Shown piece after piece: positions 1-64,000 of a stretch of DNA of 64,000 nucleotides. Below the pieces are notes generated by a model. It saw only the letters and a program-made list of their open reading frames with translations, did not search any database and was not told the origin of the DNA. Source of the DNA: Naganishia liquefaciens. Taxonomy: Eukaryota; Basidiomycota; Tremellomycetes; Filobasidiales; Filobasidiaceae. The stretch spans positions 63,533 to 127,532 of the forward strand of contig BLZA01000057.1 in the NCBI GenBank assembly GCA_013423385.1, read 5' to 3'. The position numbers and the translations under genes are program-made. Numbering within the stretch: position 1 is the first letter of the stretch; every line of letters starts with the position of its first letter.

Positions 1-215
1 TCGCCGCGGATGTCGGTCGGGCTGTCAGAGACTTTGACCTTGTGAAGATGATGAGTGGGCAGCCCGCTCGTGCGAGAGAAGCCGGTTCCAGAGAGGGCGA
101 ATACTTTTTCTGGCAAGCTTAGCGCATCGATGATGTCTTGGGTGCTTGGAGTCGGTCTTGTCGTTGGCTTGATAGGCGCGGCGGGCACCGAGGAGGGGGG
201 AATTGGAATGGGCAT
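1..215 (-). CDS. GH3 beta-glucosidase, 5' end only (runs off the window)
   Basis: Open from an ATG at 215 to the window edge, about 71 codons. Near residues 30-50 the frame reads LPEKVFALSGTGF, followed by KVKVSDSPTDIRG. These match the start of glycoside hydrolase family 3, where an 'LTLEEKISLLAGTDFW' block precedes 'KVSDGPNGVRG'. Family knowledge: such enzymes hydrolyse terminal beta-glucosidic bonds of cellobiose and related sugars. I see no signal peptide in this start, which suggests an intracellular enzyme as in many yeasts. The catalytic aspartate lies beyond the window. A Pro/Thr-rich stretch precedes the first family block, so a later start is possible. Confidence 0.72.
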   Translation of the reverse strand, partial: MPIPIPPSSVPAAPIKPTTRPTPSTQDIIDALSLPEKVFALSGTGFSRTSGLPTHHLHKVKVSDSPTDIRG

Positions 216-1457
216 GTTTGAGTAGAAGGTATGGAATAAACATGCAACGTGTCTACAGGAACCATGACGGTTGCGGAAGACATCATGGCGTAGGCTCTTA
301 TAAGCTATATCACACGCAGACTGCCTTTGCCCGCAATCATGTTGGAAGCAGTCAACCCCGCATTCCGCGTCCACTTTGGGCGGACGGACTAATGCGATGT
401 GGATCCGCACGAAGGCAGCTCGCTCTCGTCAAACCGCTGGATCTGCGTTTGCGGATCATCGTATGCTAGAACCTTTGGGTTCAGATACGGTTGGGTAACA
501 TAGGGTGGTTAGGGGGTAGCCTGAAGGGAGCTTGAGCTTCTGATTGGAGTCCCTCACTATCGGGAGGCTCTCGTTGAGCTTTCCGGTGTTAGTCGATCAA
601 TCGATTCATTCACCCTGACTATCGTGTGCGATATCAGCGATTTGCCGTTGATGTGATGTGCATATGACATTTTTCTTTAAGACCTCGCGTTGTCGGGGCT
701 TGGCCCTGGGTCTGATCCCAGGGCCGTGTTTCAAAGGTGATATCCATTACGTCAAATTTGAAAAAAAGCAGCGCGCTCGTCGTGCTTGACGACGGTCCTC
801 ACTTCGCGTCGGAACCTCGAAGAGCCTGTAATTTTCGAGTCCAGGCCACACTAATGTAGGAGATCCCTTGACACAGATGACAAATCGTCTACTTGGAGTA
901 GAATAAACAATGCCGGGTCTGGAATGGAAAATATGATGTTGGGATGTGGAACGGACAAGAAGGTTGTTTTTGATTGTGAACGATCAGTTTCTTTGGCGCA
1001 AACAGCACAACATCAATTGGGTCTTGCGCAGCGATTGATCAATGTTGCGTACCTCCTAGCCTACGCAAGGGAAAGAAAAGGCAGATATCAGCCATCTGGT
1101 ACCTCTAGTAAGCATTCCAGCCCAAAACCAAGCCTCGCCTACTCGACCCTATCCCAAAAGTTGAATCCAGGTTGAGACAATCGCTGCCCCGACCAGGATT
1201 CGAGGGTTAAGGGCATGAATTGCCATCGAGACCTGTTGAAGAAGGACCTTCAGACGGAATCCCTTGCTTCAACGGGCTGAGCACATCTACAAGTCTGTCT
1301 ACAAAGTGCTATAGCTGCCAGCACGACCAGCGAGCGCTGCTGCAGGTCTTCCATCCAGGGAGCCTGAATACGGACATTGCCAAGCCAACTCCGCGTCCCG
1401 TTCACTGGCCTGTTTATCTGCCATTCCAACAGGCTTGATGAGAGCAAAAAGATTCGA
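216..1457. other. Intergenic region
   Basis: Upstream region of the GH3 gene and downstream flank of tRNA-Gly. Short open frames are present but none has family character or sensible splice sites. An A5 tract at 1446-1450 (T5 on the minus strand) fits a Pol III stop for the tRNA. Confidence 0.5.
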
Positions 1458-1529
1458 TGAGTCCAAGGAGAATCGAACCCCTGCCAGCTGCTTGGAAGGC
1501 AGCTATTCTAACCACTAAACTATGGACCC
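1458..1529 (-). tRNA. tRNA-Gly (anticodon UCC), no intron
   Basis: The minus strand folds as a cloverleaf. The acceptor strands GGGTCCA (1529-1523) and TGGACTC (1465-1459) pair over 7 bp with one G-U pair, and an A follows as discriminator. The D-arm reads TAGTTTAGTGGTTAGAATA. The anticodon arm is CTGCC-TTCCAAG-CAG with anticodon TCC. The T-arm carries the invariant GGTTCGATTC. The order and anticodon arm match eukaryotic tRNA-Gly(UCC). A run of five T follows within 15 nt on the minus strand, as expected for Pol III termination. There is no intron. Confidence 0.93.
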
Positions 1530-1951
1530 AAAGTACTGGAAATCTTCAAAAGCATAAAATATATATGGCAAGCAACATCACGTGCGAGCTGATGACAACC
1601 GGGAAAGCAAGTCGGGGCACTTTCCGAAGAGGCCGGATACGTACGGTGTTCAGCCGGAGAGCGAAGAGGTATCTCGAGGGCAGGCTTAGTGAACGGATTC
1701 CCCTCCTTGGCATCAATAGATATAGCGATCACATTGGTGATAATAATGATAGCTAGAGTGTACCTGAACTCATCCACCCCATACTGCGCTACTTCCTTCG
1801 TGTACAACGTGATGTCTTCGTTGGCATGCCCAGGTATATCACTCGGCTGAATAGTATCCTCCAAAGTCTTTCCAGGACTCTCAAGCCCTACCGTTCTACC
1901 CGCGTGTATTACCAAGCTTACATACCGATACCTTCCGGCGAGGAAGGCCAA
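1520..1951 (-). other. Possible short coding fragment, not assigned
   Basis: An open minus-strand frame overlaps the 5' side of the tRNA-Gly gene. The part from about 1915 to 1763 looks coding and is flanked by an acceptor-like GGGTAG and a donor-like CAG|GTACAC. I recognise no family and cannot find a convincing start or downstream exon. It could be one exon of a small lineage-specific gene or chance. Confidence 0.18.
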
Positions 1952-2133
1952 GCAATGCCGCCATTTCTTGAAGAGACTCCATCCTGATACAGGAACACCC
2001 GGTTCCTGCCAGAGAGATGATTCTCACAGCAAATAGGGCATGAGTTCCGCAAAATACCTTCTCGCGCTGTCAAGACGTGTCCATCCCGATCGGCCTCCCT
2101 ATCCGCATCCCTGTCGACATCATCGTCTTCCTC

Positions 2134-2205
2134 ATTGACCGCCAGATTGACCGCCAGAGTGACCGCCAGATTGACCGCCAGAGTAACCGCCAGATTGACA
2201 GCCGC
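2134..2205. repeat. 12-bp minisatellite, about six units
   Basis: Six head-to-tail copies of ATTGACCGCCAG, some starting AGT or with AACC. In one plus-strand frame it would read as a DRQI/DRQS peptide, but no gene model supports translation. Confidence 0.9.
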
Positions 2206-2374
2206 AGGACGTCACCTTTGCACTTGAGACAGACATGGCAAAGGTCACAGATCAGAGATACTCATACGGGGGTTTCCAGTCCTTTGTGCCTGGCAGCTTG
2301 CCTGATATGCGACATCACAAGTGGGTGAGCGTGAATTCACATCGAACGCTTACGTCAGCGCTCTCAGTCAATGT
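2206..2374. other. Spacer between the two 12-bp minisatellites
   Basis: About 170 bp with no recognised gene or RNA. It separates two arrays whose units look related. Confidence 0.5.
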
Positions 2375-2480
2375 ACCGCTAGATTTACCGGTAGATTTAC
2401 TGCTAGATTTACTGCTAGATTTACTGCTAAGTTTACCGCTACATTTACCGCTAGATTGACAGCTAGATTGACAGCTAGAC
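2375..2480. repeat. 12-bp minisatellite, about nine units
   Basis: Head-to-tail 12-mers of the form GCTAGATTTACC/ACT, ending with two GCTAGATTGACA units. The last units resemble the ATTGACCGCCAG units at 2134-2205, so the two arrays probably share an origin. On the minus strand a frame reads as SSKSSGK-like repeats, but this is probably not translated. Confidence 0.9.
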
Positions 2481-2868
2481 CACTGACAGCAGCGGACGAA
2501 GTGTATCCAGCTTAGCGCAATCATGCAAAACTCGAGCCGGGATATTGAGGGCGGAGGAGTACTGAAAAGGGGCTCCAATGCTTCCGCCGTACGGCGGTCC
2601 GATCTTTTCCCACAGTTTAACGTTGCACACCACACACAGGCCCATCATCCGCATCCACATCCGGTAACCCTAGTATGCGATGTCTGCCCTACGAGCTCGA
2701 GCCGAAAGCCTGGCCGTCCAATGTCCATTGCTCGCTGTCCACTCCTGTCTCACTTCACGTCACGGCAGCAGCGGAAGCAAACCCGGCTTCCACGATCTCC
2801 CCCTATACAGTCACATTATCACCGTAGTAAGCAATCTTCCCACCTCTCCCGTCACCAAACACTGTATC

Positions 2869-4589
2869 ATGGCATCGCACGAGGACGCAATCAACCAGCT
2901 ATGTGCTATCACTGCGACCGAAACAACCATGGGTCGCCGGAGCATTGAGCAGGTCCTGCGATCCACCGACTGGAACGTCGAGGTGAGTTCCCTTATCCCC
3001 TTCACTCGGCGAGCGATGCCTCATTTCGCGCAGCGAGCTGCCGATCTCATCTTTAGCAATCCCGAGGCTCTGCGCCAATCCGAGGCTGTATCGGAGCGGA
3101 AGGCCACAGAGCCACGCCCACGTCGCGTAGAGCCTCGACGACGTGCCCGGGATCCTCCTGTGGCAAGGGTCGGGCTCTTGCATACTCTAATATGGCCAAT
3201 TCGGTTCGTGTTGAGACTCGTCTCCGGTCTTTGGTACCTTCTAGGTGAGTCTTCTGGCCAGGACCCCTTCCGGAGCTAACATTTCGCAGTCCGTAATGTC
3301 CTGCCTCTGGGACTTCTTCCATACATGCCGCGATTCCTCCTGCCTCCATCCGGCACCTCATCAAACTACACGTCCATTCCGTTGGCGCCGACAAGATCCT
3401 TTGTCGAGACTCTACGACAAGAATGCCCCGACGGATACATTCCCGACTTCTGGCGTCAGGATGACGAGGAGCGTCCGACGTATAAAGAGTTTTTGAACCA
3501 CCTCAAGACGGAACGAAAGGTCGGATGCGTTGTTTTGTGCTGCGCGGATCACGAGGACGATTTGGATTTCAAGCGGTAAATACACGCGCGAGTGAGATAG
3601 CTTGCCCAGCTAATGCTTGCGCAGGAATGTCTTGACCAACGAGGAATTCGTCAAGTGTCTTCGGGACAATGAGATCCTTGTTTGGGCAGCGGATATCCGG
3701 GAAAAGGAGGGATACCAGAGTGAGTTATCCCTGCTCCGGATCATTCATCCTCTAACACCATGCAGTCTCTCAAACGCTTCAAGCCACCACATACCCCTCG
3801 CTCTCCTTCTTCTCCCTGATGCCTGTGGGCACATCCGGCTCCTCAAACTCGAAATTCACAATCCTCACGACCGTCCAAGGTCCGCCCTCAACAACGACTT
3901 CCGCTCCATCTCTCATTCAAATGATCACCAACACCATCGTCCCGCGTACACGACCGTTCCTCAATCGTCTCCGACGCGAACGCCAGGCGTTGGAAGAGGC
4001 AAGGCGTGTCCGCAATGAACAAGATCGCATTCTTGCGGAGAGTGAACGTCGCGATCGGGACAAGATTCTCAAGATTCGGCGGGAAAACGAAGAGCGCGCA
4101 AAGAGGGAACGAGAAGAGGCAGAGCAGAGGGAACGCGAGGCCGAGGAATTGCAAGCTGCGCAGGCCCGTGTGGCGGAGCTCAAGGAGCAGATGCGGAACT
4201 GGCGATTACACGTTCGACAGCACCTTGCACCCGAGCCGAGTCCAGATGAAGTCAAGGCGAAACGGGCTGTCCGCGTGCAGATCCGCCTTCCCAATGGGCT
4301 GAAATCGGCGCGCAACGTGCGTGCCTTTCCCGTCGACAGCTCGGCGCGGGACATCTATCTCTGGGCTGAGACGCTCCTGCTCGATCCGACCGAGACCGGT
4401 CCTGGCAGCGTCCCCGCCGGTTTCACAGCCGACTATCCTCCGCGCGCGGACATCCCGCCTTTGACGCTCTTTACCGCTTATCCGCGAAAGGCTGTCTCTG
4501 CGGATGAGCAAGGATGGCAAGTGATCCAACAGGCCGGGGGAAGTCTTGTTATGGAACTCGAAGAACAGGATGGATCGGATTCAGATTAG
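2869..4589 (+). CDS. UBA-UAS-UBX protein of the FAF2/UBXD8 (yeast Ubx2) type
   Basis: Predicted adaptor that recruits Cdc48/p97 to the ER membrane for ER-associated degradation and lipid-droplet control (family knowledge). Five exons (2869-2982, 3034-3244, 3290-3575, 3625-3719, 3766-4589) sum to 509 codons plus stop. The N-terminus is UBA-like. Residues about 85-122 are a hydrophobic hairpin (LLHTLIWPIRFVLRLVSGLW then VRNVLPLGLLPYM), the usual membrane insertion of this family. A thioredoxin-like UAS region with FVETLRQECPD and WAADIREKEGYQ follows. Then comes a long charged Arg/Glu coiled coil (about 270-360), and a C-terminal UBX domain with VRVQIRLPNGLKSARNVRAF. The first ATG of the UBA block was chosen; an ATG further upstream at 2680 reads through a region without family similarity. 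The gene ends 50 bp from the convergent RTA1-like gene. Confidence 0.9.
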
Positions 4590-4638
4590 ATTGTACAGGG
4601 GGCATCATGATAGCATCTATGAAGCAGTCGCTGACAGA

Positions 4639-5930
4639 TCATGCGAACAATCGGCGCGATCTCAGGATCAGGCCTGGGTGAACGATGTTGAAGATGGCGA
4701 GGGCGAGAATCATGGGCAGGAAGTCCAAAACATTAAAGTATACTTCGTGAGTGATTCTGAAAGGCAAGATCAGTATGGTGGTCTACGAGGCGCGCGAAGA
4801 TCGACCCACAAATATCCGTCCCAGCCTGTACGAGAATCAGCGCATGATCGATAACCGATATCAACGAGACTCACCTTGCAGCAGTTCAATCGTTCGGTAG
4901 ACGCCTCGCATGACAATCATGAGTGCACTGAAAAAGACAGCCGCAAGCATGACCATCCACCGTTTCCTGTCCGCGGCCTGTTCCGGCTCCACCTCGACAG
5001 GCTTCTCTGCGATGCGCCTGTGATACGGCCGATCCGAGAGAAGTCGAAGGATAAAGTCGCCGCCGAGGGCGACGAAGACGACGATCGCGGCGAGCTGGAA
5101 GACGATACCGGCGACCACTGAATGGGTTGCATCAGCAACATTACGAGCCGTAAATCAGCAGGACTTACTGATGTTGGTCGAAGTGGTCGTATCTTCGTAG
5201 TTTTGAGACTGGACGGCAGCCCTTCCGCCGCCGACCGCCTGATTGTCCCGAATCAGATCACGCGGTAGCGCTCAACTAGAGAGACTTACCTGAATGACCA
5301 GACTGACGACATCCGCAATGACGAACAAGATCATATACCATTTACTCTTGAGCAACGAATACTCTTCGCCGAGGTGCTTGATGCATAGTCCGAGGAACGT
5401 GTAGTCAAAAGCCGAAAAGAAACAAGGGGCGAGAATGAGACTGCAGCAATGTCAGTAATAGCATTGTGCAAAGACTCTGCCTCGACATACGTAGTGATTT
5501 GCATGAGAAAGGGCTAGGATGCGGATCAACAAAACATTCTGGCAGCATGAAATGCAACGTACCTCGATATTGAGAACATTCTGCGAGCTCCAATACCTTC
5601 CTGCCCAACCGACCACTTCCAGCAGTCCACCCGGAACAAGCGTCACCAAGATGAACCAGTAGTTTGGCTCAGCACGCGCAACAGCCGAATCACCAGATGC
5701 CAAACGCGCCGTCCTGCATCGTTTGATACTATAGTAGATAGCTTGTATAGTATGAAGCGCCGTCGACACCGCAAAGAGGACGATAGCTGTCAGGCATACG
5801 CCGCTTGATGGGACGTAGCCATAAGGAGATTCACCTGTGCGGGCGGTGTGAGTGAGGATTCCTGAGCGATGGCGACAGACTCACGGTACCGCTGTGCGCG
5901 GGCGACAAGACTATAGCTGTCTGCGTCCAT
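4639..5930 (-). CDS. RTA1-like multi-pass membrane protein
   Basis: Member of the fungal RTA1/RSB1 family of seven-helix plasma-membrane proteins linked to lipid translocation and resistance to toxic sterol or sphingoid compounds (family knowledge). The protein starts MDADSYSLVARAQRY. Exon 2 carries YGYVPSSGVC and the first helix. Family landmarks follow: PGGLLEVVGWAGRYWS, FDYTFLGLCIKHLGEEY, VIADVVSLVIQAVGGG, and an arginine-rich FRxxE-like segment RGVYRTIELLQ. The last exons give GWDGYLITHEVYF and a final helix ending in RSRRLFA and a stop at 4639. At least eight exons are separated by introns of about 50-60 nt. The next-to-last intron has donor GTGGGT and acceptor TTTCAG. Substrate cannot be told from sequence. 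Confidence 0.85.
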
Positions 5931-7220
5931 GATGTCTAGGTCTACGACGGAGAAGCGACGAGGACCAAAGCGAGATAGACGCTTATGTGGGGTCTTATCG
6001 AGGCAACATGGACATCCATCAGCCCATCCATTCTTGAAACAAACGAAAGAAGTTCAGGTGAGACATTGCCGCGTGGGCGGCGAGAAGCGATGAGAGATCT
6101 CGGGCCCGGGATGCCGCAGCTGCCGTAAGGCCAGCTGTAAGGCCGCGATACGAGAGGCAAAATACGGCACTCATTCGCTGCCGGCTGCCGTAGCTTAGCT
6201 GACTGATTCCGAACGAGAAAGTGCAAAATACCAGCCATCATGATATCTCGCTCACCCTGACGGACTCACTGCGAAAGGGTTAGCGGCAAGTATATCGACG
6301 GCGAGCGATGACTTTCCCAGTCTGAAAGTCAAAGAACAGAGAGGATAAGGCGTGCAGGCTGTGCAGAGGGGGAGCAGCCAAAGATGGCATTGACACCAAG
6401 AGAATCCAGTATAGCTATGTATCAGCAAATTGGATAACGCCTCTTGCACGAGATGGACGAAAGCATTGTTGAACAGCATCCTGGACTCAAACGCTTGTCC
6501 ACGCCTCATCGGAGTAGTGCTGTCCGCAGAGCAAGCACAGGCGGAGTCGACGAACAACATCGCCATCAATGACATATGGGCAACCGAAATTTGCAGTTCC
6601 GTTCATTATTGCAACCCGTTTATCCTCGTGCGATACATTGACATACGTGCATGTCGAGGCCAAATGGACTACGAGAGAAGCCAACTAGTGCTTGATAATT
6701 CAAGCCAGAGATACGAGCACGACGCATCAGGACGGCCAACGTCGGCCAGCTTGTCACTCGACTCATTTCGCGACAGAGTTCCACTTGAGGCTGTGCAACG
6801 GACTTCTACAACGTCAGGGGCTGCAAATTGGCTGCAACGATCTAAAGCAAGAGGCCTTGGTCAGCTCGAGCTTGCCGCTGCCTGTCCCACCAAAACAGCT
6901 CTTCCGGCAGCCGCTCACCGTATTTCTTCAACACTGTCTCTGCGTGGGCTTCAAATGACCGCGACTCACTCATTCCCCTGTGCGCTTTTTTTCTGCCAGA
7001 ACCCCCCGTGCGAACCCCTAGAAACATCTTTGTGTGAATTGTGGGGATTGCGATCGCAGTCCAGACTCTGTTCGAAAGACTTGTACGCATTCATTAGCAC
7101 ACGCCCGGCACCTGTCGCACCAAGGATCTTCCTCGACAGATACCCTAAAGGTACGCGTACTTCGTCCTCGCTGGGCTCACCGTTGCTAATCGCTTTCCCC
7201 TCAGCCGTTCTTCCAAAAAA
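5931..7220. other. Intergenic region upstream of RTA1-like and RACK1 genes
   Basis: Divergent upstream region of the RTA1-like gene (-) and RACK1 (+). Long open frames exist on both strands, but their codon content looks random and they overlap RACK1 exon 1. A likely 5'-UTR intron of RACK1 lies at 7151-7204 (donor GTACGC, branch-like GCTAAT, acceptor CCTCAG), just 16 nt before the ATG. Nothing else is supported. Confidence 0.5.
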
Positions 7221-8412
7221 ATGTCTGAGCAAATCGTCTACAAGGGTGCCTGTATCGGCCACGGTGGTGCCGTCACCTCGGTCGCTACCACCAGCGAAAA
7301 CCCTGACATGATCTTGACTGGTTCCCGAGGTTCGTAGGTCAAGCAGGCCTCTCTCACTCGGCATGGGGCTGATCACACACCTCACAGACAAGAAGGTCAT
7401 TGTCTGGCAACTCACTCGTGAAGACGGTGAATACGGTTACCCCAAGAAGATCCTGCACGGTCACAACCACTTCGTCTCCGACGTTGTCATCTCCTCGGAC
7501 GGACAGTTCGCTCTTTCCGCCTCGTGGGACAAGACCTTGCGATTGTGGGACTTGAACACGGGAGAGACCGCCCGACGATTCGTCGGACACACCGGTGACG
7601 TCTTGTCCGTCTCGTTCTCCGCCGACAACCGACAGATCGTCTCGGCCTCGCGAGACCGAACCATCAAATTGTGGAACACCTTGGGTGAATGCAAGTTCAA
7701 CATCACCGAGGACGGCCACACCGAGTGGGTCTCGTGCGTTCGATTCTCGCCCAACCCCATGAACCCCGTCATTGTTTCCGCTGGTTGGGACAAGGTCGTC
7801 AAGGTGAGCGTCGTGACCAAATCTTTCAATCCCATTCCCACATTCGACATGATGCAACGATTATATTTGCTACTTCAGAGGGGTGAAATAGACCCGATGA
7901 GACCACTTATATCACCAAGATCTCTGATCCTCACCTTTCGCATACCCGCTTTCTCTCGTTTGAGACGTTGTTGCTGACATTTTCCGCATCAACAGGTTTG
8001 GGAGCTCAACCGATGCAAGCTCAAGACCAACCACTTCGGTCACACCGGCTACATCAACACCCTCGCCGTCTCCCCCGACGGATCCTTGGCCGCCTCCGGT
8101 GGTAAGGACGGTATCACCATGCTTTGGGACTTGAACGACGGCAAGCACTTGTACTCGCTCGAGGCCGGAGACATTGTCAACTCGCTCGTCTTCTCGCCCA
8201 ACCGATACTGGTTGTGCGCCGCCACCCAGTCGTGCATCAAGATCTTCGACCTCGAGTCCAAGTCGATCGTCGACGAGCTTCGACCCGAATCCCTCTCCAG
8301 CGACAACTCCAAGTCCCCGGAAGCCCTTTCCTTGGCTTGGTCCGCCGACGGACAGACCTTGTTCGCCGGTATGTCCGACAGCACCGTCCGAGTCTGGACC
8401 GTCATTGCCTAA
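7221..8412 (+). CDS. RACK1/Gib2/Asc1 ribosomal WD40 scaffold protein
   Basis: Seven-bladed WD40 protein of the 40S ribosome head; in fungi it also acts as a G-beta-like signalling scaffold (Cryptococcus Gib2, yeast Asc1; family knowledge). Exons 7221-7329, 7388-7803 and 7996-8412 sum exactly to 313 codons plus stop, the usual RACK1 length. Hallmarks are the GH...WD blades, [60 protein letters not shown] and [20 protein letters not shown]. It ends VRVWTVIA. Intron 1 has an unusual donor GTTCGT. Intron 2 (7804-7995, 192 nt) is about four times the local norm and holds a box C/D snoRNA. Twelve of 13 Arg codons are CGA, a strong bias that suggests very high expression. A probable intron also interrupts the 5' UTR. 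Confidence 0.97.
7845..7931 (+). ncRNA. snR24: Box C/D snoRNA U24/snR24 inside RACK1 intron 2
   Basis: Within the 192-nt RACK1 intron lie a C box ATGATGC (7849-7855) and a D box CTGA (7924-7927). Between them are ATTTGCTACTTCAGA (7864-7878), a C'-like CGATGAG (7895-7901) and TATCACCAAGATCT just before the D box. From memory, these two blocks are the guide/D' elements conserved in yeast snR24 and vertebrate U24, which direct 2'-O-methylation of the large rRNA. Yeast snR24 is itself carried in the ASC1 intron and ASC1 is the RACK1 orthologue, so the host gene is conserved as well. Ends are approximate because the terminal stem is weak. Confidence 0.92.
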
Positions 8413-8940
8413 ATGGCGCATTGGCGATGAAAAAGAAACGCGTTTTAGGGTGGCTGCGGTACGCGGCGCGCTGATGCATCTGGGTCATTGGATGCGTGCG
8501 GCATTGTTTGTGGGCGCCTTTAGTGGGACATGTGTCTGCAGTTGTAGTCCGAGCCTCGCTTTTTTGATTTAGTTACCGGACTTTTATAGACGTCGATTGA
8601 GACGAGGTTTGGCAGGATCAGCGGCAGCGCATGACCACTATACATCAATGGCTGTGACCAGCTTTGAGCAGGCTCTGTACTCTTGGAGTGCAGAAGTAGC
8701 AGAACTTTGGGAATGCATGCAGGAAATGCCTTGCTAACGGAAAGCCCGGCTGTCAGGGGCAACGTCAATCGAGTCTGTCCACGTTTGCTGTTTTGAGACC
8801 TCTATTTTGACACGTCGGAGAATTTGATTCCGCGCTGAGAGCGACCGGCCGCTGAGAATGACAAAGTAGATGACACAGCCATCAACGTGCTGGTGTGCTC
8901 TGTCGCTGCTCCCCTCTTGATCCTCTGTCAACGCTGAAAC
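8413..8940. other. Intergenic: RACK1 3' flank and VAMP promoter
   Basis: Region between two tandem genes. No open frame or RNA with recognisable character was seen. Confidence 0.5.
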
Positions 8941-9588
8941 ATGTATGCTCCGCTTCCCTTTCTCTACTGCACATAGCGCTCACCGTTCTTCCCATGACAG
9001 GTCTGCCGAACCGTACGACCCCTACATCCCCTCCGGCTCCTCCTCCGCCAACCCGAGCGGCCAGCCGTCGGCGGGTCAGGCTGGACAAGGCAACAAGAAC
9101 AACACGGTAAGTCGGCTCACCCACTACCAATTGAGGTCTGTCATCGCTGATCAATCGTAATAGACCGCTCAACTTCAAGCGCAAATCGATGAGACCGTCG
9201 GCGTCATGAGGGAAAACATCCACAAAGTCGCAGAACGAGGCGAACGTCTGGACTCTTTGCAAGACAAGACCGGTAAGTGTTACAGACTGCTCTCGCCGAG
9301 CAGGAAGGTGCATCTAGGCAACGCTCCGGAATGCTATATTGGAGGACGATATATACTGATTTTCCCACCGTCGTAGACAACCTTGCTGTCTCTGCCCAGG
9401 GATTCCGCAGGGGAGCCAACCGTGTGCGCAAGCAGATGTGGTAAGTTGACTTTGCCGTTGGTTTGTCCGTTGCCTTCCTGTTGATGTGCCCCGCTTGTAG
9501 GTGGAAAGACATGCGAATGAGAATCATCATTGGTGTCGGTATCTGCGTCTTGATCGTCATCATTGTCGTTCCCATCGTCAAGGCGTAA
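8941..9588 (+). CDS. Synaptobrevin/VAMP v-SNARE (Snc1/2 type)
   Basis: R-SNARE for fusion of secretory and endocytic vesicles with the plasma membrane. Exons 8941-8942, 9001-9106, 9164-9272, 9377-9440 and 9501-9588 sum to 122 codons plus stop. The start codon itself is split: AT at 8941-8942, a 58-nt intron (GTATGC...ATGACAG), then G at 9001, giving [13 protein letters not shown]. The SNARE motif covers about residues 37-93 with [20 protein letters not shown]; the zero-layer Arg lies in [13 protein letters not shown]. The juxtamembrane RKQMWWKDMRMR and a single C-terminal helix ([19 protein letters not shown]) complete the tail anchor. The stop TAA overlaps a donor-like GTAAGT, so a read-on splice isoform cannot be excluded, but the short end fits the family. 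Confidence 0.93.
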
Positions 9589-9982
9589 GTGAATCGAGTC
9601 GAGCCTAAGAGCAAGTATTGATGATCAGGTTCGCCACAGTGTCAAGAACTAGACAACGACACAGCCGAGGAAAGCCTTTTTCGGTGCCGGTATCTTTCTC
9701 CCAATTTTGTAGCCTTGCTCGTCAAGGCCTTTGTAGAACATCATGACCCTAATGCTACCTGTAACCTGTCTTGATTGCCTTGAGGATCCGCTGATATCCC
9801 CATCTGGCCGACTTTATCCTGTGGGAGAAGGTTTCGAGAGTCTTGTTGGATGACGTCAGTCAATTCGATCAAAAAGCAGACAGAGAGACATTCAAGAAGA
9901 CTTGGACATTGAAGTGGATGTTATTCTCCTGTCATCTGCTCTACAGCGACAACGTATCTGCTTGACTACTCAGCTCCCCATC
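9589..9982. other. Intergenic: VAMP 3' flank and YjbQ promoter
   Basis: About 390 bp between tandem genes. I see no further gene or RNA. Confidence 0.5.
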
Positions 9983-10715
9983 ATGCCTTGGCAAAAGACC
10001 TTGTAAGTCTCGACCGAAGACCACGGATCGCAGCTGAACCACGGCTTGCACAGCTCCCTCCCAACAAAATCCAAGGGCTGCCATCTCGTCACAAGGGAAA
10101 TTGAGAGCAGCATCAAGGAAGGCCTCAGCGGTTGCAAGATTGGAATCTTGCACTTGTTCATTCAGCATACCAGTGCAGCTTTGACTATCAACGAGAACTA
10201 TGACCCTGGTGCGTCCTGTATCGAGTAGTGTAGCGCTGTATGCTGATACGTCTTTTCCAGATGTGAGGAAAGGTGGGTTTCTGTTGCGGAAATCTCGAGC
10301 ATCGAAATTGACAGCTTCTTGTTCACGCCAGACATGGACATGGCGTGAGTGCGTGAAATGAATGCGCGAGATCACAACTAACATCTACCCAGTCTGGATA
10401 AAGTCATCCCGGAAAGCTTCCCTTGGGAACACACCGATGAAGGACCAGAGTACGCATTCTCTTGGCGACAGCATTCCACTCGCCCCGCTGACATCTCCCT
10501 CAAGTGACTCCGTTTCGCACACCAAGACATCGCTCATCGGAGCGTCAATCCAAATCCCGATCACAGATGGCCGTCTCAATCTGGGCACATGGCAAGGCAC
10601 GTCGTCTCCTGTCTGAACAGCTCCCCGGACGCAAGCTAACGATTGAGCAGGTATCTACTTGACCGAATTCAGGTACAGAGCGCACACGCGAAAGGTCGTG
10701 GCGACTATTCTGTAA
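9983..10715 (+). CDS. YjbQ/UPF0047 family protein
   Basis: Small trimeric-fold protein found in bacteria, archaea and fungi. E. coli YjbQ has weak thiamine-phosphate synthase activity, but the physiological role is unsettled (family knowledge). Seven exons (9983-10002, 10054-10208, 10261-10272, 10332-10344, 10393-10449, 10505-10596, 10651-10715) sum to 137 codons plus stop, the usual family length. Motifs are IQHTSAALTINENYDPD, DMDMALDKVIPE, WEHTDEGPDDSVSHTKTSLI and GRLNLGTWQGIYLTEFR. The conserved His of HTSA and the H of SHTK are retained. Exons 3 and 4 are only 12 and 13 nt. The last intron has a GC donor (CAAG|GCACGT), required to keep the conserved WQGIYL in frame. Confidence 0.9.
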
Positions 10716-12000
10716 GCACCATAGGTCTCACAAAGCCCGCTTACTGAAAGCGCTCATATGGTCTCCAGTCCATAAATGTCCATGTAAAGAAATTGTGTCA
10801 GATGCATCAACACGAATATGCAACACATGACTCGCGAATCGCCTTCGGAATCTCGGAGAGAGGCTCGGAAGTGGAATGTGGTTATGGCGCATATGTTATT
10901 TCCTGCTTGACTACCTGCCTTAACCGAAGATGTCTGCCTTTAGAGCTGACAGTCACAAGAACCGTCCACTGACAGAGTTTCAGGAGTAGCACAGGTCTGC
11001 TGAGCTATGCGCACCCATACACCTGCCCAGGGTTTCCCACAAACAGCAGCGAAACGACATGACTACGGAGGCCCTATCAAATGCCCCGAGACGAGACAGC
11101 GCAAATGTCATCCCTCCCGGCAAGTCGGTCGCGTATCAAGATGAGTCGTAAAGGATTCCACGAGAGATCGCGGGAGAATTCACCTAGCTGCGGGATACTT
11201 GGCACATGATGTGGCAAGGATAAATATGAGCGATAGCCTGACAGATAGGCCGAGTCTATTCTCTATTTGAGCAACCCTCGAAAAACGCAGTTTGTCGCAA
11301 AGGTAAGCCAATCGTAGGCACATGACTGGACATTTCCGCCTTGGACGCAGATTGACTGCTCGCAAAATCGAACAACCTGATTTGGCAACTGCCCCGGGAG
11401 TTTCGGTCGGCTGAACAGAACAGATGGCCACCAAAATTCGATAGAAGGATCCGGCGAGGTCGCCAAAAGGTTCCCCAAGTTTCCCTGTATTCCGGGAGCA
11501 ACTCTTTGTGCCTGGCGCCAAAGACCGTGTGTAATGTGCAGGAAAGGTTCGCGATGAGCGTGGAAGACACCCCAACCGAGCTATCCTGCCAAGCTATGGG
11601 TCCGCATTGGCCTTTTCTCTAGACTTCCCCTGTCTTCCGAAGTGATTGTGGAAAATGCCGGAAGCAGGACTTTCTAATTGAAACCAAAAGGAAAGGCACC
11701 GAAGCTTGCACGCTGCCATCGAAATTTCGGTTTCTCACCTGTATTCTGGCTTCGAAGAGCTTCTCGCTACATTGCAGGACGGCCCTACGATTGGTGAATG
11801 CAAGGACAAAAGAACTTCATTCCGGTCGTCAACAGAAGAAAAGGTCGAGAGATATTTATACGAGATTCCACAGGTCTTGCTTGCGCGCATGCATTTGCAG
11901 ATGAACGTACACTTCACACACAACCCTCTTTTTGCTTGTCCACCGTACAGGGACCAAGGAAACATCTCAACCACATCTGTCGCCTCGATGATCGAACGGC
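10716..12000. other. Gene-poor stretch
   Basis: Roughly 1.3 kb with overlapping short open frames on both strands and no recognisable domain, RNA or repeat. Confidence 0.45.
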
Positions 12001-13038
12001 AATGACCCCAAGCATCGCTTCGACGAATACGAGCGTATTGTCGGAGGCATTCGAGCAATTGGGCCGGGGCCCTGCCAGTGTCCTTGACCCATACAACGTT
12101 GCTAGACAGCCCAAAGTAGAGAGCTTGAAATCTTTGGCTTATCGCAGGCAGCTCGATGAACTGAGCAATCTGACGATGTTGATATGTGTCGTTGGTGGCT
12201 ACTTGAGTGTGAAAGATGGGGGGCGGAAGGCGAACCCAGTAGAGTAACGACTGCACCGCCCATCGACTCCAATTCCGTTATGGGCACCGAAGGCGGGAAC
12301 AGTGAAGTATCGGGGGTTGCCACTCATGTCGCGAAGAGTATGGCATGGTATTTCTCGAAAAATGGCAATGTGGTCGCAGATCGGGCCGACTTCGACCAGC
12401 CCCTTGATGAATACTTGGAGCTGTGTGGCGGACAATTTTCCCAGAAGGCTCGTTTGAAGTACGTTCAAACAATCCTGGACAGGGAACATCAGCACGACAC
12501 TTCGAGGTCCGTGGATTTGGCTTCGATCGAGGAACATCTCTTCAAAGCTTATGCCATAAAACACTTGCGATCATGGCTACTGCAATCATGGCTACAAAAC
12601 AGCGCGCGGCGAGACTTGACGGCGAGATTCCCTGACGTGCAGTACGAAAAGTATGCCGCAGCGAGAGCAAAAGGCCAGCCTTCCTTGGTGCTGAGGCTCG
12701 TCATCAAGACGATGCAAGCCTTCCTCCAACAACTCAAAGATGACCAGAAGCTGCTTCAAACAGTTGTGATGATGGTTGCAGAGCAATGGGCACAATGCCT
12801 CAGCATTTGGCAGGCTTTTCGCTAGGTAGACGAGATCAAAGCCGAGGGCAAACTTCCTAGATGGTTCACCGAACATTTCTCTGAAATGAATTTAGACAAC
12901 CTCTCCCAGTAGGAGAATGATGAAAGGCAGGAGCACATCAAGGCAAATGAAGAGGTTGCATATCATTTACTTGGTGATGAATGGGTGAAAGAGTACGAAC
13001 GGCATTTTCGTTACTACCATCCCCGCTCGCGAATGTGA
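12001..13038 (+). pseudogene. Unknown protein gene with in-frame stops, probably decayed
   Basis: From an ATG at 12280 a plus-strand frame runs 181 codons and looks coding: helical, charged, with LDEYLELCGGQFSQKARLKY and FLQQLKDDQKLLQTVV. It stops at a TAG at 12823. The same frame continues with equally coding-like text (EIKAEGKLPRWFTEHFSEMN), meets a second TAG at 12910, and goes on (ANEEVAYHLLGDEWVKEYER) to a TGA at 13036. I found no intron that removes either TAG. Upstream, 12001-12180 is open in another frame and may be an earlier part of the same gene. I do not recognise the family. Most likely it is a host gene that has lost function; a truncated but expressed 181-residue protein is the alternative. 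Confidence 0.45.
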
Positions 13039-13563
13039 AAACTTGGTATCGGTCGCCTTTCGATCGTATTCGGGTTTTGACACTGTGTTGTGTCCACGCG
13101 TTATCTCGATAAGGGCTGCCTTTGTACTATCATGAATCATGTCGAGCTGTAAGTGAGCGATTGTGGACAAATTTGCGTAGGGCGGCCTACGTTGCACCGA
13201 TGCGCAAATACCTCACGACGGTGTGCGCAGCTGCATGACATGCCTCATTCGCACCCAGCAAGTCCTTGGAACCAGATTGACCTACAGGACACTGGAATGT
13301 TTCTTGTGCGCGACCACTTCAGGTTTGGCATCATGGCGACCGTTAAAGCAGAGTTGCGCTCGAAGAGAAGACCGTCTCAGCAGCTCAGATCTCGTGCTCA
13401 ATAGTCCCGCTCAAGGAGCCGTATTCCCGGCGAGGGCGAGGACCACGTCCATGCATCAAACAACCTGGTCCTGTCTCTTTGCTCTTTGGGCTCATATTCG
13501 AGTACAACTTTTTTTTCCGCCTTGGTCCCGGACCGTACAACCCGCATTCAGCGCTTCCGAAGC
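13039..13563. other. Intergenic: downstream of the MMSDH gene
   Basis: About 520 bp on the 3' side of the dehydrogenase gene. Nothing recognisable. Confidence 0.5.
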
Positions 13564-15622
13564 CTAGTTGTGCACAGGCATAGCTACGTCCGCCTTGGAA
13601 TGACTCGCATCCTCGCTCCTCCAGAACGCCGTCACCGTCTGATTCTGCGTCCAGAATTCAAGACCCCTGCACACCAGAGCGTCAGCACGCCTTGCTTCGT
13701 CACCCAGGCTTTCAGACAGCTCAATATGACTTACAGCTTTCCATACATGGAATGTCCGCCGAGGACGGACGCCTTGTTGCCCGACCACGCAAACGTCGGG
13801 ACGGGCACAGGGATGGGCACGTTGATTCCGATTTGGCCGGCTTCGACGTTGCGTTCAAAGTAACGCGCGGTAGCCCCGTTGTTGGTGAAGATCGATGTGC
13901 CGTTACCGTCTGCATGGAAGAAAGAATCAGTCAAAGGAACCAAAGTCAGAAGGGCAAGACGTCAACGTACACTTGTTGCGGTTGATCAAGTCGATGGCTT
14001 CTTGCAGCGTGTCGACGTGGATCCAGGTCAAAACCGGTCCAAAGATTTCAATCCTGCCTCGAACGCATTAGCTTCGTCCCGTGCGAATCCCCTCCATCCT
14101 GCCCGACTCACGCATGACAGCTCATCCCCTCTCGGGCCTTGAGCAACGTCGGCCCAACCCAGTTCCCGTCGGGGTATCCCTCGACCGTGGCGCCGCGTCC
14201 GTCGAGGAGAATCTCGCCGCCTTCCTCTTTACACGAGGCAATGAGCTTTTCAATCTTGGCCTTGGCCTGCGGTGAAATGACGGGACCGCTAACGGATCCC
14301 GAAATCAGTCATGGACGTGAAGCGATGAGATGGGGGGAAGCGGAAACGTACAGATCCGCACCGTCGGTGAACCCATTCGCAACCTTCAAGTTCTTGGCCC
14401 GATCGATAATCTCGGGCATCCACTTGCCGGCATCCCCAACGGTGACGACAACGCTCAACGCCATACACCGCTGTCCTGCAGCGCCAAACGCCGCTCCAGC
14501 CAGGGCATTCAACGTCGCTTCCTTGCTCGCATCGGGCATCACCACGGCGTGATTCTTGGCTCCCAGATTCGCCTGGACACGTTTCCCATTGGCGCACCCG
14601 CGGGTATAAATATGTTCCCCGGCGGTATTACTGCCGACAAACGTAATGGCCTTGACGATGGGTGAATCACACAAGAAGTTGACGGTATCGACGCCGCCGT
14701 GAACAATGTTGATGACGCCTGGTGGGACGCCCGCTTGGTGGGCGAGTTCGACAAGGATGGCGGCGGCACCCGGATCGCGTTCGGACGGCTTGATGAGAAG
14801 GGTGTTGCCGGCGGCGATGGCGACAGGCAGGGACCAAAGCGGGATCATGGCGGGGAAATTGAACCTAGCAATCACAGCACGAGATGTCAGATTCCTTGTC
14901 CAAGGGGTAGGGAATAGTTTGGAACGTACGGACAAATGACGGCACCGACACCGAGCGGACTGCGACGGACATAGGTATCCATATCCCTGCTGACCTCGAC
15001 TATTTCCCCCGTCATCTCATTCGGCAACGCACACAGGCTCTCGACGACTTGCAATCCACGTCCGACATCACCAAGGGCATCGGCATACGTCTTGCCTTGC
15101 TCCAAGACGATACTGCGCGCAAGATCGGGCAAGTGGAGCTTGATGAGTTGTTGATATTTGAGGAGAATTTGTTGTCGGTGGAGCAGCGAGGTGCGGGACC
15201 AGGATTTGAATGCCTTGGCGGCCGTTTGCGCGGCGCGTTCCAGTTCCTCGGGCGTTGATTGAGGGACACGGGTGAGCAGGCGTTGCGTCGACTGCACCGA
15301 GATGTCCGGTCAGCCAAGGATTTCTCGAAATGAAAATAATAAAACAAGACCAAAAGAAAAAACGCACAGGATCCCTAACGTCAAACCAATGATTGGCGCG
15401 ACTTCCGACCCATTCCTCGCCGATACACATCTTGGTCTCTCCGCCATCCGTACACGTGCCCTGCCATCGCGCGCCCTCGTCGGCCTTGACGTCGGCGACG
15501 CGGGTCGAGTAGTGCGTAAAGTCGAGACGCGGGGTGAGAACGGCGAGGTTGGGACGGAGGAGGTGCGTCGGCAGGGCGGATGCGCGGAGGCGGCGCGTTG
15601 AGGGGATTGAGCGTGCGAGCAT
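13564..15622 (-). CDS. Methylmalonate-semialdehyde dehydrogenase, mitochondrial (ALDH6 family)
   Basis: CoA-acylating aldehyde dehydrogenase that converts methylmalonate semialdehyde to propionyl-CoA in valine catabolism (and malonate semialdehyde to acetyl-CoA). It starts [15 protein letters not shown], an Arg/Ser-rich, acid-free mitochondrial presequence. Then come [52 protein letters not shown] and [20 protein letters not shown], where NFP...MIPLW is the class signature. [23 protein letters not shown] and [14 protein letters not shown] follow, with the nucleophile Cys. The C-terminal exons give FGPVLT-type sequence, [27 protein letters not shown] and [10 protein letters not shown]. At least seven exons. 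It is divergent from the gene for the preceding pathway enzyme, 494 bp away. Confidence 0.94.
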
Positions 15623-16116
15623 GGTTGTGTGGCTCGTGATGGATGGGCGAGGGGGACGGGAGACGGGCAGCGTGGCCTATATGGTGTCCGCACGAGGAGC
15701 ATACGATGATAAGGACAAGGTTCGCCTATATAGCCACCCGTTGTATACGGCAACCCGGTGGAGACCCACTCGGTCCGGAACCCGATCAAGCCGGGCGGGC
15801 CGAAAATGCGGGGTGAAAGGCGTCAAACTGGGCGTTTTCGGTGCCGAAAGGCGGCAGCTTTATCCTGAACCTTGACTCTGGCACACGGATAAACTTTGTT
15901 TACGGACGCTATAGACCTCTTATACGTCCAGCCCAGAATCAATAACCCCCGCGTGCTCTTCCCCGCGGCTCGGAAGAGGGCATTACCCGACAAGGTAGCC
16001 GTATACTCAACCCGCGGGACCCCACAGGACAACGCCCCGCGCATATAACAGCCCACACGACTCCCACTCCTCGAGCTTGCCTTTCCCCTTCTCCCCATCC
16101 ACCAGACAGCTCCACC
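15623..16116. promoter_or_regulatory. Shared divergent promoter of two valine-catabolism genes
   Basis: The 494 bp between the MMSDH start (15622, -) and the HIBADH start (16117, +) must hold both promoters. TATA-like stretches lie on both sides: CCTATATAGCC near 15725 and GCATATAACA near 16040. Several CGG/CCG triplets, such as CGGTCCGG near 15770 and CCGCGGG near 16013, are the kind bound by Zn2Cys6 regulators. No site is proven; co-regulation is inferred from arrangement and pathway. Confidence 0.5.
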
Positions 16117-17532
16117 ATGCACTCGTCCCTCCGCCTCCTCGCGTCCACCCGCGCACACACCATCGGCTTCATCGGCGTCGGCCGGATGGGCGGACACATG
16201 CTCAACAACTTGATCTGCCGTGGCCTGCAGCGCGCCGAACCGGGAGGCCCGGCGACGCGGTACATTGTCTGTGATCCGGATGATCGGTGTGTCAAGAGTG
16301 TGGTGGAGAGACAGCAGAGAGAGAATAAGGATGTCGAGGTTGTCGTTGCCAAGGGTATGTCTGTCTCTCTTTTCAATGAGTTCCCTTTCTGCCGCCAACT
16401 CTTGCGCCAACAGACCCGCACGAAGTGACACTCCAATCAAGCACCATCATCAGCATGATTCCCAAACTCACCCACGTCCAACAAGTCTACACGTCATCCT
16501 CCCACCCTTCCGTTCTCTCGGCGCTCAAATCGGGAGAGCTCTCCCCCGAGGACGTCCGCGCGACCATGTGCATGGACGAGAGTACCGTCGAGATGGAGGG
16601 ATCTCGCGCCGTCAGCGAGGCCATTGAGGCGACGGGAGCCGGAATGGTGGATGCACCAGTGTCGGGCGGTACGTTCACTTTCCCTAAATCTCTTTCCGAG
16701 AAACGTTGCTGATCTACCCTTCCTCCCTCTTTCTCTTTCCTTTTCCGCTCCATTCTCGACCTCCTGCGCCGCATCCCATCCCAGGCGTGTACGGCGCGGA
16801 ACAAGGCACCCTTACCATCATGGTCGGCGCCTCCTCTCCCGAGAAATTCGCCCGCGCCAAACCGACGCTCGAGCTCATGGGCAAACGCGTCATCCATTGC
16901 GGCAACCTAGGTGCGGGATTGGCCGCCAAGATATGTAACAAGTGAGTCCCTTGCGCGCATCTTCTGTTGACTGATTTGTGGCTGACCGAAAAGGGTAGTA
17001 TGATGCTGGGTATCTCGATGCTGGGGCTTTCGTATGTTGGATTGTCTTCTCGGGGTAAGCGCTCAAGCTGATGGTCCGGGATGCAGGGAAGCGATGCTGC
17101 TCGGCAAAAAGTTGGGCCTGGACCAGCAAATTCTCGGTGATATCATCAACACATCGACCGGCCAAAGTTGGGCTTCTTCGGTGCGTTCCGAAAGCCGATC
17201 ATTGAATCTCGCTTTCGATTGACCTTCCCGCTTCCCGTTCCGCTTCACCCGCCCAGACAAACTTCCCCGTCCCACACGTCAAGATCGGCGACTCCTCCCC
17301 TGCCGCCCACCGCGACTACGCCAACGGTTTCCTCTCCGCCCTCGCGCACAAGGACCTCGTCCTCGCCCTCCGTGCGGCCGAGAGCGTCGATTCCCCGCTG
17401 TACGTCGGTGAATTGACGGAGCGCGTGTATCGTCAGATGATGGACAAGAATGAAGAGATGGGGAATCGGGACTTTTCGGTCGTTTACAGGTATTTGGACG
17501 AGGTTGTCAAGAGTGGCAGTGGCAAGCCGTAG
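16117..17532 (+). CDS. 3-hydroxyisobutyrate dehydrogenase, mitochondrial
   Basis: NAD-dependent oxidation of 3-hydroxyisobutyrate to methylmalonate semialdehyde, the substrate of the divergent neighbour. The start MHSSLRLLASTRAH looks like a mitochondrial presequence. The dinucleotide-binding signature GFIGVGRMGGHMLNNL follows at residues 17-32. The substrate-binding DAPVSGG lies at an exon end, then VYGAEQGTLTIMVG and the catalytic-Lys block GNLGAGLAAKICNN (split by an intron), MMLGISMLGLSEAMLLGKKL and NTSTGQSWAS. The C-terminal helices end EVVKSGSGKP. Six or more exons with introns of about 55-75 nt. Length near 350 residues is normal for the family. Confidence 0.94.
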
Positions 17533-18051
17533 GGGTGTGGGAGATTTTAGTTGTATGTGATTAGAAGAAGACAAAGCGAGGAATCAGAATGCATGTGAGA
17601 TGAGTGGGAACCGGGAGATGCTGGCAGCGACCGAACGCTGGATTCTCGTGGTCGCCCTACGGATTCTTAGCTGCATCCAGATATACCTGGTGGGTTGTAA
17701 TAAAGGCGGCTTCAAGCAAGGACTTGGTGATCGCCTAGAGAAAGAAGAAGTCGAGAAGGCGAGGATGCGTTGTCGCGAGTACTACAAGTTCGCCATGTGA
17801 CGTTGAAACCAAGCTCAAGCTTTCGCAAACATGTCGAGAAGTCGCTTGAGCCAGACACCGCCGCCGGGATAGTAGCTCGGCGGGGAAAACGCGACCGAGT
17901 TGACGCGCGCGCCTTCCCCTTCCGGCGGCCGCTCGGCAATCGTCCGTCCGCTCGGCCCGCTACTGGCCCGCGCGAGGACGCGCATAACACTCATTGGCCC
18001 CCGCCCCGCCACTCACACCTCCTCCCCTGAACCGTCCATGAAGAATCCCAC
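17533..18051. other. Intergenic: HIBADH 3' flank and YciI-like promoter
   Basis: No recognisable gene or RNA in about 520 bp. Confidence 0.5.
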
Positions 18052-18606
18052 ATGCAAACCCGTCTCATTCCGGCCACTCGTCGTCACTTCACCACCACCA
18101 CAGCACGCGCCATGCCCATCTACGTCTGCCACTGCCCCGACTACCCGAACGCGCTCGAGAAGCGATTGTCAGTGCGAGAGGAACACTTGAAGAGGGCTAC
18201 GCAGGACAAGGTCGACGGTGTTTCCCGTGAGTTGCGCATCTGGACCCTCCTTTGCCTCGCTGGTCCTGCTACCGTAAATTCACAAGGCTGACCGCGCGCT
18301 CAAGCGCTTTCCGCCGATTCTCTCAACTCGATCAACGCCGTCTCCGACTGTATAGTGTTCGGCCGGGCCTTTCTCTCGCAAGAATACGCCACGTCGAGCA
18401 CCAACCCGGCGCCCGCCATTCCCGAGGGCAAGCCGAACCCCGGAATGGCCGGCAGCGTGATGGTTCTCAAGTTCCCCACGATCGAAGCGTGTTGGGACAG
18501 GTTGAAGAGTGACAAGTACTGGGAGGCCGGAGTGTGGGACAAGGAGAAGACGACCGTTGTCGAGTTGATTGCCGCGCCGGGAGATGACGCCAAGAAGGAC
18601 CTGTAA
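18052..18606 (+). CDS. YciI-like (YCII domain) protein, likely mitochondrial
   Basis: The first 20 residues (MQTRLIPATRRHFTTTTARA) are basic and acid-free, a good mitochondrial targeting sequence. After it comes a YCII/ferredoxin-like fold protein: PIYVCHCPDYPNALEKRL, REEHLKRA, then after one intron a FGRAFLS stretch, MVLKFPTIEACWDRLKSDKY and AGVWDKEKTTVVEL. YciI family members act as small hydrolases or dehalogenase-like or stress proteins, and the substrate is generally unknown. The conserved His of REEH is present. The next gene, Sec13, is convergent and ends 65 bp away. Nearness to two mitochondrial valine-pathway genes may be chance. Confidence 0.82.
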
Positions 18607-18670
18607 TCGCAGGGAATTGTTCGAGAAAGCGCCCGTTGTATTCATTTTGATCAAAGCCATGTTACAACCC

Positions 18671-20094
18671 CTAACTGTTCATCTCATTCACCATCTCCCA
18701 TCCCTTGCCGCCGCCCAACACCTCCTTCCAAAGCGTCACCTTGCCATCACCACAGCTCACAGCCAGAATGTTACCAGCGAGCGACCACGAAACGCGCCAG
18801 ACCGTGTCGGGGAACTGCGGAGGCTGGTCCGCGCCGTTCGGGCGCAGCGGGGTAGATTGCCAGGGCGTCGAAGGGTTCGGTCGGTAGTGAATCAAAACGG
18901 TGCGGTCCTAGGTTGCGCGTCAGCTCGTATCCCATACCCGAGTGAGTTTAGAGGACTCACTTGAGAAGCCGTGGCGATGTATTCACCGGGCAGGCCAATG
19001 TTGGGCGCCCATGCGACATCCCTCACCCAATCGGTGTGACCATGCAACTCCTCTTCCAACTCGGGCTTTGATTCATTGTCCCTGCGAACCCCAATCAGAT
19101 CGTTTTCGTCAATCAGCTCGGTTGGCAAACTCACTTGTACGACCATATCCGCACGACAGGATCACATCCGCCCGTCGCTAATCGCTTCTGGTACCGCATC
19201 CCGTTCTCTCCTTCCACCGTGGCCACGGTCTTTCCCCCGGCCGGCGAAGCATTCGCGCTCAGCGATCCGGGCATGTTGGCGGGGGACCAGGAGACGGCGT
19301 TGACGCCGATCGCATGCGCTTGGAATTTTTCGCCGTCGGCGGAGCCGTCGTCTGCAGGGGATTAGCAGGCCGTGACAGAAAAGGACGGGTCACTTACTCT
19401 TGAATTGAAGGACCGAGACGTTTCCGTCACTCGATGCGCATGCCAAGATTGCACCGAGCTCGTAAGGCGCCCAGGCGATGGAATTGACTATTCTCACAAG
19501 ATCAGCTCCTCTCCCCTATCACGGAGAAGAAACACCAGACGACTGACCACTCGCGCTATGCCCGGCATGCTCCTTGATCTTCTCCCACTCCGCCGGATGC
19601 CCCTGTCCTGCCCTTCCCGCACCATAGCCACCACCCGCCGCACCACCGAGCGACGCCGGCTCCTTCTCCTTCCACACGTAGACTCTCGAGTCGTAGGAAC
19701 ACGACGCAAGAATCGTTCCAAAGGAGGGATGGCCCCATGCGATTTGCCAGACGGGTCCCGTGTGACTGTGCCGAGAGAAGGTTCAGTCTTGAGCGGACGC
19801 GTGATGCGGAAGGACAGACCCTTTGAGAACGACGCCTTCACCGCTTGCTTTCCCATCAACAACGTTGAACACGCGGACCGTCCGGTCAGAGGAGCACGTT
19901 GCGAGTCGTTTCCCGTAGTAGTCGAGTTGCGCATCGTGCTAACACGAATAAAATTGGAATCAGCATTTCGAAGGGTTGGCTAAGATTGCGTTGATCCTGG
20001 AACTCACGATCATGTCCTCGTGCGCCGTCTCGATAGCGTTTCCCGCAGATGTCGTCGCGGCATTGTTTGCAGCGTTGGACATTGCCGTTGCCAT
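18671..20094 (-). CDS. SEC13: Sec13: COPII coat, nuclear pore and SEACAT WD40 protein
   Basis: Six-bladed beta-propeller that pairs with Sec31 in the COPII cage, with Nup145C/Nup96 in the nuclear pore and in the SEA complex. It starts with an Ala/Asn/Thr-rich [15 protein letters not shown], then ETAHEDMI followed by [20 protein letters not shown], the classic Sec13 first blade. Next are [92 protein letters not shown] and [20 protein letters not shown]. The C-terminus is WEMVNEMNS. Two Ala/Gly-rich insertions (near 19600 and 19240) make it a little longer than yeast Sec13. Several introns of normal size. Confidence 0.95.
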
Positions 20095-21047
20095 CTCGAG
20101 GATTGATTGATGGATCGCTCAAACCAGGGATCTTGCATGGCCAACCTCACCTGTCGCTCCTCGTCATCACCTCGAGGGGCCGTTCTGGCTGTCGCTGGCT
20201 GGGTGATCGGGGCGCACCAAACACCGCGGAACCTTTCCCGTTGCGGGACCTGCTGGATTGCATTTCCAGATCAGATTCAAGAATCGAAACGAGCAATGGT
20301 CGAGCAAGGTGAGCAAGGGAGAATGCTCGCACAGCCGATACATGCAGCGAGGAAGCGGGTTGTACAACTCAATGAATAGGCATTACAACTCGGAGTTTTG
20401 CGAGCCTTTGGTTGATATCGACCGATTCCATAGGTGTGCCGGATTTCGCTTCGCGGCGAGATCTTTGTAGCACTGTGAGGTTGTAACGTTTCAAACCATC
20501 CGTCAATGACTCCTTCAGAGAGCCTTGATGCCGCTTCGACAAACTCCATAGACACAACCCATGGACAAGTACACTTAAAGTCGAGACTCATCCTAGACGC
20601 CGCCTGCGATGCCTAGAATCTGCGTTCCTGCAAGATTAATCAGCACATCTACCGGGTAGACAATGATTCAGCGCCATGGACACCCCTCCACATATCCCTT
20701 CCCTGCCTTCCGGTGTCACTCTCGGACATTGACAAAGGAACCTCGCCGGCCTCCGACCATATGCGCACAAAAGCTCACGACGCTGCCCAAACGTCAGGAT
20801 GGTAAAAGAATCCGCTTGCGGCTCAGCAGCGGCGATACAGAGCATCTGCACGCGACCGAGTTTCTGGTATTCGTCATCTACCGAGCAATCCTCTGTCAGC
20901 AAATGTCTAGGGTCTGCAGGAAATCAGGAAATCATTCCTCAAACATGTAAGCCAGATTTTGCCTACTGGTCAACATATAAGAAGGCTGACGCGGAGGGTC
21001 AGAATGTCCCGTACGATGGAGCATGTCAACAGTATTCGAATTACAAG
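20095..21047. other. Divergent intergenic region, Sec13 and MDR gene
   Basis: About 950 bp. Short open frames on both strands show no family features. No RNA gene or repeat recognised. Confidence 0.5.
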
Positions 21048-22389
21048 ATGGTTCAACATATTCACGCCCCGCATATTCCCAAGTTCATGCAGGCTCTCGT
21101 CCTTCACGACACGGTGAGTACCGGCACAAGCGGGCGACCGGAGGGCGTTTCCCTGACGGTTTCTACAGGAGAAAAAGGCAGACGTCAAGGACCACCCGGT
21201 CCCGGAGTTGCAAGACAATGACATCCTCGTCAAGGTTGCCTATGTCGCCCAGAACCCCACCGGTAAGCTCTCGCAAATCTATCTCGCCCGTCGATCATGT
21301 TCTGATTCTTACCACTCTGCATTAGACTGGAAGCACGTCGAGTTCTGGGGCAAGCCCAAAGCCACCGATGGCTGCGACTTTTCGGGCAAGGTCGTCGCCC
21401 TCGGCAAGAACCTCAAAGATGATTCATGGCAGATTGGGGATTTGGCAGCCGGAATTGTTCACGGCGGACAATTCCCCGATCGGGGTGCCTTTGCCGGTAC
21501 GTCCCTGTCATCATCGATGCAACTATGGTCCTGACCCCTACCGCCATGTAGAATTCCTTCGCGTGCCAAGCGACGCCGCTTGGAAGGTGCCCACCTCCTC
21601 ATCCAAGGTAACCCTGCGCGAAGCTCCCGTCTACGGCATCGGCTTCGGCACGGCCTGTCAAGCCCTTTATCAGCGCCTCGACGTCCCCTACCCGCCCGCC
21701 AAAATCTCCGGGGAGGAGGAATGGTTCCTCGTCTACGGTGGATCCACAAGTGTCGGGCTCTTTGCCGTTCAACTTGCCAAGCTTGCCGGTTACAAGGTCA
21801 TTGCGACGTGTAGCCCCAGGAATTTCGATCTTGTTAAGGAGTATGGAGCGGACGTTTGCGTCGACTATCATGATTCCATCAAAGCAATTCGAGAGATCAG
21901 GACCGCAACAGACTTCAATCTCAGGCGAGGATTGGACACTATTTCCGAGAAGCTGTCGCTCAGGATCTGTCTAGAGTCGTTCTCCGATAACGACAGGAAT
22001 GGAGACCGAAAGATTCAAATCTTGTTGCTGGCGCCGGAGGAATCCAAGATGCTCGCAAGCCAGAGGGGTATCCAATTGGAGACCAACTGGGTCTACACTT
22101 GTATCAGTGATGTAAGTATTCATGGACGTTCAGCAAGCCCTGTAAGCTGAACCTTTGCCAGACTTTCCACTTTGTCGACGACATAACCGTCGAAGGTATT
22201 CCTTCCGACCGAGAATTCTACGCAAAGCTCAGCAAGGATACACCGACATTCATCGAAGAGTACGGGATCAGGCCCAACCCTATCAAGGATATGCACGGCG
22301 GTCTCAAGGGAATCTTTGAGGGCTTTGAGTTGATGAAGCAGGGCAAAGTATCGGCGTCAAAGCTCGTGTACAAGGTCGCGGATGTCTAG
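21048..22389 (+). CDS. Zinc-type MDR family oxidoreductase (enoyl-reductase, ToxD-like)
   Basis: Medium-chain dehydrogenase/reductase of the fungal ToxD/enoyl reductase group, NADPH-dependent, of unknown substrate. The likely start is MVQHIHAPHIPKFMQALVL; an internal Met at the MQALVL block is the alternative. Then PVPELQDNDILVKVAYVAQN, DWKHVEFWGKP, GCDFSGKVVALGKNL, IGDLAAGIVHGG and VYGIGFGTACQALYQRL. The Rossmann nucleotide loop is VYGGSTSVGLFAVQLAKLAG, with ADVCVDYHDS after it. The protein ends MKQGKVSASKLVYKVADV. The zinc-binding Cys cluster of classical ADHs is absent, as is usual in this subgroup. Five or six exons. The stop codon lies in the first unit of an 11-bp tandem repeat. Confidence 0.88.
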
Positions 22390-22422
22390 CGGATGTCTAG
22401 AGGATGTCTAGCGAATGTCTAG
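22379..22422. repeat. 11-bp tandem repeat, four units, across a stop codon
   Basis: Four head-to-tail copies of CGGATGTCTAG (one starts AGG, one has GAATG). The first TAG is the stop of the MDR gene. Because 11 is not a multiple of three, each later unit places TAG in a new frame. Confidence 0.85.
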
Positions 22423-22588
22423 GTGGATGATCCGGAATGAAAGACTAGAGTTGCGGAACCGGGATGTATAATCATGAGAACGATGACCCGAATGAAGAAT
22501 AGAAATACTCAGACTGAGTTTACAAAACGGTTGAGGTACTCCGATTCGGACTTAGGGTAGGACGTTTCCCTCGTTGCCTGCTCCTTGA

Positions 22589-22930
22589 AGAGAACGAGTT
22601 GGGAACGCGTTCCGAGAAAAGACAGGATTCGCACCATCCGAAGAGATAGAATGGAGCGAAGGCAAGGTCGTTGACAGGAAGGGCGCTGAGTCGGGATATG
22701 TCCAGCCGGCTGATCCGGCAGATTACGTATCGTCGGAGTGTATAGAACTGCTCAGGCAAGCGCTGGCAGTCGTCGATGTCCCCTTGAATGCTGATGGCAA
22801 TGTCTTCGCATCACATTGGACAACATCATACTGGACAGACGGAGTCATTGATTGCGGCGTATACGTCATGTTTCAAATCACGTCAGGAAGAGACGAATGT
22901 GAAGGCGGCAAACCTGTGAAAAGGAGATGA
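22589..22930 (+). pseudogene. Fragment resembling the end of a Ulp1/C48 cysteine protease
   Basis: An open plus frame of 113 codons without an ATG ends in TGA at 22928. Near its end it reads ASHWTTSYWTDGVIDCGVYV, which resembles the active-site block of C48/Ulp1 peptidases (Gln ... Asp-Cys-Gly-Val-Tyr/Phe). The Cys is present; the usual Gln of the oxyanion hole is replaced by Trp or lies elsewhere. No His or Asp region and no start were found, so this is probably a relic. Such peptidases occur both as desumoylases and as cargo of some DNA transposons, and I see no transposon ends here. Confidence 0.3.
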
Positions 22931-23690
22931 TACAATTCAACTATATCTACGTGCATTCAAGCTCATCCCATATGCAATTGGGCACCTCGAACTCCCGTAA
23001 ACTCAAGATAGAAGAAAAGAGTGAATTGCATCCTAGAAAAGAACTCCAAACATTGGGTGCTGACAGGAGGTTACATAAGAGCCGAAATCTCTCTTTGTAG
23101 AAAGCGCAAGCATCGGCCGAGCCACCAAGCTGCCTGCGCATTTCAAAGCCTTGAGCATATATAGTGTGCATTCTTCCGACCGAAATAAAATGCCTTTCGG
23201 TGTCCTCCATTAAAGCTCAGTATTCATGAGCGGTTCCTGTGTCTTCCTAGCAATCATGCTGTGCATCGATACACCTTTACTTTGTTGAGAGTCGGAAAAT
23301 TCTTCGCATCGATGTCATCTCGTATATCCAGCACCTCTATGTCAATGTGAGATCCGTCTGCCGTTGGCGATTTGCGTGTATAGTGAACTGGCGAAAGGCC
23401 GACTATGCCGCTGTGCATTCGCCAATTCACCCAAAACGGAGCCTGCTCTCGATCCCTCTCATTCCTGTAGAGATTTCAATGATGGCTAATGTTGAACTGA
23501 CTACGCAGAGCCACACCAGAACGCAGAAGTCGAGATCCCAGCCGCGCCAGGGCTATCGGTGCGCGCTTATTGGTGTTTCCCTCGATCGCACCCGAGGCAA
23601 GGTAATATGTCTTGCCTGGTGCCTCTCATCTTCTTCATCCCTTGTCCTCTCTCTAGCCTCACCCCGACTCTCCAGATCCACACAAACAGC
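22931..23690. other. Intergenic: NDUFA2 upstream region
   Basis: Short minus-strand open frames lack any family character. Nothing else recognised. Confidence 0.45.
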
Positions 23691-24310
23691 ATGTCGTTTG
23701 CCAAGTCATTGCCTCAAACGCTCAAGGAGCTCCGAGTTCACATGTGTCAGACATCGAACTCATCGCAAGGACTCCGGTAAGTACTTCAAGCCTTACATCT
23801 CGAACTCATTACTGATACGTCGGCTCATCCCAAAAAGACAATTCGTCCTGGCTTCGTACCCACAGCTCAAGGCTTCCAACCCGGATCTGAAGGTTTTGAT
23901 CAGGGAAGCACGAGGCGTCGAGCCCCGCGTATTCGCGCGATTCGGTACGTGTCACTTTTGCACAATCACCTCGAAGTCCCTCTTCTCATACTTATTCTCC
24001 TCGTCTGCCTGTAGAACACGGAAGGGAGGCACAGACATCGCTGACGGACCTGTCCAAGGAGGAAGTCGAGAAGAGGGTTTCCGAGCTCATTTCGCGCGGG
24101 TAAGAAGTAGTACGGGAATGAACGATGCGGAAGAGCAATTGTTGTATTGCTTGTAGGATAGGGGTGCCGTATGGGAATGGTCATACGGACGGAGTACAGG
24201 CTGGAAGCTTGCGTTGGACGAAGCTGGATTTGGGGAATGGCAAGACGGCGAGGGGCTTCCCTTTCAGTTCCAGAGGAACGGCGGATCGTTCACGAACCAT
24301 CGGTTCTTAA
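23691..24310 (+). CDS. NDUFA2: Complex I subunit NDUFA2 (B8)
   Basis: Accessory subunit of mitochondrial NADH:ubiquinone oxidoreductase with a thioredoxin-like (L51/S25) fold, located in the matrix arm. Exons 23691-23776, 23838-23944, 24015-24099 and 24157-24310 sum to 143 codons plus stop. Sequence landmarks are FAKSLPQTLKELRVHMCQTS, SSQGLRQFVLASYPQLKASN, NPDLKVLIREARGVEPRVFA and DLSKEEVEKRVSELISRG. A Cys in HMCQTS and the FVLASYP...LKxxNPDLxILIRE pattern fit the family. The last exon adds about 45 residues rich in Gly/Arg/Ser that human NDUFA2 (about 99 residues) lacks. Presence of this subunit means a proton-pumping complex I. Confidence 0.9.
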
Positions 24311-24607
24311 ACCGGACAAACGGGGATTCATCAGCCCATTGCAGTCGAAATGGATGTCATGTGCATGTCTGTTGATATGATACAAATGAGGCCAGATAGC
24401 CTGAGGGTAACCCGACATTGAGAGGAAGTTTTTGCGTGTGCGCATACGTGAAGGGCTGATTCTGTAGTTTCCGCCGACGGCAAACCGTCTAGCTTTTGGA
24501 GGATTATGGATACATGGTGGATGGCGCGATTTGGATGAGGTGACGACGATATCCCGATTTTGATGTCGGTGGACGCGATCGCGGAAAGATAGGCAAAGCG
24601 AAGGAGA
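24311..24607. other. Convergent intergenic region
   Basis: About 300 bp between the convergent NDUFA2 and 24.6-kb genes; nothing recognised. Confidence 0.5.
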
Positions 24608-25490
24608 TCAAGCGACCATGTCGCAACTTCCACAGCTCTCGCAGAAGGTCCACATGCTACGTTTCCCTGTGATCGGGTCCGCATGATCACTCAGCATTAA
24701 TTTTGGTATGGTCGAGCATTGCGGACTTGCTCAAAAATGTCAGACGACGATTAGAAACGAGGTTAGGTAGAGAACCTTACCCATGCACATTGCGAGCATT
24801 CGCGACTTCCTGTCTGATCCGCTGCATATCCGCCTCGCCCATCCCACTCCCGATCTCCAGCCCTTCACTCTCCTGCATCTCGTGCATCGGCACCGAAGGC
24901 GCCGTATGCGTCGTTGTAGGGACCGCGTCAGCATCGGCGGGACCAGCAGGCTGTAAGAGGCCAACCGAGGACGGCGCACCCAATGATGGTGAAAAGGGTT
25001 GCACAGAAAGGGGGTGTTGGCCCGGCATCGGCTTGTCGACGTCCATAGAGCCATTGAGCGCGGGTTGAGCGGAAGCGTCGGGGAAGCCGTTGACGGTCAC
25101 TGGCGTCATGGGCAAGCTCGTGCCGGCGTTTGAAGTGATGGGGAACTGCTGTGCGAGGAAGGGATCGTCCAGTATCGCTGTCGGGGTATTATCTGCTGTT
25201 CGCATTTGCTGAAGCGATCTTCCGGTCTCGGTCAACAACACCTTTTGCAACATAAAGCAACTCACCTTTGTTTCCCTCTTGTCATGCTCAAAGATCCTGC
25301 CTTGCCAGCCCGGCACGCCATTCTCGACAACCGCGCCATGTATGCCTCCCATGTCCTCCATCCCGTTCGCCATCCCACTGTCATCGGCCATGACCATATC
25401 GTCATCTGCCTGTCCATCAGATAGTCGCTTGCGTTTCGTGCTTGTCGGCTGATGCACGAGTGTGGGACGTTGAGGTGTGGTACCGTTCAT
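24608..25490 (-). CDS. Unknown 256-residue protein with a Cys-rich C-terminus
   Basis: Exons 25490-25266, 25208-24781 and 24725-24608 sum exactly to 256 codons plus stop. The N-terminal 190 residues are disordered: a basic KRKRLSDGQ patch near residue 20 (possible nuclear localisation signal), Met/Asp/Gly-rich text, then Pro/Ser/Ala-rich low complexity with many acidic residues. A short helix follows (GEADMQRIRQEVANARNVHG). The last exon has STIPKLMLSDHADPITGKR, then WTFCESCGSC, a CX2CX2C arrangement that could bind metal. I do not recognise the family. The start ATG is the first in frame. The exon 3 acceptor was chosen because it extends the frame; another AG four bases earlier would stop at once. 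Confidence 0.6.
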
Positions 25491-25903
25491 TGCAGTATGG
25501 AAAGGGCTTTCAAGGGCGCTATTCGGGAGCTGAAGGTGCCAGTCTTTGTGCGTGCGTAGTGATTGTACAGGAAGTAGTTGAGAATTGAGGAATATGGTGA
25601 CGCAACAAGGTGTAAGGGAGGGGAAGAAATGAGGACAGCGGCGAAGAATAGTGCTCAGACGACATGTAGAGTCGTCAGGTCTGATTTTCTCTTCATGTGC
25701 GTGCGGCCATCAAGGGAGCCGACGAGTCTCGATTGACGCGTCAACGCGCCGAGGGAAAGGGGACGCGCTGGTGCATTCCGGGGTGGTACACCACCGACCT
25801 CAAACCCGACGATTTCTCAATGCCATTCGTCTCCAGCCTTGCGCAAAGCGGCAGCAAGGGACATGTAGAATAGTCATACAACGTTTGCTATGTCTCGTGA
25901 GCG
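25491..25903. other. Intergenic: promoter of the 256-residue protein gene
   Basis: About 410 bp between tandem minus-strand genes; no gene seen. Confidence 0.5.
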
Positions 25904-28900
25904 CTAGTTATCCGCCCGTTTCTTGAACTCCTTCGCCATCTCCTTGAACCCAATCCGCCGACTGTCTCGCACACTCGTTTCACACTGCTTGGCGAACGAT
26001 GACTCGGCCTGGAAGCGACGTACTGTTATTACTCTCCGGAAGAATATCAGATAATGACATACCAGTTCAGTGAATCCGTTAGCCTTGAGAGTATTAATCA
26101 ACATTCCTGCCGGACAGTCTCGATCTTCGCCCGAAAGGGATGCAGCGCTGTTTGACAACGTCTTCAATGCCGCCTTGGAGTGTACGAGGATACCTTTGAC
26201 AGCCTCTCCAACCTGTCGCGCATTTTAGCGTCTGTTTTTGAGCGAAGATGAGACACTCACCTGTGGCGGAATGTTATTGCTCTGTCCCTTCTTTGCTTTC
26301 TTGCCCGAAACTGGCTTGTAAGGCGATAAGGCGATCTCTATCATCGCAAAAGCCTGCCAAAGTCGAATTAGTGCTGCTGTGGCCCGAACCCTGTCATGAG
26401 CTTACCTCCAGCACGGTGGACCAAGAATGCATCAACATCCACGGCGCACCGTTAGCGTTGCCAGAAGCGGTTATCAAATCTGTGAACATCTCAGCCAAGA
26501 ACTCTGATTGCCTCCAAGAGACGTACCCTGGACGCTTTGCTTGACCTTGTCCGACCCATCGGTCGCGCCAACCCTGCACGATTGCACGAAATCCAGGAGG
26601 ATCTTCGCAAACGAGACGAGCTGCTTCTCAATTTCCGTCATCTAGTCCAATTTTCAGATAGATGCCCCACAACTGTCAGCCAAAGATCTCACCTGTGATT
26701 GATCTTCGACCTCCAGTTTGTTCATGTGTTCGGGATCGAGAATAGCGATCCATATCGAGGTCATGATCGTGACCCAAGAGCCCTGAAGAGCAGGTTTAGG
26801 CATGCATCATGTCAGATCGACCCTACTTACACCTGTGAGCGGTCCCGTGAATGTTCGTTCTCTCAAGGATGGCCCGTCTTTCCCAAGATAATCAGGCAAA
26901 AGATCCCAATCCCGCACATCTTCCAGCCGACCTGCGAGAAACGTGAGACAAAGGATAAAGGCACACTGTACACAATTGGACTCACTCTTATCCCTCGCAA
27001 GATTCTCCACAGCCACAGCTTTTTCGCCCGTCAGCTCGTTAAAATCCCTTAAAGCCGACTGGCGAACCAGCTCAAGCTCGCCCAAGAACCGGTGATGCGA
27101 GTTTCCAAACCGCTGGCTCAGCTTAAGCATGCCCGGTATCTGCGTACGGAGGTGTTTAGCGATGGCTTCTTGAGCGGTCGGTCAGCGTACCTGGCTGTAC
27201 GATCCTGCAGTGAAAGCTGATACCATCGCTTCCGAGATCTACGCGAGTGGACCAGCCAGTCAGAAAGATATCATGGCAACGCGAGCGCTACCGTACCTCT
27301 CGATCCGTGCTCTCGTAGATTCCCTTGGAATTCAGCAAAAGCTTGCTGATCATGGCCCGACCCTTCTCCCCTCCGGCGACGTAATCGCTCGAACTTCGCT
27401 CGGTGACCATGTGCAGAACGGTGTCCTGCTGGAAAGTCCGCATCTTGAGCTGCTGTACGTGTTGGGGGAGAAGCGAGGGGGCAGCTGTTACAGAGTCTCG
27501 TTACCTCAATTTCACCGCATGTATGCGGTCTGCTCACAAATGAGTCGATATAGCCGTAACAGGAGTATTCGAGCGTGACCATTCGCCGGGCTATCTCGGA
27601 CGACCTTTTCAAGGACGAAGATGGCGGTGATCAAGTCTGGCAGGGTGTTAGCCAAATATTGCCCAAGGGGCCAGAGGACCTACCCGTAAGATCGGTGTGA
27701 TTTGCGGACCAAGCCGCAATGTAAGCTTGTGCGCTCAAAAGACCAAAGTCGTCGGCCGGTTTTACGTCTGTTGGAGGCAATCCTTGACCTGTCGGTCGAA
27801 GCGCTCAAGCACCGATCTTGGCGTTCCCTTAAGATATCTCACCAAACTTTGCGCCAGAGAGATACTGCCTGAACTGCTCCTGTGCAGTCTTTCTGTTTCC
27901 TTCGACGTCCTTTTGTTGCGGAGACACGGACTGCAAGAGCTTATGCGCATTGAGTTGACGGATAAACTCCTTATACTCGGTCTATCACATGGGTCAGCAA
28001 ACGTCTTTCCAGATGACTCGCATACTTACAGCCTCATCGCTGAGCGTTGCTCGAAGCGTAGCAACAAAGTCGGACTGCCCGGTCACATATGGACCAAGGT
28101 CATCCAAAACGCTTCCCTTGTGACCGAAGTCTGTCCAGTATGCCTGCAGAAGGGCATCATCGCCGTCCTCTCCAGTAGGAGCTTCAACTTCAGCTTGTAA
28201 TTCGCGTAGTCTTCGGTTGATTTCCAATCTAGCAAGCAGAGGTGCACGTTCCTGATTACCGAAGCGTTTCGACAGATCGTTCAAAGTCTGCAGGGCCGTT
28301 TGCAGATATTGCCGCCCTCTCTCGCCGGCGAGGAGGACCATCAAGGCGCTAACAAAGCTCAAATACGCTTTGTAGTTGGTGATGCTACTTGCGAGGTTAG
28401 CAGAAGGCTTTACATCGCATTCTGGACTTACGGCGCATCTCCAATGGAAATCAGATCGCTCGCTCTCGAGTACTCCTCTTCCCAATTCCAATCTCCTTCA
28501 GATGGCCCTTTGGCCACCTCATCGACGAGTTCCCAACGCTCCCAGCGCAAACGTAGATCGGTCATCCATTTCTGGCAGGCATCTTTGTTGGCTTTGTCCT
28601 CGTCATCCTTTTGCGCGCGGTCCGGTGTGAGAATCCCCAAGGCTTCAATTATCGCATCGCCGCCTATCTCTCGCAGGATCTTGGTATACAGTAATAACGT
28701 ATCTGCATTGTCGAAGGGCGACGAGGGCTTGCGTTCCAAGAGCGTCCGAGCCAAGGCGAGTAGCAGAGATTTCTCTTTTTCGGGGGTTTCCGGTTGACAA
28801 GCCTGAGGGACATTAGCAAAAGAGTTCTCATCGAACCGACAACTTACTTCAAGGTAGCTCGACATGGCAGCCCACTGTGCCGTCCGTGCGTCTTGACTAG

Positions 28901-29529
28901 CGCCTATCAGTTTGATCGACGTCTACAAAATGCCTAATGAGGTATCGATCAGGAAGACGAGATCAAACGCACCTGCTGCATTGCCTTCCAGTCTTGTATC
29001 CGGATAGCATTCTGGAATACTTGTACGCCTAGCTCCAGATTTGCTGGATCTGCTCTCCAAGCGTTCTGGTACAGCTTCATGAGCTGCGGAACTGATGCAG
29101 AGTCAGCGTTTGTATGGGAAGGGGCGTGATGCAAACTCGCTTTTACGCATAGGACGCAACGCATATCCTAAAGTATGAAGCGTACTCTCGTCGATGACCA
29201 CATCGTCCGGAATTTCTTCATCCGTAACTGCCACAGCGTCCTGGCTCTTCGCTGCTTTGCTGTTCGACCGGACCACGGCGAGGAACGACTGATATGCTTC
29301 ATCGTCCCTCCTTTGCCGTTGCAATGCCACACATTTCAGGGCCCCAATGATGGGGCTGTTTGCTTGTTTTGGATACCGCTTCTGGTACTTTTCAATCTCC
29401 GTCAAGGCATTCTTCGCACGACCTCGTTCGAGTTCGTCTATATGTTGATGGACAGAACGTAAGAGACGGAAGCTGGATGACGAATGAGGTGGACTTGCCG
29501 TAGATGGGCTTGAGCTTCCGTTCTTCCAT
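25904..29529 (-). CDS. NAA25: NatB auxiliary subunit NAA25/Mdm20
   Basis: Large helical TPR-like partner of the Naa20 catalytic subunit. NatB acetylates N-termini beginning Met-Asp/Glu/Asn/Gln, including actin and tropomyosin. The start MEERKLKPIYD-ELERGRAKNA matches the family start (RRLRPIYDYLDNGNNKMA in human NAA25 from memory). It continues IEKYQKRYPKQANSPIIGAL and KCVALQRQRRDDEAYQSFLA. LHTLGYALRPM, QLMKLYQNAWRADPANLELG and RIQDWKAMQQ follow. The mid region has FDNADTLLLYTKILREIGGD, and the end is GFKEMAKEFKKRADN. More than ten exons. The first intron has a GC donor (ACG|GCAAGT) and acceptor ATATAG, forced by the conserved IYDELE junction. Length is about 900 residues, as expected. Confidence 0.9.
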
Positions 29530-29866
29530 TTTGTCTCCACACCCCTCTTGTGTCCTTGGTTGTTCCAAGCGAAACAGTGGGCGATATTCAAGGAGCTTTT
29601 CAATTACAATGCCGCTCCTGAGGCTTCGTCTTCCGAAGAATCGGAGACGAGCTCGTAAAGGAAGCCAGCACGGAAGATGGTTGAGAGACATTCCTCGATC
29701 ACTCAGGTCGATCGCAAAGTGCCCATCTTGCGCTGGTTGCCTCCCGCCTTTCCATTCGCCGACGAGGGTGTGATCAAGCTATATATGTTGGGCCTCCGTG
29801 GGTAAATAGGCACAGTCATTATCTATGCAAGATTACATCTCATTCGCCTCGAATATAATGGCCTGT
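29530..29866. other. Intergenic: NAA25 promoter, 3' flank of the five-cluster gene
   Basis: About 340 bp between two tandem minus-strand genes. No other gene supported. Confidence 0.5.
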
Positions 29867-32800
29867 CTAGGGTAACAGACTCTCTACCGATGTATCGTCT
29901 GCATCGGCCTCCTCCAGACTATACGCAAGCTCGCTAGTCCCGGACGAAGCGTGATGACCAATGTTGCGCGTTTCGGCGCTCATAGCGCCGACCGCATGCG
30001 CAATGGCCTGCACGAGCAGCAGACCTCGGCCCTCCCCGCTCGGCGTCTCTATATCATCCCATCCTAAACCCGATATCAATTCTATTTCGCACATCAGTCC
30101 GGCTGTCGGCCGAAGACCGATTGATTTCGGCTTTCCGTCTTGCTCGACTTGATATTGGTATTCCCCGTCTTCGTCATTGCTCGACTCCTCGTCGCTGATG
30201 CCTAGGATGTCTTCGAATGCCACCCACTGCTGACTTCGTTCAAAGCTTTCGGGATAGTTGGTTTTAGCATTGAGCGCATCGTCCGGAAGGGTGTCAAATT
30301 CGAGCGTCGAGCTCACATTTCTTGGTCGTTTCTTGGCCGCCCTGACAGGCTGGTCGGCTTGGCGTTTCGATGAGCCGGCATCGTCGTTCATGCCCGATCG
30401 ATTGATGTGCCGTGGCTTCTTTGCTACCCGACGTGGCGATGTGACCTGATACTCGGCTCCATCATGTGAATCTTCCCGGTAAGACAGCTGCGCAGCTTTG
30501 CCGTACCTCTTGCTGGTTCTCATAGGCTTCTGAGAGGGCCGTTCTAAGGCTGACGTTTCGGCGATAGATCGATCGTTCCATGCCGGATCCTCGCCTTCTG
30601 CAGGTGGCAGCCATCCGCGCTTTCGCTTGGACTTGCTGGATCGAGGCGAGTCGACATGTTCCTCGAGCGGAATCTCGACGTCGACTTGGTACTCGTATTC
30701 GGAAATGTCTTGAGATGGTGCGGATAGCGCAGAGGGCTCGGACGGAATCAGCGACGTTTGCTTGCGCTTCCCCTCGGAACTTGACTTGCGGGATGTCGAT
30801 GAAGCCTTTTCTTGACGGAAGCCTCGCATTATGGCTTCACGGTATTCGGTTGTTCCAGCATCAGCAGGACCGGCTTCCAGCATGGATTGAATGACGATGT
30901 TGTCGCGGTTGCTCAATCCCAAGTCAGGCATGGCTTTAGTAGGCCTGAAGGCTCTGCCGTTATCCGATGGCCTCTCAGTCTCCGGGAACTCTCCGATATC
31001 GATTGCGTAATTCCGCATGTCATCCGTCGTCCATGGTCGATACACACAAACAGGTCGCTTGATCACCATGCACGCGGCGCATGCTCGATCACCATATCCA
31101 TCACACTTGGTCAAACTGCAAAGGGTCAGCTGCTGGGCTCGGTGGCAGGCTCAGATCTTACTTGAATCGGCAATACTCGCAAGCATGGCTTGCGCGCCGG
31201 TCTGCCGGAATATCCACCATTTGTCGCGGGTTGACTCGGTTGCCATTTTCGTAAAGAGTGCCGGGTAATCTCTTGCTCCTCGTGCCCTCTTTTTCCGGTT
31301 TCCTCCAGCTGACAATCGGCACGGAATTATCGTCGAGATAATATCTGATCGGATAGGGGACCGAGACTGGCAGATCTTCAACGTAGAATGGCTCGATCGG
31401 AATTTTCAGTACTCGTCGAGGGACCGGTCCGACATAGGCATCTCCTGGATCTGATCGAGTGCTCAGGGTCAATAGGTCGTCAGACAGTTCCAAGTCGAAA
31501 TTTCGCCGAGGGATTAGCGGGGCCGGCTGTGACTTCTTTCTACGACTAGGTCGGTAAGGTTCAGGCTCAAGCTCAGGTTCCGACTTCTCCTCGACGTCGA
31601 CGTCGATGATGTCGAGTGCGTCCTCGGATGCGACCGTAGAGACCGCTCGCCCTGCCTTGTCGTGCGACCTTTCGGAGACGTCTCGTTCCCGCCGGCGAAG
31701 ACTCCTGCGTTCGGGAATATCATCTACGTCAAGCATGGCTTCGAGGACAATGCGATCCTGTCTTGTCGTCTGCAGATCAGCGGGAAGCTCGAGCTTGTCG
31801 CGTCGACGGCGACCATGTTCGAGGTCATGCAAATACTGCGCATGCTCATCCCCTGTACACGGCTCGTACAGGCAGACCGGTTGACGGGCTCGGGTGCAGG
31901 CCGAGCAGGGTCGATCGCCATATCCGTCACACTTTTGCAAACTGAGGCCGGGTTAGCAGAGGCACACGTTCCAAGCAATGTACTCACCTAACGCGACAAC
32001 GCTCGCATGGTTGCTGAGCCATACGAATAGCGCGCTCATCAACCGAGCCTTCAGGACCCACGCGGTTTCCGTTCTCGTAAAGTACGCCTTCAGGTTTCGA
32101 GCTCTTGACACCTGCTTCTTCCGGCGCCTCAGAACTGACGACGGTCTGGCCGTCTTTTGGCACAACGTAGTACCGCATGGAATAGGGGACCGAGATTCTC
32201 GTTGAGTCGGGATCGAACCAATCGTGCGAGACCTTGAGCTTTCGTCGCGGCACGAGTCCAGCAAAGCACGCGCTAGGATTGATGATTTCTCGCTCAGCTT
32301 TGGTCTTGCTTCGCTTCTTGAGCTGCTTTTTGCGCTCTGCGGAGGGCTTTGCTGCTAGACTTCGTCCGCTCGGTCTAGGGATCCCGGCAATGTCTGCAAC
32401 CGCTTTTTGACGCGGGGTCGGAATCTCGGGCTCCACTTCTGAACTCAGCACCCGCTTGCGTGTTTGTGATCGGACTGGAATATGGATGGATTCCATCTCT
32501 GCCTGGGACATTCGATCGTCGACATCTTCTCCCAGCAACATCGACTGAAGAATCGCTCGATCATGCATGTCCGTCTGCAGGTAGCCCGGAAGCTGGACAT
32601 GTCGCCTGGATCCCCGCGAGGTAGAAGGGGCAAGGGAGCTGAAACCGACTTCGACGTCTCGCTGTTCTTGTGCTTGATCTGGATTGGTCCAGGGCTCGTA
32701 AACGCAGACTGGTCGGCGCTGCTTCTGGCAAGCCGAGCATGGGCGGTCACCGTAGCCGTCGCATTTGGTAGCACTACATCACATTTAGTGAAACTCAGGA

Positions 32801-35800
32801 AGCAGCGCTGAAGACTTACTTTAGGCGACACAGCTGACAAGCAGCGTTTGCTCGTCGAGTCTCTGGCCGCTCGACCTTGCCATTGGGGTTGACGATGCTT
32901 CCGTCTTCGAATAATGTACCGGGCGGTCGCGAACTCCTACGTCCGGGCTTTTCCGGTGCCGACGAGCTGACAACCGGTGTTCCGTCTTCCGGCATCAAAT
33001 AGTAACGAACACCGTAAGGCACGGATACTGGCAACGCGTCCGGGTCGAACCAATCACTGCCGATCTTTTTGAGCGAGCGAACGGGTTTCAGCCCGTCGAA
33101 GCAAGCGTCTGTATCGATGAACTGTTGCTCGCTGGTCTTCTTCTTCTTCTTCTGACTTAGTGCGGGCTCGCGATCCTTTAAGCTGCGGTTGTATTTGCGC
33201 TTGCGCTGCACCACAGGCGGATTCTGAAGCCGAGGCTCGGGAGATTGCTGGATTGGACTAGAGTAATTTGCCTCGGCATCATGCAGAGAAGGCCAGGGGG
33301 CGTCCATCATCGGCTCATCTTCGTCCTGCTCCGAGCTGACCGGCGCCATTTCGATCCCTTCGTCGACCTGAACCTCCAAATCGAGATCGTCCACGGACGA
33401 CACGGGCGCAATATCTTGTGCCAAAACAGGAGCCTTGTCTTCCGGAGCGTCTTCGAAGGCCTCGGGCGGAAATTCATCCGTGAGCATGGAATGAATGATG
33501 GCTTGATCTCGTTGAGATAATTCGCCTTCAGCGACGGCTGGCGAGACCTGGCGGAATTTTTGAGACACCCCATGTACTTCGCGACGTCTCGATGTCGTTC
33601 CGTATTCCAATGCAGCTTGATGCGCCCGCTGCTGAGCTGTTGACCAGGGCTTAAAGACACAGGTAGGCCGACGTGCCTTCATACATGCCGAACAGGGCCT
33701 ATCACCGTATCCATCGCATTTGCTTTGGCTAGAAAGGGGTCAGCAGGCAACATTACATTATCGTAACACATACCTGGCTCGACAAGCTTCACATGCATGA
33801 TTCGCTCGTCGATCGGCTGGAGCCTTGACTTCACCCTTGGCGTTGACCATATTGCCGTTGGCAAATAGCGTTCCCGAAGGCAACTTGCTCTTTCGTCCGG
33901 CGGCTTCCGGATCTCTCCAGGTGACGATGGGCTGACCGTCCGTCTCGGATAGATAGTAACGAATGGTCTCGGGAACCGAAAGGGCGAGTTGATCGGGATC
34001 GAACCAATCGTTTTGCTTCTGCATCTTTCGTCGGCGAATCGTGCCATTAGAGGGAACAGGTTTGCTAAGAACAGCCTTAGCAGCTGCCGCCGTAGCCTGA
34101 AGATCGTCCGGCTCAACGATCTTGGGGCGTTTTGCAGTCTTTGGTCCTCGCTTTTTGCTAGGCTTTTCCTTTTCCTCGGTTGCCGCGTCCTTGGCGGGGA
34201 ATTGTTTCGGAACATCGATGACAACCTCGAGTGCGTCTACGGCAACATCTGCCAAACCTTCATTCAGAAGTGACTCGTGAGCACCGGTACGGGGTTTCTT
34301 CGGCTTGCGGGCCTTGTGGACTCTTTTCTCCCGCGCAGGTACAGCAGCCTCGGTCTGGGGTGGTCGCAGCTCTGTAGGTTTGGCCATAGTCATTGATTGG
34401 ACAACCTTTTCGTCATCTGCGGTCATCTCGAGCTCTGCAGGGGGAGCATCGCGTTGCCGACGGCGACTGTCTCGACTATTTGTGTCTGCCGGTTGTTCAC
34501 TCCGCTTGAAGCCTGCCTCGAGATCGCCTTTATATTCCTTCAGTTCCTCAACTGTCCATGGCTTGTACAGGCATACAGGTCGTCTGGCTTTGAGACACGT
34601 TGAACATGCACGATCGCCATAGCCGTCGCAGTTTGTCACGCTAAGAAGCATCAGTATCGAAAGTCAGCACGTACGAATCAACTCACCTGTACTTGCAGAA
34701 CTCGCATGCAGTATTCGCCCTCCTGTCTTCCGGTATGTCGACCTTGCCAGCCGGATTGACCCGAGCGCCATCTTCGAACAAAGTTCCTTCGGGAAGATTG
34801 CTCAGCGCGTCAGATGCTTCCGGCTCTCTCCAGCTAACAATCGGTTGCCCCTCCGGTTGAGAGAGGTAGTATCGAATTGAATAGGGAATAGCCGTCGGCA
34901 ATTCGTCGGGATCGAACCAGGACTCTTTAATTCTGAGCTTCTTGCGCGGCGCCAAGACGAGAGCGTCGGATTGCGGTCCTGCATTACGCTCTGTGACCTG
35001 GTCTTGGTCAGCCGCCTCGGCGGACGTTTTTTTGGGCGCCTTCTTTAGAGATTTGGTAGCCTTGGCGGATTCCTGTGTAGGCTCAACAGGTGCGGTTGGG
35101 CCAGGCGCTTCTCCGCCGTCACCAAAATTGGCCAGGAAGAGCAATGCCTCATTCAGTTCTCGTTCCGCCTTCTTTGGCCGCTTACGAGCCTTTGCTGAGT
35201 TAGAAGTCGCGCCGTTTTCGCCTGTCTTTGCGTTGGAATCGTTCACGATGGTAAAATCTTTCTCTGCTTTCGAAGGAGACGGTTCGCCTGCAATCGCTGC
35301 CGTTGGTTGGAAGACGTCGTCAAGGTCATTATCGGCATGCATATCTGTTGCACCGGAAGCTGTGAACTGATCGTTCGCTATGGAAGCAGGCTGCGTGCTG
35401 AGAGTAGCCTGAGTTGTTTCCGTCGCACCTGCCGCTGAAACTTTCGTCAACACGAGCTCGAAGCCGAAACTACTCATGGCTTCATACCTTTTTGCACCGT
35501 TCCCGCGATTATTGGTGCGGAACGCTTCGCCTTCGCGACCTTTCTCCGCTGCGCGCTAGCAGCCGGCACAAGCGGTTCCAAGTCAGCTACGTGTTCTCCT
35601 TCGTCCGCGTCATAATCCCAATGCCTTCGATCGCTCGGGTCGTCCTCTCCATCCTCCTCATGCGCATCCCGCTCTGACGATTCCAGGAGTGCTGATTCGA
35701 AAACGGGAGGCGGCGGTAAGATACTCGTGTTTCTGCTCCCAGCAGCCGCAGATTTCGCTCGGGAACGGCCAAATATCAGATCCGAATCCCCGGGCTCTCC

Positions 35801-37444
35801 CTCGGCGAGTCCAAGAGGCGCACGAAGCATCGCCGCTACGTCATCGTTCGGTGTTGGCCGGAACTTGCCACGTTTGTGCTTTTGAAGCACGACTTCGACG
35901 ATTCGTCGACGTTCGCCGTTGCCTAAAGTGCGCCCAGCCCCACTGCTTCGTGCGCCTGTACCACGGGTAGCTGTGCCACGACCTCTTCCAGCTCCACGTC
36001 CAAGTCCGCGAGACTTGATGGAAGCTCGCTGAAGGTAGTCTGTGAAGCCTGGGTCAATTGCTTTCGAGGTGCTTGCCGATGGTCCATTCATGAATTCCTC
36101 TTCTGCATCCACTCCGCCGCCCATTTCCGCGGTCAAGTCTAGATCTGATTCACCTTCGGCGTCGTCCGTCTCTCCGTCAAGGTAGACTGTCTCAGGTATC
36201 GTTCCGGTAAACGAAACGGTTACTGCGGATGATGGAGCCTTAGGCGGCGACGCAACGTGAACCGGGACCGATTCTGAAGCGACGGGAGAATTTGGCTCTG
36301 TCGTACTCACAGCCTCCACGGCATGAGCGGCTTCCGCGGAGGTGGGGACCGGTACAGAAGAAATTGCGATTGCATTTGAGACAGGAGGAACCGTCGCAGA
36401 CGGGCTCGCGACTTTTGGCGAAGCAGGGGGATTAGGCGTTGCTGGACTCATGACTGGCTCCGAAGCGGAACGCACTGACGTTGGCACTGGAGCATCCAAG
36501 CCGAGGACCGGTGCTGAAATGACCGGGGTAGCTGTTTCCGGTACAGGCACTGAAGCCGAGGGATCTTGGACCGAGGAATCGACTGACAACTGAGGTGCCG
36601 GTAGATCCGGTTGTGACTGCACCGGGGGCGGAGAAACAAACGTCGCAAGCTGGGGCGAGAGTGCGCTCAGACTCGCCGCTAACGGCACTACAGACGCGGC
36701 GTGCTTAGGCGAGACAGCCTCGACGGGCTCCGGCGACTTGGCTGCCACCGGTCGCGAGGGTGGTGGAGCAAGAGGCATCGAGGGTGACGCTGCTGGAGAA
36801 ACGCTAAGCGCTGCGAGTGACGATGGTGTTGGACCTGGGCGACGAGTAGGCTTAGGTTGCGCCGGTGCCCAATGAATAGATTGCGGCGGGACTGGCAAAG
36901 CCTGAATTCGTGGTGCGGGTTTATTCACGGTTTCAACGATGATTGACGCACTTGAAGCGACGATCATCGTGCTTTCCACTGTCGGATCCCGAGGCACCCG
37001 CTCCTGCTGAGCCTCCTGTATCAATCCTGGAATTGCCGAAAGCGGATCTGCCCGCGCCCCAGGTGAAACATCTGAAGGTTCCGAGGTCCCCATTGGGACA
37101 GTCGACCGGATCTCTGAAGTCTGAGGAACCAGATCAATCACTGACGCGCCGGTGTTTTCCGGTTCCGCTGTCGAAGGCTGAAGGATTGCCGGAATATTGA
37201 TGGGCGTAGCAGGAGTTGTTTCTTCTACGCTTTCAATCACCGTCACAGATTCCTCAACCATCATTTCCATACTCGCGTCCCGCTCGTCATCCGTCTTGCT
37301 CCTCATCAGACCGTCCTCGTCTTCATGGAAGAGATCAATGTCCATCCCAGATGGCTGCAAGGCATCCGGATCATCGCTTGATCGTTGCTCGTTCTCGGCA
37401 AGTCGGGACTCCGCAACGGCCATCTCGTCGAGATTTGGCTCCAT
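29867..37444 (-). CDS. Giant protein with five Zn2Cys6 zinc clusters
   Basis: Exons 37444-35488, 35434-34687, 34640-33774, 33728-32820, 32773-31988, 31941-31162 and 31115-29867 sum to 7296 nt, giving 2431 residues. Residues 1-650 are Pro/Ala/Ser/Val-rich and disordered, with a GRGAGRGRG patch. Five clusters of form CX2CX6CX7CX2CX7C follow near residues 902, 1191, 1494, 1756 and 2016 (DNA about 34706-34571, 33793-33659, 32839-32704, 32007-31872, 31181-31046). Cores read CDGYGDRPCSAC. Before each cluster is a block with WFDPD, SVPY.IRYYL and GTLFEDG. After each, about 50-70 residues on, is an RDxxIxxSML motif. Basic, Lys/Arg-rich linkers separate units. The C-terminal 330 residues are acidic. 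Zn2Cys6 domains normally bind CGG-type DNA once per protein. A DNA- or chromatin-binding role here is inference. No fungal transcription-factor middle region is seen. Confidence 0.85.
31046..34706 (-). repeat. Tandem array of five intron-bearing zinc-cluster modules
   Basis: Four internal exons of 867, 909, 786 and 780 nt each begin in the second half of one zinc cluster and end in the first half of the next. The five introns between the modules (34686-34641, 33773-33729, 32819-32774, 31987-31942, 31161-31116) are 46, 45, 46, 46 and 46 nt long. All are phase 2 and all fall between the second and third Cys of the cluster. This is the pattern left by repeated duplication of one exon with its flanking intron. 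Confidence 0.88.
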
Positions 37445-38037
37445 AGCTGCCCCCCGGGCGTTGTTGCGGATTTTGCGTTGTTTCCGTACCGTGGTATCTG
37501 TCCTCGAGCGAGATCGAGCGACTGTGGATCGTTGTGTCCGTTCTTCGTCACAAAATTCAAGAAAAGAACGCGTATATCCGGACTCCTAGCGGCTTCCAAG
37601 TATCAAGACGGTTTGCTATTGGAAGTTCTTGTGAAGCTAGTACAAGCATGTCAGTCCCAGCGTAGATACTTGTTCCCATCATCAAAAGCTGAAAGACTTA
37701 CCGCTTTCAGCAGCCTCAATGTTCTTGTTCCGTTGCCTCGTCGATTCCAATCATCCGGACCGAACTCGTCGACCGTCTACTCGTATTGAAGGGTTTCGTC
37801 CTCTCTCTTCCACCAAGGACTCCATGATGGACACCTTGCTGGATGACAAAACTACATCAAGCAATAACAATCACATGCACGGGGAATTCGCATGTTAACG
37901 CGCACTTTGCTTCTCCAGGTGCGCCCAACAATACAGCGCGACTGAGTCGCATTCACCTTTAATTACGAAGCATCAGCCGTAGCCGATCCTGATCCTCGAA
38001 AACGTAAACCCATGTACAACTAGACTATCGATGCGCC
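37445..38037. other. Intergenic: promoter of the five-cluster gene and MOSC 3' flank
   Basis: About 590 bp; no gene or RNA recognised. An ATG further upstream extending the giant protein was not found in frame. Confidence 0.5.
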
Positions 38038-39853
38038 TCAAGACCTCTCGATGACTTGCCAGGTATTCTTGCCCGTCACACGTACACGGTCACCGACACA
38101 GACGAGGGAGCGTTCCTCCCGTGGAACGGCATTAACACCAAAGATTGGCGTGAATTTTTGCTATCAGTCAACCACTTCATCAGCTCAAGACGCACGACAC
38201 GACATAGAGGGTATCCAAAGACTCACAGCAGGGTCCACGCGGCGGTACTTTGCGATGATCTTGTAAGGCACGGCTTTATCCGCTTCAGCATTATCGGGAT
38301 CCACATTCGGCAACTGCACTCGCCGTCAGCGATTCCATCGATAAAGATATACCGAGAAAGACATACCTGACACCTTCCACAGCGAGAAACGCAGACCATT
38401 CCGCCTCTTCTCACAAATCTTCCCACCTGTTGTGCCTTGTCCGTATTCATCGTCACATCATCCTCACCCTCAACAACCTGCACCTGATCCTCTTCCGCCT
38501 GTCCCCAGAACTCGACATCGCGCCACGTCTCCTCTTCCCACGCTTGCACACGGTCAGACGAAGTAGGGCCCGAGCCAACGATGACATTCGCTCTGAATCT
38601 GCGGAGATCGAGTTTCTTCTTCTGCCAGACCGGTTTGTTGAAAGTCGGACCGATATTGGCGAAGAGCGAGTCGCCTCTCGGATTCAGTGATGCCTCCAGA
38701 GAGGCCTGAATATCTCTGAATGACTCTACATTTTGAATGGTTTAGCATTATTTTCCATAAAGCGCGAACGGCGAGACATACCCTCGCTAGCCAACAGCAC
38801 CGGATACCCATCCGCAAACCCAGTCTCGGCACCCCGCTTCTCTGCGTACTCGACATCTCCACCGACTAGCCAATCCGGCGACCCTGGCGGCGGTACGAGC
38901 GGCCTCTTATCCTCCTCGAACGGTGATTTCTGGATAAATTGTACTGGACGGGAGAGGTAGGTCGATAGTTGCGCTGAAGGGGTGAGATTTGGGTCGACCG
39001 AGGCGACGAAGGGGACGTGAGGGGGTACGAAAGCTGCAGGTAGGGGTTTCTTATGCATGATGGTGGGGCCGACTCTGAAATACTCTTGTTTAGTACGAAC
39101 CTGAAAGCTCGCTGACAGGAAACTTACTTTTGCCATGTTCGAATCTCGCTTTCATCGACATTGAGCTTGACGGCGAATCCTGGCAGACCGGTTGCTTCAG
39201 GGAAGCGTACGATAAGGAGGTTATTTATTTCGTCGATCTCGGGCTCGATCAAAACCATCTGAGAGGACGAATGAGGTTCTGTAATACTATGTATACGAGA
39301 TCGCTTACAGAAGGATATTCTCTCGCGGTACACATCTGAGATGTCTCGACTTCACGTATTGCCCATTGACGGTCATACTATCCAGGGGTCAGCTTGTCTA
39401 CGACTGCTTCAGAACGAGAAGCGTACCTGAAGACCTTGCGATGTCACGACGGACTTTTGCACGGAAACACCTCGACAACTCTGCACGAACGTCAGCGACG
39501 ACCCCGCTTCCAAACGCCCGAAGACTCACCTTTATCGGATGGACCCACAACGCCTTGACACGCACATCCCTCTCCTCCCTCATCCACTCCTCCTCCCTGT
39601 CCGCTTCCCCGGCCGCGAAATCCATCAATGCCCGATCGACGCTCAACAGATCCGCATCTTCCCATTCCATTTCTTGCGCCGGAGTGACGGGCGATACATC
39701 TCGGCTCGGTGAATCAGTTGTGCTGAGTGCGGGAGTTTGCGAGGAGAAGGGGAAATACGCGTGGGCTGTTTGGGTCGTTGAGGGTGTTGGCGACGCCGTG
39801 CGAGAGAAAGGGGAGAGCGGGAAGGCTGGGAAGGGCCAGTATGAGGATGGCAT
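38038..39853 (-). CDS. MOSC-domain protein (mARC/YcbX-like molybdenum enzyme)
   Basis: Family: N-terminal beta-barrel plus MOSC domain that carries molybdenum cofactor; mARC proteins reduce N-hydroxylated compounds. The beta-barrel opens at RVKALWVHPIK, followed by NNLLIVRFPEATGLPGF. The MOSC part has DGYPVLLASEGMSRR and RRFRANVIVGSGP, the FRxNIxV signature of the family. Near the end it reads SRCGRCQLPNVDPDNAEADK, the usual C-x2-C plus TVDPDTG position, with KIIAKYRRVDPA and a final VRVTGKNTWQVIERS. Residues 1-100 are Ser/Pro/Thr-rich and acidic rather than a membrane anchor. The start at 39853 is the first ATG in frame but an upstream exon is possible. It is divergent from the photolyase gene. 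Confidence 0.82.
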
Positions 39854-40797
39854 GGCAGGAGTCTTGAAGAATGGCGGTGTGGTATGCGGTTTCTTGATGT
39901 CTGATCGGCGGCTTGTCGGCGAGGAGTGCCTTGTAGGCTTCGCTGGCTGAGAACTCCCAAGCGATAGTTGCAGCGAACGTAAAAGGACGACGAGCGAGCG
40001 AATGACACTGCTGACGAGCGGTAGGAGGTGGCAAAGCCCTTTAGGTCATTCGTGTGCAGATAAGAGGTCGTGAAGGCCAACGTAACACAAATCTCGTCCA
40101 CAAAATGCTTCCGCGACGCGCTCTCTCGGTGACAGTCGCGAAAAAGTTTCGGGTTTCTTATCGTCGGCTGAGGCCGGGGTTTGAGTGGAAGCCGATAATT
40201 GGCCGAGCTGTTGACCGTACTCAAGAGTTCAGCAGCCTCATTGAGCTCTTCGAGGGTAACATCCTGGCAGCGAGTCGACGCCAAATGCGAAGATTGCCTG
40301 GTAGTGACTTCAACTACAATCTGGCAGATCATTCATGAGGTCCAGAAATCGCCCATCTCTCCCAATTTCCGAAATTCATAGTCGAAAGACAGCTTTCGGA
40401 ACCGGGTTGCGCAGGCCCCAAAGGGGATATGTATAGACAGCTTCTATGGCGTAGAAGGGCTGTCTGTCAGCGATATGCAGAAGCGTGGTGACTCGGGACA
40501 CTGACGGATGACCTCCTACGCGCGGAAACACTATCGATTCAACGATGAACCCTAGTATCGCAGTACAGCGCAATTTAGCTCGAAATGGAGATATCGGATC
40601 CCCTTCGGCAAATCGACCGGACCGAGCCGATTGCCCTGTCGATCCTCGAGATTCCTTCCGTGTCGTAGGTGTCGTCATCTCGATTTTGAGAATACGCAGG
40701 TGGGGAAACGGCCGTGCTTGACTTGGAAGACGTTGTCAAGGGCCTGTCGACAACTGTTGGTCCATCTCGAGACCTATACCACATTGCACAATCCACA
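39854..40797. other. Divergent intergenic region, MOSC and photolyase genes
   Basis: About 940 bp. A 229-codon minus-strand open frame (40332-39643) runs through it into the MOSC gene in a different frame and lacks any family signature. Light-response elements cannot be named from sequence alone. Confidence 0.45.
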
Positions 40798-43464
40798 ATG
40801 GCGCCCGTCCGTGTGCTGTACTGGTTCCGAACCGATCTTCGTTTGCATGATTCACCGGCATTGCAGGCAGCTCTCGACCTCGGTGGAAAGTCAGGGATCG
40901 AGGCATTTTACCCAGTAAGTAAGCCCTTATCCATCACGACTCCTCATTGAAGCTTCATAGATCTGGTGCTTTGATCCTCAGTGAGTTTTCACCATGCCTG
41001 CTTGGCTTTCGCTGACCAGTCCTCCAAAGATACGTCTGGAAACACAAAGTCGGTGTCAACCGATGGCAGTTCCTCCTTCAATCGATGCAGGACGTCTCGG
41101 ATAGGCTCAAGAGGGTGAATGACAAGCAGAGACTGCATGTTTTACGTGGGTCTCCTGAAAAGGTTCTGCCAGTCGTATGGAAGGATTGGGGGATAACGCA
41201 TATGGTGTTTGAGAAGGTGAGACGGCGGGTTCGTGAGGGGGAGTCCATGCTGAAAATCGTTGTAGGACACCGCTGCTTATGGTATTTTCTCGGGAGAGAA
41301 ACCCGAAATTCCGCTCATGTCTTTTCGGCAGCTCGTCAGCGGGACGAACACGTCGTCAATACACTTGTCAAACAACATGCCCCTCACATCAAGGTCATCA
41401 TCAAGGATGGACATAACCTCCTAGACCCAGAACGGGTGATCAAAGAGGGTAACAATGGGAAATGCATAACCACGCTCGTCGCCTGGAAAAAGGTCAGCTC
41501 CCTTGGATGGCATGTGAGAAAAGGCTAATATCAGCGCTAGGCGGCTGCCAAGGTTGGAGAGGTCCCCAAGCCGCTTCCTGCGATCACGAGCCTTCCGGAT
41601 CCTGGATCGCTAGACCTACCGTCTGCAACGGAGAAAAAGATGGAACCGGGTGCGATGGACGGCCCGTATGCTCGGTTGGAGGGTGAGAATGTGAATCACG
41701 ATATCATGGACAAGGAGCGCTTTGACTGTTTCGGTGAGCCCCTGCGTCGTTTTGGTGCTTCATGAGCTTAGATCACACTGTCATAGCGTCAATATCTGGG
41801 CCCGATCACGATTTTGCCGTGCCAACACTATTATCCCTTGGTCTTGGTGAAGCAACGACCTCGATCCCGGGAGGTGAGACCGAAGCGCTCCGCCGGCTCG
41901 ACGCCTTTCTTGCAGATAAATCCCGCACCGCAACATTCTCAAAGCCCGCCTCGGCACCGACGTCATTGGAGCCGAGTACAACGCAGCTCAGTCCGTATCT
42001 AAAGTTTGGATGCCTGAGCGTGCGCGAGTTTTATTGGCGGGCGAAGGAAGTGATTGACTCGTATGTCCCGAAGAAGGGTGAAAAGGTCACGAAAGAGCCG
42101 GAGAATCTGCTGGGACAGGTAAGCGACGGTCCAACTGGAGCCGCGGGGGCTGACTCTGGCCCAAGCTCGAATTTCGGGAAATGTATTATTGTGCAGAGTT
42201 TGCGACGCCCAACTACGACAGAATACGAGGGAATCCGCTGTCAAGGTGAGTGCTTTTGCTGGTATATATAGATCTCACTGATAGTTTCTGCAGATTCATG
42301 AATTGGGCGCTTATGAATCACTACGACGAGAAGGGTGAGATGATTGTGCCGAGACCGAGAGGTAAAGAGGCGGATGAGCAGAAGTTTACCAAATGGGTAC
42401 GCGTTGTTCAAAGAGATTGGATTGTCGCTGACATGTCCTTGAGGATAGAAAGAAGGCCAGACCGGGTTCCCGTAAGTGTATTTGGGCTATGATTGAAATG
42501 CTGCTCATATTCTGGTGAAGCTGGATTGATGCCGTCATGCGACAACGTGAGTCAATATTCACACCCCTGGAATCATTGACCTGACATCCTATCAGTCAAA
42601 CACGAGGGATGGATACACCATCTTGCCCGTCACTCGGTCGCGTGCTTTCTTACTAGAGGACAATGTTACATCTCTTGGGAACGTGGGACGGAGGTCTTTG
42701 ACGGTATGTCCAGAAGAATGTGCTCCTGTGGGATTGAGCTAAAGGTTTTAATAGAGTATCTGCTCGACTGGGATCCAGGTGAGTCGTATCCTCAAGCTGT
42801 CCGTTTCCAATCCTGACGAATCGACCTAGCATCTAATCCCGGAAACTGGATGTGGCTATCTTGTTCTGCCTTTTTCTCGCAATACTGTATGTACGACGAC
42901 ACATTCGATAGTCTTTGCTGACACAAAGTCAGTCCGGGTCTACGGTCTGGTTTCTTGGCCGCAAAAGACTGACAAGACGGGCGCATTGGTGCGAAAATAC
43001 TGTGAGTAGCTGTAATCAACTCTTGGCCGCACTGACAGGAAGACGGTCATCAGGTCCAGAGCTCAAGAACTTTCCCGACAAGGTATGTCTCTACTACACC
43101 AGCTACGGACGATACTAAAATGGGTCGATAGTTCATCTATTCCCCGCACCTCGCCCCACTCGCAGTGCAAGAAAAAGCAAAGTGCATCATCGGCAAAGAC
43201 TACCCCCTTCCCATGCTGGACGAGAAGCACGAGAAGGAACGGTGCATTGCTAGGTTAAAGGTTGCGTATGAGGAAGGACTGCACGGAGATGCTTCGGAAG
43301 TCTTAGATGGGTCTGCCGAAGAAATTTTGAAGCGGAAGTTTAGGGAAGTCATGGGCACCGAGGAGGAAGATGATGAAGCGAAGGTCGCCCGAAACGGTTC
43401 GAAGCGCAAGGCTGACACTGGGCCCATGAATTCGTTTGTCAAGAGGAGAAAAACGAAGGCATAG
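40798..43464 (+). CDS. Cryptochrome/photolyase family, (6-4)-photolyase type
   Basis: FAD enzyme that uses blue light to repair UV (6-4) photoproducts. It starts [20 protein letters not shown], the antenna-domain start. Then [28 protein letters not shown] and [14 protein letters not shown] (joined across an intron). The FAD domain has [74 protein letters not shown] and [14 protein letters not shown]. Both histidines of HHLARH, needed for (6-4) repair, are present, and the Trp-rich block is intact. An [11 protein letters not shown] tail may be a nuclear signal. About 12 exons. CPD photolyase or a pure light receptor is less likely given this active site. Confidence 0.92.
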
Positions 43465-43620
43465 GGATGTTGTATCGGTTTGCGATCGGGCCTGTTTGCG
43501 ATGTGACTTTGAGATTGAGTGTTAACATGTTATTTGGCCGTTGACACTTAGGAAAAACGATGAAGAAATAAAGAGAGAGTGGGCGTTCCCAAAAATCCTC
43601 GAGCAAAAAAGCAAAAGTTG

Positions 43621-43713
43621 TAGCGTCGACTGGTCTCGATCCAGTGACCTCTGGGTGACCAAAGTTGGAAATTTCATATGGGCCCAGCGCTCTTCCGACT
43701 GAGCTACGACGCT
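43621..43713 (-). tRNA. Initiator tRNA-Met (CAU) with a 20-nt intron
   Basis: Minus strand. The acceptor stem AGCGTCG/CGACGCT pairs fully and has the initiator mark A1:U72. The D-arm is GCTCAGTCGGAAGAGC. The anticodon arm is CTGGG-CCCATA...A-CCCAG, with C33 and the three G-C pairs typical of initiators. The T-arm ACTGG-ATCGAGA-CCAGT starts with A54 rather than T54, again initiator-like. An intron of about 20 nt (TGAAATTTCCAACTTTGGTC) sits at the standard 37/38 position. A T6 run lies about 10 nt downstream. Length is 73 nt without the intron. Confidence 0.9.
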
Positions 43714-44423
43714 ATAGATGACGCAGAAACCACACACAATATAGATTCAATTGAAAGATGGACTGGCACAGTCAGCTTCGCACTCTTTGTTCTTGCGAGT
43801 TCCTGCTCGGAAGGCTTTACAACAGCCATTACAACCCTTTGCAAATCTCCGCGCGATAAGCAGCGAGCTTGCTCAGCCTGCTTGAAACTGCAAGCTCTCC
43901 AGCTTGAGCCCTTCTGGCATGTGCGTGAACACTTTGAGAGCAGCTTTCTGGGCCCACAAACCGCAAACTACATGACAAACGGACCAAATGTCTATGCGCA
44001 GCTCCGTCTGTGCAGCTGTGGTACATGGGTGGTGGCAGCTGCGGCAGCTCATCTGGGTGACTAACTAACTCGGGCACGACATCGCTGAGACAAGCGGTGA
44101 GAAGCGAACGAAGCGAAGGAAAATTAGACCGGAGACCGATCGCATCCGCCGCACGCCCAGGCCATTGAACGGGCGAATATGCTCATAATCAGCCCTCAGA
44201 TCGCATCGCATCGCATCGCATCGGCCGGTATTCGACCTCTTGATTGGTAAACATCGGGGGAGACACGCTTTCAGCTGAGGGGTCTCCACGGCCTCACATG
44301 ATGCCTACTATACCTCCGCACATACACTATTAGTTTATCCCGCCGACGTTCGTGCGGCCCGTTAGGCCAAGAAAGAGCAGTTCAACATCTCTAGCCCACA
44401 TGAAAACGTGAAAAGGTTTCGAG
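43714..44423. other. Intergenic with a GCATC pentamer run
   Basis: About 700 bp between tRNA-iMet and the GT8 gene. A short (GCATC)n microsatellite of about four units lies near 44202-44223. No gene supported. Confidence 0.5.
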
Positions 44424-45720
44424 ATGGCAGTGGATCTCTTAGCACCGTCTACCCTTCACGAGGACACGACCTCAAATCATTTGCAGTCTTCGGCAAACCT
44501 CACATCTGTCTCGTACGGAACTCGAAGATCATCTGCCGTCATGACGCGAGGTCCGAATCCGCTGCACACAGGGTGCTGGGCGACCCTACTCACCAAGGCG
44601 AGCTATCTACAGGGTAAGCTCGACAACTGTTCCATGCCAGTAATCCCAGTCTGACGTATGGTCCGCAGGTGTCATGGTTCTGGATGCAACGCTAAAGGCC
44701 GTGGGATCCAAATACCCACTCATCGTCATGGCCACCGTCGACCTGCCGCAGGACTGCCGCGACGTTTTGAACTCCGCTAGTATACCCATCGTTGACGTCG
44801 AGACCATTTACCCAACACCCGAGCGCCACTCTCTCGTCGAAAACGATCATCGCTTCAGGGATACCTGGACGAAATTGCGGGTATTCGAAATGGTGAACTT
44901 TGACGTGAGTCGCGAAATACTTCAACCATGCCAAATCGTACTGACGACGCCACAGCGTGTCGTGCTCGTGGATGCCGATATGCTCGTATTCCAAAATATG
45001 GATGAACTAATGACCATGCCGATGCCCGGTAAAGACTACATCGCGGCCTGTCACGCATGTACATGTAACCCACGACGCTTTGCGCATTACCCTGCAGATT
45101 GGTAAGCTCGCCCCTTCCCCAGCCAAGAGCCCTCAGTAACAATCTTTTCCCGACGCAGGACGCCAGAAAATTGTGCATTCACACCATTATCCCACCCCGA
45201 AGGATCGCATCAAGCCATTCCTATCACCGCCTCGTCCCCTCGAACCCATCAACTACTCAATTCGGGTCTGGTGGTCCTCTCACCATCACTGGATATGATG
45301 GATCATATCGTCGACTTTATTCATACCTCGCCGGAGATACCAGGGTACCGATTCCCCGACCAAGACGCTCTTGCTGCCATCTTTGCCGGTAAATGGTTGC
45401 CCTTGCCGTATGTGTATAATGCTCTCAAGACGCTGCGGACCGTACATAAATCGCTGTGGAACGATGATTCGGTCAAGAATATACATTATATGTAAGTTGT
45501 TCTTGGGACTTGCTCCACATCGGGGACTGATGTGGGCTATTGCAGCCTCGATAAACCGTGGGATGTGGTGCCCGGGCCGAATGCATCATGGCCAATGACG
45601 GGAACCGAGCATGCCGAGGTGCATCGGTGGTGGTGGGACAAGTACAGAGACGTGCTCCAGACCATGAAGCAGCGTCCAGATTCTGGATGGGAGTTGGTGG
45701 ATACATACGTTAGCCATTAG
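44424..45720 (+). CDS. Family 8 glycosyltransferase (glycogenin/galactinol-synthase-like)
   Basis: Retaining GT8 enzyme that transfers a sugar from a UDP donor. Landmarks: CWATLLTKASYLQGVMVLDA, GSKYPLIVMATVDLPQDC, TWTKLRVFEMVNFDRVVLVD and the metal-binding DxD as DADMLVFQNMDEL. It continues with CNPRRFAHYPADWTPENCAF, LNSGLVVLSPS, FPDQDALAAIFAGKWLPLPY and IHYILDKPWD (the His-x3-KPW block of GT8). Five or six exons. The chosen start at 44424 gives about 35 residues before the catalytic domain; MTRGPNPLHTG at 44541 is the alternative. No Tyr-rich glycogenin tail, signal peptide or membrane span is evident, so a cytoplasmic enzyme of unknown acceptor is most likely. Confidence 0.88.
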
Positions 45721-45825
45721 ATAATCGGGAATTTAGGATGTCTCCATCGTCTTGTATGCAGTGCTTGTATTTCTATACATTGTGGTAGTCCTATTCTATA
45801 CTCTATATTCTATGGCAAGCCGAAT

Positions 45826-47357
45826 CTATAGCAGAGCAAATGCAAGTGCACCGATGATAGCCAAACCGCAGAGCCAGCCTTGCGATACTTGCCTGCCAGC
45901 TCCGCTCGTGGCCGAAGTGGATGTCTCAGTCGCCTTTGAGGTGCTTGTTGCGTGTGTCCCCGTCGCGGTCGCAGAAACAGCAGAGGCATTGGTAGCAGAC
46001 GAGGTTGAGTAGACTTTGATGTAGTCGATCTCGAAGTATGCATTGTCGTAGTTGCTTGAAGTCAAGACGTATGTCGTGTAGCATGTGGCCGGTGAGACTA
46101 GAGCCGGGCAACCGGTTGAAGCGAGGGTTGACGCTTGTCCAGCCCAGTCTCCGCAGAGGGTGATATCAATGATCAATTCTTGAGGCGTAAAGTACGAGGC
46201 AATGTCACAACCCTGTGGCGACCAGAACGCTGTCCTCTCGCCGAGCTGAGTCGTGTCGATGGATGAGTTCGCATTTGTCACAGCGCTCGGTACATCAGGT
46301 CGCTGCAACAAGGGATTAGATACTATCCAAGAACGGACTCAAATTTTCATACCGAGTAGAACCAGATACTGTCGAAAGCGGCAATCAGTATGTGACTCTC
46401 GCAATATGGGAAAACACTCACGAAATCCCGTCTTTGGCAAATTCGGTAACCCAAACACCACCTCCAGCCTTTGCAAAGTCTTCACCATAACTCGTAGAGT
46501 TGCCGTCGATAATCGTGCATCCCGAGTTCGAGTTTGCCTCGACATAGCAATTCGTATAATTTGCTGTTCCGGTGAAAGGTGTGGCAGAGTCCTTTACAAG
46601 TGTACAACTACGAGAAGTGAGTGACTGAACGGAGGCAAAACAGGAATAGCTCACCCTTCGTCACTATGCAAAGCCATCTGATTGCCGGCCTGGTTGTTGA
46701 CACCTTCGAATGTGTCGATTTCGCCTGTCGCTGGCCACGTGGCTCCTACACCTGTACTCCAGCTTTACAAACGTCAGAATTTATCCTTGAGCGAGCGTCG
46801 CAACCTACAATGCAGGCCAGACACCTGAGAGAAAGAATCAGCTGTGAAGACAGATTATCGGGAAGAAAACTTACTGCAACCATATGGTAGATGCAAAGCA
46901 TCCATAACCCAAACGCTACCGATCTCGAATGCATCGTTGGATGTCAAACGGACTGAATTCCGCTTATAGTTGTATTCCACAGTCGCTGGAGACAAAAACC
47001 GTCAGCGCGAATCCGGACCAGTGTATGACATGCCCACAAGTATTGTCCACTTTGACAATGGCGTTTCCACCAGAGTTGATATACGTCAACTTTGGATCTG
47101 CGTCTCCGACTGTGCGGTTGACCCAAATGGTGTCACCATTCGTCAGATTATCGTAGTGGCCGCTGAGGAAAAGCGGTCAGTCGCTATTCGAGACTTTGAT
47201 GCAGTGGTACCTACTAATAGGTCCAATCGTTGAAGAAGGTATCGCCTTGGTACGTCTTGATCAGGTCGTACGTAGATCCAAGGGCCGTCGCAGGGGCAGC
47301 GTTCAGCACACTGGCAGCGATGAGGGCAATCGCGGACAGGGAAGTTGAGGCGGGCAT
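45826..47357 (-). CDS. GPI-anchored family 16 glycoside hydrolase (beta-glucanase)
   Basis: Cell-wall enzyme predicted to cut or remodel beta-1,3(4)-glucan. It starts with a signal peptide (MPASTSLSAIALIAASVLNA APA). Then GSTYDLIKTYQGDTFFNDW, NRTVGDADPKLTYIN, VWVMDALHLPYGCSTGVGAT and the catalytic GEIDTFEGVN (E-I-D-x-x-E; nucleophile and acid/base Glu). Next are MALHSDEGC, NSGCTIIDGNSTSYG, GVWVTEFAKDGI and WGP-type text. Later ELIIDITLCGDWAG and FEIDYIKVYS are typical of fungal GH16. The last 70 residues are Ser/Thr/Ala-rich and end in a hydrophobic GWLCGLAIIGALAFALL, a GPI signal. Several N-glycosylation sites. Six or more exons. Confidence 0.92.
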
Positions 47358-47461
47358 AGTTCTGTTTTCAAGTCAACTTCGTCAATCGGCACACGGCGAT
47401 AGCGAATTTCGCGGATTCTTTCCGCCTGAGCTTGATTATTATAATAAGCCGACTCCAAACG

Positions 47462-48013
47462 CTACGAACTATCGACAGATGACAATCCGCGACTTGCCGT
47501 CGACATAGCAAAAAAGATGATTACGTTGTTATTGTCGCAGTCTGGGAATCCGAAAACGGCATCGGCAGCAAACCGGCGGTGTAGTCGAGCGGGAGTGTGC
47601 ACAGTTGAGCCGACGACGCGTTCAGCGATCCGCTCGTTGGCGTCGCTGACCCCTAATGCACCCTCCGCTGATGCTGTCTCCGAAGCGGTGTCGGTCGTGC
47701 ACGAGACTTGCACAGCCGTCTCAAAGCCTGTCCGAGTCCGATACACAATGCCGAAACAGTGCTGCGAAGAGTCATCTGTGCGATTACGGAATTCGGTGAA
47801 GTCAGCTATGTATTCACCGTATTTCAAGCTGATCAGATTATTTATAGCATGCGATCGACTAGAAATATTGTCTAATGCATAACCCATTGTGTCAAGTATT
47901 TCTTGGAGACCCCCTTCATCCCCATTCATTATTGAAGAACGAGATCTGCGAACCTCCTCAGCATCTCCTCCAAGGGTGCAATCTCGACGTCTATCACATA
48001 TTGCGTCACACAC
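47462..48013 (-). CDS. Uncertain open reading frame, unknown product
   Basis: A 183-codon minus-strand frame downstream of a possible start at 48013 (or an internal Met at the MNGDEGG position). It reads moderately coding-like, with EYIADFTEFRNRTDDSSQHC and a Ser/Thr/Ala-rich middle, but has no known domain. Short minus frames further upstream (48070-48610), one with a signal-peptide-like start, could be earlier exons. Equally it may be chance. Confidence 0.25.
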   Translation of the reverse strand: MCDAICDRRRDCTLGGDAEEVRRSRSSIMNGDEGGLQEILDTMGYALDNISSRSHAINNLISLKYGEYIADFTEFRNRTDDSSQHCFGIVYRTRTGFETAVQVSCTTDTASETASAEGALGVSDANERIAERVVGSTVHTPARLHRRFAADAVFGFPDCDNNNVIIFFAMSTASRGLSSVDSS

Positions 48014-48999
48014 AGACGCTATTTGGTGAGGCGTTGCCGTCCCTCGAAAGCACTTTCCGAGGGCGATTTCACAGGCGATTCATCAATCCAGCTTTCTCTT
48101 CATTGTAGAAGAATCGAGTAAGGCAAGAATAACTCTCGGACCAATCCGAGTTAAGCATCGCTGTAATGAACAATACCAACCAGTCGGCGAGCCCTGTATA
48201 CATAAACCCGATCCCGCTGGAGCAATGCGAGAAAGATAGGCAGGGCCCTGGCAAAGGCAGAATACATCGTGGGCCGCCTGTGAGGTTGAGTGGAGTCTCG
48301 TCATCAATTGCACAGGAGGTCAGATTCAAAGCCATTACAGACAGCTTTTACGAACCCATCCGGTGCTCGACGGGCAAGAAATGGTATTATTGGTATGCGC
48401 GCTGTTATGCATGGAGAATAAGCTCCGTGTGCCATTCGTTGAGCCTCTGGCTCTAAAACGTTGAACAGATCGGCCAGGGATGTTTTTGGTTTGCATGTCA
48501 ATGCTATATACTGTGTGAATGACTCGCATAATCGGGACCGTACTTTGAGCACTGGAGCTTTGACTCAAGAAGTGTAAAGGCAGAACAATTGTAGCGACGT
48601 AAATACACGTCACGCTCCAGCTGCCTCCGCTCGTTTGCTTGGCGGCTTACAGGAACAAGCCTCCCCGGTTTTCCCGAGGTGGGTCACAGAAAGAGAATTG
48701 TTATCGAATCAGATAAGGAAGGGCAATCCCGGCGAGCTCCTTTTCGCGCTTGCAACTTTCTCCGAAGGGAGAAGGAATAACCCTGCATGATCCACTCGCT
48801 TCGTCTTCGCACCGTGTCGGCTATGTGGTTCGGGCGAAGATGTCCGACTTTTGCCAGCTACCTTGCCCAGCTCCTTGCTCCATATATATATATACATGCA
48901 TACTCTTCGCCCATAGTCCCCAAGAGGCTTTTCAGACGCGATAGCTACTTCCACTGGACCTCACGGGAACCCTCGACGGCGTGAATCCACTTTTCTAGA
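48014..48999. other. Intergenic region upstream of the AIFM2-like gene
   Basis: About 1 kb holding a short (TA)n run near 48885 and no supported gene. The weak minus-strand frames near 48070-48610 are discussed with the 47462-48013 frame. Confidence 0.4.
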
Positions 49000-50757
49000 A
49001 TGCCCAGCATCGCTTCATCAGATCATCTCGCCATCGAAGACATGCGTACCGTAGTTGTCTTGGGTGCCTCATATGCTGGGTACACCGGCGCCCAGTCCCT
49101 CTCGACGCTTCTGCCTAGAAACTGGCGGGTGGTCGTCATCGAACGAAACACCCATGCAAACCGTGAGAGGCTTCGATACCTTGATATGGGACAATTGCTG
49201 ACGGCGAATGGAAAGATCTGTATGCCTTTCCTCGAATGGCCGTCATCAAGAATCTTGAACACAAAGTTTTCATTCCCTATACAACCATCTTCCAGCCGGA
49301 AGGCCTTACACCGGAACAACTTGAAGACAGCAAGAGGCACCAGATGATTCACGGCTGCGTCACCGAAATTGGTAAACGCTCACTCAAGTACGTTCCTCTG
49401 AGCGATCAAGGCAAACCCGTCGTTCCCGCCACGCCTCCGGTTGAAGTTCTCGCCCAATTGGAAGACGACTGCGGGATGGGCGCTGCATGTTGCAAAGAGC
49501 TTAGCTGGGAGGAGTCGGAAAGAGCGGAGAGGACGCTTCACTACGACTACATGATATATGCACTTGGATCTCACCTTCCGGCACCCATCAACATTTGGAG
49601 TACGGTAGACCACGACACCGATATCAAGATGTAAGTGCTAGTGGTCAACATGCGGATCCTTCGCGCTAACCTATAAATCTTTAGCGATGTACCGGCTAGC
49701 TGCCAGGGGAGCAAGGAGCGAGGGCGAGCGTGGTTGCAGGCGGCTCAGCAACGCATCGAAAAGGCCAAGAGTATCGCCGTGATCGGGGGTGGCGCACTGG
49801 GAGTCCGTGAGTCACGGTGCGCGATACTCGTGAAACGATACTGACAGCTGCTGCTCATAGAATTCGCGACAGATATCGCAGCGATCCACGGCACGGGTGC
49901 CAAGAAGATTACCCTGATCCACTCTCGACAGCATCTTTTGAACCGATTCGAGACCTATATGCATGATGGTGCGATGGAGAAGCTCAAGGAGCTAGAGATT
50001 GACGTGGTTCTTGGCGCACGTGTCGATATGTCGCATCTGGCGAGTCGCGAAGCGGATCATGGCGTGGAGAGAGTCATCAGGACGACGGACGGAAGGGAGT
50101 TTGAGGCCGAACTAGTTGTAAGCTTTTTTCAGACTTCCAGTCTTGTGCTTGGCTAACACCGTGGTCCAGCTCTTCTGCACCGGTCAGAAGCCAAATTCGC
50201 AACTCCTTGCTGCACTTTACCCGGAATCCATCAACGCCAACAACGGGTCCGTCACTGTCAACCGCTTCCTCCAGATCGCCAAGAAGCCCCGACCCGACAG
50301 CGACGAAAGCGAGATTCAACTTGTAGACGAGAACATCTTCGTCGTCGGGGACACAGCCGACGCCTTTGGAGCGCTGCAAGCAGGTCACACTGCATGGGCT
50401 CAGTCGCGTCTTGCGGTCCGGAACATTGCCAGGCTAATCGAGGCGGAGAAGCCGGTCAAATTGCGTCGCAAAATGGATATTGAGCAGCTCAAGTGGCAGG
50501 ATGCCAAGGTGCCGGTACAGGAGGAGCTGGAAAAGTACACGCCTCCGGCTCCATCAATCAAAGTCTCGCTCGGTCTGGTGAGTGCGCCAAAACACCACGT
50601 GCAACTGCCTGTCTGACACTCTGAGAATAGGATTCCGCCATTGTGCAGAACGACGGCAAGTTTTCTAGGTACGGCAAAGAATCCTGCCAGGACGATCTGC
50701 ATTCAGAGATCATGTGGACCAGCAGGGGATTGTCGGTCGAGGATATGACGGTTTAGG
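49000..50757 (+). CDS. AIFM2/FSP1-like FAD/NAD(P)H oxidoreductase
   Basis: Pyridine-nucleotide-disulfide oxidoreductase of the AIF/FSP1/NDH-2-like group; relatives reduce quinones. N-terminal FAD loop is VVVLGASYAGYTGAQSL, followed by RVVVIERNTHAN. A second exon has FPRMAVIKNLEHKVFIPY. The conserved YDYMIYALGSHLPAP block leads to the NAD(P) loop IAVIGGGALGVQFATDIA. Then KITLIHSRQHLLNRF, LVLFCTGQKPNSQLL and the second FAD block ENIFVVGDTADAFGA, with AGHTAWAQSRLAVRNIARLI. The C-terminus carries PSIKVSLGLDSAIVQNDGKF. Six exons. Start at 49000 (MPSIASSDH) or at the nearby MRTVVVLG. No clear targeting signal; the N-terminus lacks the MGxxxS myristoylation motif of human FSP1. Confidence 0.86.
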
Positions 50758-51535
50758 AAATTGCAAGACGATGACACAACTGTATGGCGTTTCTAAATCG
50801 CATGAGATCAAAGATAAATTGAGATTTGGACACAGAACACGGGTCACGCTCATTGGCTGCGCTTCACATGTTGTCCCCACTTTTATCGACCGTGCGGTGC
50901 CTCTTGAACCTGAAGGATCTGGTTGCAGGAAACGTCAGAGCAACGAGTCGGCTGCAGTACCGCAAGCGCTGCTGTCGGGATAGAATGATCCCGTTCCTTT
51001 CCTCTGCGCAAACAGATGGAACCAGCTCTTGGAGCTCAATGCGCTCTGTTTCCTGTCGCGGTCAAAAGCCCGGCTATATATGTCGATCTCACATAGTCTT
51101 GCAAGCATCAGAATAAGGCATCGACCGCGACCCACAGGCGTGAACTAGAAGCCGCATGAGGGCATGAAGATTGCAAGCGGCTTTACAAGCTGCAAGCAGG
51201 CTAGGATCCTTCAAAAACATTTTGGCTGATTGCACGGAGCATTCCGCTGAAATGCTCAGCATCACCTGAAAAAAGGGCATACGGCAGAGCTCATCGCGAG
51301 AATCGTGATGGCCCTTTTGGGCAGTTTTCATCTGCGCCTTACAAACAGACATGACCCCTTGAGGACTTTGGACCTCGCTCTAAGTCGAATCTCGCTTTCA
51401 TATCGCGCTTCTCCCAAAAACCCCCGCCTGACCACCAGGCCCCGCTCTAGACCCATCAGCGTCCTCATTCGCAGCTTATCATGTCCATACCATATCCTGC
51501 AAGCCATATACAACGCATCCAGTTCATTCCCCTGC
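50758..51535. other. Convergent intergenic region
   Basis: About 780 bp between the AIFM2-like gene (+) and the disordered-protein gene (-). No gene or RNA recognised. Confidence 0.5.
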
Positions 51536-53271
51536 CTACGCACCCAACGGCCCCAACGCCCTCCCCGTTGCAAGCCGCACCGCCCCCTTCCTCTGCGCCA
51601 AACACCTTTGCACGCTCATCTCAAACGGCGTCAGCCCAGCGACCCATTCCATCCCCTGCGGTGCCTGTCCTGCGCCATACGGCGGTGCAGCGCCGCCCGT
51701 CGCGCGTGGTGGTTTGGGAGTGGCGGCGCGGGATGTTTCGGTGCGCCGGAGGGAAGGATTCGTCGGGTTGTCGAGCGGGAGGAGTTGAGCGCCTTCTTCC
51801 ATAAGTGTGCGAACGAGGCTTGCATGCGCGCCGGCGAAGGGGCTTTCGGGGAAGATGCCCTGTGTGCCCTGCGCTGACGTCGATGAAGGAAGCGTCACGA
51901 ATCGGGAAACGAGGTTGACGCTTTCCCTTTCCATCTGTTGACGTGTCGCATCGGCAGCACCGGCCGATGAAGGACGGGAGCTCATCGTCGGCAGGAGGGC
52001 CGCACGTTGCGCAACGCTATGTGCGGATAGACGTCCAGGCGGGGGAAGACCGGATACGTCGCCTCCACTGGGCGATCCGGTAAAAGAAGCCTTGCGCAGG
52101 GAAGACGCCGCTGCGGCAGGAGGCCTTTCAGCCGTCGTCCTCGTCGGCGTCGGCATACCCTCCACCGCCGGCCCCGCCCAAGCCCCACGTGCCGTCTCTC
52201 CACTGACAACCGGCGGCGCTGTACCTTCCCGCCTCTTTCCCGGTTTCGGACTACTCAACGGATGATGTGGGCCCGTCAAAAAGGAACGCAGTGATCCGGC
52301 CGTCAGAGACTGGAGACTTGTGTGGCTGTTACGCGTCCGGATGTGTCGTCCCGACGGGGCCGGCGCCGTATGTGATTTGGTAGGGGTCGCGATCAAGGTC
52401 CCGGCGTCCGAGGGTGCGGGACTCGGTTGCCGGGGCGTCGGAGGTGCCGGCGCCGGAGCGAGTGTCTCTGTGCGCGGAGCCGGGGTCGTCCGTTGGATAA
52501 CGTGTTGTTCGGGCGAAGCAACGACGGCGGGGGCGAAACCCTTGGAGGGTAGATCCTTGGCGCGCGGGGTCGGCTTCTTCTTTATCGGAATAATCAACTC
52601 GTCACCATCCTCTTCCTCATCATCGTCCTCATCGTTATCATCACTGCTTCCTGCGCCTCTTGCCTCGACACCAGGCGCCTCTTCCCATTCTTCCTCCTCG
52701 GCTTCCGCCTCGACCTCGGGTTCGGGTTCCCCCTTGGCGAGATGCGTGCGCGAGTTCGCTCGCGCGAGGGACGTAAGTCCAAGTCTACTCAGGTTTGTAT
52801 CGCTCCGTGAATTCCTCGATCCGCGGCGCTACGACTCCATCAGCCTTGATCCCTCATGCAAATGCGGAAAAAGAAAAAAGAAAAAAAGAAACTCACCGCA
52901 TGATCCCCAATATGCACCTGACTCTTCCTACGCGGACCCACCCCGCCGGGCCTGGCAACATGATGCATCCCATGCACATGCTTCCCCCTCGTCCTCCCCG
53001 CCGCCGCGCCCGTCCCCGGCGCACTCGTCACGCTCACCTCATCACTCGCCTTACTCGCGCCACTATCCTGTCGTTCCATCCGCGGCACGACCTGACTCTG
53101 ATTCTGATTCGTCGTCAGCGCCAACGCGGAAGCCGTTGCGTGGATGCCGCCGTGGGAGGATGTACGGTGTAGGTTGAGCCCGGATTTGCGGCGCGGGGGT
53201 CCCGTACGGTGGGTTGTGTGTTGGCGGGGTTGAGGGTGCGGGTGCGGATGTGAGTGTGTTGTAAGGGACAT
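51536..53271 (-). CDS. Large disordered protein, function unknown
   Basis: Starts MSLTTHSHPHPHPQP, rich in His/Pro/Arg/Ser, to a GGVGPRRKSQVHIGDHA block that ends at a donor GTGAGT. After a gap whose splicing I could not settle (about 52900-52790), the frame resumes with LTSLARANSRTHLAKGEPEP. A strongly acidic run (EEEEWEEAPG, then Asp/Glu-rich) precedes ELIIPIKKKPTPRAKDL. The remaining 300 residues are Pro/Ala/Ser/Thr-rich with many Arg, and include RESVNLVSRFVTLPS and SPFAGAHASLVRTLMEEGAQ. No folded domain is recognised. The few conserved-looking motifs inside disorder suggest a regulatory or scaffold protein. Start is the first ATG in frame. Confidence 0.6.
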
Positions 53272-54239
53272 GACGGTGCGTGGATGGTGGACAAGGGAAT
53301 ATGGTGGGGGGGAGGGAGGAGGGACGATGAGGGGGAAAGAGGTGATATCATCTTGGCCGAGGGGATGGACTGCGCCGCGCTAACGTCAAGGTCGGCCGCC
53401 GGTCCGTGTCGCTACCGATAGATCGTCGGGGGGCAGCGAGATATGCCCTCGAGTGCTGGTCCGAGACGAGTCGCCAAGGATATCAAGACGACAGCAGAGG
53501 ACCATGTAGTATGTCTATGGACCGCTCGAGTGGTATCTCCAGCTGTTGGACCCGTATCAGCATTCATGCATCGAAACGCGCACCTGTCGCGCGCATTGTT
53601 GTTCATAGCCACAGATCATGCATCAACGTTTGACGGCAGCCACTCTCGTATCATCAATAAGAGTGGAGTATAGCGATGTCGAATCCCCGAGTATAAGCTT
53701 ATCGCCGATGAGGCGATAGAGGAACACCATCTCTTGACCTTTTCGCGATTGGTAGACTCGGTCGCAAGATCCTGGTGCCTCGGTTGACTGCGGTTGTTAT
53801 TCCGGGCAAGTTTTGCATCTGACAAACGGGCAGAGAGCCCTGCACATCTACCAGTACACTCCCACCAGACTGTGAATGACGTCTCCTCCCGCACCCTCCC
53901 CCTGGCATCCACCACTCTACGGCATCCACCCCCCTTTCATGCACCGCGCCACTCTCCCTCTGCGGGCGCCTGCTGTCATTTGCATCCGCATTTTCGTCAT
54001 CGCCCTCGCTCGAGCATCCCGCCGGGCGAGACACTCAAAGGTGGGGCAATGATGGCAGTGCCTTGGTCTCCTGCTCTCATCGAGACGCAAGGCAACAATG
54101 GGCATCATCACGGATCAGTTCTTCGCTCAGGGCGATCCATCAAGTCTCCCCGGTATGCGCCTCTTGCCCCCATGCATCCATCGCACGCACGCACGCACGC
54201 ACGCACGCTGATTCCTTTTCCCGCCAAAAAGTGAGGACG
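53272..54239. other. Divergent intergenic region with a CGCA microsatellite
   Basis: About 970 bp between the disordered-protein gene and the PIN-like gene. A (CGCA)n run lies at about 54183-54207. The first exon of the PIN-like gene may reach into this region. Confidence 0.45.
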
Positions 54240-56960
54240 CTACTATGGACCGTTGCAGAGGTACGGCTCGTTCCCTCCCTCCCTCCCTTGCTCCCTCCCG
54301 AATACCGAGATCCACAAGACAATACTGACAACGGAATGTCCACCAGTCAATCATCGAGGTATTCATCCTCTGTGTCGTCGGGTACATCCTCGCAAGTACG
54401 GGTGTCCTCGATAAACAGACACAGCGAAAAGTAAACGTGCTCAGTACGTCTTGGCTTCCTCCCCTCCCTTTCACTCTTCCCCTCGCTTCCCACTTTTCCA
54501 ACCGGGATCCCAAACCGCTAACCTTCTCGTCCTTGCCCCGAAAAAATCAGACGTCTCATTCGCCACGCCCGCGTTGCTCGGGAGTAAAGTCGCCTTTTCA
54601 CTGACGCCCGAAAAGTTGCGCGAGATGTGGGTCATTCCGCTCGGGTGAGTGCGGGACCTCCTCCTTTTCTTCCTGCGGCGCTCGGTCCCTTTGATGTGCC
54701 GGGCTTGGGATACGTTGAGTGTTGGGGGGGGGGACGAAGGAGAAATGGGCTAATCGTGGGATGGAAAGGCGGAGTGGGAACGATAGACGGTTCTGTTCTC
54801 AGTGGGCGGAATACAGTTGGGACATGAACGTCGTGGCCCTGTCAAATTTCACGCCTACGGACAGGACGGACGAGGGCAGAACCAAAACGTCGCATTTCTC
54901 TTTCGAGATCTCGATACCCTCCAGCAGATCCCCATACTTGCGACTCCATCACACGCGACTGACACGTCTACCTACACAGCTTTGTTCTCATCACCGGCGT
55001 CTCTGCCCTCGTCGCATTCCTCATGGGTACCGCGTTCCGGCTCTCTCGTTCTCAGCGGTACGTCCCCATGACTTTGGAGACCTGTCGCCAGTACTGACTG
55101 GACGGGATAGAGCGTTCGCCATGTGTGCTTCCATGTTCCAGAACAGCAACTCGTTGCCGATCGCGTTGATTCAGGTGGGTCTTTTCGGTCGTCTTGCTTG
55201 TCCCCTACCGAGAAATTCAGGCTAACCGAACACGCGCGCGGGTTCCGATAGTCGCTCGTGATCGAGGTGCCGCATCTAAAGTGGGGGAAAGATGATCACA
55301 AGGATGCCATGCTCGGACGCGCGTTGACGTACTTGGTCCTCTATTCCACATTGGGCATGATGGTACGTCCGTTTGTCTCTTGCTCGGAACCAAGCTAAAG
55401 GAGAAATTCAGCTTCGATGGTCATGGGGCGTCAAACTTTTATCCTCTGCCGACGACGAAGTACCTACCGTGGAATCCATCGCCGAGACCCAACCTCCACT
55501 CACGCATGAACCCGCACCGATGGACACCCACCCGGCCGCACGGGAAACAGACCCGCTCTTCTCCTCTGCACAGCAGATGCGCCAAGGTGCCGCCGAAGAC
55601 GTCAAGCGCTCCGGTCGCGTAAGCGTCGACGAAGCAACCGCGGCATGGACGACACCGCACGATGAAACGACGAGCGCGTCCCCGACGGGCTTTGTCGCGA
55701 GTCCACCGGCGCTCACCACGGGCGCCGAGTTCCCCTTTTCGCAGCCGCAGCCGCATCTGCATCCTCACCCGCACGCGGCAACGACCGTCCCGACTCCCGC
55801 GTCACGACGTCTGTCCTCGATGCGTCGAAGATCGTCGGCTTCCCCTCGCCGATCGAGCACGCTCACGGGCCGTCGACCGCGTGCGCCCAGTCGGACAGAG
55901 AGCGGGAGGGATTTCTTGGGCTTGCCTGAGCCGTTGAGGACGGAGCCCGAGACGTTGAGTGATCAGGAGGAGGAGGATGAGGAGAGTAGTAGTGATGAAG
56001 AGGATGAGGAATGGGTATGTCCTCGTCCATTGGCTGTGTTTCGTTTTGCCATCGGCGCTAATGACGCACATTGCATCCAAAAAAGGGTCTCCCTTTTACC
56101 CGCCGTCGACAATTTGCCGTACCGTCCTCGACGCGGATGCAAGCGTTCTTGCACCGCACACGACACAAGCTTGTTCATGCCGCGCGAGCGGTGAATCAGT
56201 TCATGACGGTGCCCATGTGGAGCGCGTGTATTTCGATTATCGTTGCCATGATTCCACCGTTGCAGGCGACGCTTGTCAAGACAAAGCCGCTGACGCAGGC
56301 GATCACGAGTGCCGGACAGTGCAGCAGTGAGTTTTTAATCAAAACTCGTACGGCAAGTTGAGAAGCGGCGCTGAGACTCTCGAGCGACCACAGTCCCGCT
56401 CACGTTGGTCGTCCTCGGTGCATTCTTCTACAGCCCGCCTCCCCCGGCTTCGGAACCTCAGCCGCCGAGCACATTCCAGAAAATCAAAAATGCCATCGGC
56501 TTTGGCTCGCACAAAGAAACGCCTCGTCAGGCATCCAAACCCGTCGCCGTCGCAACCACCGCCCCATCCAAATCTCGACCGGGCGAGAACCGGGCCGTGT
56601 TCGTCGCCGTCACGAGCCGCATGATCGTTACCCCGCTTCTGTTCATGCCGCTCCTCGCCGCGCTCGCGAAATACGACCTCTTCCGCGCGGCGGAGGATCC
56701 CGTGTTTATCGTGAGTTCCCTTCCGCCCCCGCCGTCCATGATCAGAAATACTGATCCACCTTTTGTTGTCCGCCAAGCTCGCCGCAACGCTGATCGTCTC
56801 TTCCCCACCTGCGTTGACACTGGCGCAAATCACCCAGGCCGCATCGGGAGACGCGTTTGAGCGCCTGATCAGCAAGACAATCAGCTGGTCGTATGCCGTG
56901 CTTACGCCGCCGCTGACGTTGCTGTATATCTTTATCGGACTGTTGTTTGGAAGGCTTTGA
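54240..56960 (+). CDS. Auxin-efflux-carrier (AEC/PIN-like) family membrane transporter
   Basis: Fungal ER-type PIN-like/PILS or Ecm3 family transporter of unknown substrate. The first recognisable text is TLLWTVAE, then SIIEVFILCVVGYILASTGV and LDKQTQRKVNVLNVSFATPA. Then LREMWVIPLGFVLITGVSAL, RAFAMCASMFQNSNSLPIAL, the family signature for a conserved N in the membrane, and LTYLVLYSTLGMMLRWSWGV. A cytoplasmic loop of about 200 residues follows, acidic and Ser/Pro-rich (55440-56010), with a run of Glu/Asp/Ser at its end. The second half has VNQFMTVPMWSACISIIVAM, IPLTLVVLGAFFY, SRMIVTPLLFMPLLAAL and ILAATLIVSSPPALTLAQIT. It ends LLYIFIGLLFGRL. The start codon is unresolved: the in-frame upstream sequence runs through a CGCA microsatellite without an ATG, so a short 5' exon is likely. 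Confidence 0.85.
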
Positions 56961-57487
56961 GAGCGCCTGGGGGAGTTGTGCGCGTCAACGTGCTTTGGGG
57001 AGTCGCATACATGTATCCAATAGACGCATGATGGAAAGGTATGCAAGGCGTTTAAAAACGAGAATGGTGTATCCGGTTGTACGCGACCAAGGTAGACGGC
57101 CCACTGTGCGAGGCCAAGACCCTCCAGGAATCCAGTCGCAAATGCTCACGGGGCTCGAGGTGGAGGCCGCCCGCACGTCATGGCCTCGCGTCTCTCGTCG
57201 CGTGGGTTCTATTCCGGCTGAAACAGACGAGCGAGTGACGGCGTGTTGACGTACGTTGTACGTTACGGAAATGACCTTTTTGCCCGGTACACCTGGTACA
57301 CTGGAATTCAGGCCATGGCAGCCCGGCCAAATCCCGCAATCCCGCGATTCCTATACGCTGACTGTCGTCCAGGATCATCAGCAGCCGGGCATCATCGCAT
57401 TTAGTCAGTCAGTTATATGTTTGACGGGGCAGGGAAAGGGTAGCACTTTGGTGATCTTGTGCGTTTTGACGAGACATTATTATTATT
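56961..57487. other. Intergenic: PIN-like 3' flank and molybdoenzyme promoter
   Basis: About 530 bp, no gene seen. A TTATTATTAT run precedes the molybdoenzyme ATG. Confidence 0.5.
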
Positions 57488-60400
57488 ATGGCATTGGACG
57501 CGCAGCAACAAGAGAAAGACCATCAAGGCTCAAGCACGGCTTATCCCCGCGAGACACGAGACCCCATCGCGGATGTCTGGGTACGCCCGCACACGTCTCG
57601 TCTCTCATTAACTTTTGATGCTCATCAGTGTGAAACGACATCCAGGGTCCTCGCACGGAATACCATGGCGAGGGGAATTGGCCAGTGAGGGTGGACGAGC
57701 ACGTTCATGCGCCGGTAGACCATTGGGTCCAGTCGGCATGTGTGATGTGTAGTAATGGTCAGTCCAATGCTTTTGATGCCTTCACCACACGCGCCTGACC
57801 GATCTCCATTTCCCAGGATGCGGGTAAGTCGGCTCAAGCAAGAATACGAGAAAGATCAACGATCGCTCATCTCTGCGACATTCGCGTTCGACCCCGACGC
57901 AGCGCCGACATTGGTGTTAGCAAGGACTGCAAGATTGTCGGTATCCGTGGTCGCGCCGTGGATAGGATCAACAAGGGTCGACTCGGACCCAAGGGGCTCT
58001 GTAGCTGGGAGTATAATGGTCACCCTGATCGACTCACGTTTCCTGTACGTTCCCCGATGCTTGTTTCTCTCTTGCTTCGCTTCAAGCTGATACCGGTATG
58101 GATTGGGAATAGCAAATCCGCAAGAATGGAAAATTGGAGAGGGTGTCGTGGGACGAGGCCATGGAACTGATTGTCAAGAAGAGCAAGGAAATCATCGAGC
58201 ACTTGACGCCGCATGCTATTTCATTCTACGTGCGTTTCCCCCTCTTGCCCCCGGTCTGCCTTTCGAAAATCCTCACCCATATTCGAAATAGACATCCGGT
58301 CAACTATTCGCAGAAGAATACCATGCCCTCGGTACGTCTCTTACAGGGTTTCCCAACAAAATACCGGGAATGCTCACGAGACGACCAATGTAGCCATGGT
58401 CGGCAAGGCCGGGCTGGGCACGCTTACCATGGATGGTAATACACGGTTGTGCACGGCAGGTGCGGCTGCGGCGATGCGAGAGGTACGTATGCGCTTCATT
58501 GCGTTCCCTTGAAATGCTATTGACGGATCAATTCAAGTCTTTCGGCAGTGACGGACAACCAGGTACGCATTTCCCACCCGCTTCCCCCCCTGCCATATTC
58601 CCTTCCCGCGCAAGTTGTGCTGACCATGCGGGGTTTCCAGGCTCCTACGACGATGTCGACGTCACCGACTGTCTCTTCATCTTTGGCCACAACGTTGCCG
58701 CAACGCAGACCGTCCTCTGGTCACGCATGCTCGACCGCATGGCCGGACCCAATCCGCCCAAATGCGTCGTCGTCGATCCACGACTATCCCTCACGGCCGA
58801 ACACGCCACGGTCCACCTTCGACCCCGGGTAGGCACCAACTTGGCGCTCTTGAATGGCATGCAGAGAATGTTGGTCGTCAAGGGGTACGTCAAGATGGAC
58901 TATGTCGAGAAGAATACGATCGGGTTTGAGGATTTGAAGGGGCATATCATGGGGTATACGCCCGAAAGGGTCGAGGAAATTACGGGGGTCAAGCCAATGG
59001 ACCTCGAGGCCGCGGTGGATATCATTGGAAAGGCAAAGACTGTATTGACGACGGCGCTGCAAGGCGTCTACCAGTCGAATCAGGCGGTGGCGAGTGCGGT
59101 GGCGCTGAATAACATTCAGCTACTTACGTAGGTCATTCTGCGAATGTGAAAGAAGGCAGGTCCTGATTCGATCCTCAGCGGCAATATTGGTATTCCCGGA
59201 GGCGGCATCTATCAGGTGGGTACAGCCCGCGGTTATCCCCCCATGTAGCATAGCTCACAAAGACCCAAACACAGATGAACGGTCAGCCTACGGCGCAAAA
59301 CAACCGTGAAACCGGCTGTGACGGTGAATTCCCGGGCTTCCGCAACAACAATAACCCGGCGCACATGCAAGAGCTCGCCGATTACTGGAACGTCGAGGTG
59401 TCCAAGATCCCGTCGTGGACGGAACCGATCCATATCATGTCGATGCTGCAGATGATGGAGGCCGGAACGATCAAGATGATGTGGGTCAGCGGAACGAACC
59501 CGGCCGTGTCGTTGCCCAAGCTCAGTCGCGTGAGGGACATTTTGACCGATCCGGGGTTGTTTGTAGGTCTGCTTTCGTCTCTTGCGTTGAGTCCGGGGCG
59601 CTTGATTCGAGCTTTCAGGTCATTGCTCAAGATATCTTTGAGAATGAAACGACGCAGCTGGCCGATGTTGTTCTTCCCGCCGCCATGTGGGGCGAGAAGA
59701 CCGGTGTGTTCACCAACGTCGATAGGTGATGCATTCCTTCGCGACCTCTAGTGAACCAAGTCTGACTTCTTTTTCCGTTGAATAGAACGTGTCATATCAG
59801 CCACAAGGCTGTCGATCCTCCTGGAGAAGCCAAGGTGAGCATTAACTGCAGCAGATTCAGGGGCGACAACCAACGCCCTTCTCCTTTACAGGCCGATTTC
59901 GAAATCTTTGTCGACTATGCCAAGCGAATGGGCTTCAAGGACAAGGACGGCAGAGACTTGTTGCCCTTTACAACACAAGAAGAGGCTTTCAACCACTGGG
60001 CCAGGTCGACAAAAGGACGACCTTGTGATTACACGGGAATGTCGTATGCCAAGTTGACGGGAGGCTCGGGCATTCAATGGCCGTGTAACGAGGAATATCC
60101 GAATGGAAAGCCTCGTCTGGTGAGTATTTCAAAGGGCATCGAGCTCAAAGCTAAATCCGCAATAGTACGACGACGGTAAATTCTTTACGAAACCCGAAGA
60201 CGCCGAGAGCTTTGGCCACGACTTGGAGCTCGGTAAGAATAGTTTCTCACCACGTCCTCGCGGAGCTGACATTCTTGTAGGCACACCCATCAGCCCTGCC
60301 GACTATGCCAAGATGAATCCAAACGGCCGAGCGATCCTCAAGGGATGCCAGTACCGCGCAGCTTTGGATGATGTTTGTGAAGAGTATCCCTTTGCGCTGG

Positions 60401-61693
60401 CGACGGGACGAAACCATCTACATTTCCACACGAGAACCAAGACGGGAAGATCAAAGCGTCTGCGACATGCTGACCACGATCCCTACGTGCAAATCCACGA
60501 GGAAGATGCCAAGAAGCTGGATATTCAGGCAAGCTCACAGTATCAGCTCTCCTTACTTGAGCTGACGATGCGATTAGGACGGCGACTTTGTTATTGTCGA
60601 AACGCGAAACGGCAAGGGAGAGCTTCCCGCCAAGATCGGCAAGATTGAAAAGGGCCAAGTGTTCATTCCCTTCCACTGGGGCGCGCACAACCAAGGCGGT
60701 CACGACCACATGAATGGTCGCGCGGTCGCTGCAAATGAATTGACGGTGCCGTCGTGGGATTCCATCTCCAAGCAGCCAATCTTCAAGGTGAGCTTGCCGC
60801 GAGCCATGGCATCCGATTTTGACCCTTACGTTCAACGCAGACCGCTGGTGTCAAGCTTACCAAGGTTACGAGCGGAAAGCCCGAGGTCATGTCGGGCCAA
60901 GGTCCCGCCATTGCCTCGCTCGAGAAGACTACATACGTCGCAGCACAGGCCGAGGATGATTACTCTATGCGAGAGAGGCATCTAGAAGGTGAGCAATCTC
61001 GTCCCGATCGGCGGTGCCGTTGCTCATACTCTCTGGCAGACTACTTTGGGCTCTGGGACGATTTCAGCGCCAGTACGGACAAGATGTTGGGCAAGCTGGT
61101 CGTCCGATTGAGGGGAGAGTGAGTGCGAAGATCCGATTGCACGCGCCTAGATTTGTAGCTGACGGCCGTCCAGCGCCGAGGTCTCGAGCGGTCTCATGAT
61201 TCTTCGCGACTACCTCCGCCAGGCCATCGATCTGGCAAGTCATCCTTCCTTCCACATCCCACTACCGGTCTGACGTTCGTCCTCCAGATGAAACCCATGT
61301 CGGAGAAATACGGCGCCAACGACGAGGGCGCGAAACGCGACACGGAAGCCATCACCGGCGCGTACTTCCCCGAGACCCGCTCCGGCAAGGGCGGCTTTGA
61401 GCTCTTGATGGATCTACACGGCGTCTGCGCCATGTTCGGGTAAGCTCCGCTTTCACTTCCCCCGGTACCGATCTTGCATCCCGCTGACATTCTCGAGTTA
61501 CAGAACGATGAATTCCTTTATGATTGCGCTCGAGCCCGTCTCGATGGCGATTCAAGACGTCGACTTTCGCGAGCGCGTCGAGCCGGCGCACAAGCTCGTG
61601 CAACGATGTATTCAATGGTGTCAAGCCCAGATTCGGGTCAAGGCCGTGCACAGTCTCGTCGTTCCTGCCCGACCCAGCGCTGGTCATTTGTAA
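57488..61693 (+). CDS. Bacterial-type bis-MGD molybdopterin oxidoreductase (DMSO-reductase family)
   Basis: Catalytic subunit like bacterial assimilatory nitrate reductase (NasA/NarB) or formate dehydrogenase. The start MALDAQQQEKD leads to a [4Fe-4S] site CVMCSNGCG with the last Cys in GRLGPKGLCSWEYN (CX2CX3CX33C). Next are ERVSWDEAMELIVKKSKEII, TSGQLFAEEYHALA, GKAGLGTLTMDGNTRLC, where this Cys sits at the Mo-ligand position, and LFIFGHNVAATQTVLWSRML. The middle has TGNIGIPGGGIYQMNGQP and MWVSGTNPAVSLP. Then ADVVLPAAMWGEKTGVFTNV, DPPGEAKADFEIFVDYAKR and the C-terminal dinucleotide domain ATGRNHLHFHTRTKTGR with FIPFHWGAHNQGGHDHMNG. About 170 more residues form an extension of unknown type. 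There are roughly 20 introns of local size. Substrate is undecided. Likely an old transfer from bacteria. Confidence 0.88.
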
Positions 61694-61814
61694 TCTATAG
61701 CCCTCATTGATAAAGAGCTTCAAGGGAATGTATAGTATAACGGCCGCGTTGCCGAACCATCTCTATGCGCTGCAACCCGTTTCTAATTGACGAGAGACCT
61801 CAGGAAATCACCCC

Positions 61815-63087
61815 TCATGCCTTTTTATTCCTCTCTGCCCACTCCCTCCACCACGCATCAAACCCTTTTTCCTCCTTGGCACTGACCCCAACCTCACCTT
61901 CCAACGCCTCGACACTCAACTGCGTATTCCCGGGCCTGACCACCGCCTGCTCGACCGTCGCCGGGTCGGTCGTGTCGGGAATGACATGATCAATGGGGAA
62001 ACCGAGGCACGACGCCATGTGTTGCGTCATCTCGTACTTTGTGTAGCCCCTTTGGGCAGAAAAGTGGACGATGGGCGGTAAGGGTTTGTCCGTGTCTGAG
62101 CGCAAGGGAAAGGGGGTTTATTGTGTTGTTGTTGAAGCGTCGAGGTGGGACAAGAGGGGACTTACGTGCGAGGTCGTACATGACGCGTGCGACGTCTTCC
62201 ACGCATGTCGGGAACCGCACGGCAAAGTGGTCCACTACGCGAGGCGGTGAGCATGTTGAACCGAAAAGACGCGAAAAAAAATGAGAGCCGAGGACATACT
62301 CTTGTAGGTCTTGCCAGACTGGTCTTGAATCACATCCACAAAGATATTCACGGCCGTCTCGGCATTGTACTCGACCTCGCCGTATCTTTTTTTTTTCGGC
62401 CATGCTAATCAGCTTTGGTTGGCCCCGGAGCGGGGTTTGGTGTGACTCACAGGAGAGGCACGCGCAAGACGATGGCGCCCTTGCCCGAGGTTCGTTCCTG
62501 GGTCGAGCTCAAGACGGCTTGTTCGCCTGCTTCCTTGAGCTTGCCATAGAGGTTCAACGGATTCGGCTTGTCCGAGGGCTTGTAGGGGGGGCTGTGGGAA
62601 GGGGAGCGGCGCAGGCCTTCTTAGACCGGCGTGCAGCAAAAGGGAGGGGGGGGGAACGTACGCTTTGCCATCAAACACATAGTCTGTCGATACGTAGATC
62701 ATCAGACATCCCATCTCTTCCGCGAGCTGCACCAACAGCTCGACGACATCCCGATTCAATCGCTCGGCCCTCTGGGGATCTTGCTCCGCGACATCGGGCC
62801 TCCTTTCCGCTGCGCAATGCACGATGACGCCGATGTCTTTCTGGGCACGGAAGAATGCACGGGTGGCGTCAAAGTCGAGGAGGTCGAGTTTCTCGTAGGC
62901 GGGGAGGCGCGAATCGGCGCGTGACGAGCGGGTGAAGGAGAGGGGGATGACGGTGTCGCCCTTTGCGTCAAAGTACTTGGTTGCGGCCCGACCGAGGACG
63001 CCGGATGCGCCTGGGGGGGGGAGGGGGGGGTGTCAGTGGTGGATGAGGGGCGAGATGGGAGTGCGTACCTGTGATGATGGCCTTCAT
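61815..63087 (-). CDS. RmlD/MAT2B-like NAD(P)-binding protein
   Basis: Extended short-chain reductase family that includes dTDP-4-dehydrorhamnose reductase (RmlD) and the regulatory beta subunit of methionine adenosyltransferase. It starts MKAIITG|ASGVLGRAATKYF, where the Rossmann GxxGxxG is split by an intron. Next come VIVHCAAERRPDVAEQDP, NRDVVELLVQLAEEMGCLMI, YVSTDYVFDGKAPPYKPSDK and the YxxxK pair NLYGKLKEAGEQAV. Then AIVLRVPLLYGEVEYNAETA and VRFPTCVEDVARVMYDLA, and a final IVHFSAQRGYTKYEMTQHMA. About seven exons. With catalytic Tyr and Lys kept, an active reductase is possible; fungal members are commonly annotated as MAT2B-like. It is convergent with the molybdoenzyme (about 120 bp) and divergent from the DHHC gene (217 bp). 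Confidence 0.88.
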
Positions 63088-63304
63088 ACTGTGTGACGGG
63101 ATAGCTGGATGGCAAGTTGCACGGGGAGGGGGAGGAGGGCATATGCCACCGTGAAAAGGGGTCGCTTGGCTTTGTCTCGCGTCATCTGCACGCAATCGAG
63201 CGCGCAGCAAACGACGGCGAGCATTCGATGGTATTCAGCATGGCATGGCAGCTAGCATGGCATGGCAGGGCAGGGCATGGCAGGCTCGTCGACCGTCCCT
63301 CACC

Positions 63305-64000
63305 ATGCCCGCCATCCGCAGCTGCTCATCCCTCGTCATCCGCTGCTTCAAACACGTCGAGGCCTTTGCGGACTGGCTCACAGGCGCAGCGGGGCCCTGG
63401 TTCGTCGCCATCTGCTGGTCGCTCACCCTCCTCGGCGGATTCGCATTCTGTGAGTGGTTCCCGGTCTTGCTACCTTCTAGGGTCCTCATTGCTAAACTCT
63501 TTCCATCCATTGGGCAGTCGACGTCTTGGTCTTGCACCAACCCGCAACTCTCCTGCGTGCGATACTGTTTCCCTTTGCGGGCCTGATAGCGATCAACCTC
63601 TATGCGAGCTACTACCGGGTTACGACCACGGACCCGGGCAATCCTTTGGTCGTGCTCGATGACGTGCGGATTCATGCGCCGTGGATGATCAGGCGTTCGT
63701 CAGCGGATGAAGCGAGGTCGGGCCGAATGAGATCGTGTGGAAAGTGCGGGGGACCGAAGCCGGTGGTACGTTGCGCAAGCTCAACTACACTTTTTTGGAC
63801 ATTCACTCAACCCGGGGGGTGTCTCTCGATCAGCGGACACACCATTGTTCCGTGTGTAAACGATGCGTGTTGCTCATGGACCATCATTGTCCCTGTACGT
63901 CCTCGCGCTCCTCGCCCAACACACGTCACTGACGAAGCGCATCCCGCTGGAAAGAAAGGGATCAATCAATGCGTACGTCTGTAGCGGCTGCCCGGTCCAT
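63305..64000 (+). CDS. DHHC palmitoyltransferase, 5' part (runs off the window)
   Basis: Zinc-binding integral membrane enzyme that S-acylates proteins. MPAIRSCSSLVIRCFKHVEA precedes a first helix GAAGPWFVAICWSLTLLGGF. After an intron the second helix has PATLLRAILFPFAGLIAINL, then SYYRVTTTDPGNP, the TTxDPG signature following helix 2. The Cys-rich domain reads MRSCGKCGGPKPV, then across an intron RTHHCSVCKRCVLLMDHHCP and, across another intron, W-INQCV. The catalytic DHHC is complete. The frame reaches a further donor (TGC|GTACGT) near 63970 and leaves the window. The layout is that of Pfa3- or Pfa4-like enzymes; which one cannot be told from this part. Confidence 0.92.

Follow-up and report, generated by a model that had tools for sequence, protein, structure and literature searches.

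A Five-Cluster Zn2Cys6 Gene of Naganishia liquefaciens Built by Exon Duplication and Possibly Encoding a Multivalent Scaffold

A single gene in the window analysed here, a 64,000-nucleotide stretch of Naganishia liquefaciens DNA, is predicted to encode five Zn2Cys6 clusters on one chain, none of which has the lysine used by Gal4 to read CGG. As judged from its exon structure, the gene is a product of tandem exon duplication inside one gene rather than a row of separate genes. Its function can be proposed only tentatively: a five-module scaffold, multivalent for protein or chromatin, is the reading that we prefer, at a probability close to but short of even, with non-canonical DNA binding as its main rival. 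The Zn2Cys6 family of fungi is very large, and its members are generally regarded as using one cluster per half-site. If our reading is true, a conserved chain of five clusters without the reading lysine would be a fold put to other use, and duplication of exons within the gene would provide a clean series of internal paralogues for comparing what each surface binds.

Gene Structure

The gene runs from 37444 to 29867 on the minus strand (Table 1). The preliminary description had given no strand, but its seven in-frame exons, summing to 7296 nt and encoding 2431 aa with one terminal stop, were confirmed. All six introns are of the GT-AG type, and retention of any single one leads to a stop after a few codons. 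Introns 2 to 6 are fixed by the reading frame and by the cluster spacing; intron 1 has many in-frame alternatives, from which the present version was picked by judgement on splice sites. Exon 1 can be assigned to the gene because the N-terminal 1011 aa of a predicted 2610-aa protein of Naganishia vaughanmartiniae (P0001) match it at 35576-36478 (37% identity, E 1.6e-9), and because the two proteins begin alike, with MEPNL...AES.L, and end alike, with V..LLP. When the same 1011 aa were used as a query against the genome of N. liquefaciens, all five matches fell inside this gene. Pfam gave one sub-threshold match in exon 1 (PF22681, E 0.011), Rfam gave no match inside the gene, and the neighbouring open frames had no Pfam match at cut-off.

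Table 1. Positions of the gene, its exons and introns, and the conserved stretches of its five modules in the window.
Feature	Position	Strand	Remarks
Whole gene	29867..37444	-	ATG at 37444, stop codon 29867-29869, 2431 aa; both ends common to P0001
Exon 1	35488..37444	-	N-terminal 652 aa, P/S/A-rich, low conservation; short conserved blocks RRPGPTPSSLAAL and DRRHW.Y..DEG
Intron 1	35435..35487	-	53 nt, phase 1; borders least certain of the six
Exon 2	34687..35434	-	rest of N-terminal part, module 1 conserved stretch, cluster 1 first half
Module 1 conserved stretch	34689..35018	-	within last 110 codons of exon 2, before cluster 1
Intron 2	34641..34686	-	46 nt, phase 2, interrupts cluster 1
Exon 3	33774..34640	-	867 nt, symmetric 2-2; cluster 1 second half, linker, conserved stretch, cluster 2 first half
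Module 2 conserved stretch	33776..34105	-	aligned with other modules
Intron 3	33729..33773	-	45 nt, phase 2, interrupts cluster 2
Exon 4	32820..33728	-	909 nt, symmetric 2-2; cluster 2 second half through cluster 3 first half
Module 3 conserved stretch	32822..33151	-	aligned with other modules
Intron 4	32774..32819	-	46 nt, phase 2, interrupts cluster 3
Exon 5	31988..32773	-	786 nt, symmetric 2-2; cluster 3 second half through cluster 4 first half
Module 4 conserved stretch	31990..32319	-	aligned with other modules
Intron 5	31942..31987	-	46 nt, phase 2, interrupts cluster 4
Exon 6	31162..31941	-	780 nt, symmetric 2-2; cluster 4 second half through cluster 5 first half
Module 5 conserved stretch	31164..31493	-	aligned with other modules
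Intron 6	31116..31161	-	46 nt, phase 2, interrupts cluster 5
Exon 7	29867..31115	-	cluster 5 second half and C-terminal region

Five Clusters on Duplicated Exons

The five clusters, all of the form CX2CX6CX7CX2CX7C, start at residues 896, 1185, 1488, 1750 and 2010. The successive distances of 289, 303, 262 and 260 residues agree with the intervals of about 260-300 proposed earlier. All five, as well as all five of P0001, fit the general pattern CX2CX6CX5-12CX2CX6-8C, while not one of 2000 whole-protein shuffles contained even a single cluster of this pattern. Five matches to PF00172 had also been expected, and this expectation held in part: six cysteines are present in every cluster and the whole chain exceeds the curated cut-off, the part from exon 2 onward scoring 47.8 bits with four stretches at E up to 1, but taken one by one only three of the five pass the 21-bit cut-off (29.2, 27.2 and 21.1), clusters 1 and 4 scoring 14.6 and 18.6 despite their six cysteines. 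Among the clusters of P0001 taken singly, two of five pass and one gave no match. A Pfam search with the ten modules found Zn_clus in nine, together with three chance families. For the whole gene product and P0001, PF00172 was the only Pfam family above cut-off; the middle homology region, whose Pfam model we take to be PF04082, was not found in this search, as the preliminary description had stated.

Every cluster is divided at the same codon by a phase-2 intron, so that each of exons 3 to 6 opens with the rear half of a cluster and closes with the leading half of the one that follows. Every cluster is preceded by a conserved but unnamed stretch of some 85 aa, which in module 1 has the pattern WFDPD...IRYY...GTLFEDG...VNP...RRAN and of which 18 columns are invariant across the five modules; the linkers between modules are about 90-130 aa long. 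That all this belongs to one gene, as originally claimed, is upheld by exons 3 to 6 starting and ending in mid-cluster, by the agreement of intron borders, frame and phase, and by the relative's predicted protein being a single chain. That the locus holds five or six genes in a row, or was wrongly assembled, is therefore hardly credible: the half-cluster exons speak against the first idea, and against the second stands the divergence of the conserved stretches, which in the other modules share just 40-49% identity with the one in module 3, too little for a mis-assembled repeat.

P0001 has the same five clusters in the same order (a 1779-aa query aligns over 93% of its length at 48% identity). 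In a tree of the modules, each module groups with the module of the same number in the other species, with bootstrap values of 99-100 for all five groups. Comparison of the two predicted proteins thus shows an exon-sized unit, consisting of the second half of a cluster, the linker, the 85-aa stretch and the first half of the next cluster, that was duplicated in tandem before the two species parted. It also shows that the five predicted copies all exceed the linkers in conservation: identity between the species is 61-67% in the modules, 31-39% in the linkers and 32-33% at the two ends.

How cluster number varies among relatives was a question raised earlier. Three protein searches, which reach only proteins sharing exact five-residue words and covered those of at least 438 aa, returned only P0001, with its five clusters, and one other protein, P0002. 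Candidate lengths were 978-3113 aa in the first search (E up to 0.001) and 438-1393 aa and 1435-4567 aa in the other two (both E up to 1); in the first, only 7998 candidates were scored, and low-complexity words may have crowded them. In the genome of N. liquefaciens itself, module 5 as a query gave ten matches, nine in this gene and a weak one (E 0.019) in an ordinary zinc-cluster gene. A tblastn search against plasmids gave no match.

Loss of the CGG-Reading Residues

The preliminary description proposed that the chain binds CGG arrays. This was not borne out. The position of Gal4 Lys18 is occupied by V, Q, A, L and L in the five clusters and by V, N, A, L and F in P0001; a basic residue is found there in 0/5, 0/5 and, for P0002, 0/1, against Lys or Arg in 30/30 ordinary clusters that were readable in the N. 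liquefaciens genome (Fisher p 3e-6, with the five duplicates treated as independent). The controls derive from 37 places matching PF00172, 35 taken as small stretches and the other two lying within loci L022 and L023; 30 had Cys1 to Cys5 readable in one exon, two of them transcribed from listings, and seven (L041, L044, L047, L051, L055, L056 and L057), mostly with the second half only, were left out. For stretches with several matches, the choice fell on the match richest in K/R within the loop, and such residues are also preferred by the Pfam profile, so that the contrast is somewhat flattered.

Among 11 module copies, positions 16-19 are never basic; positions 15 and 20 are each basic in ten. 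The DGYGDR loop is identical in all 11. Pairwise identity is 95% in the Cys3-Cys4 loop and 42% in the Cys2-Cys3 loop, the latter against 34% in controls that are unrelated genes set against paralogues (14 of the 30, namely those whose Cys3-Cys4 loop has six residues). The Cys2-Cys3 loop is thus no more variable than in the controls, and the sole unusual point is the fixity of the Cys3-Cys4 loop.

The basic linker is likewise missing. The net charge of the 20 residues after Cys6 is -2, +1, -4, -5 and -2, acidic in four of five, and negative in all five of P0001, whereas the controls (17 of the 35 stretches, namely those in which a complete cluster and 20 further residues lie in one frame) have a mean of +2.6 and a range of -1 to +6, with two negative (p 0.004). 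For the clusters themselves, net charge shows no clear difference from the controls (p 0.12). The whole chain is acidic, at -55 here and -108 in P0001. The pattern K[KR]x[KR] occurs in it 11 times, giving basic NLS-like patches that could contact DNA, a point against a scaffold. Four of the five linkers, the same four in both species, have an acidic/hydrophobic motif, defined after looking at the sequences and matched by 0.2% and 0.1% of shuffles.

Structure predictions were poor, with a mean pLDDT of 63.1 for the 110-aa stretch and 45.6 for P0002; consequently no fold supports a binding surface. With regard to the coiled coil through which Gal4-type factors dimerise, a 17-residue helix following a cluster is predicted in P0002, in a block of pLDDT 80-86. 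PDB profile searches with the modules and the 85-aa stretch gave zinc clusters, a semaphorin and, weakly, the Sel1 repeat protein 6ok3 (E 0.044 and 0.7).

A Possible Scaffold and Its Alternatives

What would five such clusters do on one chain? As the CGG-reading residues and the basic linker are gone while the DGYGDR loop is unchanging, we infer that the clusters no longer read CGG. In the scaffold that we propose, each module would fold around a two-zinc cluster and offer one of five similar contact surfaces, most likely for a protein partner or chromatin; the linkers, if flexible and in four cases bearing the acidic/hydrophobic motif, would space these surfaces, and the protein would owe its function to valency, with several partner molecules gathered on a single chain. 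The architectural or chromatin role guessed at in the preliminary description fits this predicted role.

A possible though rather doubtful alternative is a multi-site DNA-binding regulator of non-canonical specificity, whose five clusters would make Pho7-like contacts without Lys18 and thereby gain affinity for spaced sites. The cysteine spacing is intact in all five clusters, three of them pass the Pfam cut-off, and most of the PDB entries matched by the module profile, all of them weakly, are DNA-binding clusters (LEU3 E 0.018, GAL4 0.075, Pho7 0.11). DNA binding of another kind also gains some plausibility, and the scaffold loses some, since Pho7 recognises DNA and functions without Lys18, as described in excerpts of its report (PMC5559640). 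However, none of the module copies seen has a basic residue at position 18, four clusters are followed by an acidic stretch, and the unchanging loop is Cys3-Cys4 whereas Lys18 sits in another. The same absence of Lys18 in both proteins and the same acidic stretches, together with the lack of an MHR in the Pfam search, make a classical one-chain regulator of CGG arrays very improbable, although five clusters with the right spacing are present.

It is quite unlikely that exons 3 to 6 act as splicing cassettes that yield isoforms of one to five clusters and so switch valency. All 16 subsets of skipped exons, the empty one included, stay in frame with one terminal stop and keep their clusters complete, chimeric at each skipped junction, and excerpts on Trichoderma Xlr2 describe microexon splicing that adds or removes a Gal4-like domain (PMC11121469). 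Such symmetry is, however, an automatic outcome of exon duplication and no proof of skipping, and the early stops on intron retention also speak against a switch. Unlikely too is the broader history in which a zinc-cluster domain gave up reading DNA, became linked to a new conserved stretch and, through duplication of exons, grew into a scaffold with five arms, whose number could be set by skipping symmetric exons.

Comparison with Known Zinc Cluster Proteins

The proposed scaffold resembles the Gal4-type Zn2Cys6 domain (Zn_clus, PF00172) in the six-cysteine pattern and its spacing, in the mostly basic positions 15 and 20 and in the Pfam match. It differs in having five copies per chain, none of them near the N-terminus, in the absence of the CGG-reading lysine and of a detected MHR, in the acidic stretch after four of five clusters and in the attached unnamed 85-aa stretch. 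Closer in some respects is Pho7 of Schizosaccharomyces pombe, a Zn2Cys6 factor whose cluster is also away from the N-terminus and has Asn at the Lys18 position. In the same excerpts (PMC5559640), Pho7 is described with one Zn2Cys6 domain, unlike the five here, and keeps the two linker arginines whose Gal4 counterparts make phosphate contacts, where the corresponding stretch here is acidic in four of five cases.

More than one Zn2Cys6 cluster per predicted protein is also seen in CCG_02279 and CCM_00582, with two C6 zinc domains each according to excerpts of PMC6471507, and in locus L022 of the N. liquefaciens genome, both clusters of which have K/R at position 18; these have two clusters, against five here. 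Excerpts of open-licence papers yielded no protein with more than two Zn2Cys6 domains, and an excerpt of PMC4192604 dealt with two genes rather than two domains. Dual-specificity fungal transcription factors, as presented in excerpts of PMC5415576, combine C2H2 domains with a Zn cluster; members of the Aspergillus nidulans set have two C2H2 domains plus one Zn cluster, with a single exception to the N-terminal placement. They share with the five-cluster protein the presence of more than one zinc domain per chain and differ from it in that their domains are of different types.

Gene Structure and Exon Duplication

The gene encoding five Zn2Cys6 clusters belongs to a 19.4-Mb genome in 28 contigs, in which the window corresponds to C26:63533-127532 (C26 being its contig). 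The five introns that split the clusters, 45-46 nt long, were positioned from the sequence. A scan for the first intron gave many in-frame choices; taking the 53-nt GTATGA...TTTCAG as intron 1 yields 2431 aa, the length given in the preliminary description. The terminal stop is the only one in the coding frame of exons 1-7, and the non-coding frames of all exons on both strands contain 2 to 25 stops each.

Introns 2-6 are all in phase 2 and all interrupt the same cluster codon, that of residue 17 (Gal4 numbering), and the lengths of exons 3-6 (867, 909, 786, and 780 nt) are all multiples of three. Consequently, each of these exons opens with the latter half of a cluster and closes with the first half of the following one; none contains a complete cluster, every cluster being completed by splicing. 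As read from the sequence, this pattern is the expected trace of tandem duplication of one exon together with its flanking introns, and is the strongest evidence for a single gene. When skipping of exons 3-6 is computed, all 16 combinations, including the empty one, stay in frame and leave from five to one complete clusters, and computed retention of any single one of the six introns leads to a stop after a few codons. Thus, the earlier proposal of one gene with five clusters is borne out by the logic of its exons.

Scanning the whole genome in six frames with PF00172 gave 37 places, none within window 29867-37444, presumably owing to the interruption of every one of the five clusters by an intron. 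Zinc-cluster counts made from unspliced DNA will overlook genes of this kind. The open frame downstream of the gene looks, by eye, like a TPR-type protein; its sole Pfam match is a sub-threshold DUF7944.

Features of the window
Feature	Position	Strand	Remark
tRNA gene	1458-1529	minus	Rfam 65.7 bits
Box C/D snoRNA SNORD24 match	7844-7931	plus	Rfam 41.8, barely above gathering score 41
Open frame	29103-29603	minus	downstream, ~260 bases past stop of five-cluster gene
Five-cluster gene	37444 to 29867	minus

Relatives and Age of the Duplications

Three protein searches revealed two relatives: P0001, a predicted protein of 2610 aa from Naganishia vaughanmartiniae (genus: Basidiomycota, Tremellomycetes, Filobasidiales), and P0002, a JGI metagenome protein of 561 aa. 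The check on cluster number in relatives suggested in the preliminary description gave five again in P0001, with spacing identical to that of the window protein. In a whole-length alignment 1070 of the 2431 residues of the window protein are identical in the two, and searching the genome with the N-terminal part of P0001 hits exon 1 (E 1.6e-9). The organism that carries the window probably belongs in Naganishia or close to it. P0002 covers the last part of cluster 1 through the first half of cluster 3; its cluster 2 is complete, so that the site of intron 3 is bridged. In its residues 547-561, agreement with the module (the conserved stretch plus cluster) lasts as far as CRF in cluster 3, and the departure after it looks like read-through into an unspliced intron at the intron 4 site.

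In a tree built from 12 module rows, the modules at each position group together across species (bootstrap 99-100), indicating that the duplications predate the species split and that no homogenisation of the copies has taken place; modules 3 and 4 probably form a sister pair (89/95). Between the window protein and P0001, identity is 61-67% in the five modules and 31-39% in the linkers.

The Module and the Linkers

A stretch of ~85 aa precedes the cluster and is common to ten modules, with the consensus PRRKLK..DWFDPD.LPVSVPY.IRYYL...DGQPIVSWR.PE..G..S..P.GTLFEDGNRVNP.G.VD.PADRRANHAC. It has no credible match in Pfam, and its sole match in PDB is a weak one to a Sel1 repeat protein (E 0.044 for the module profile; 0.7 for the stretch by itself). 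Structure prediction from the five window copies gave a mean pLDDT of 63.1, with blocks of 72-82 and short strands at residues 61-100; the predicted structure is too weak for a fold to be assigned.

An alternating hydrophobic/acidic run (e.g., DALEVVIDVP) occurs in linkers 1, 2, 4, and 5 in both species; shuffled linkers reached the same level in 0.2 and 0.1% of trials, for a pattern defined post hoc. Such a run resembles a SUMO-interacting motif, a likeness that serves as a lead. The chain as a whole has a net negative charge and contains basic patches resembling an NLS.

Possible Functions

The preliminary description proposed that the clusters could bind spaced CGG arrays. In Gal4, the Lys18 side chain bonds both guanines of CGG and two arginines contact phosphates (PMC5559640). 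At position 18, clusters 1-5 of the window protein have V, Q, A, L, and L, those of P0001 have V, N, A, L, and F, and P0002 has Q, while ordinary clusters of the same genome have K or R in all 30 readable cases, in a selection that somewhat favours K/R. Because residue 18 is encoded by the first complete codon past each intron, its identity depends on the chosen acceptor; in P0001, which was predicted independently, the residues there are similar. Among 11 module copies, none is basic at positions 16-19, and 10 are basic at each of positions 15 and 20. The 20 residues past the last Cys carry charges of -2, +1, -4, -5, and -2 in clusters 1-5, against a mean of +2.6 in 17 controls (p 0.004), of which 12 are positive, 2 negative, and 3 at zero. 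For net charge within the cluster, there is no clear difference from controls (p 0.12). With position 18 non-basic in all five and the following stretch acidic in four, the features for reading CGG are, at the level of sequence, shown to be absent, and among the readings of function CGG-array binding is the least likely.

The Cys3-Cys4 loop, DGYGDR(P/A), has 95% pairwise identity among the same 11 copies, compared with 42% for the Cys2-Cys3 loop and 36% for the Cys5-Cys6 loop, whereas 14 unrelated controls have 41% (Cys3-Cys4) and 34% (Cys2-Cys3). What is unusual is thus the constancy of the Cys3-Cys4 loop, and not the loop bearing Lys18. Exon logic and the comparisons together establish a single gene, five clusters common to the relative, duplications before the split, and clusters better conserved than linkers. 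In the proposed picture, the modules would bind zinc, the protein would be located in the nucleus, and it may act as a multivalent scaffold via the unchanging Cys3-Cys4 loop and the new ~85-aa stretch. The main rival to a scaffold, DNA binding with a different specificity, is plausible, and is made so by Pho7, which has Asn at the Lys18 position (PMC5559640).

Comparison with Known Zinc-Cluster Proteins

Two-cluster Zn2Cys6 proteins have already been published (PMC6471507), and no protein with more than two was found in the literature searched for such cases, a result of limited weight. Elsewhere in the same genome, at L022:3440-3955 (G000:C4:1021939-1022454; a two-cluster locus), two ordinary Zn2Cys6 first halves occupy neighbouring short frames of one strand, separated by ~200 nt; they probably belong to a single gene whose two clusters sit on different exons. 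Position 18 is K/R in both of its clusters, in contrast to the five of the window protein. Pho7 and the clusters of the window protein both lack Lys18; Pho7 keeps the two phosphate-contacting arginines (PMC5559640).
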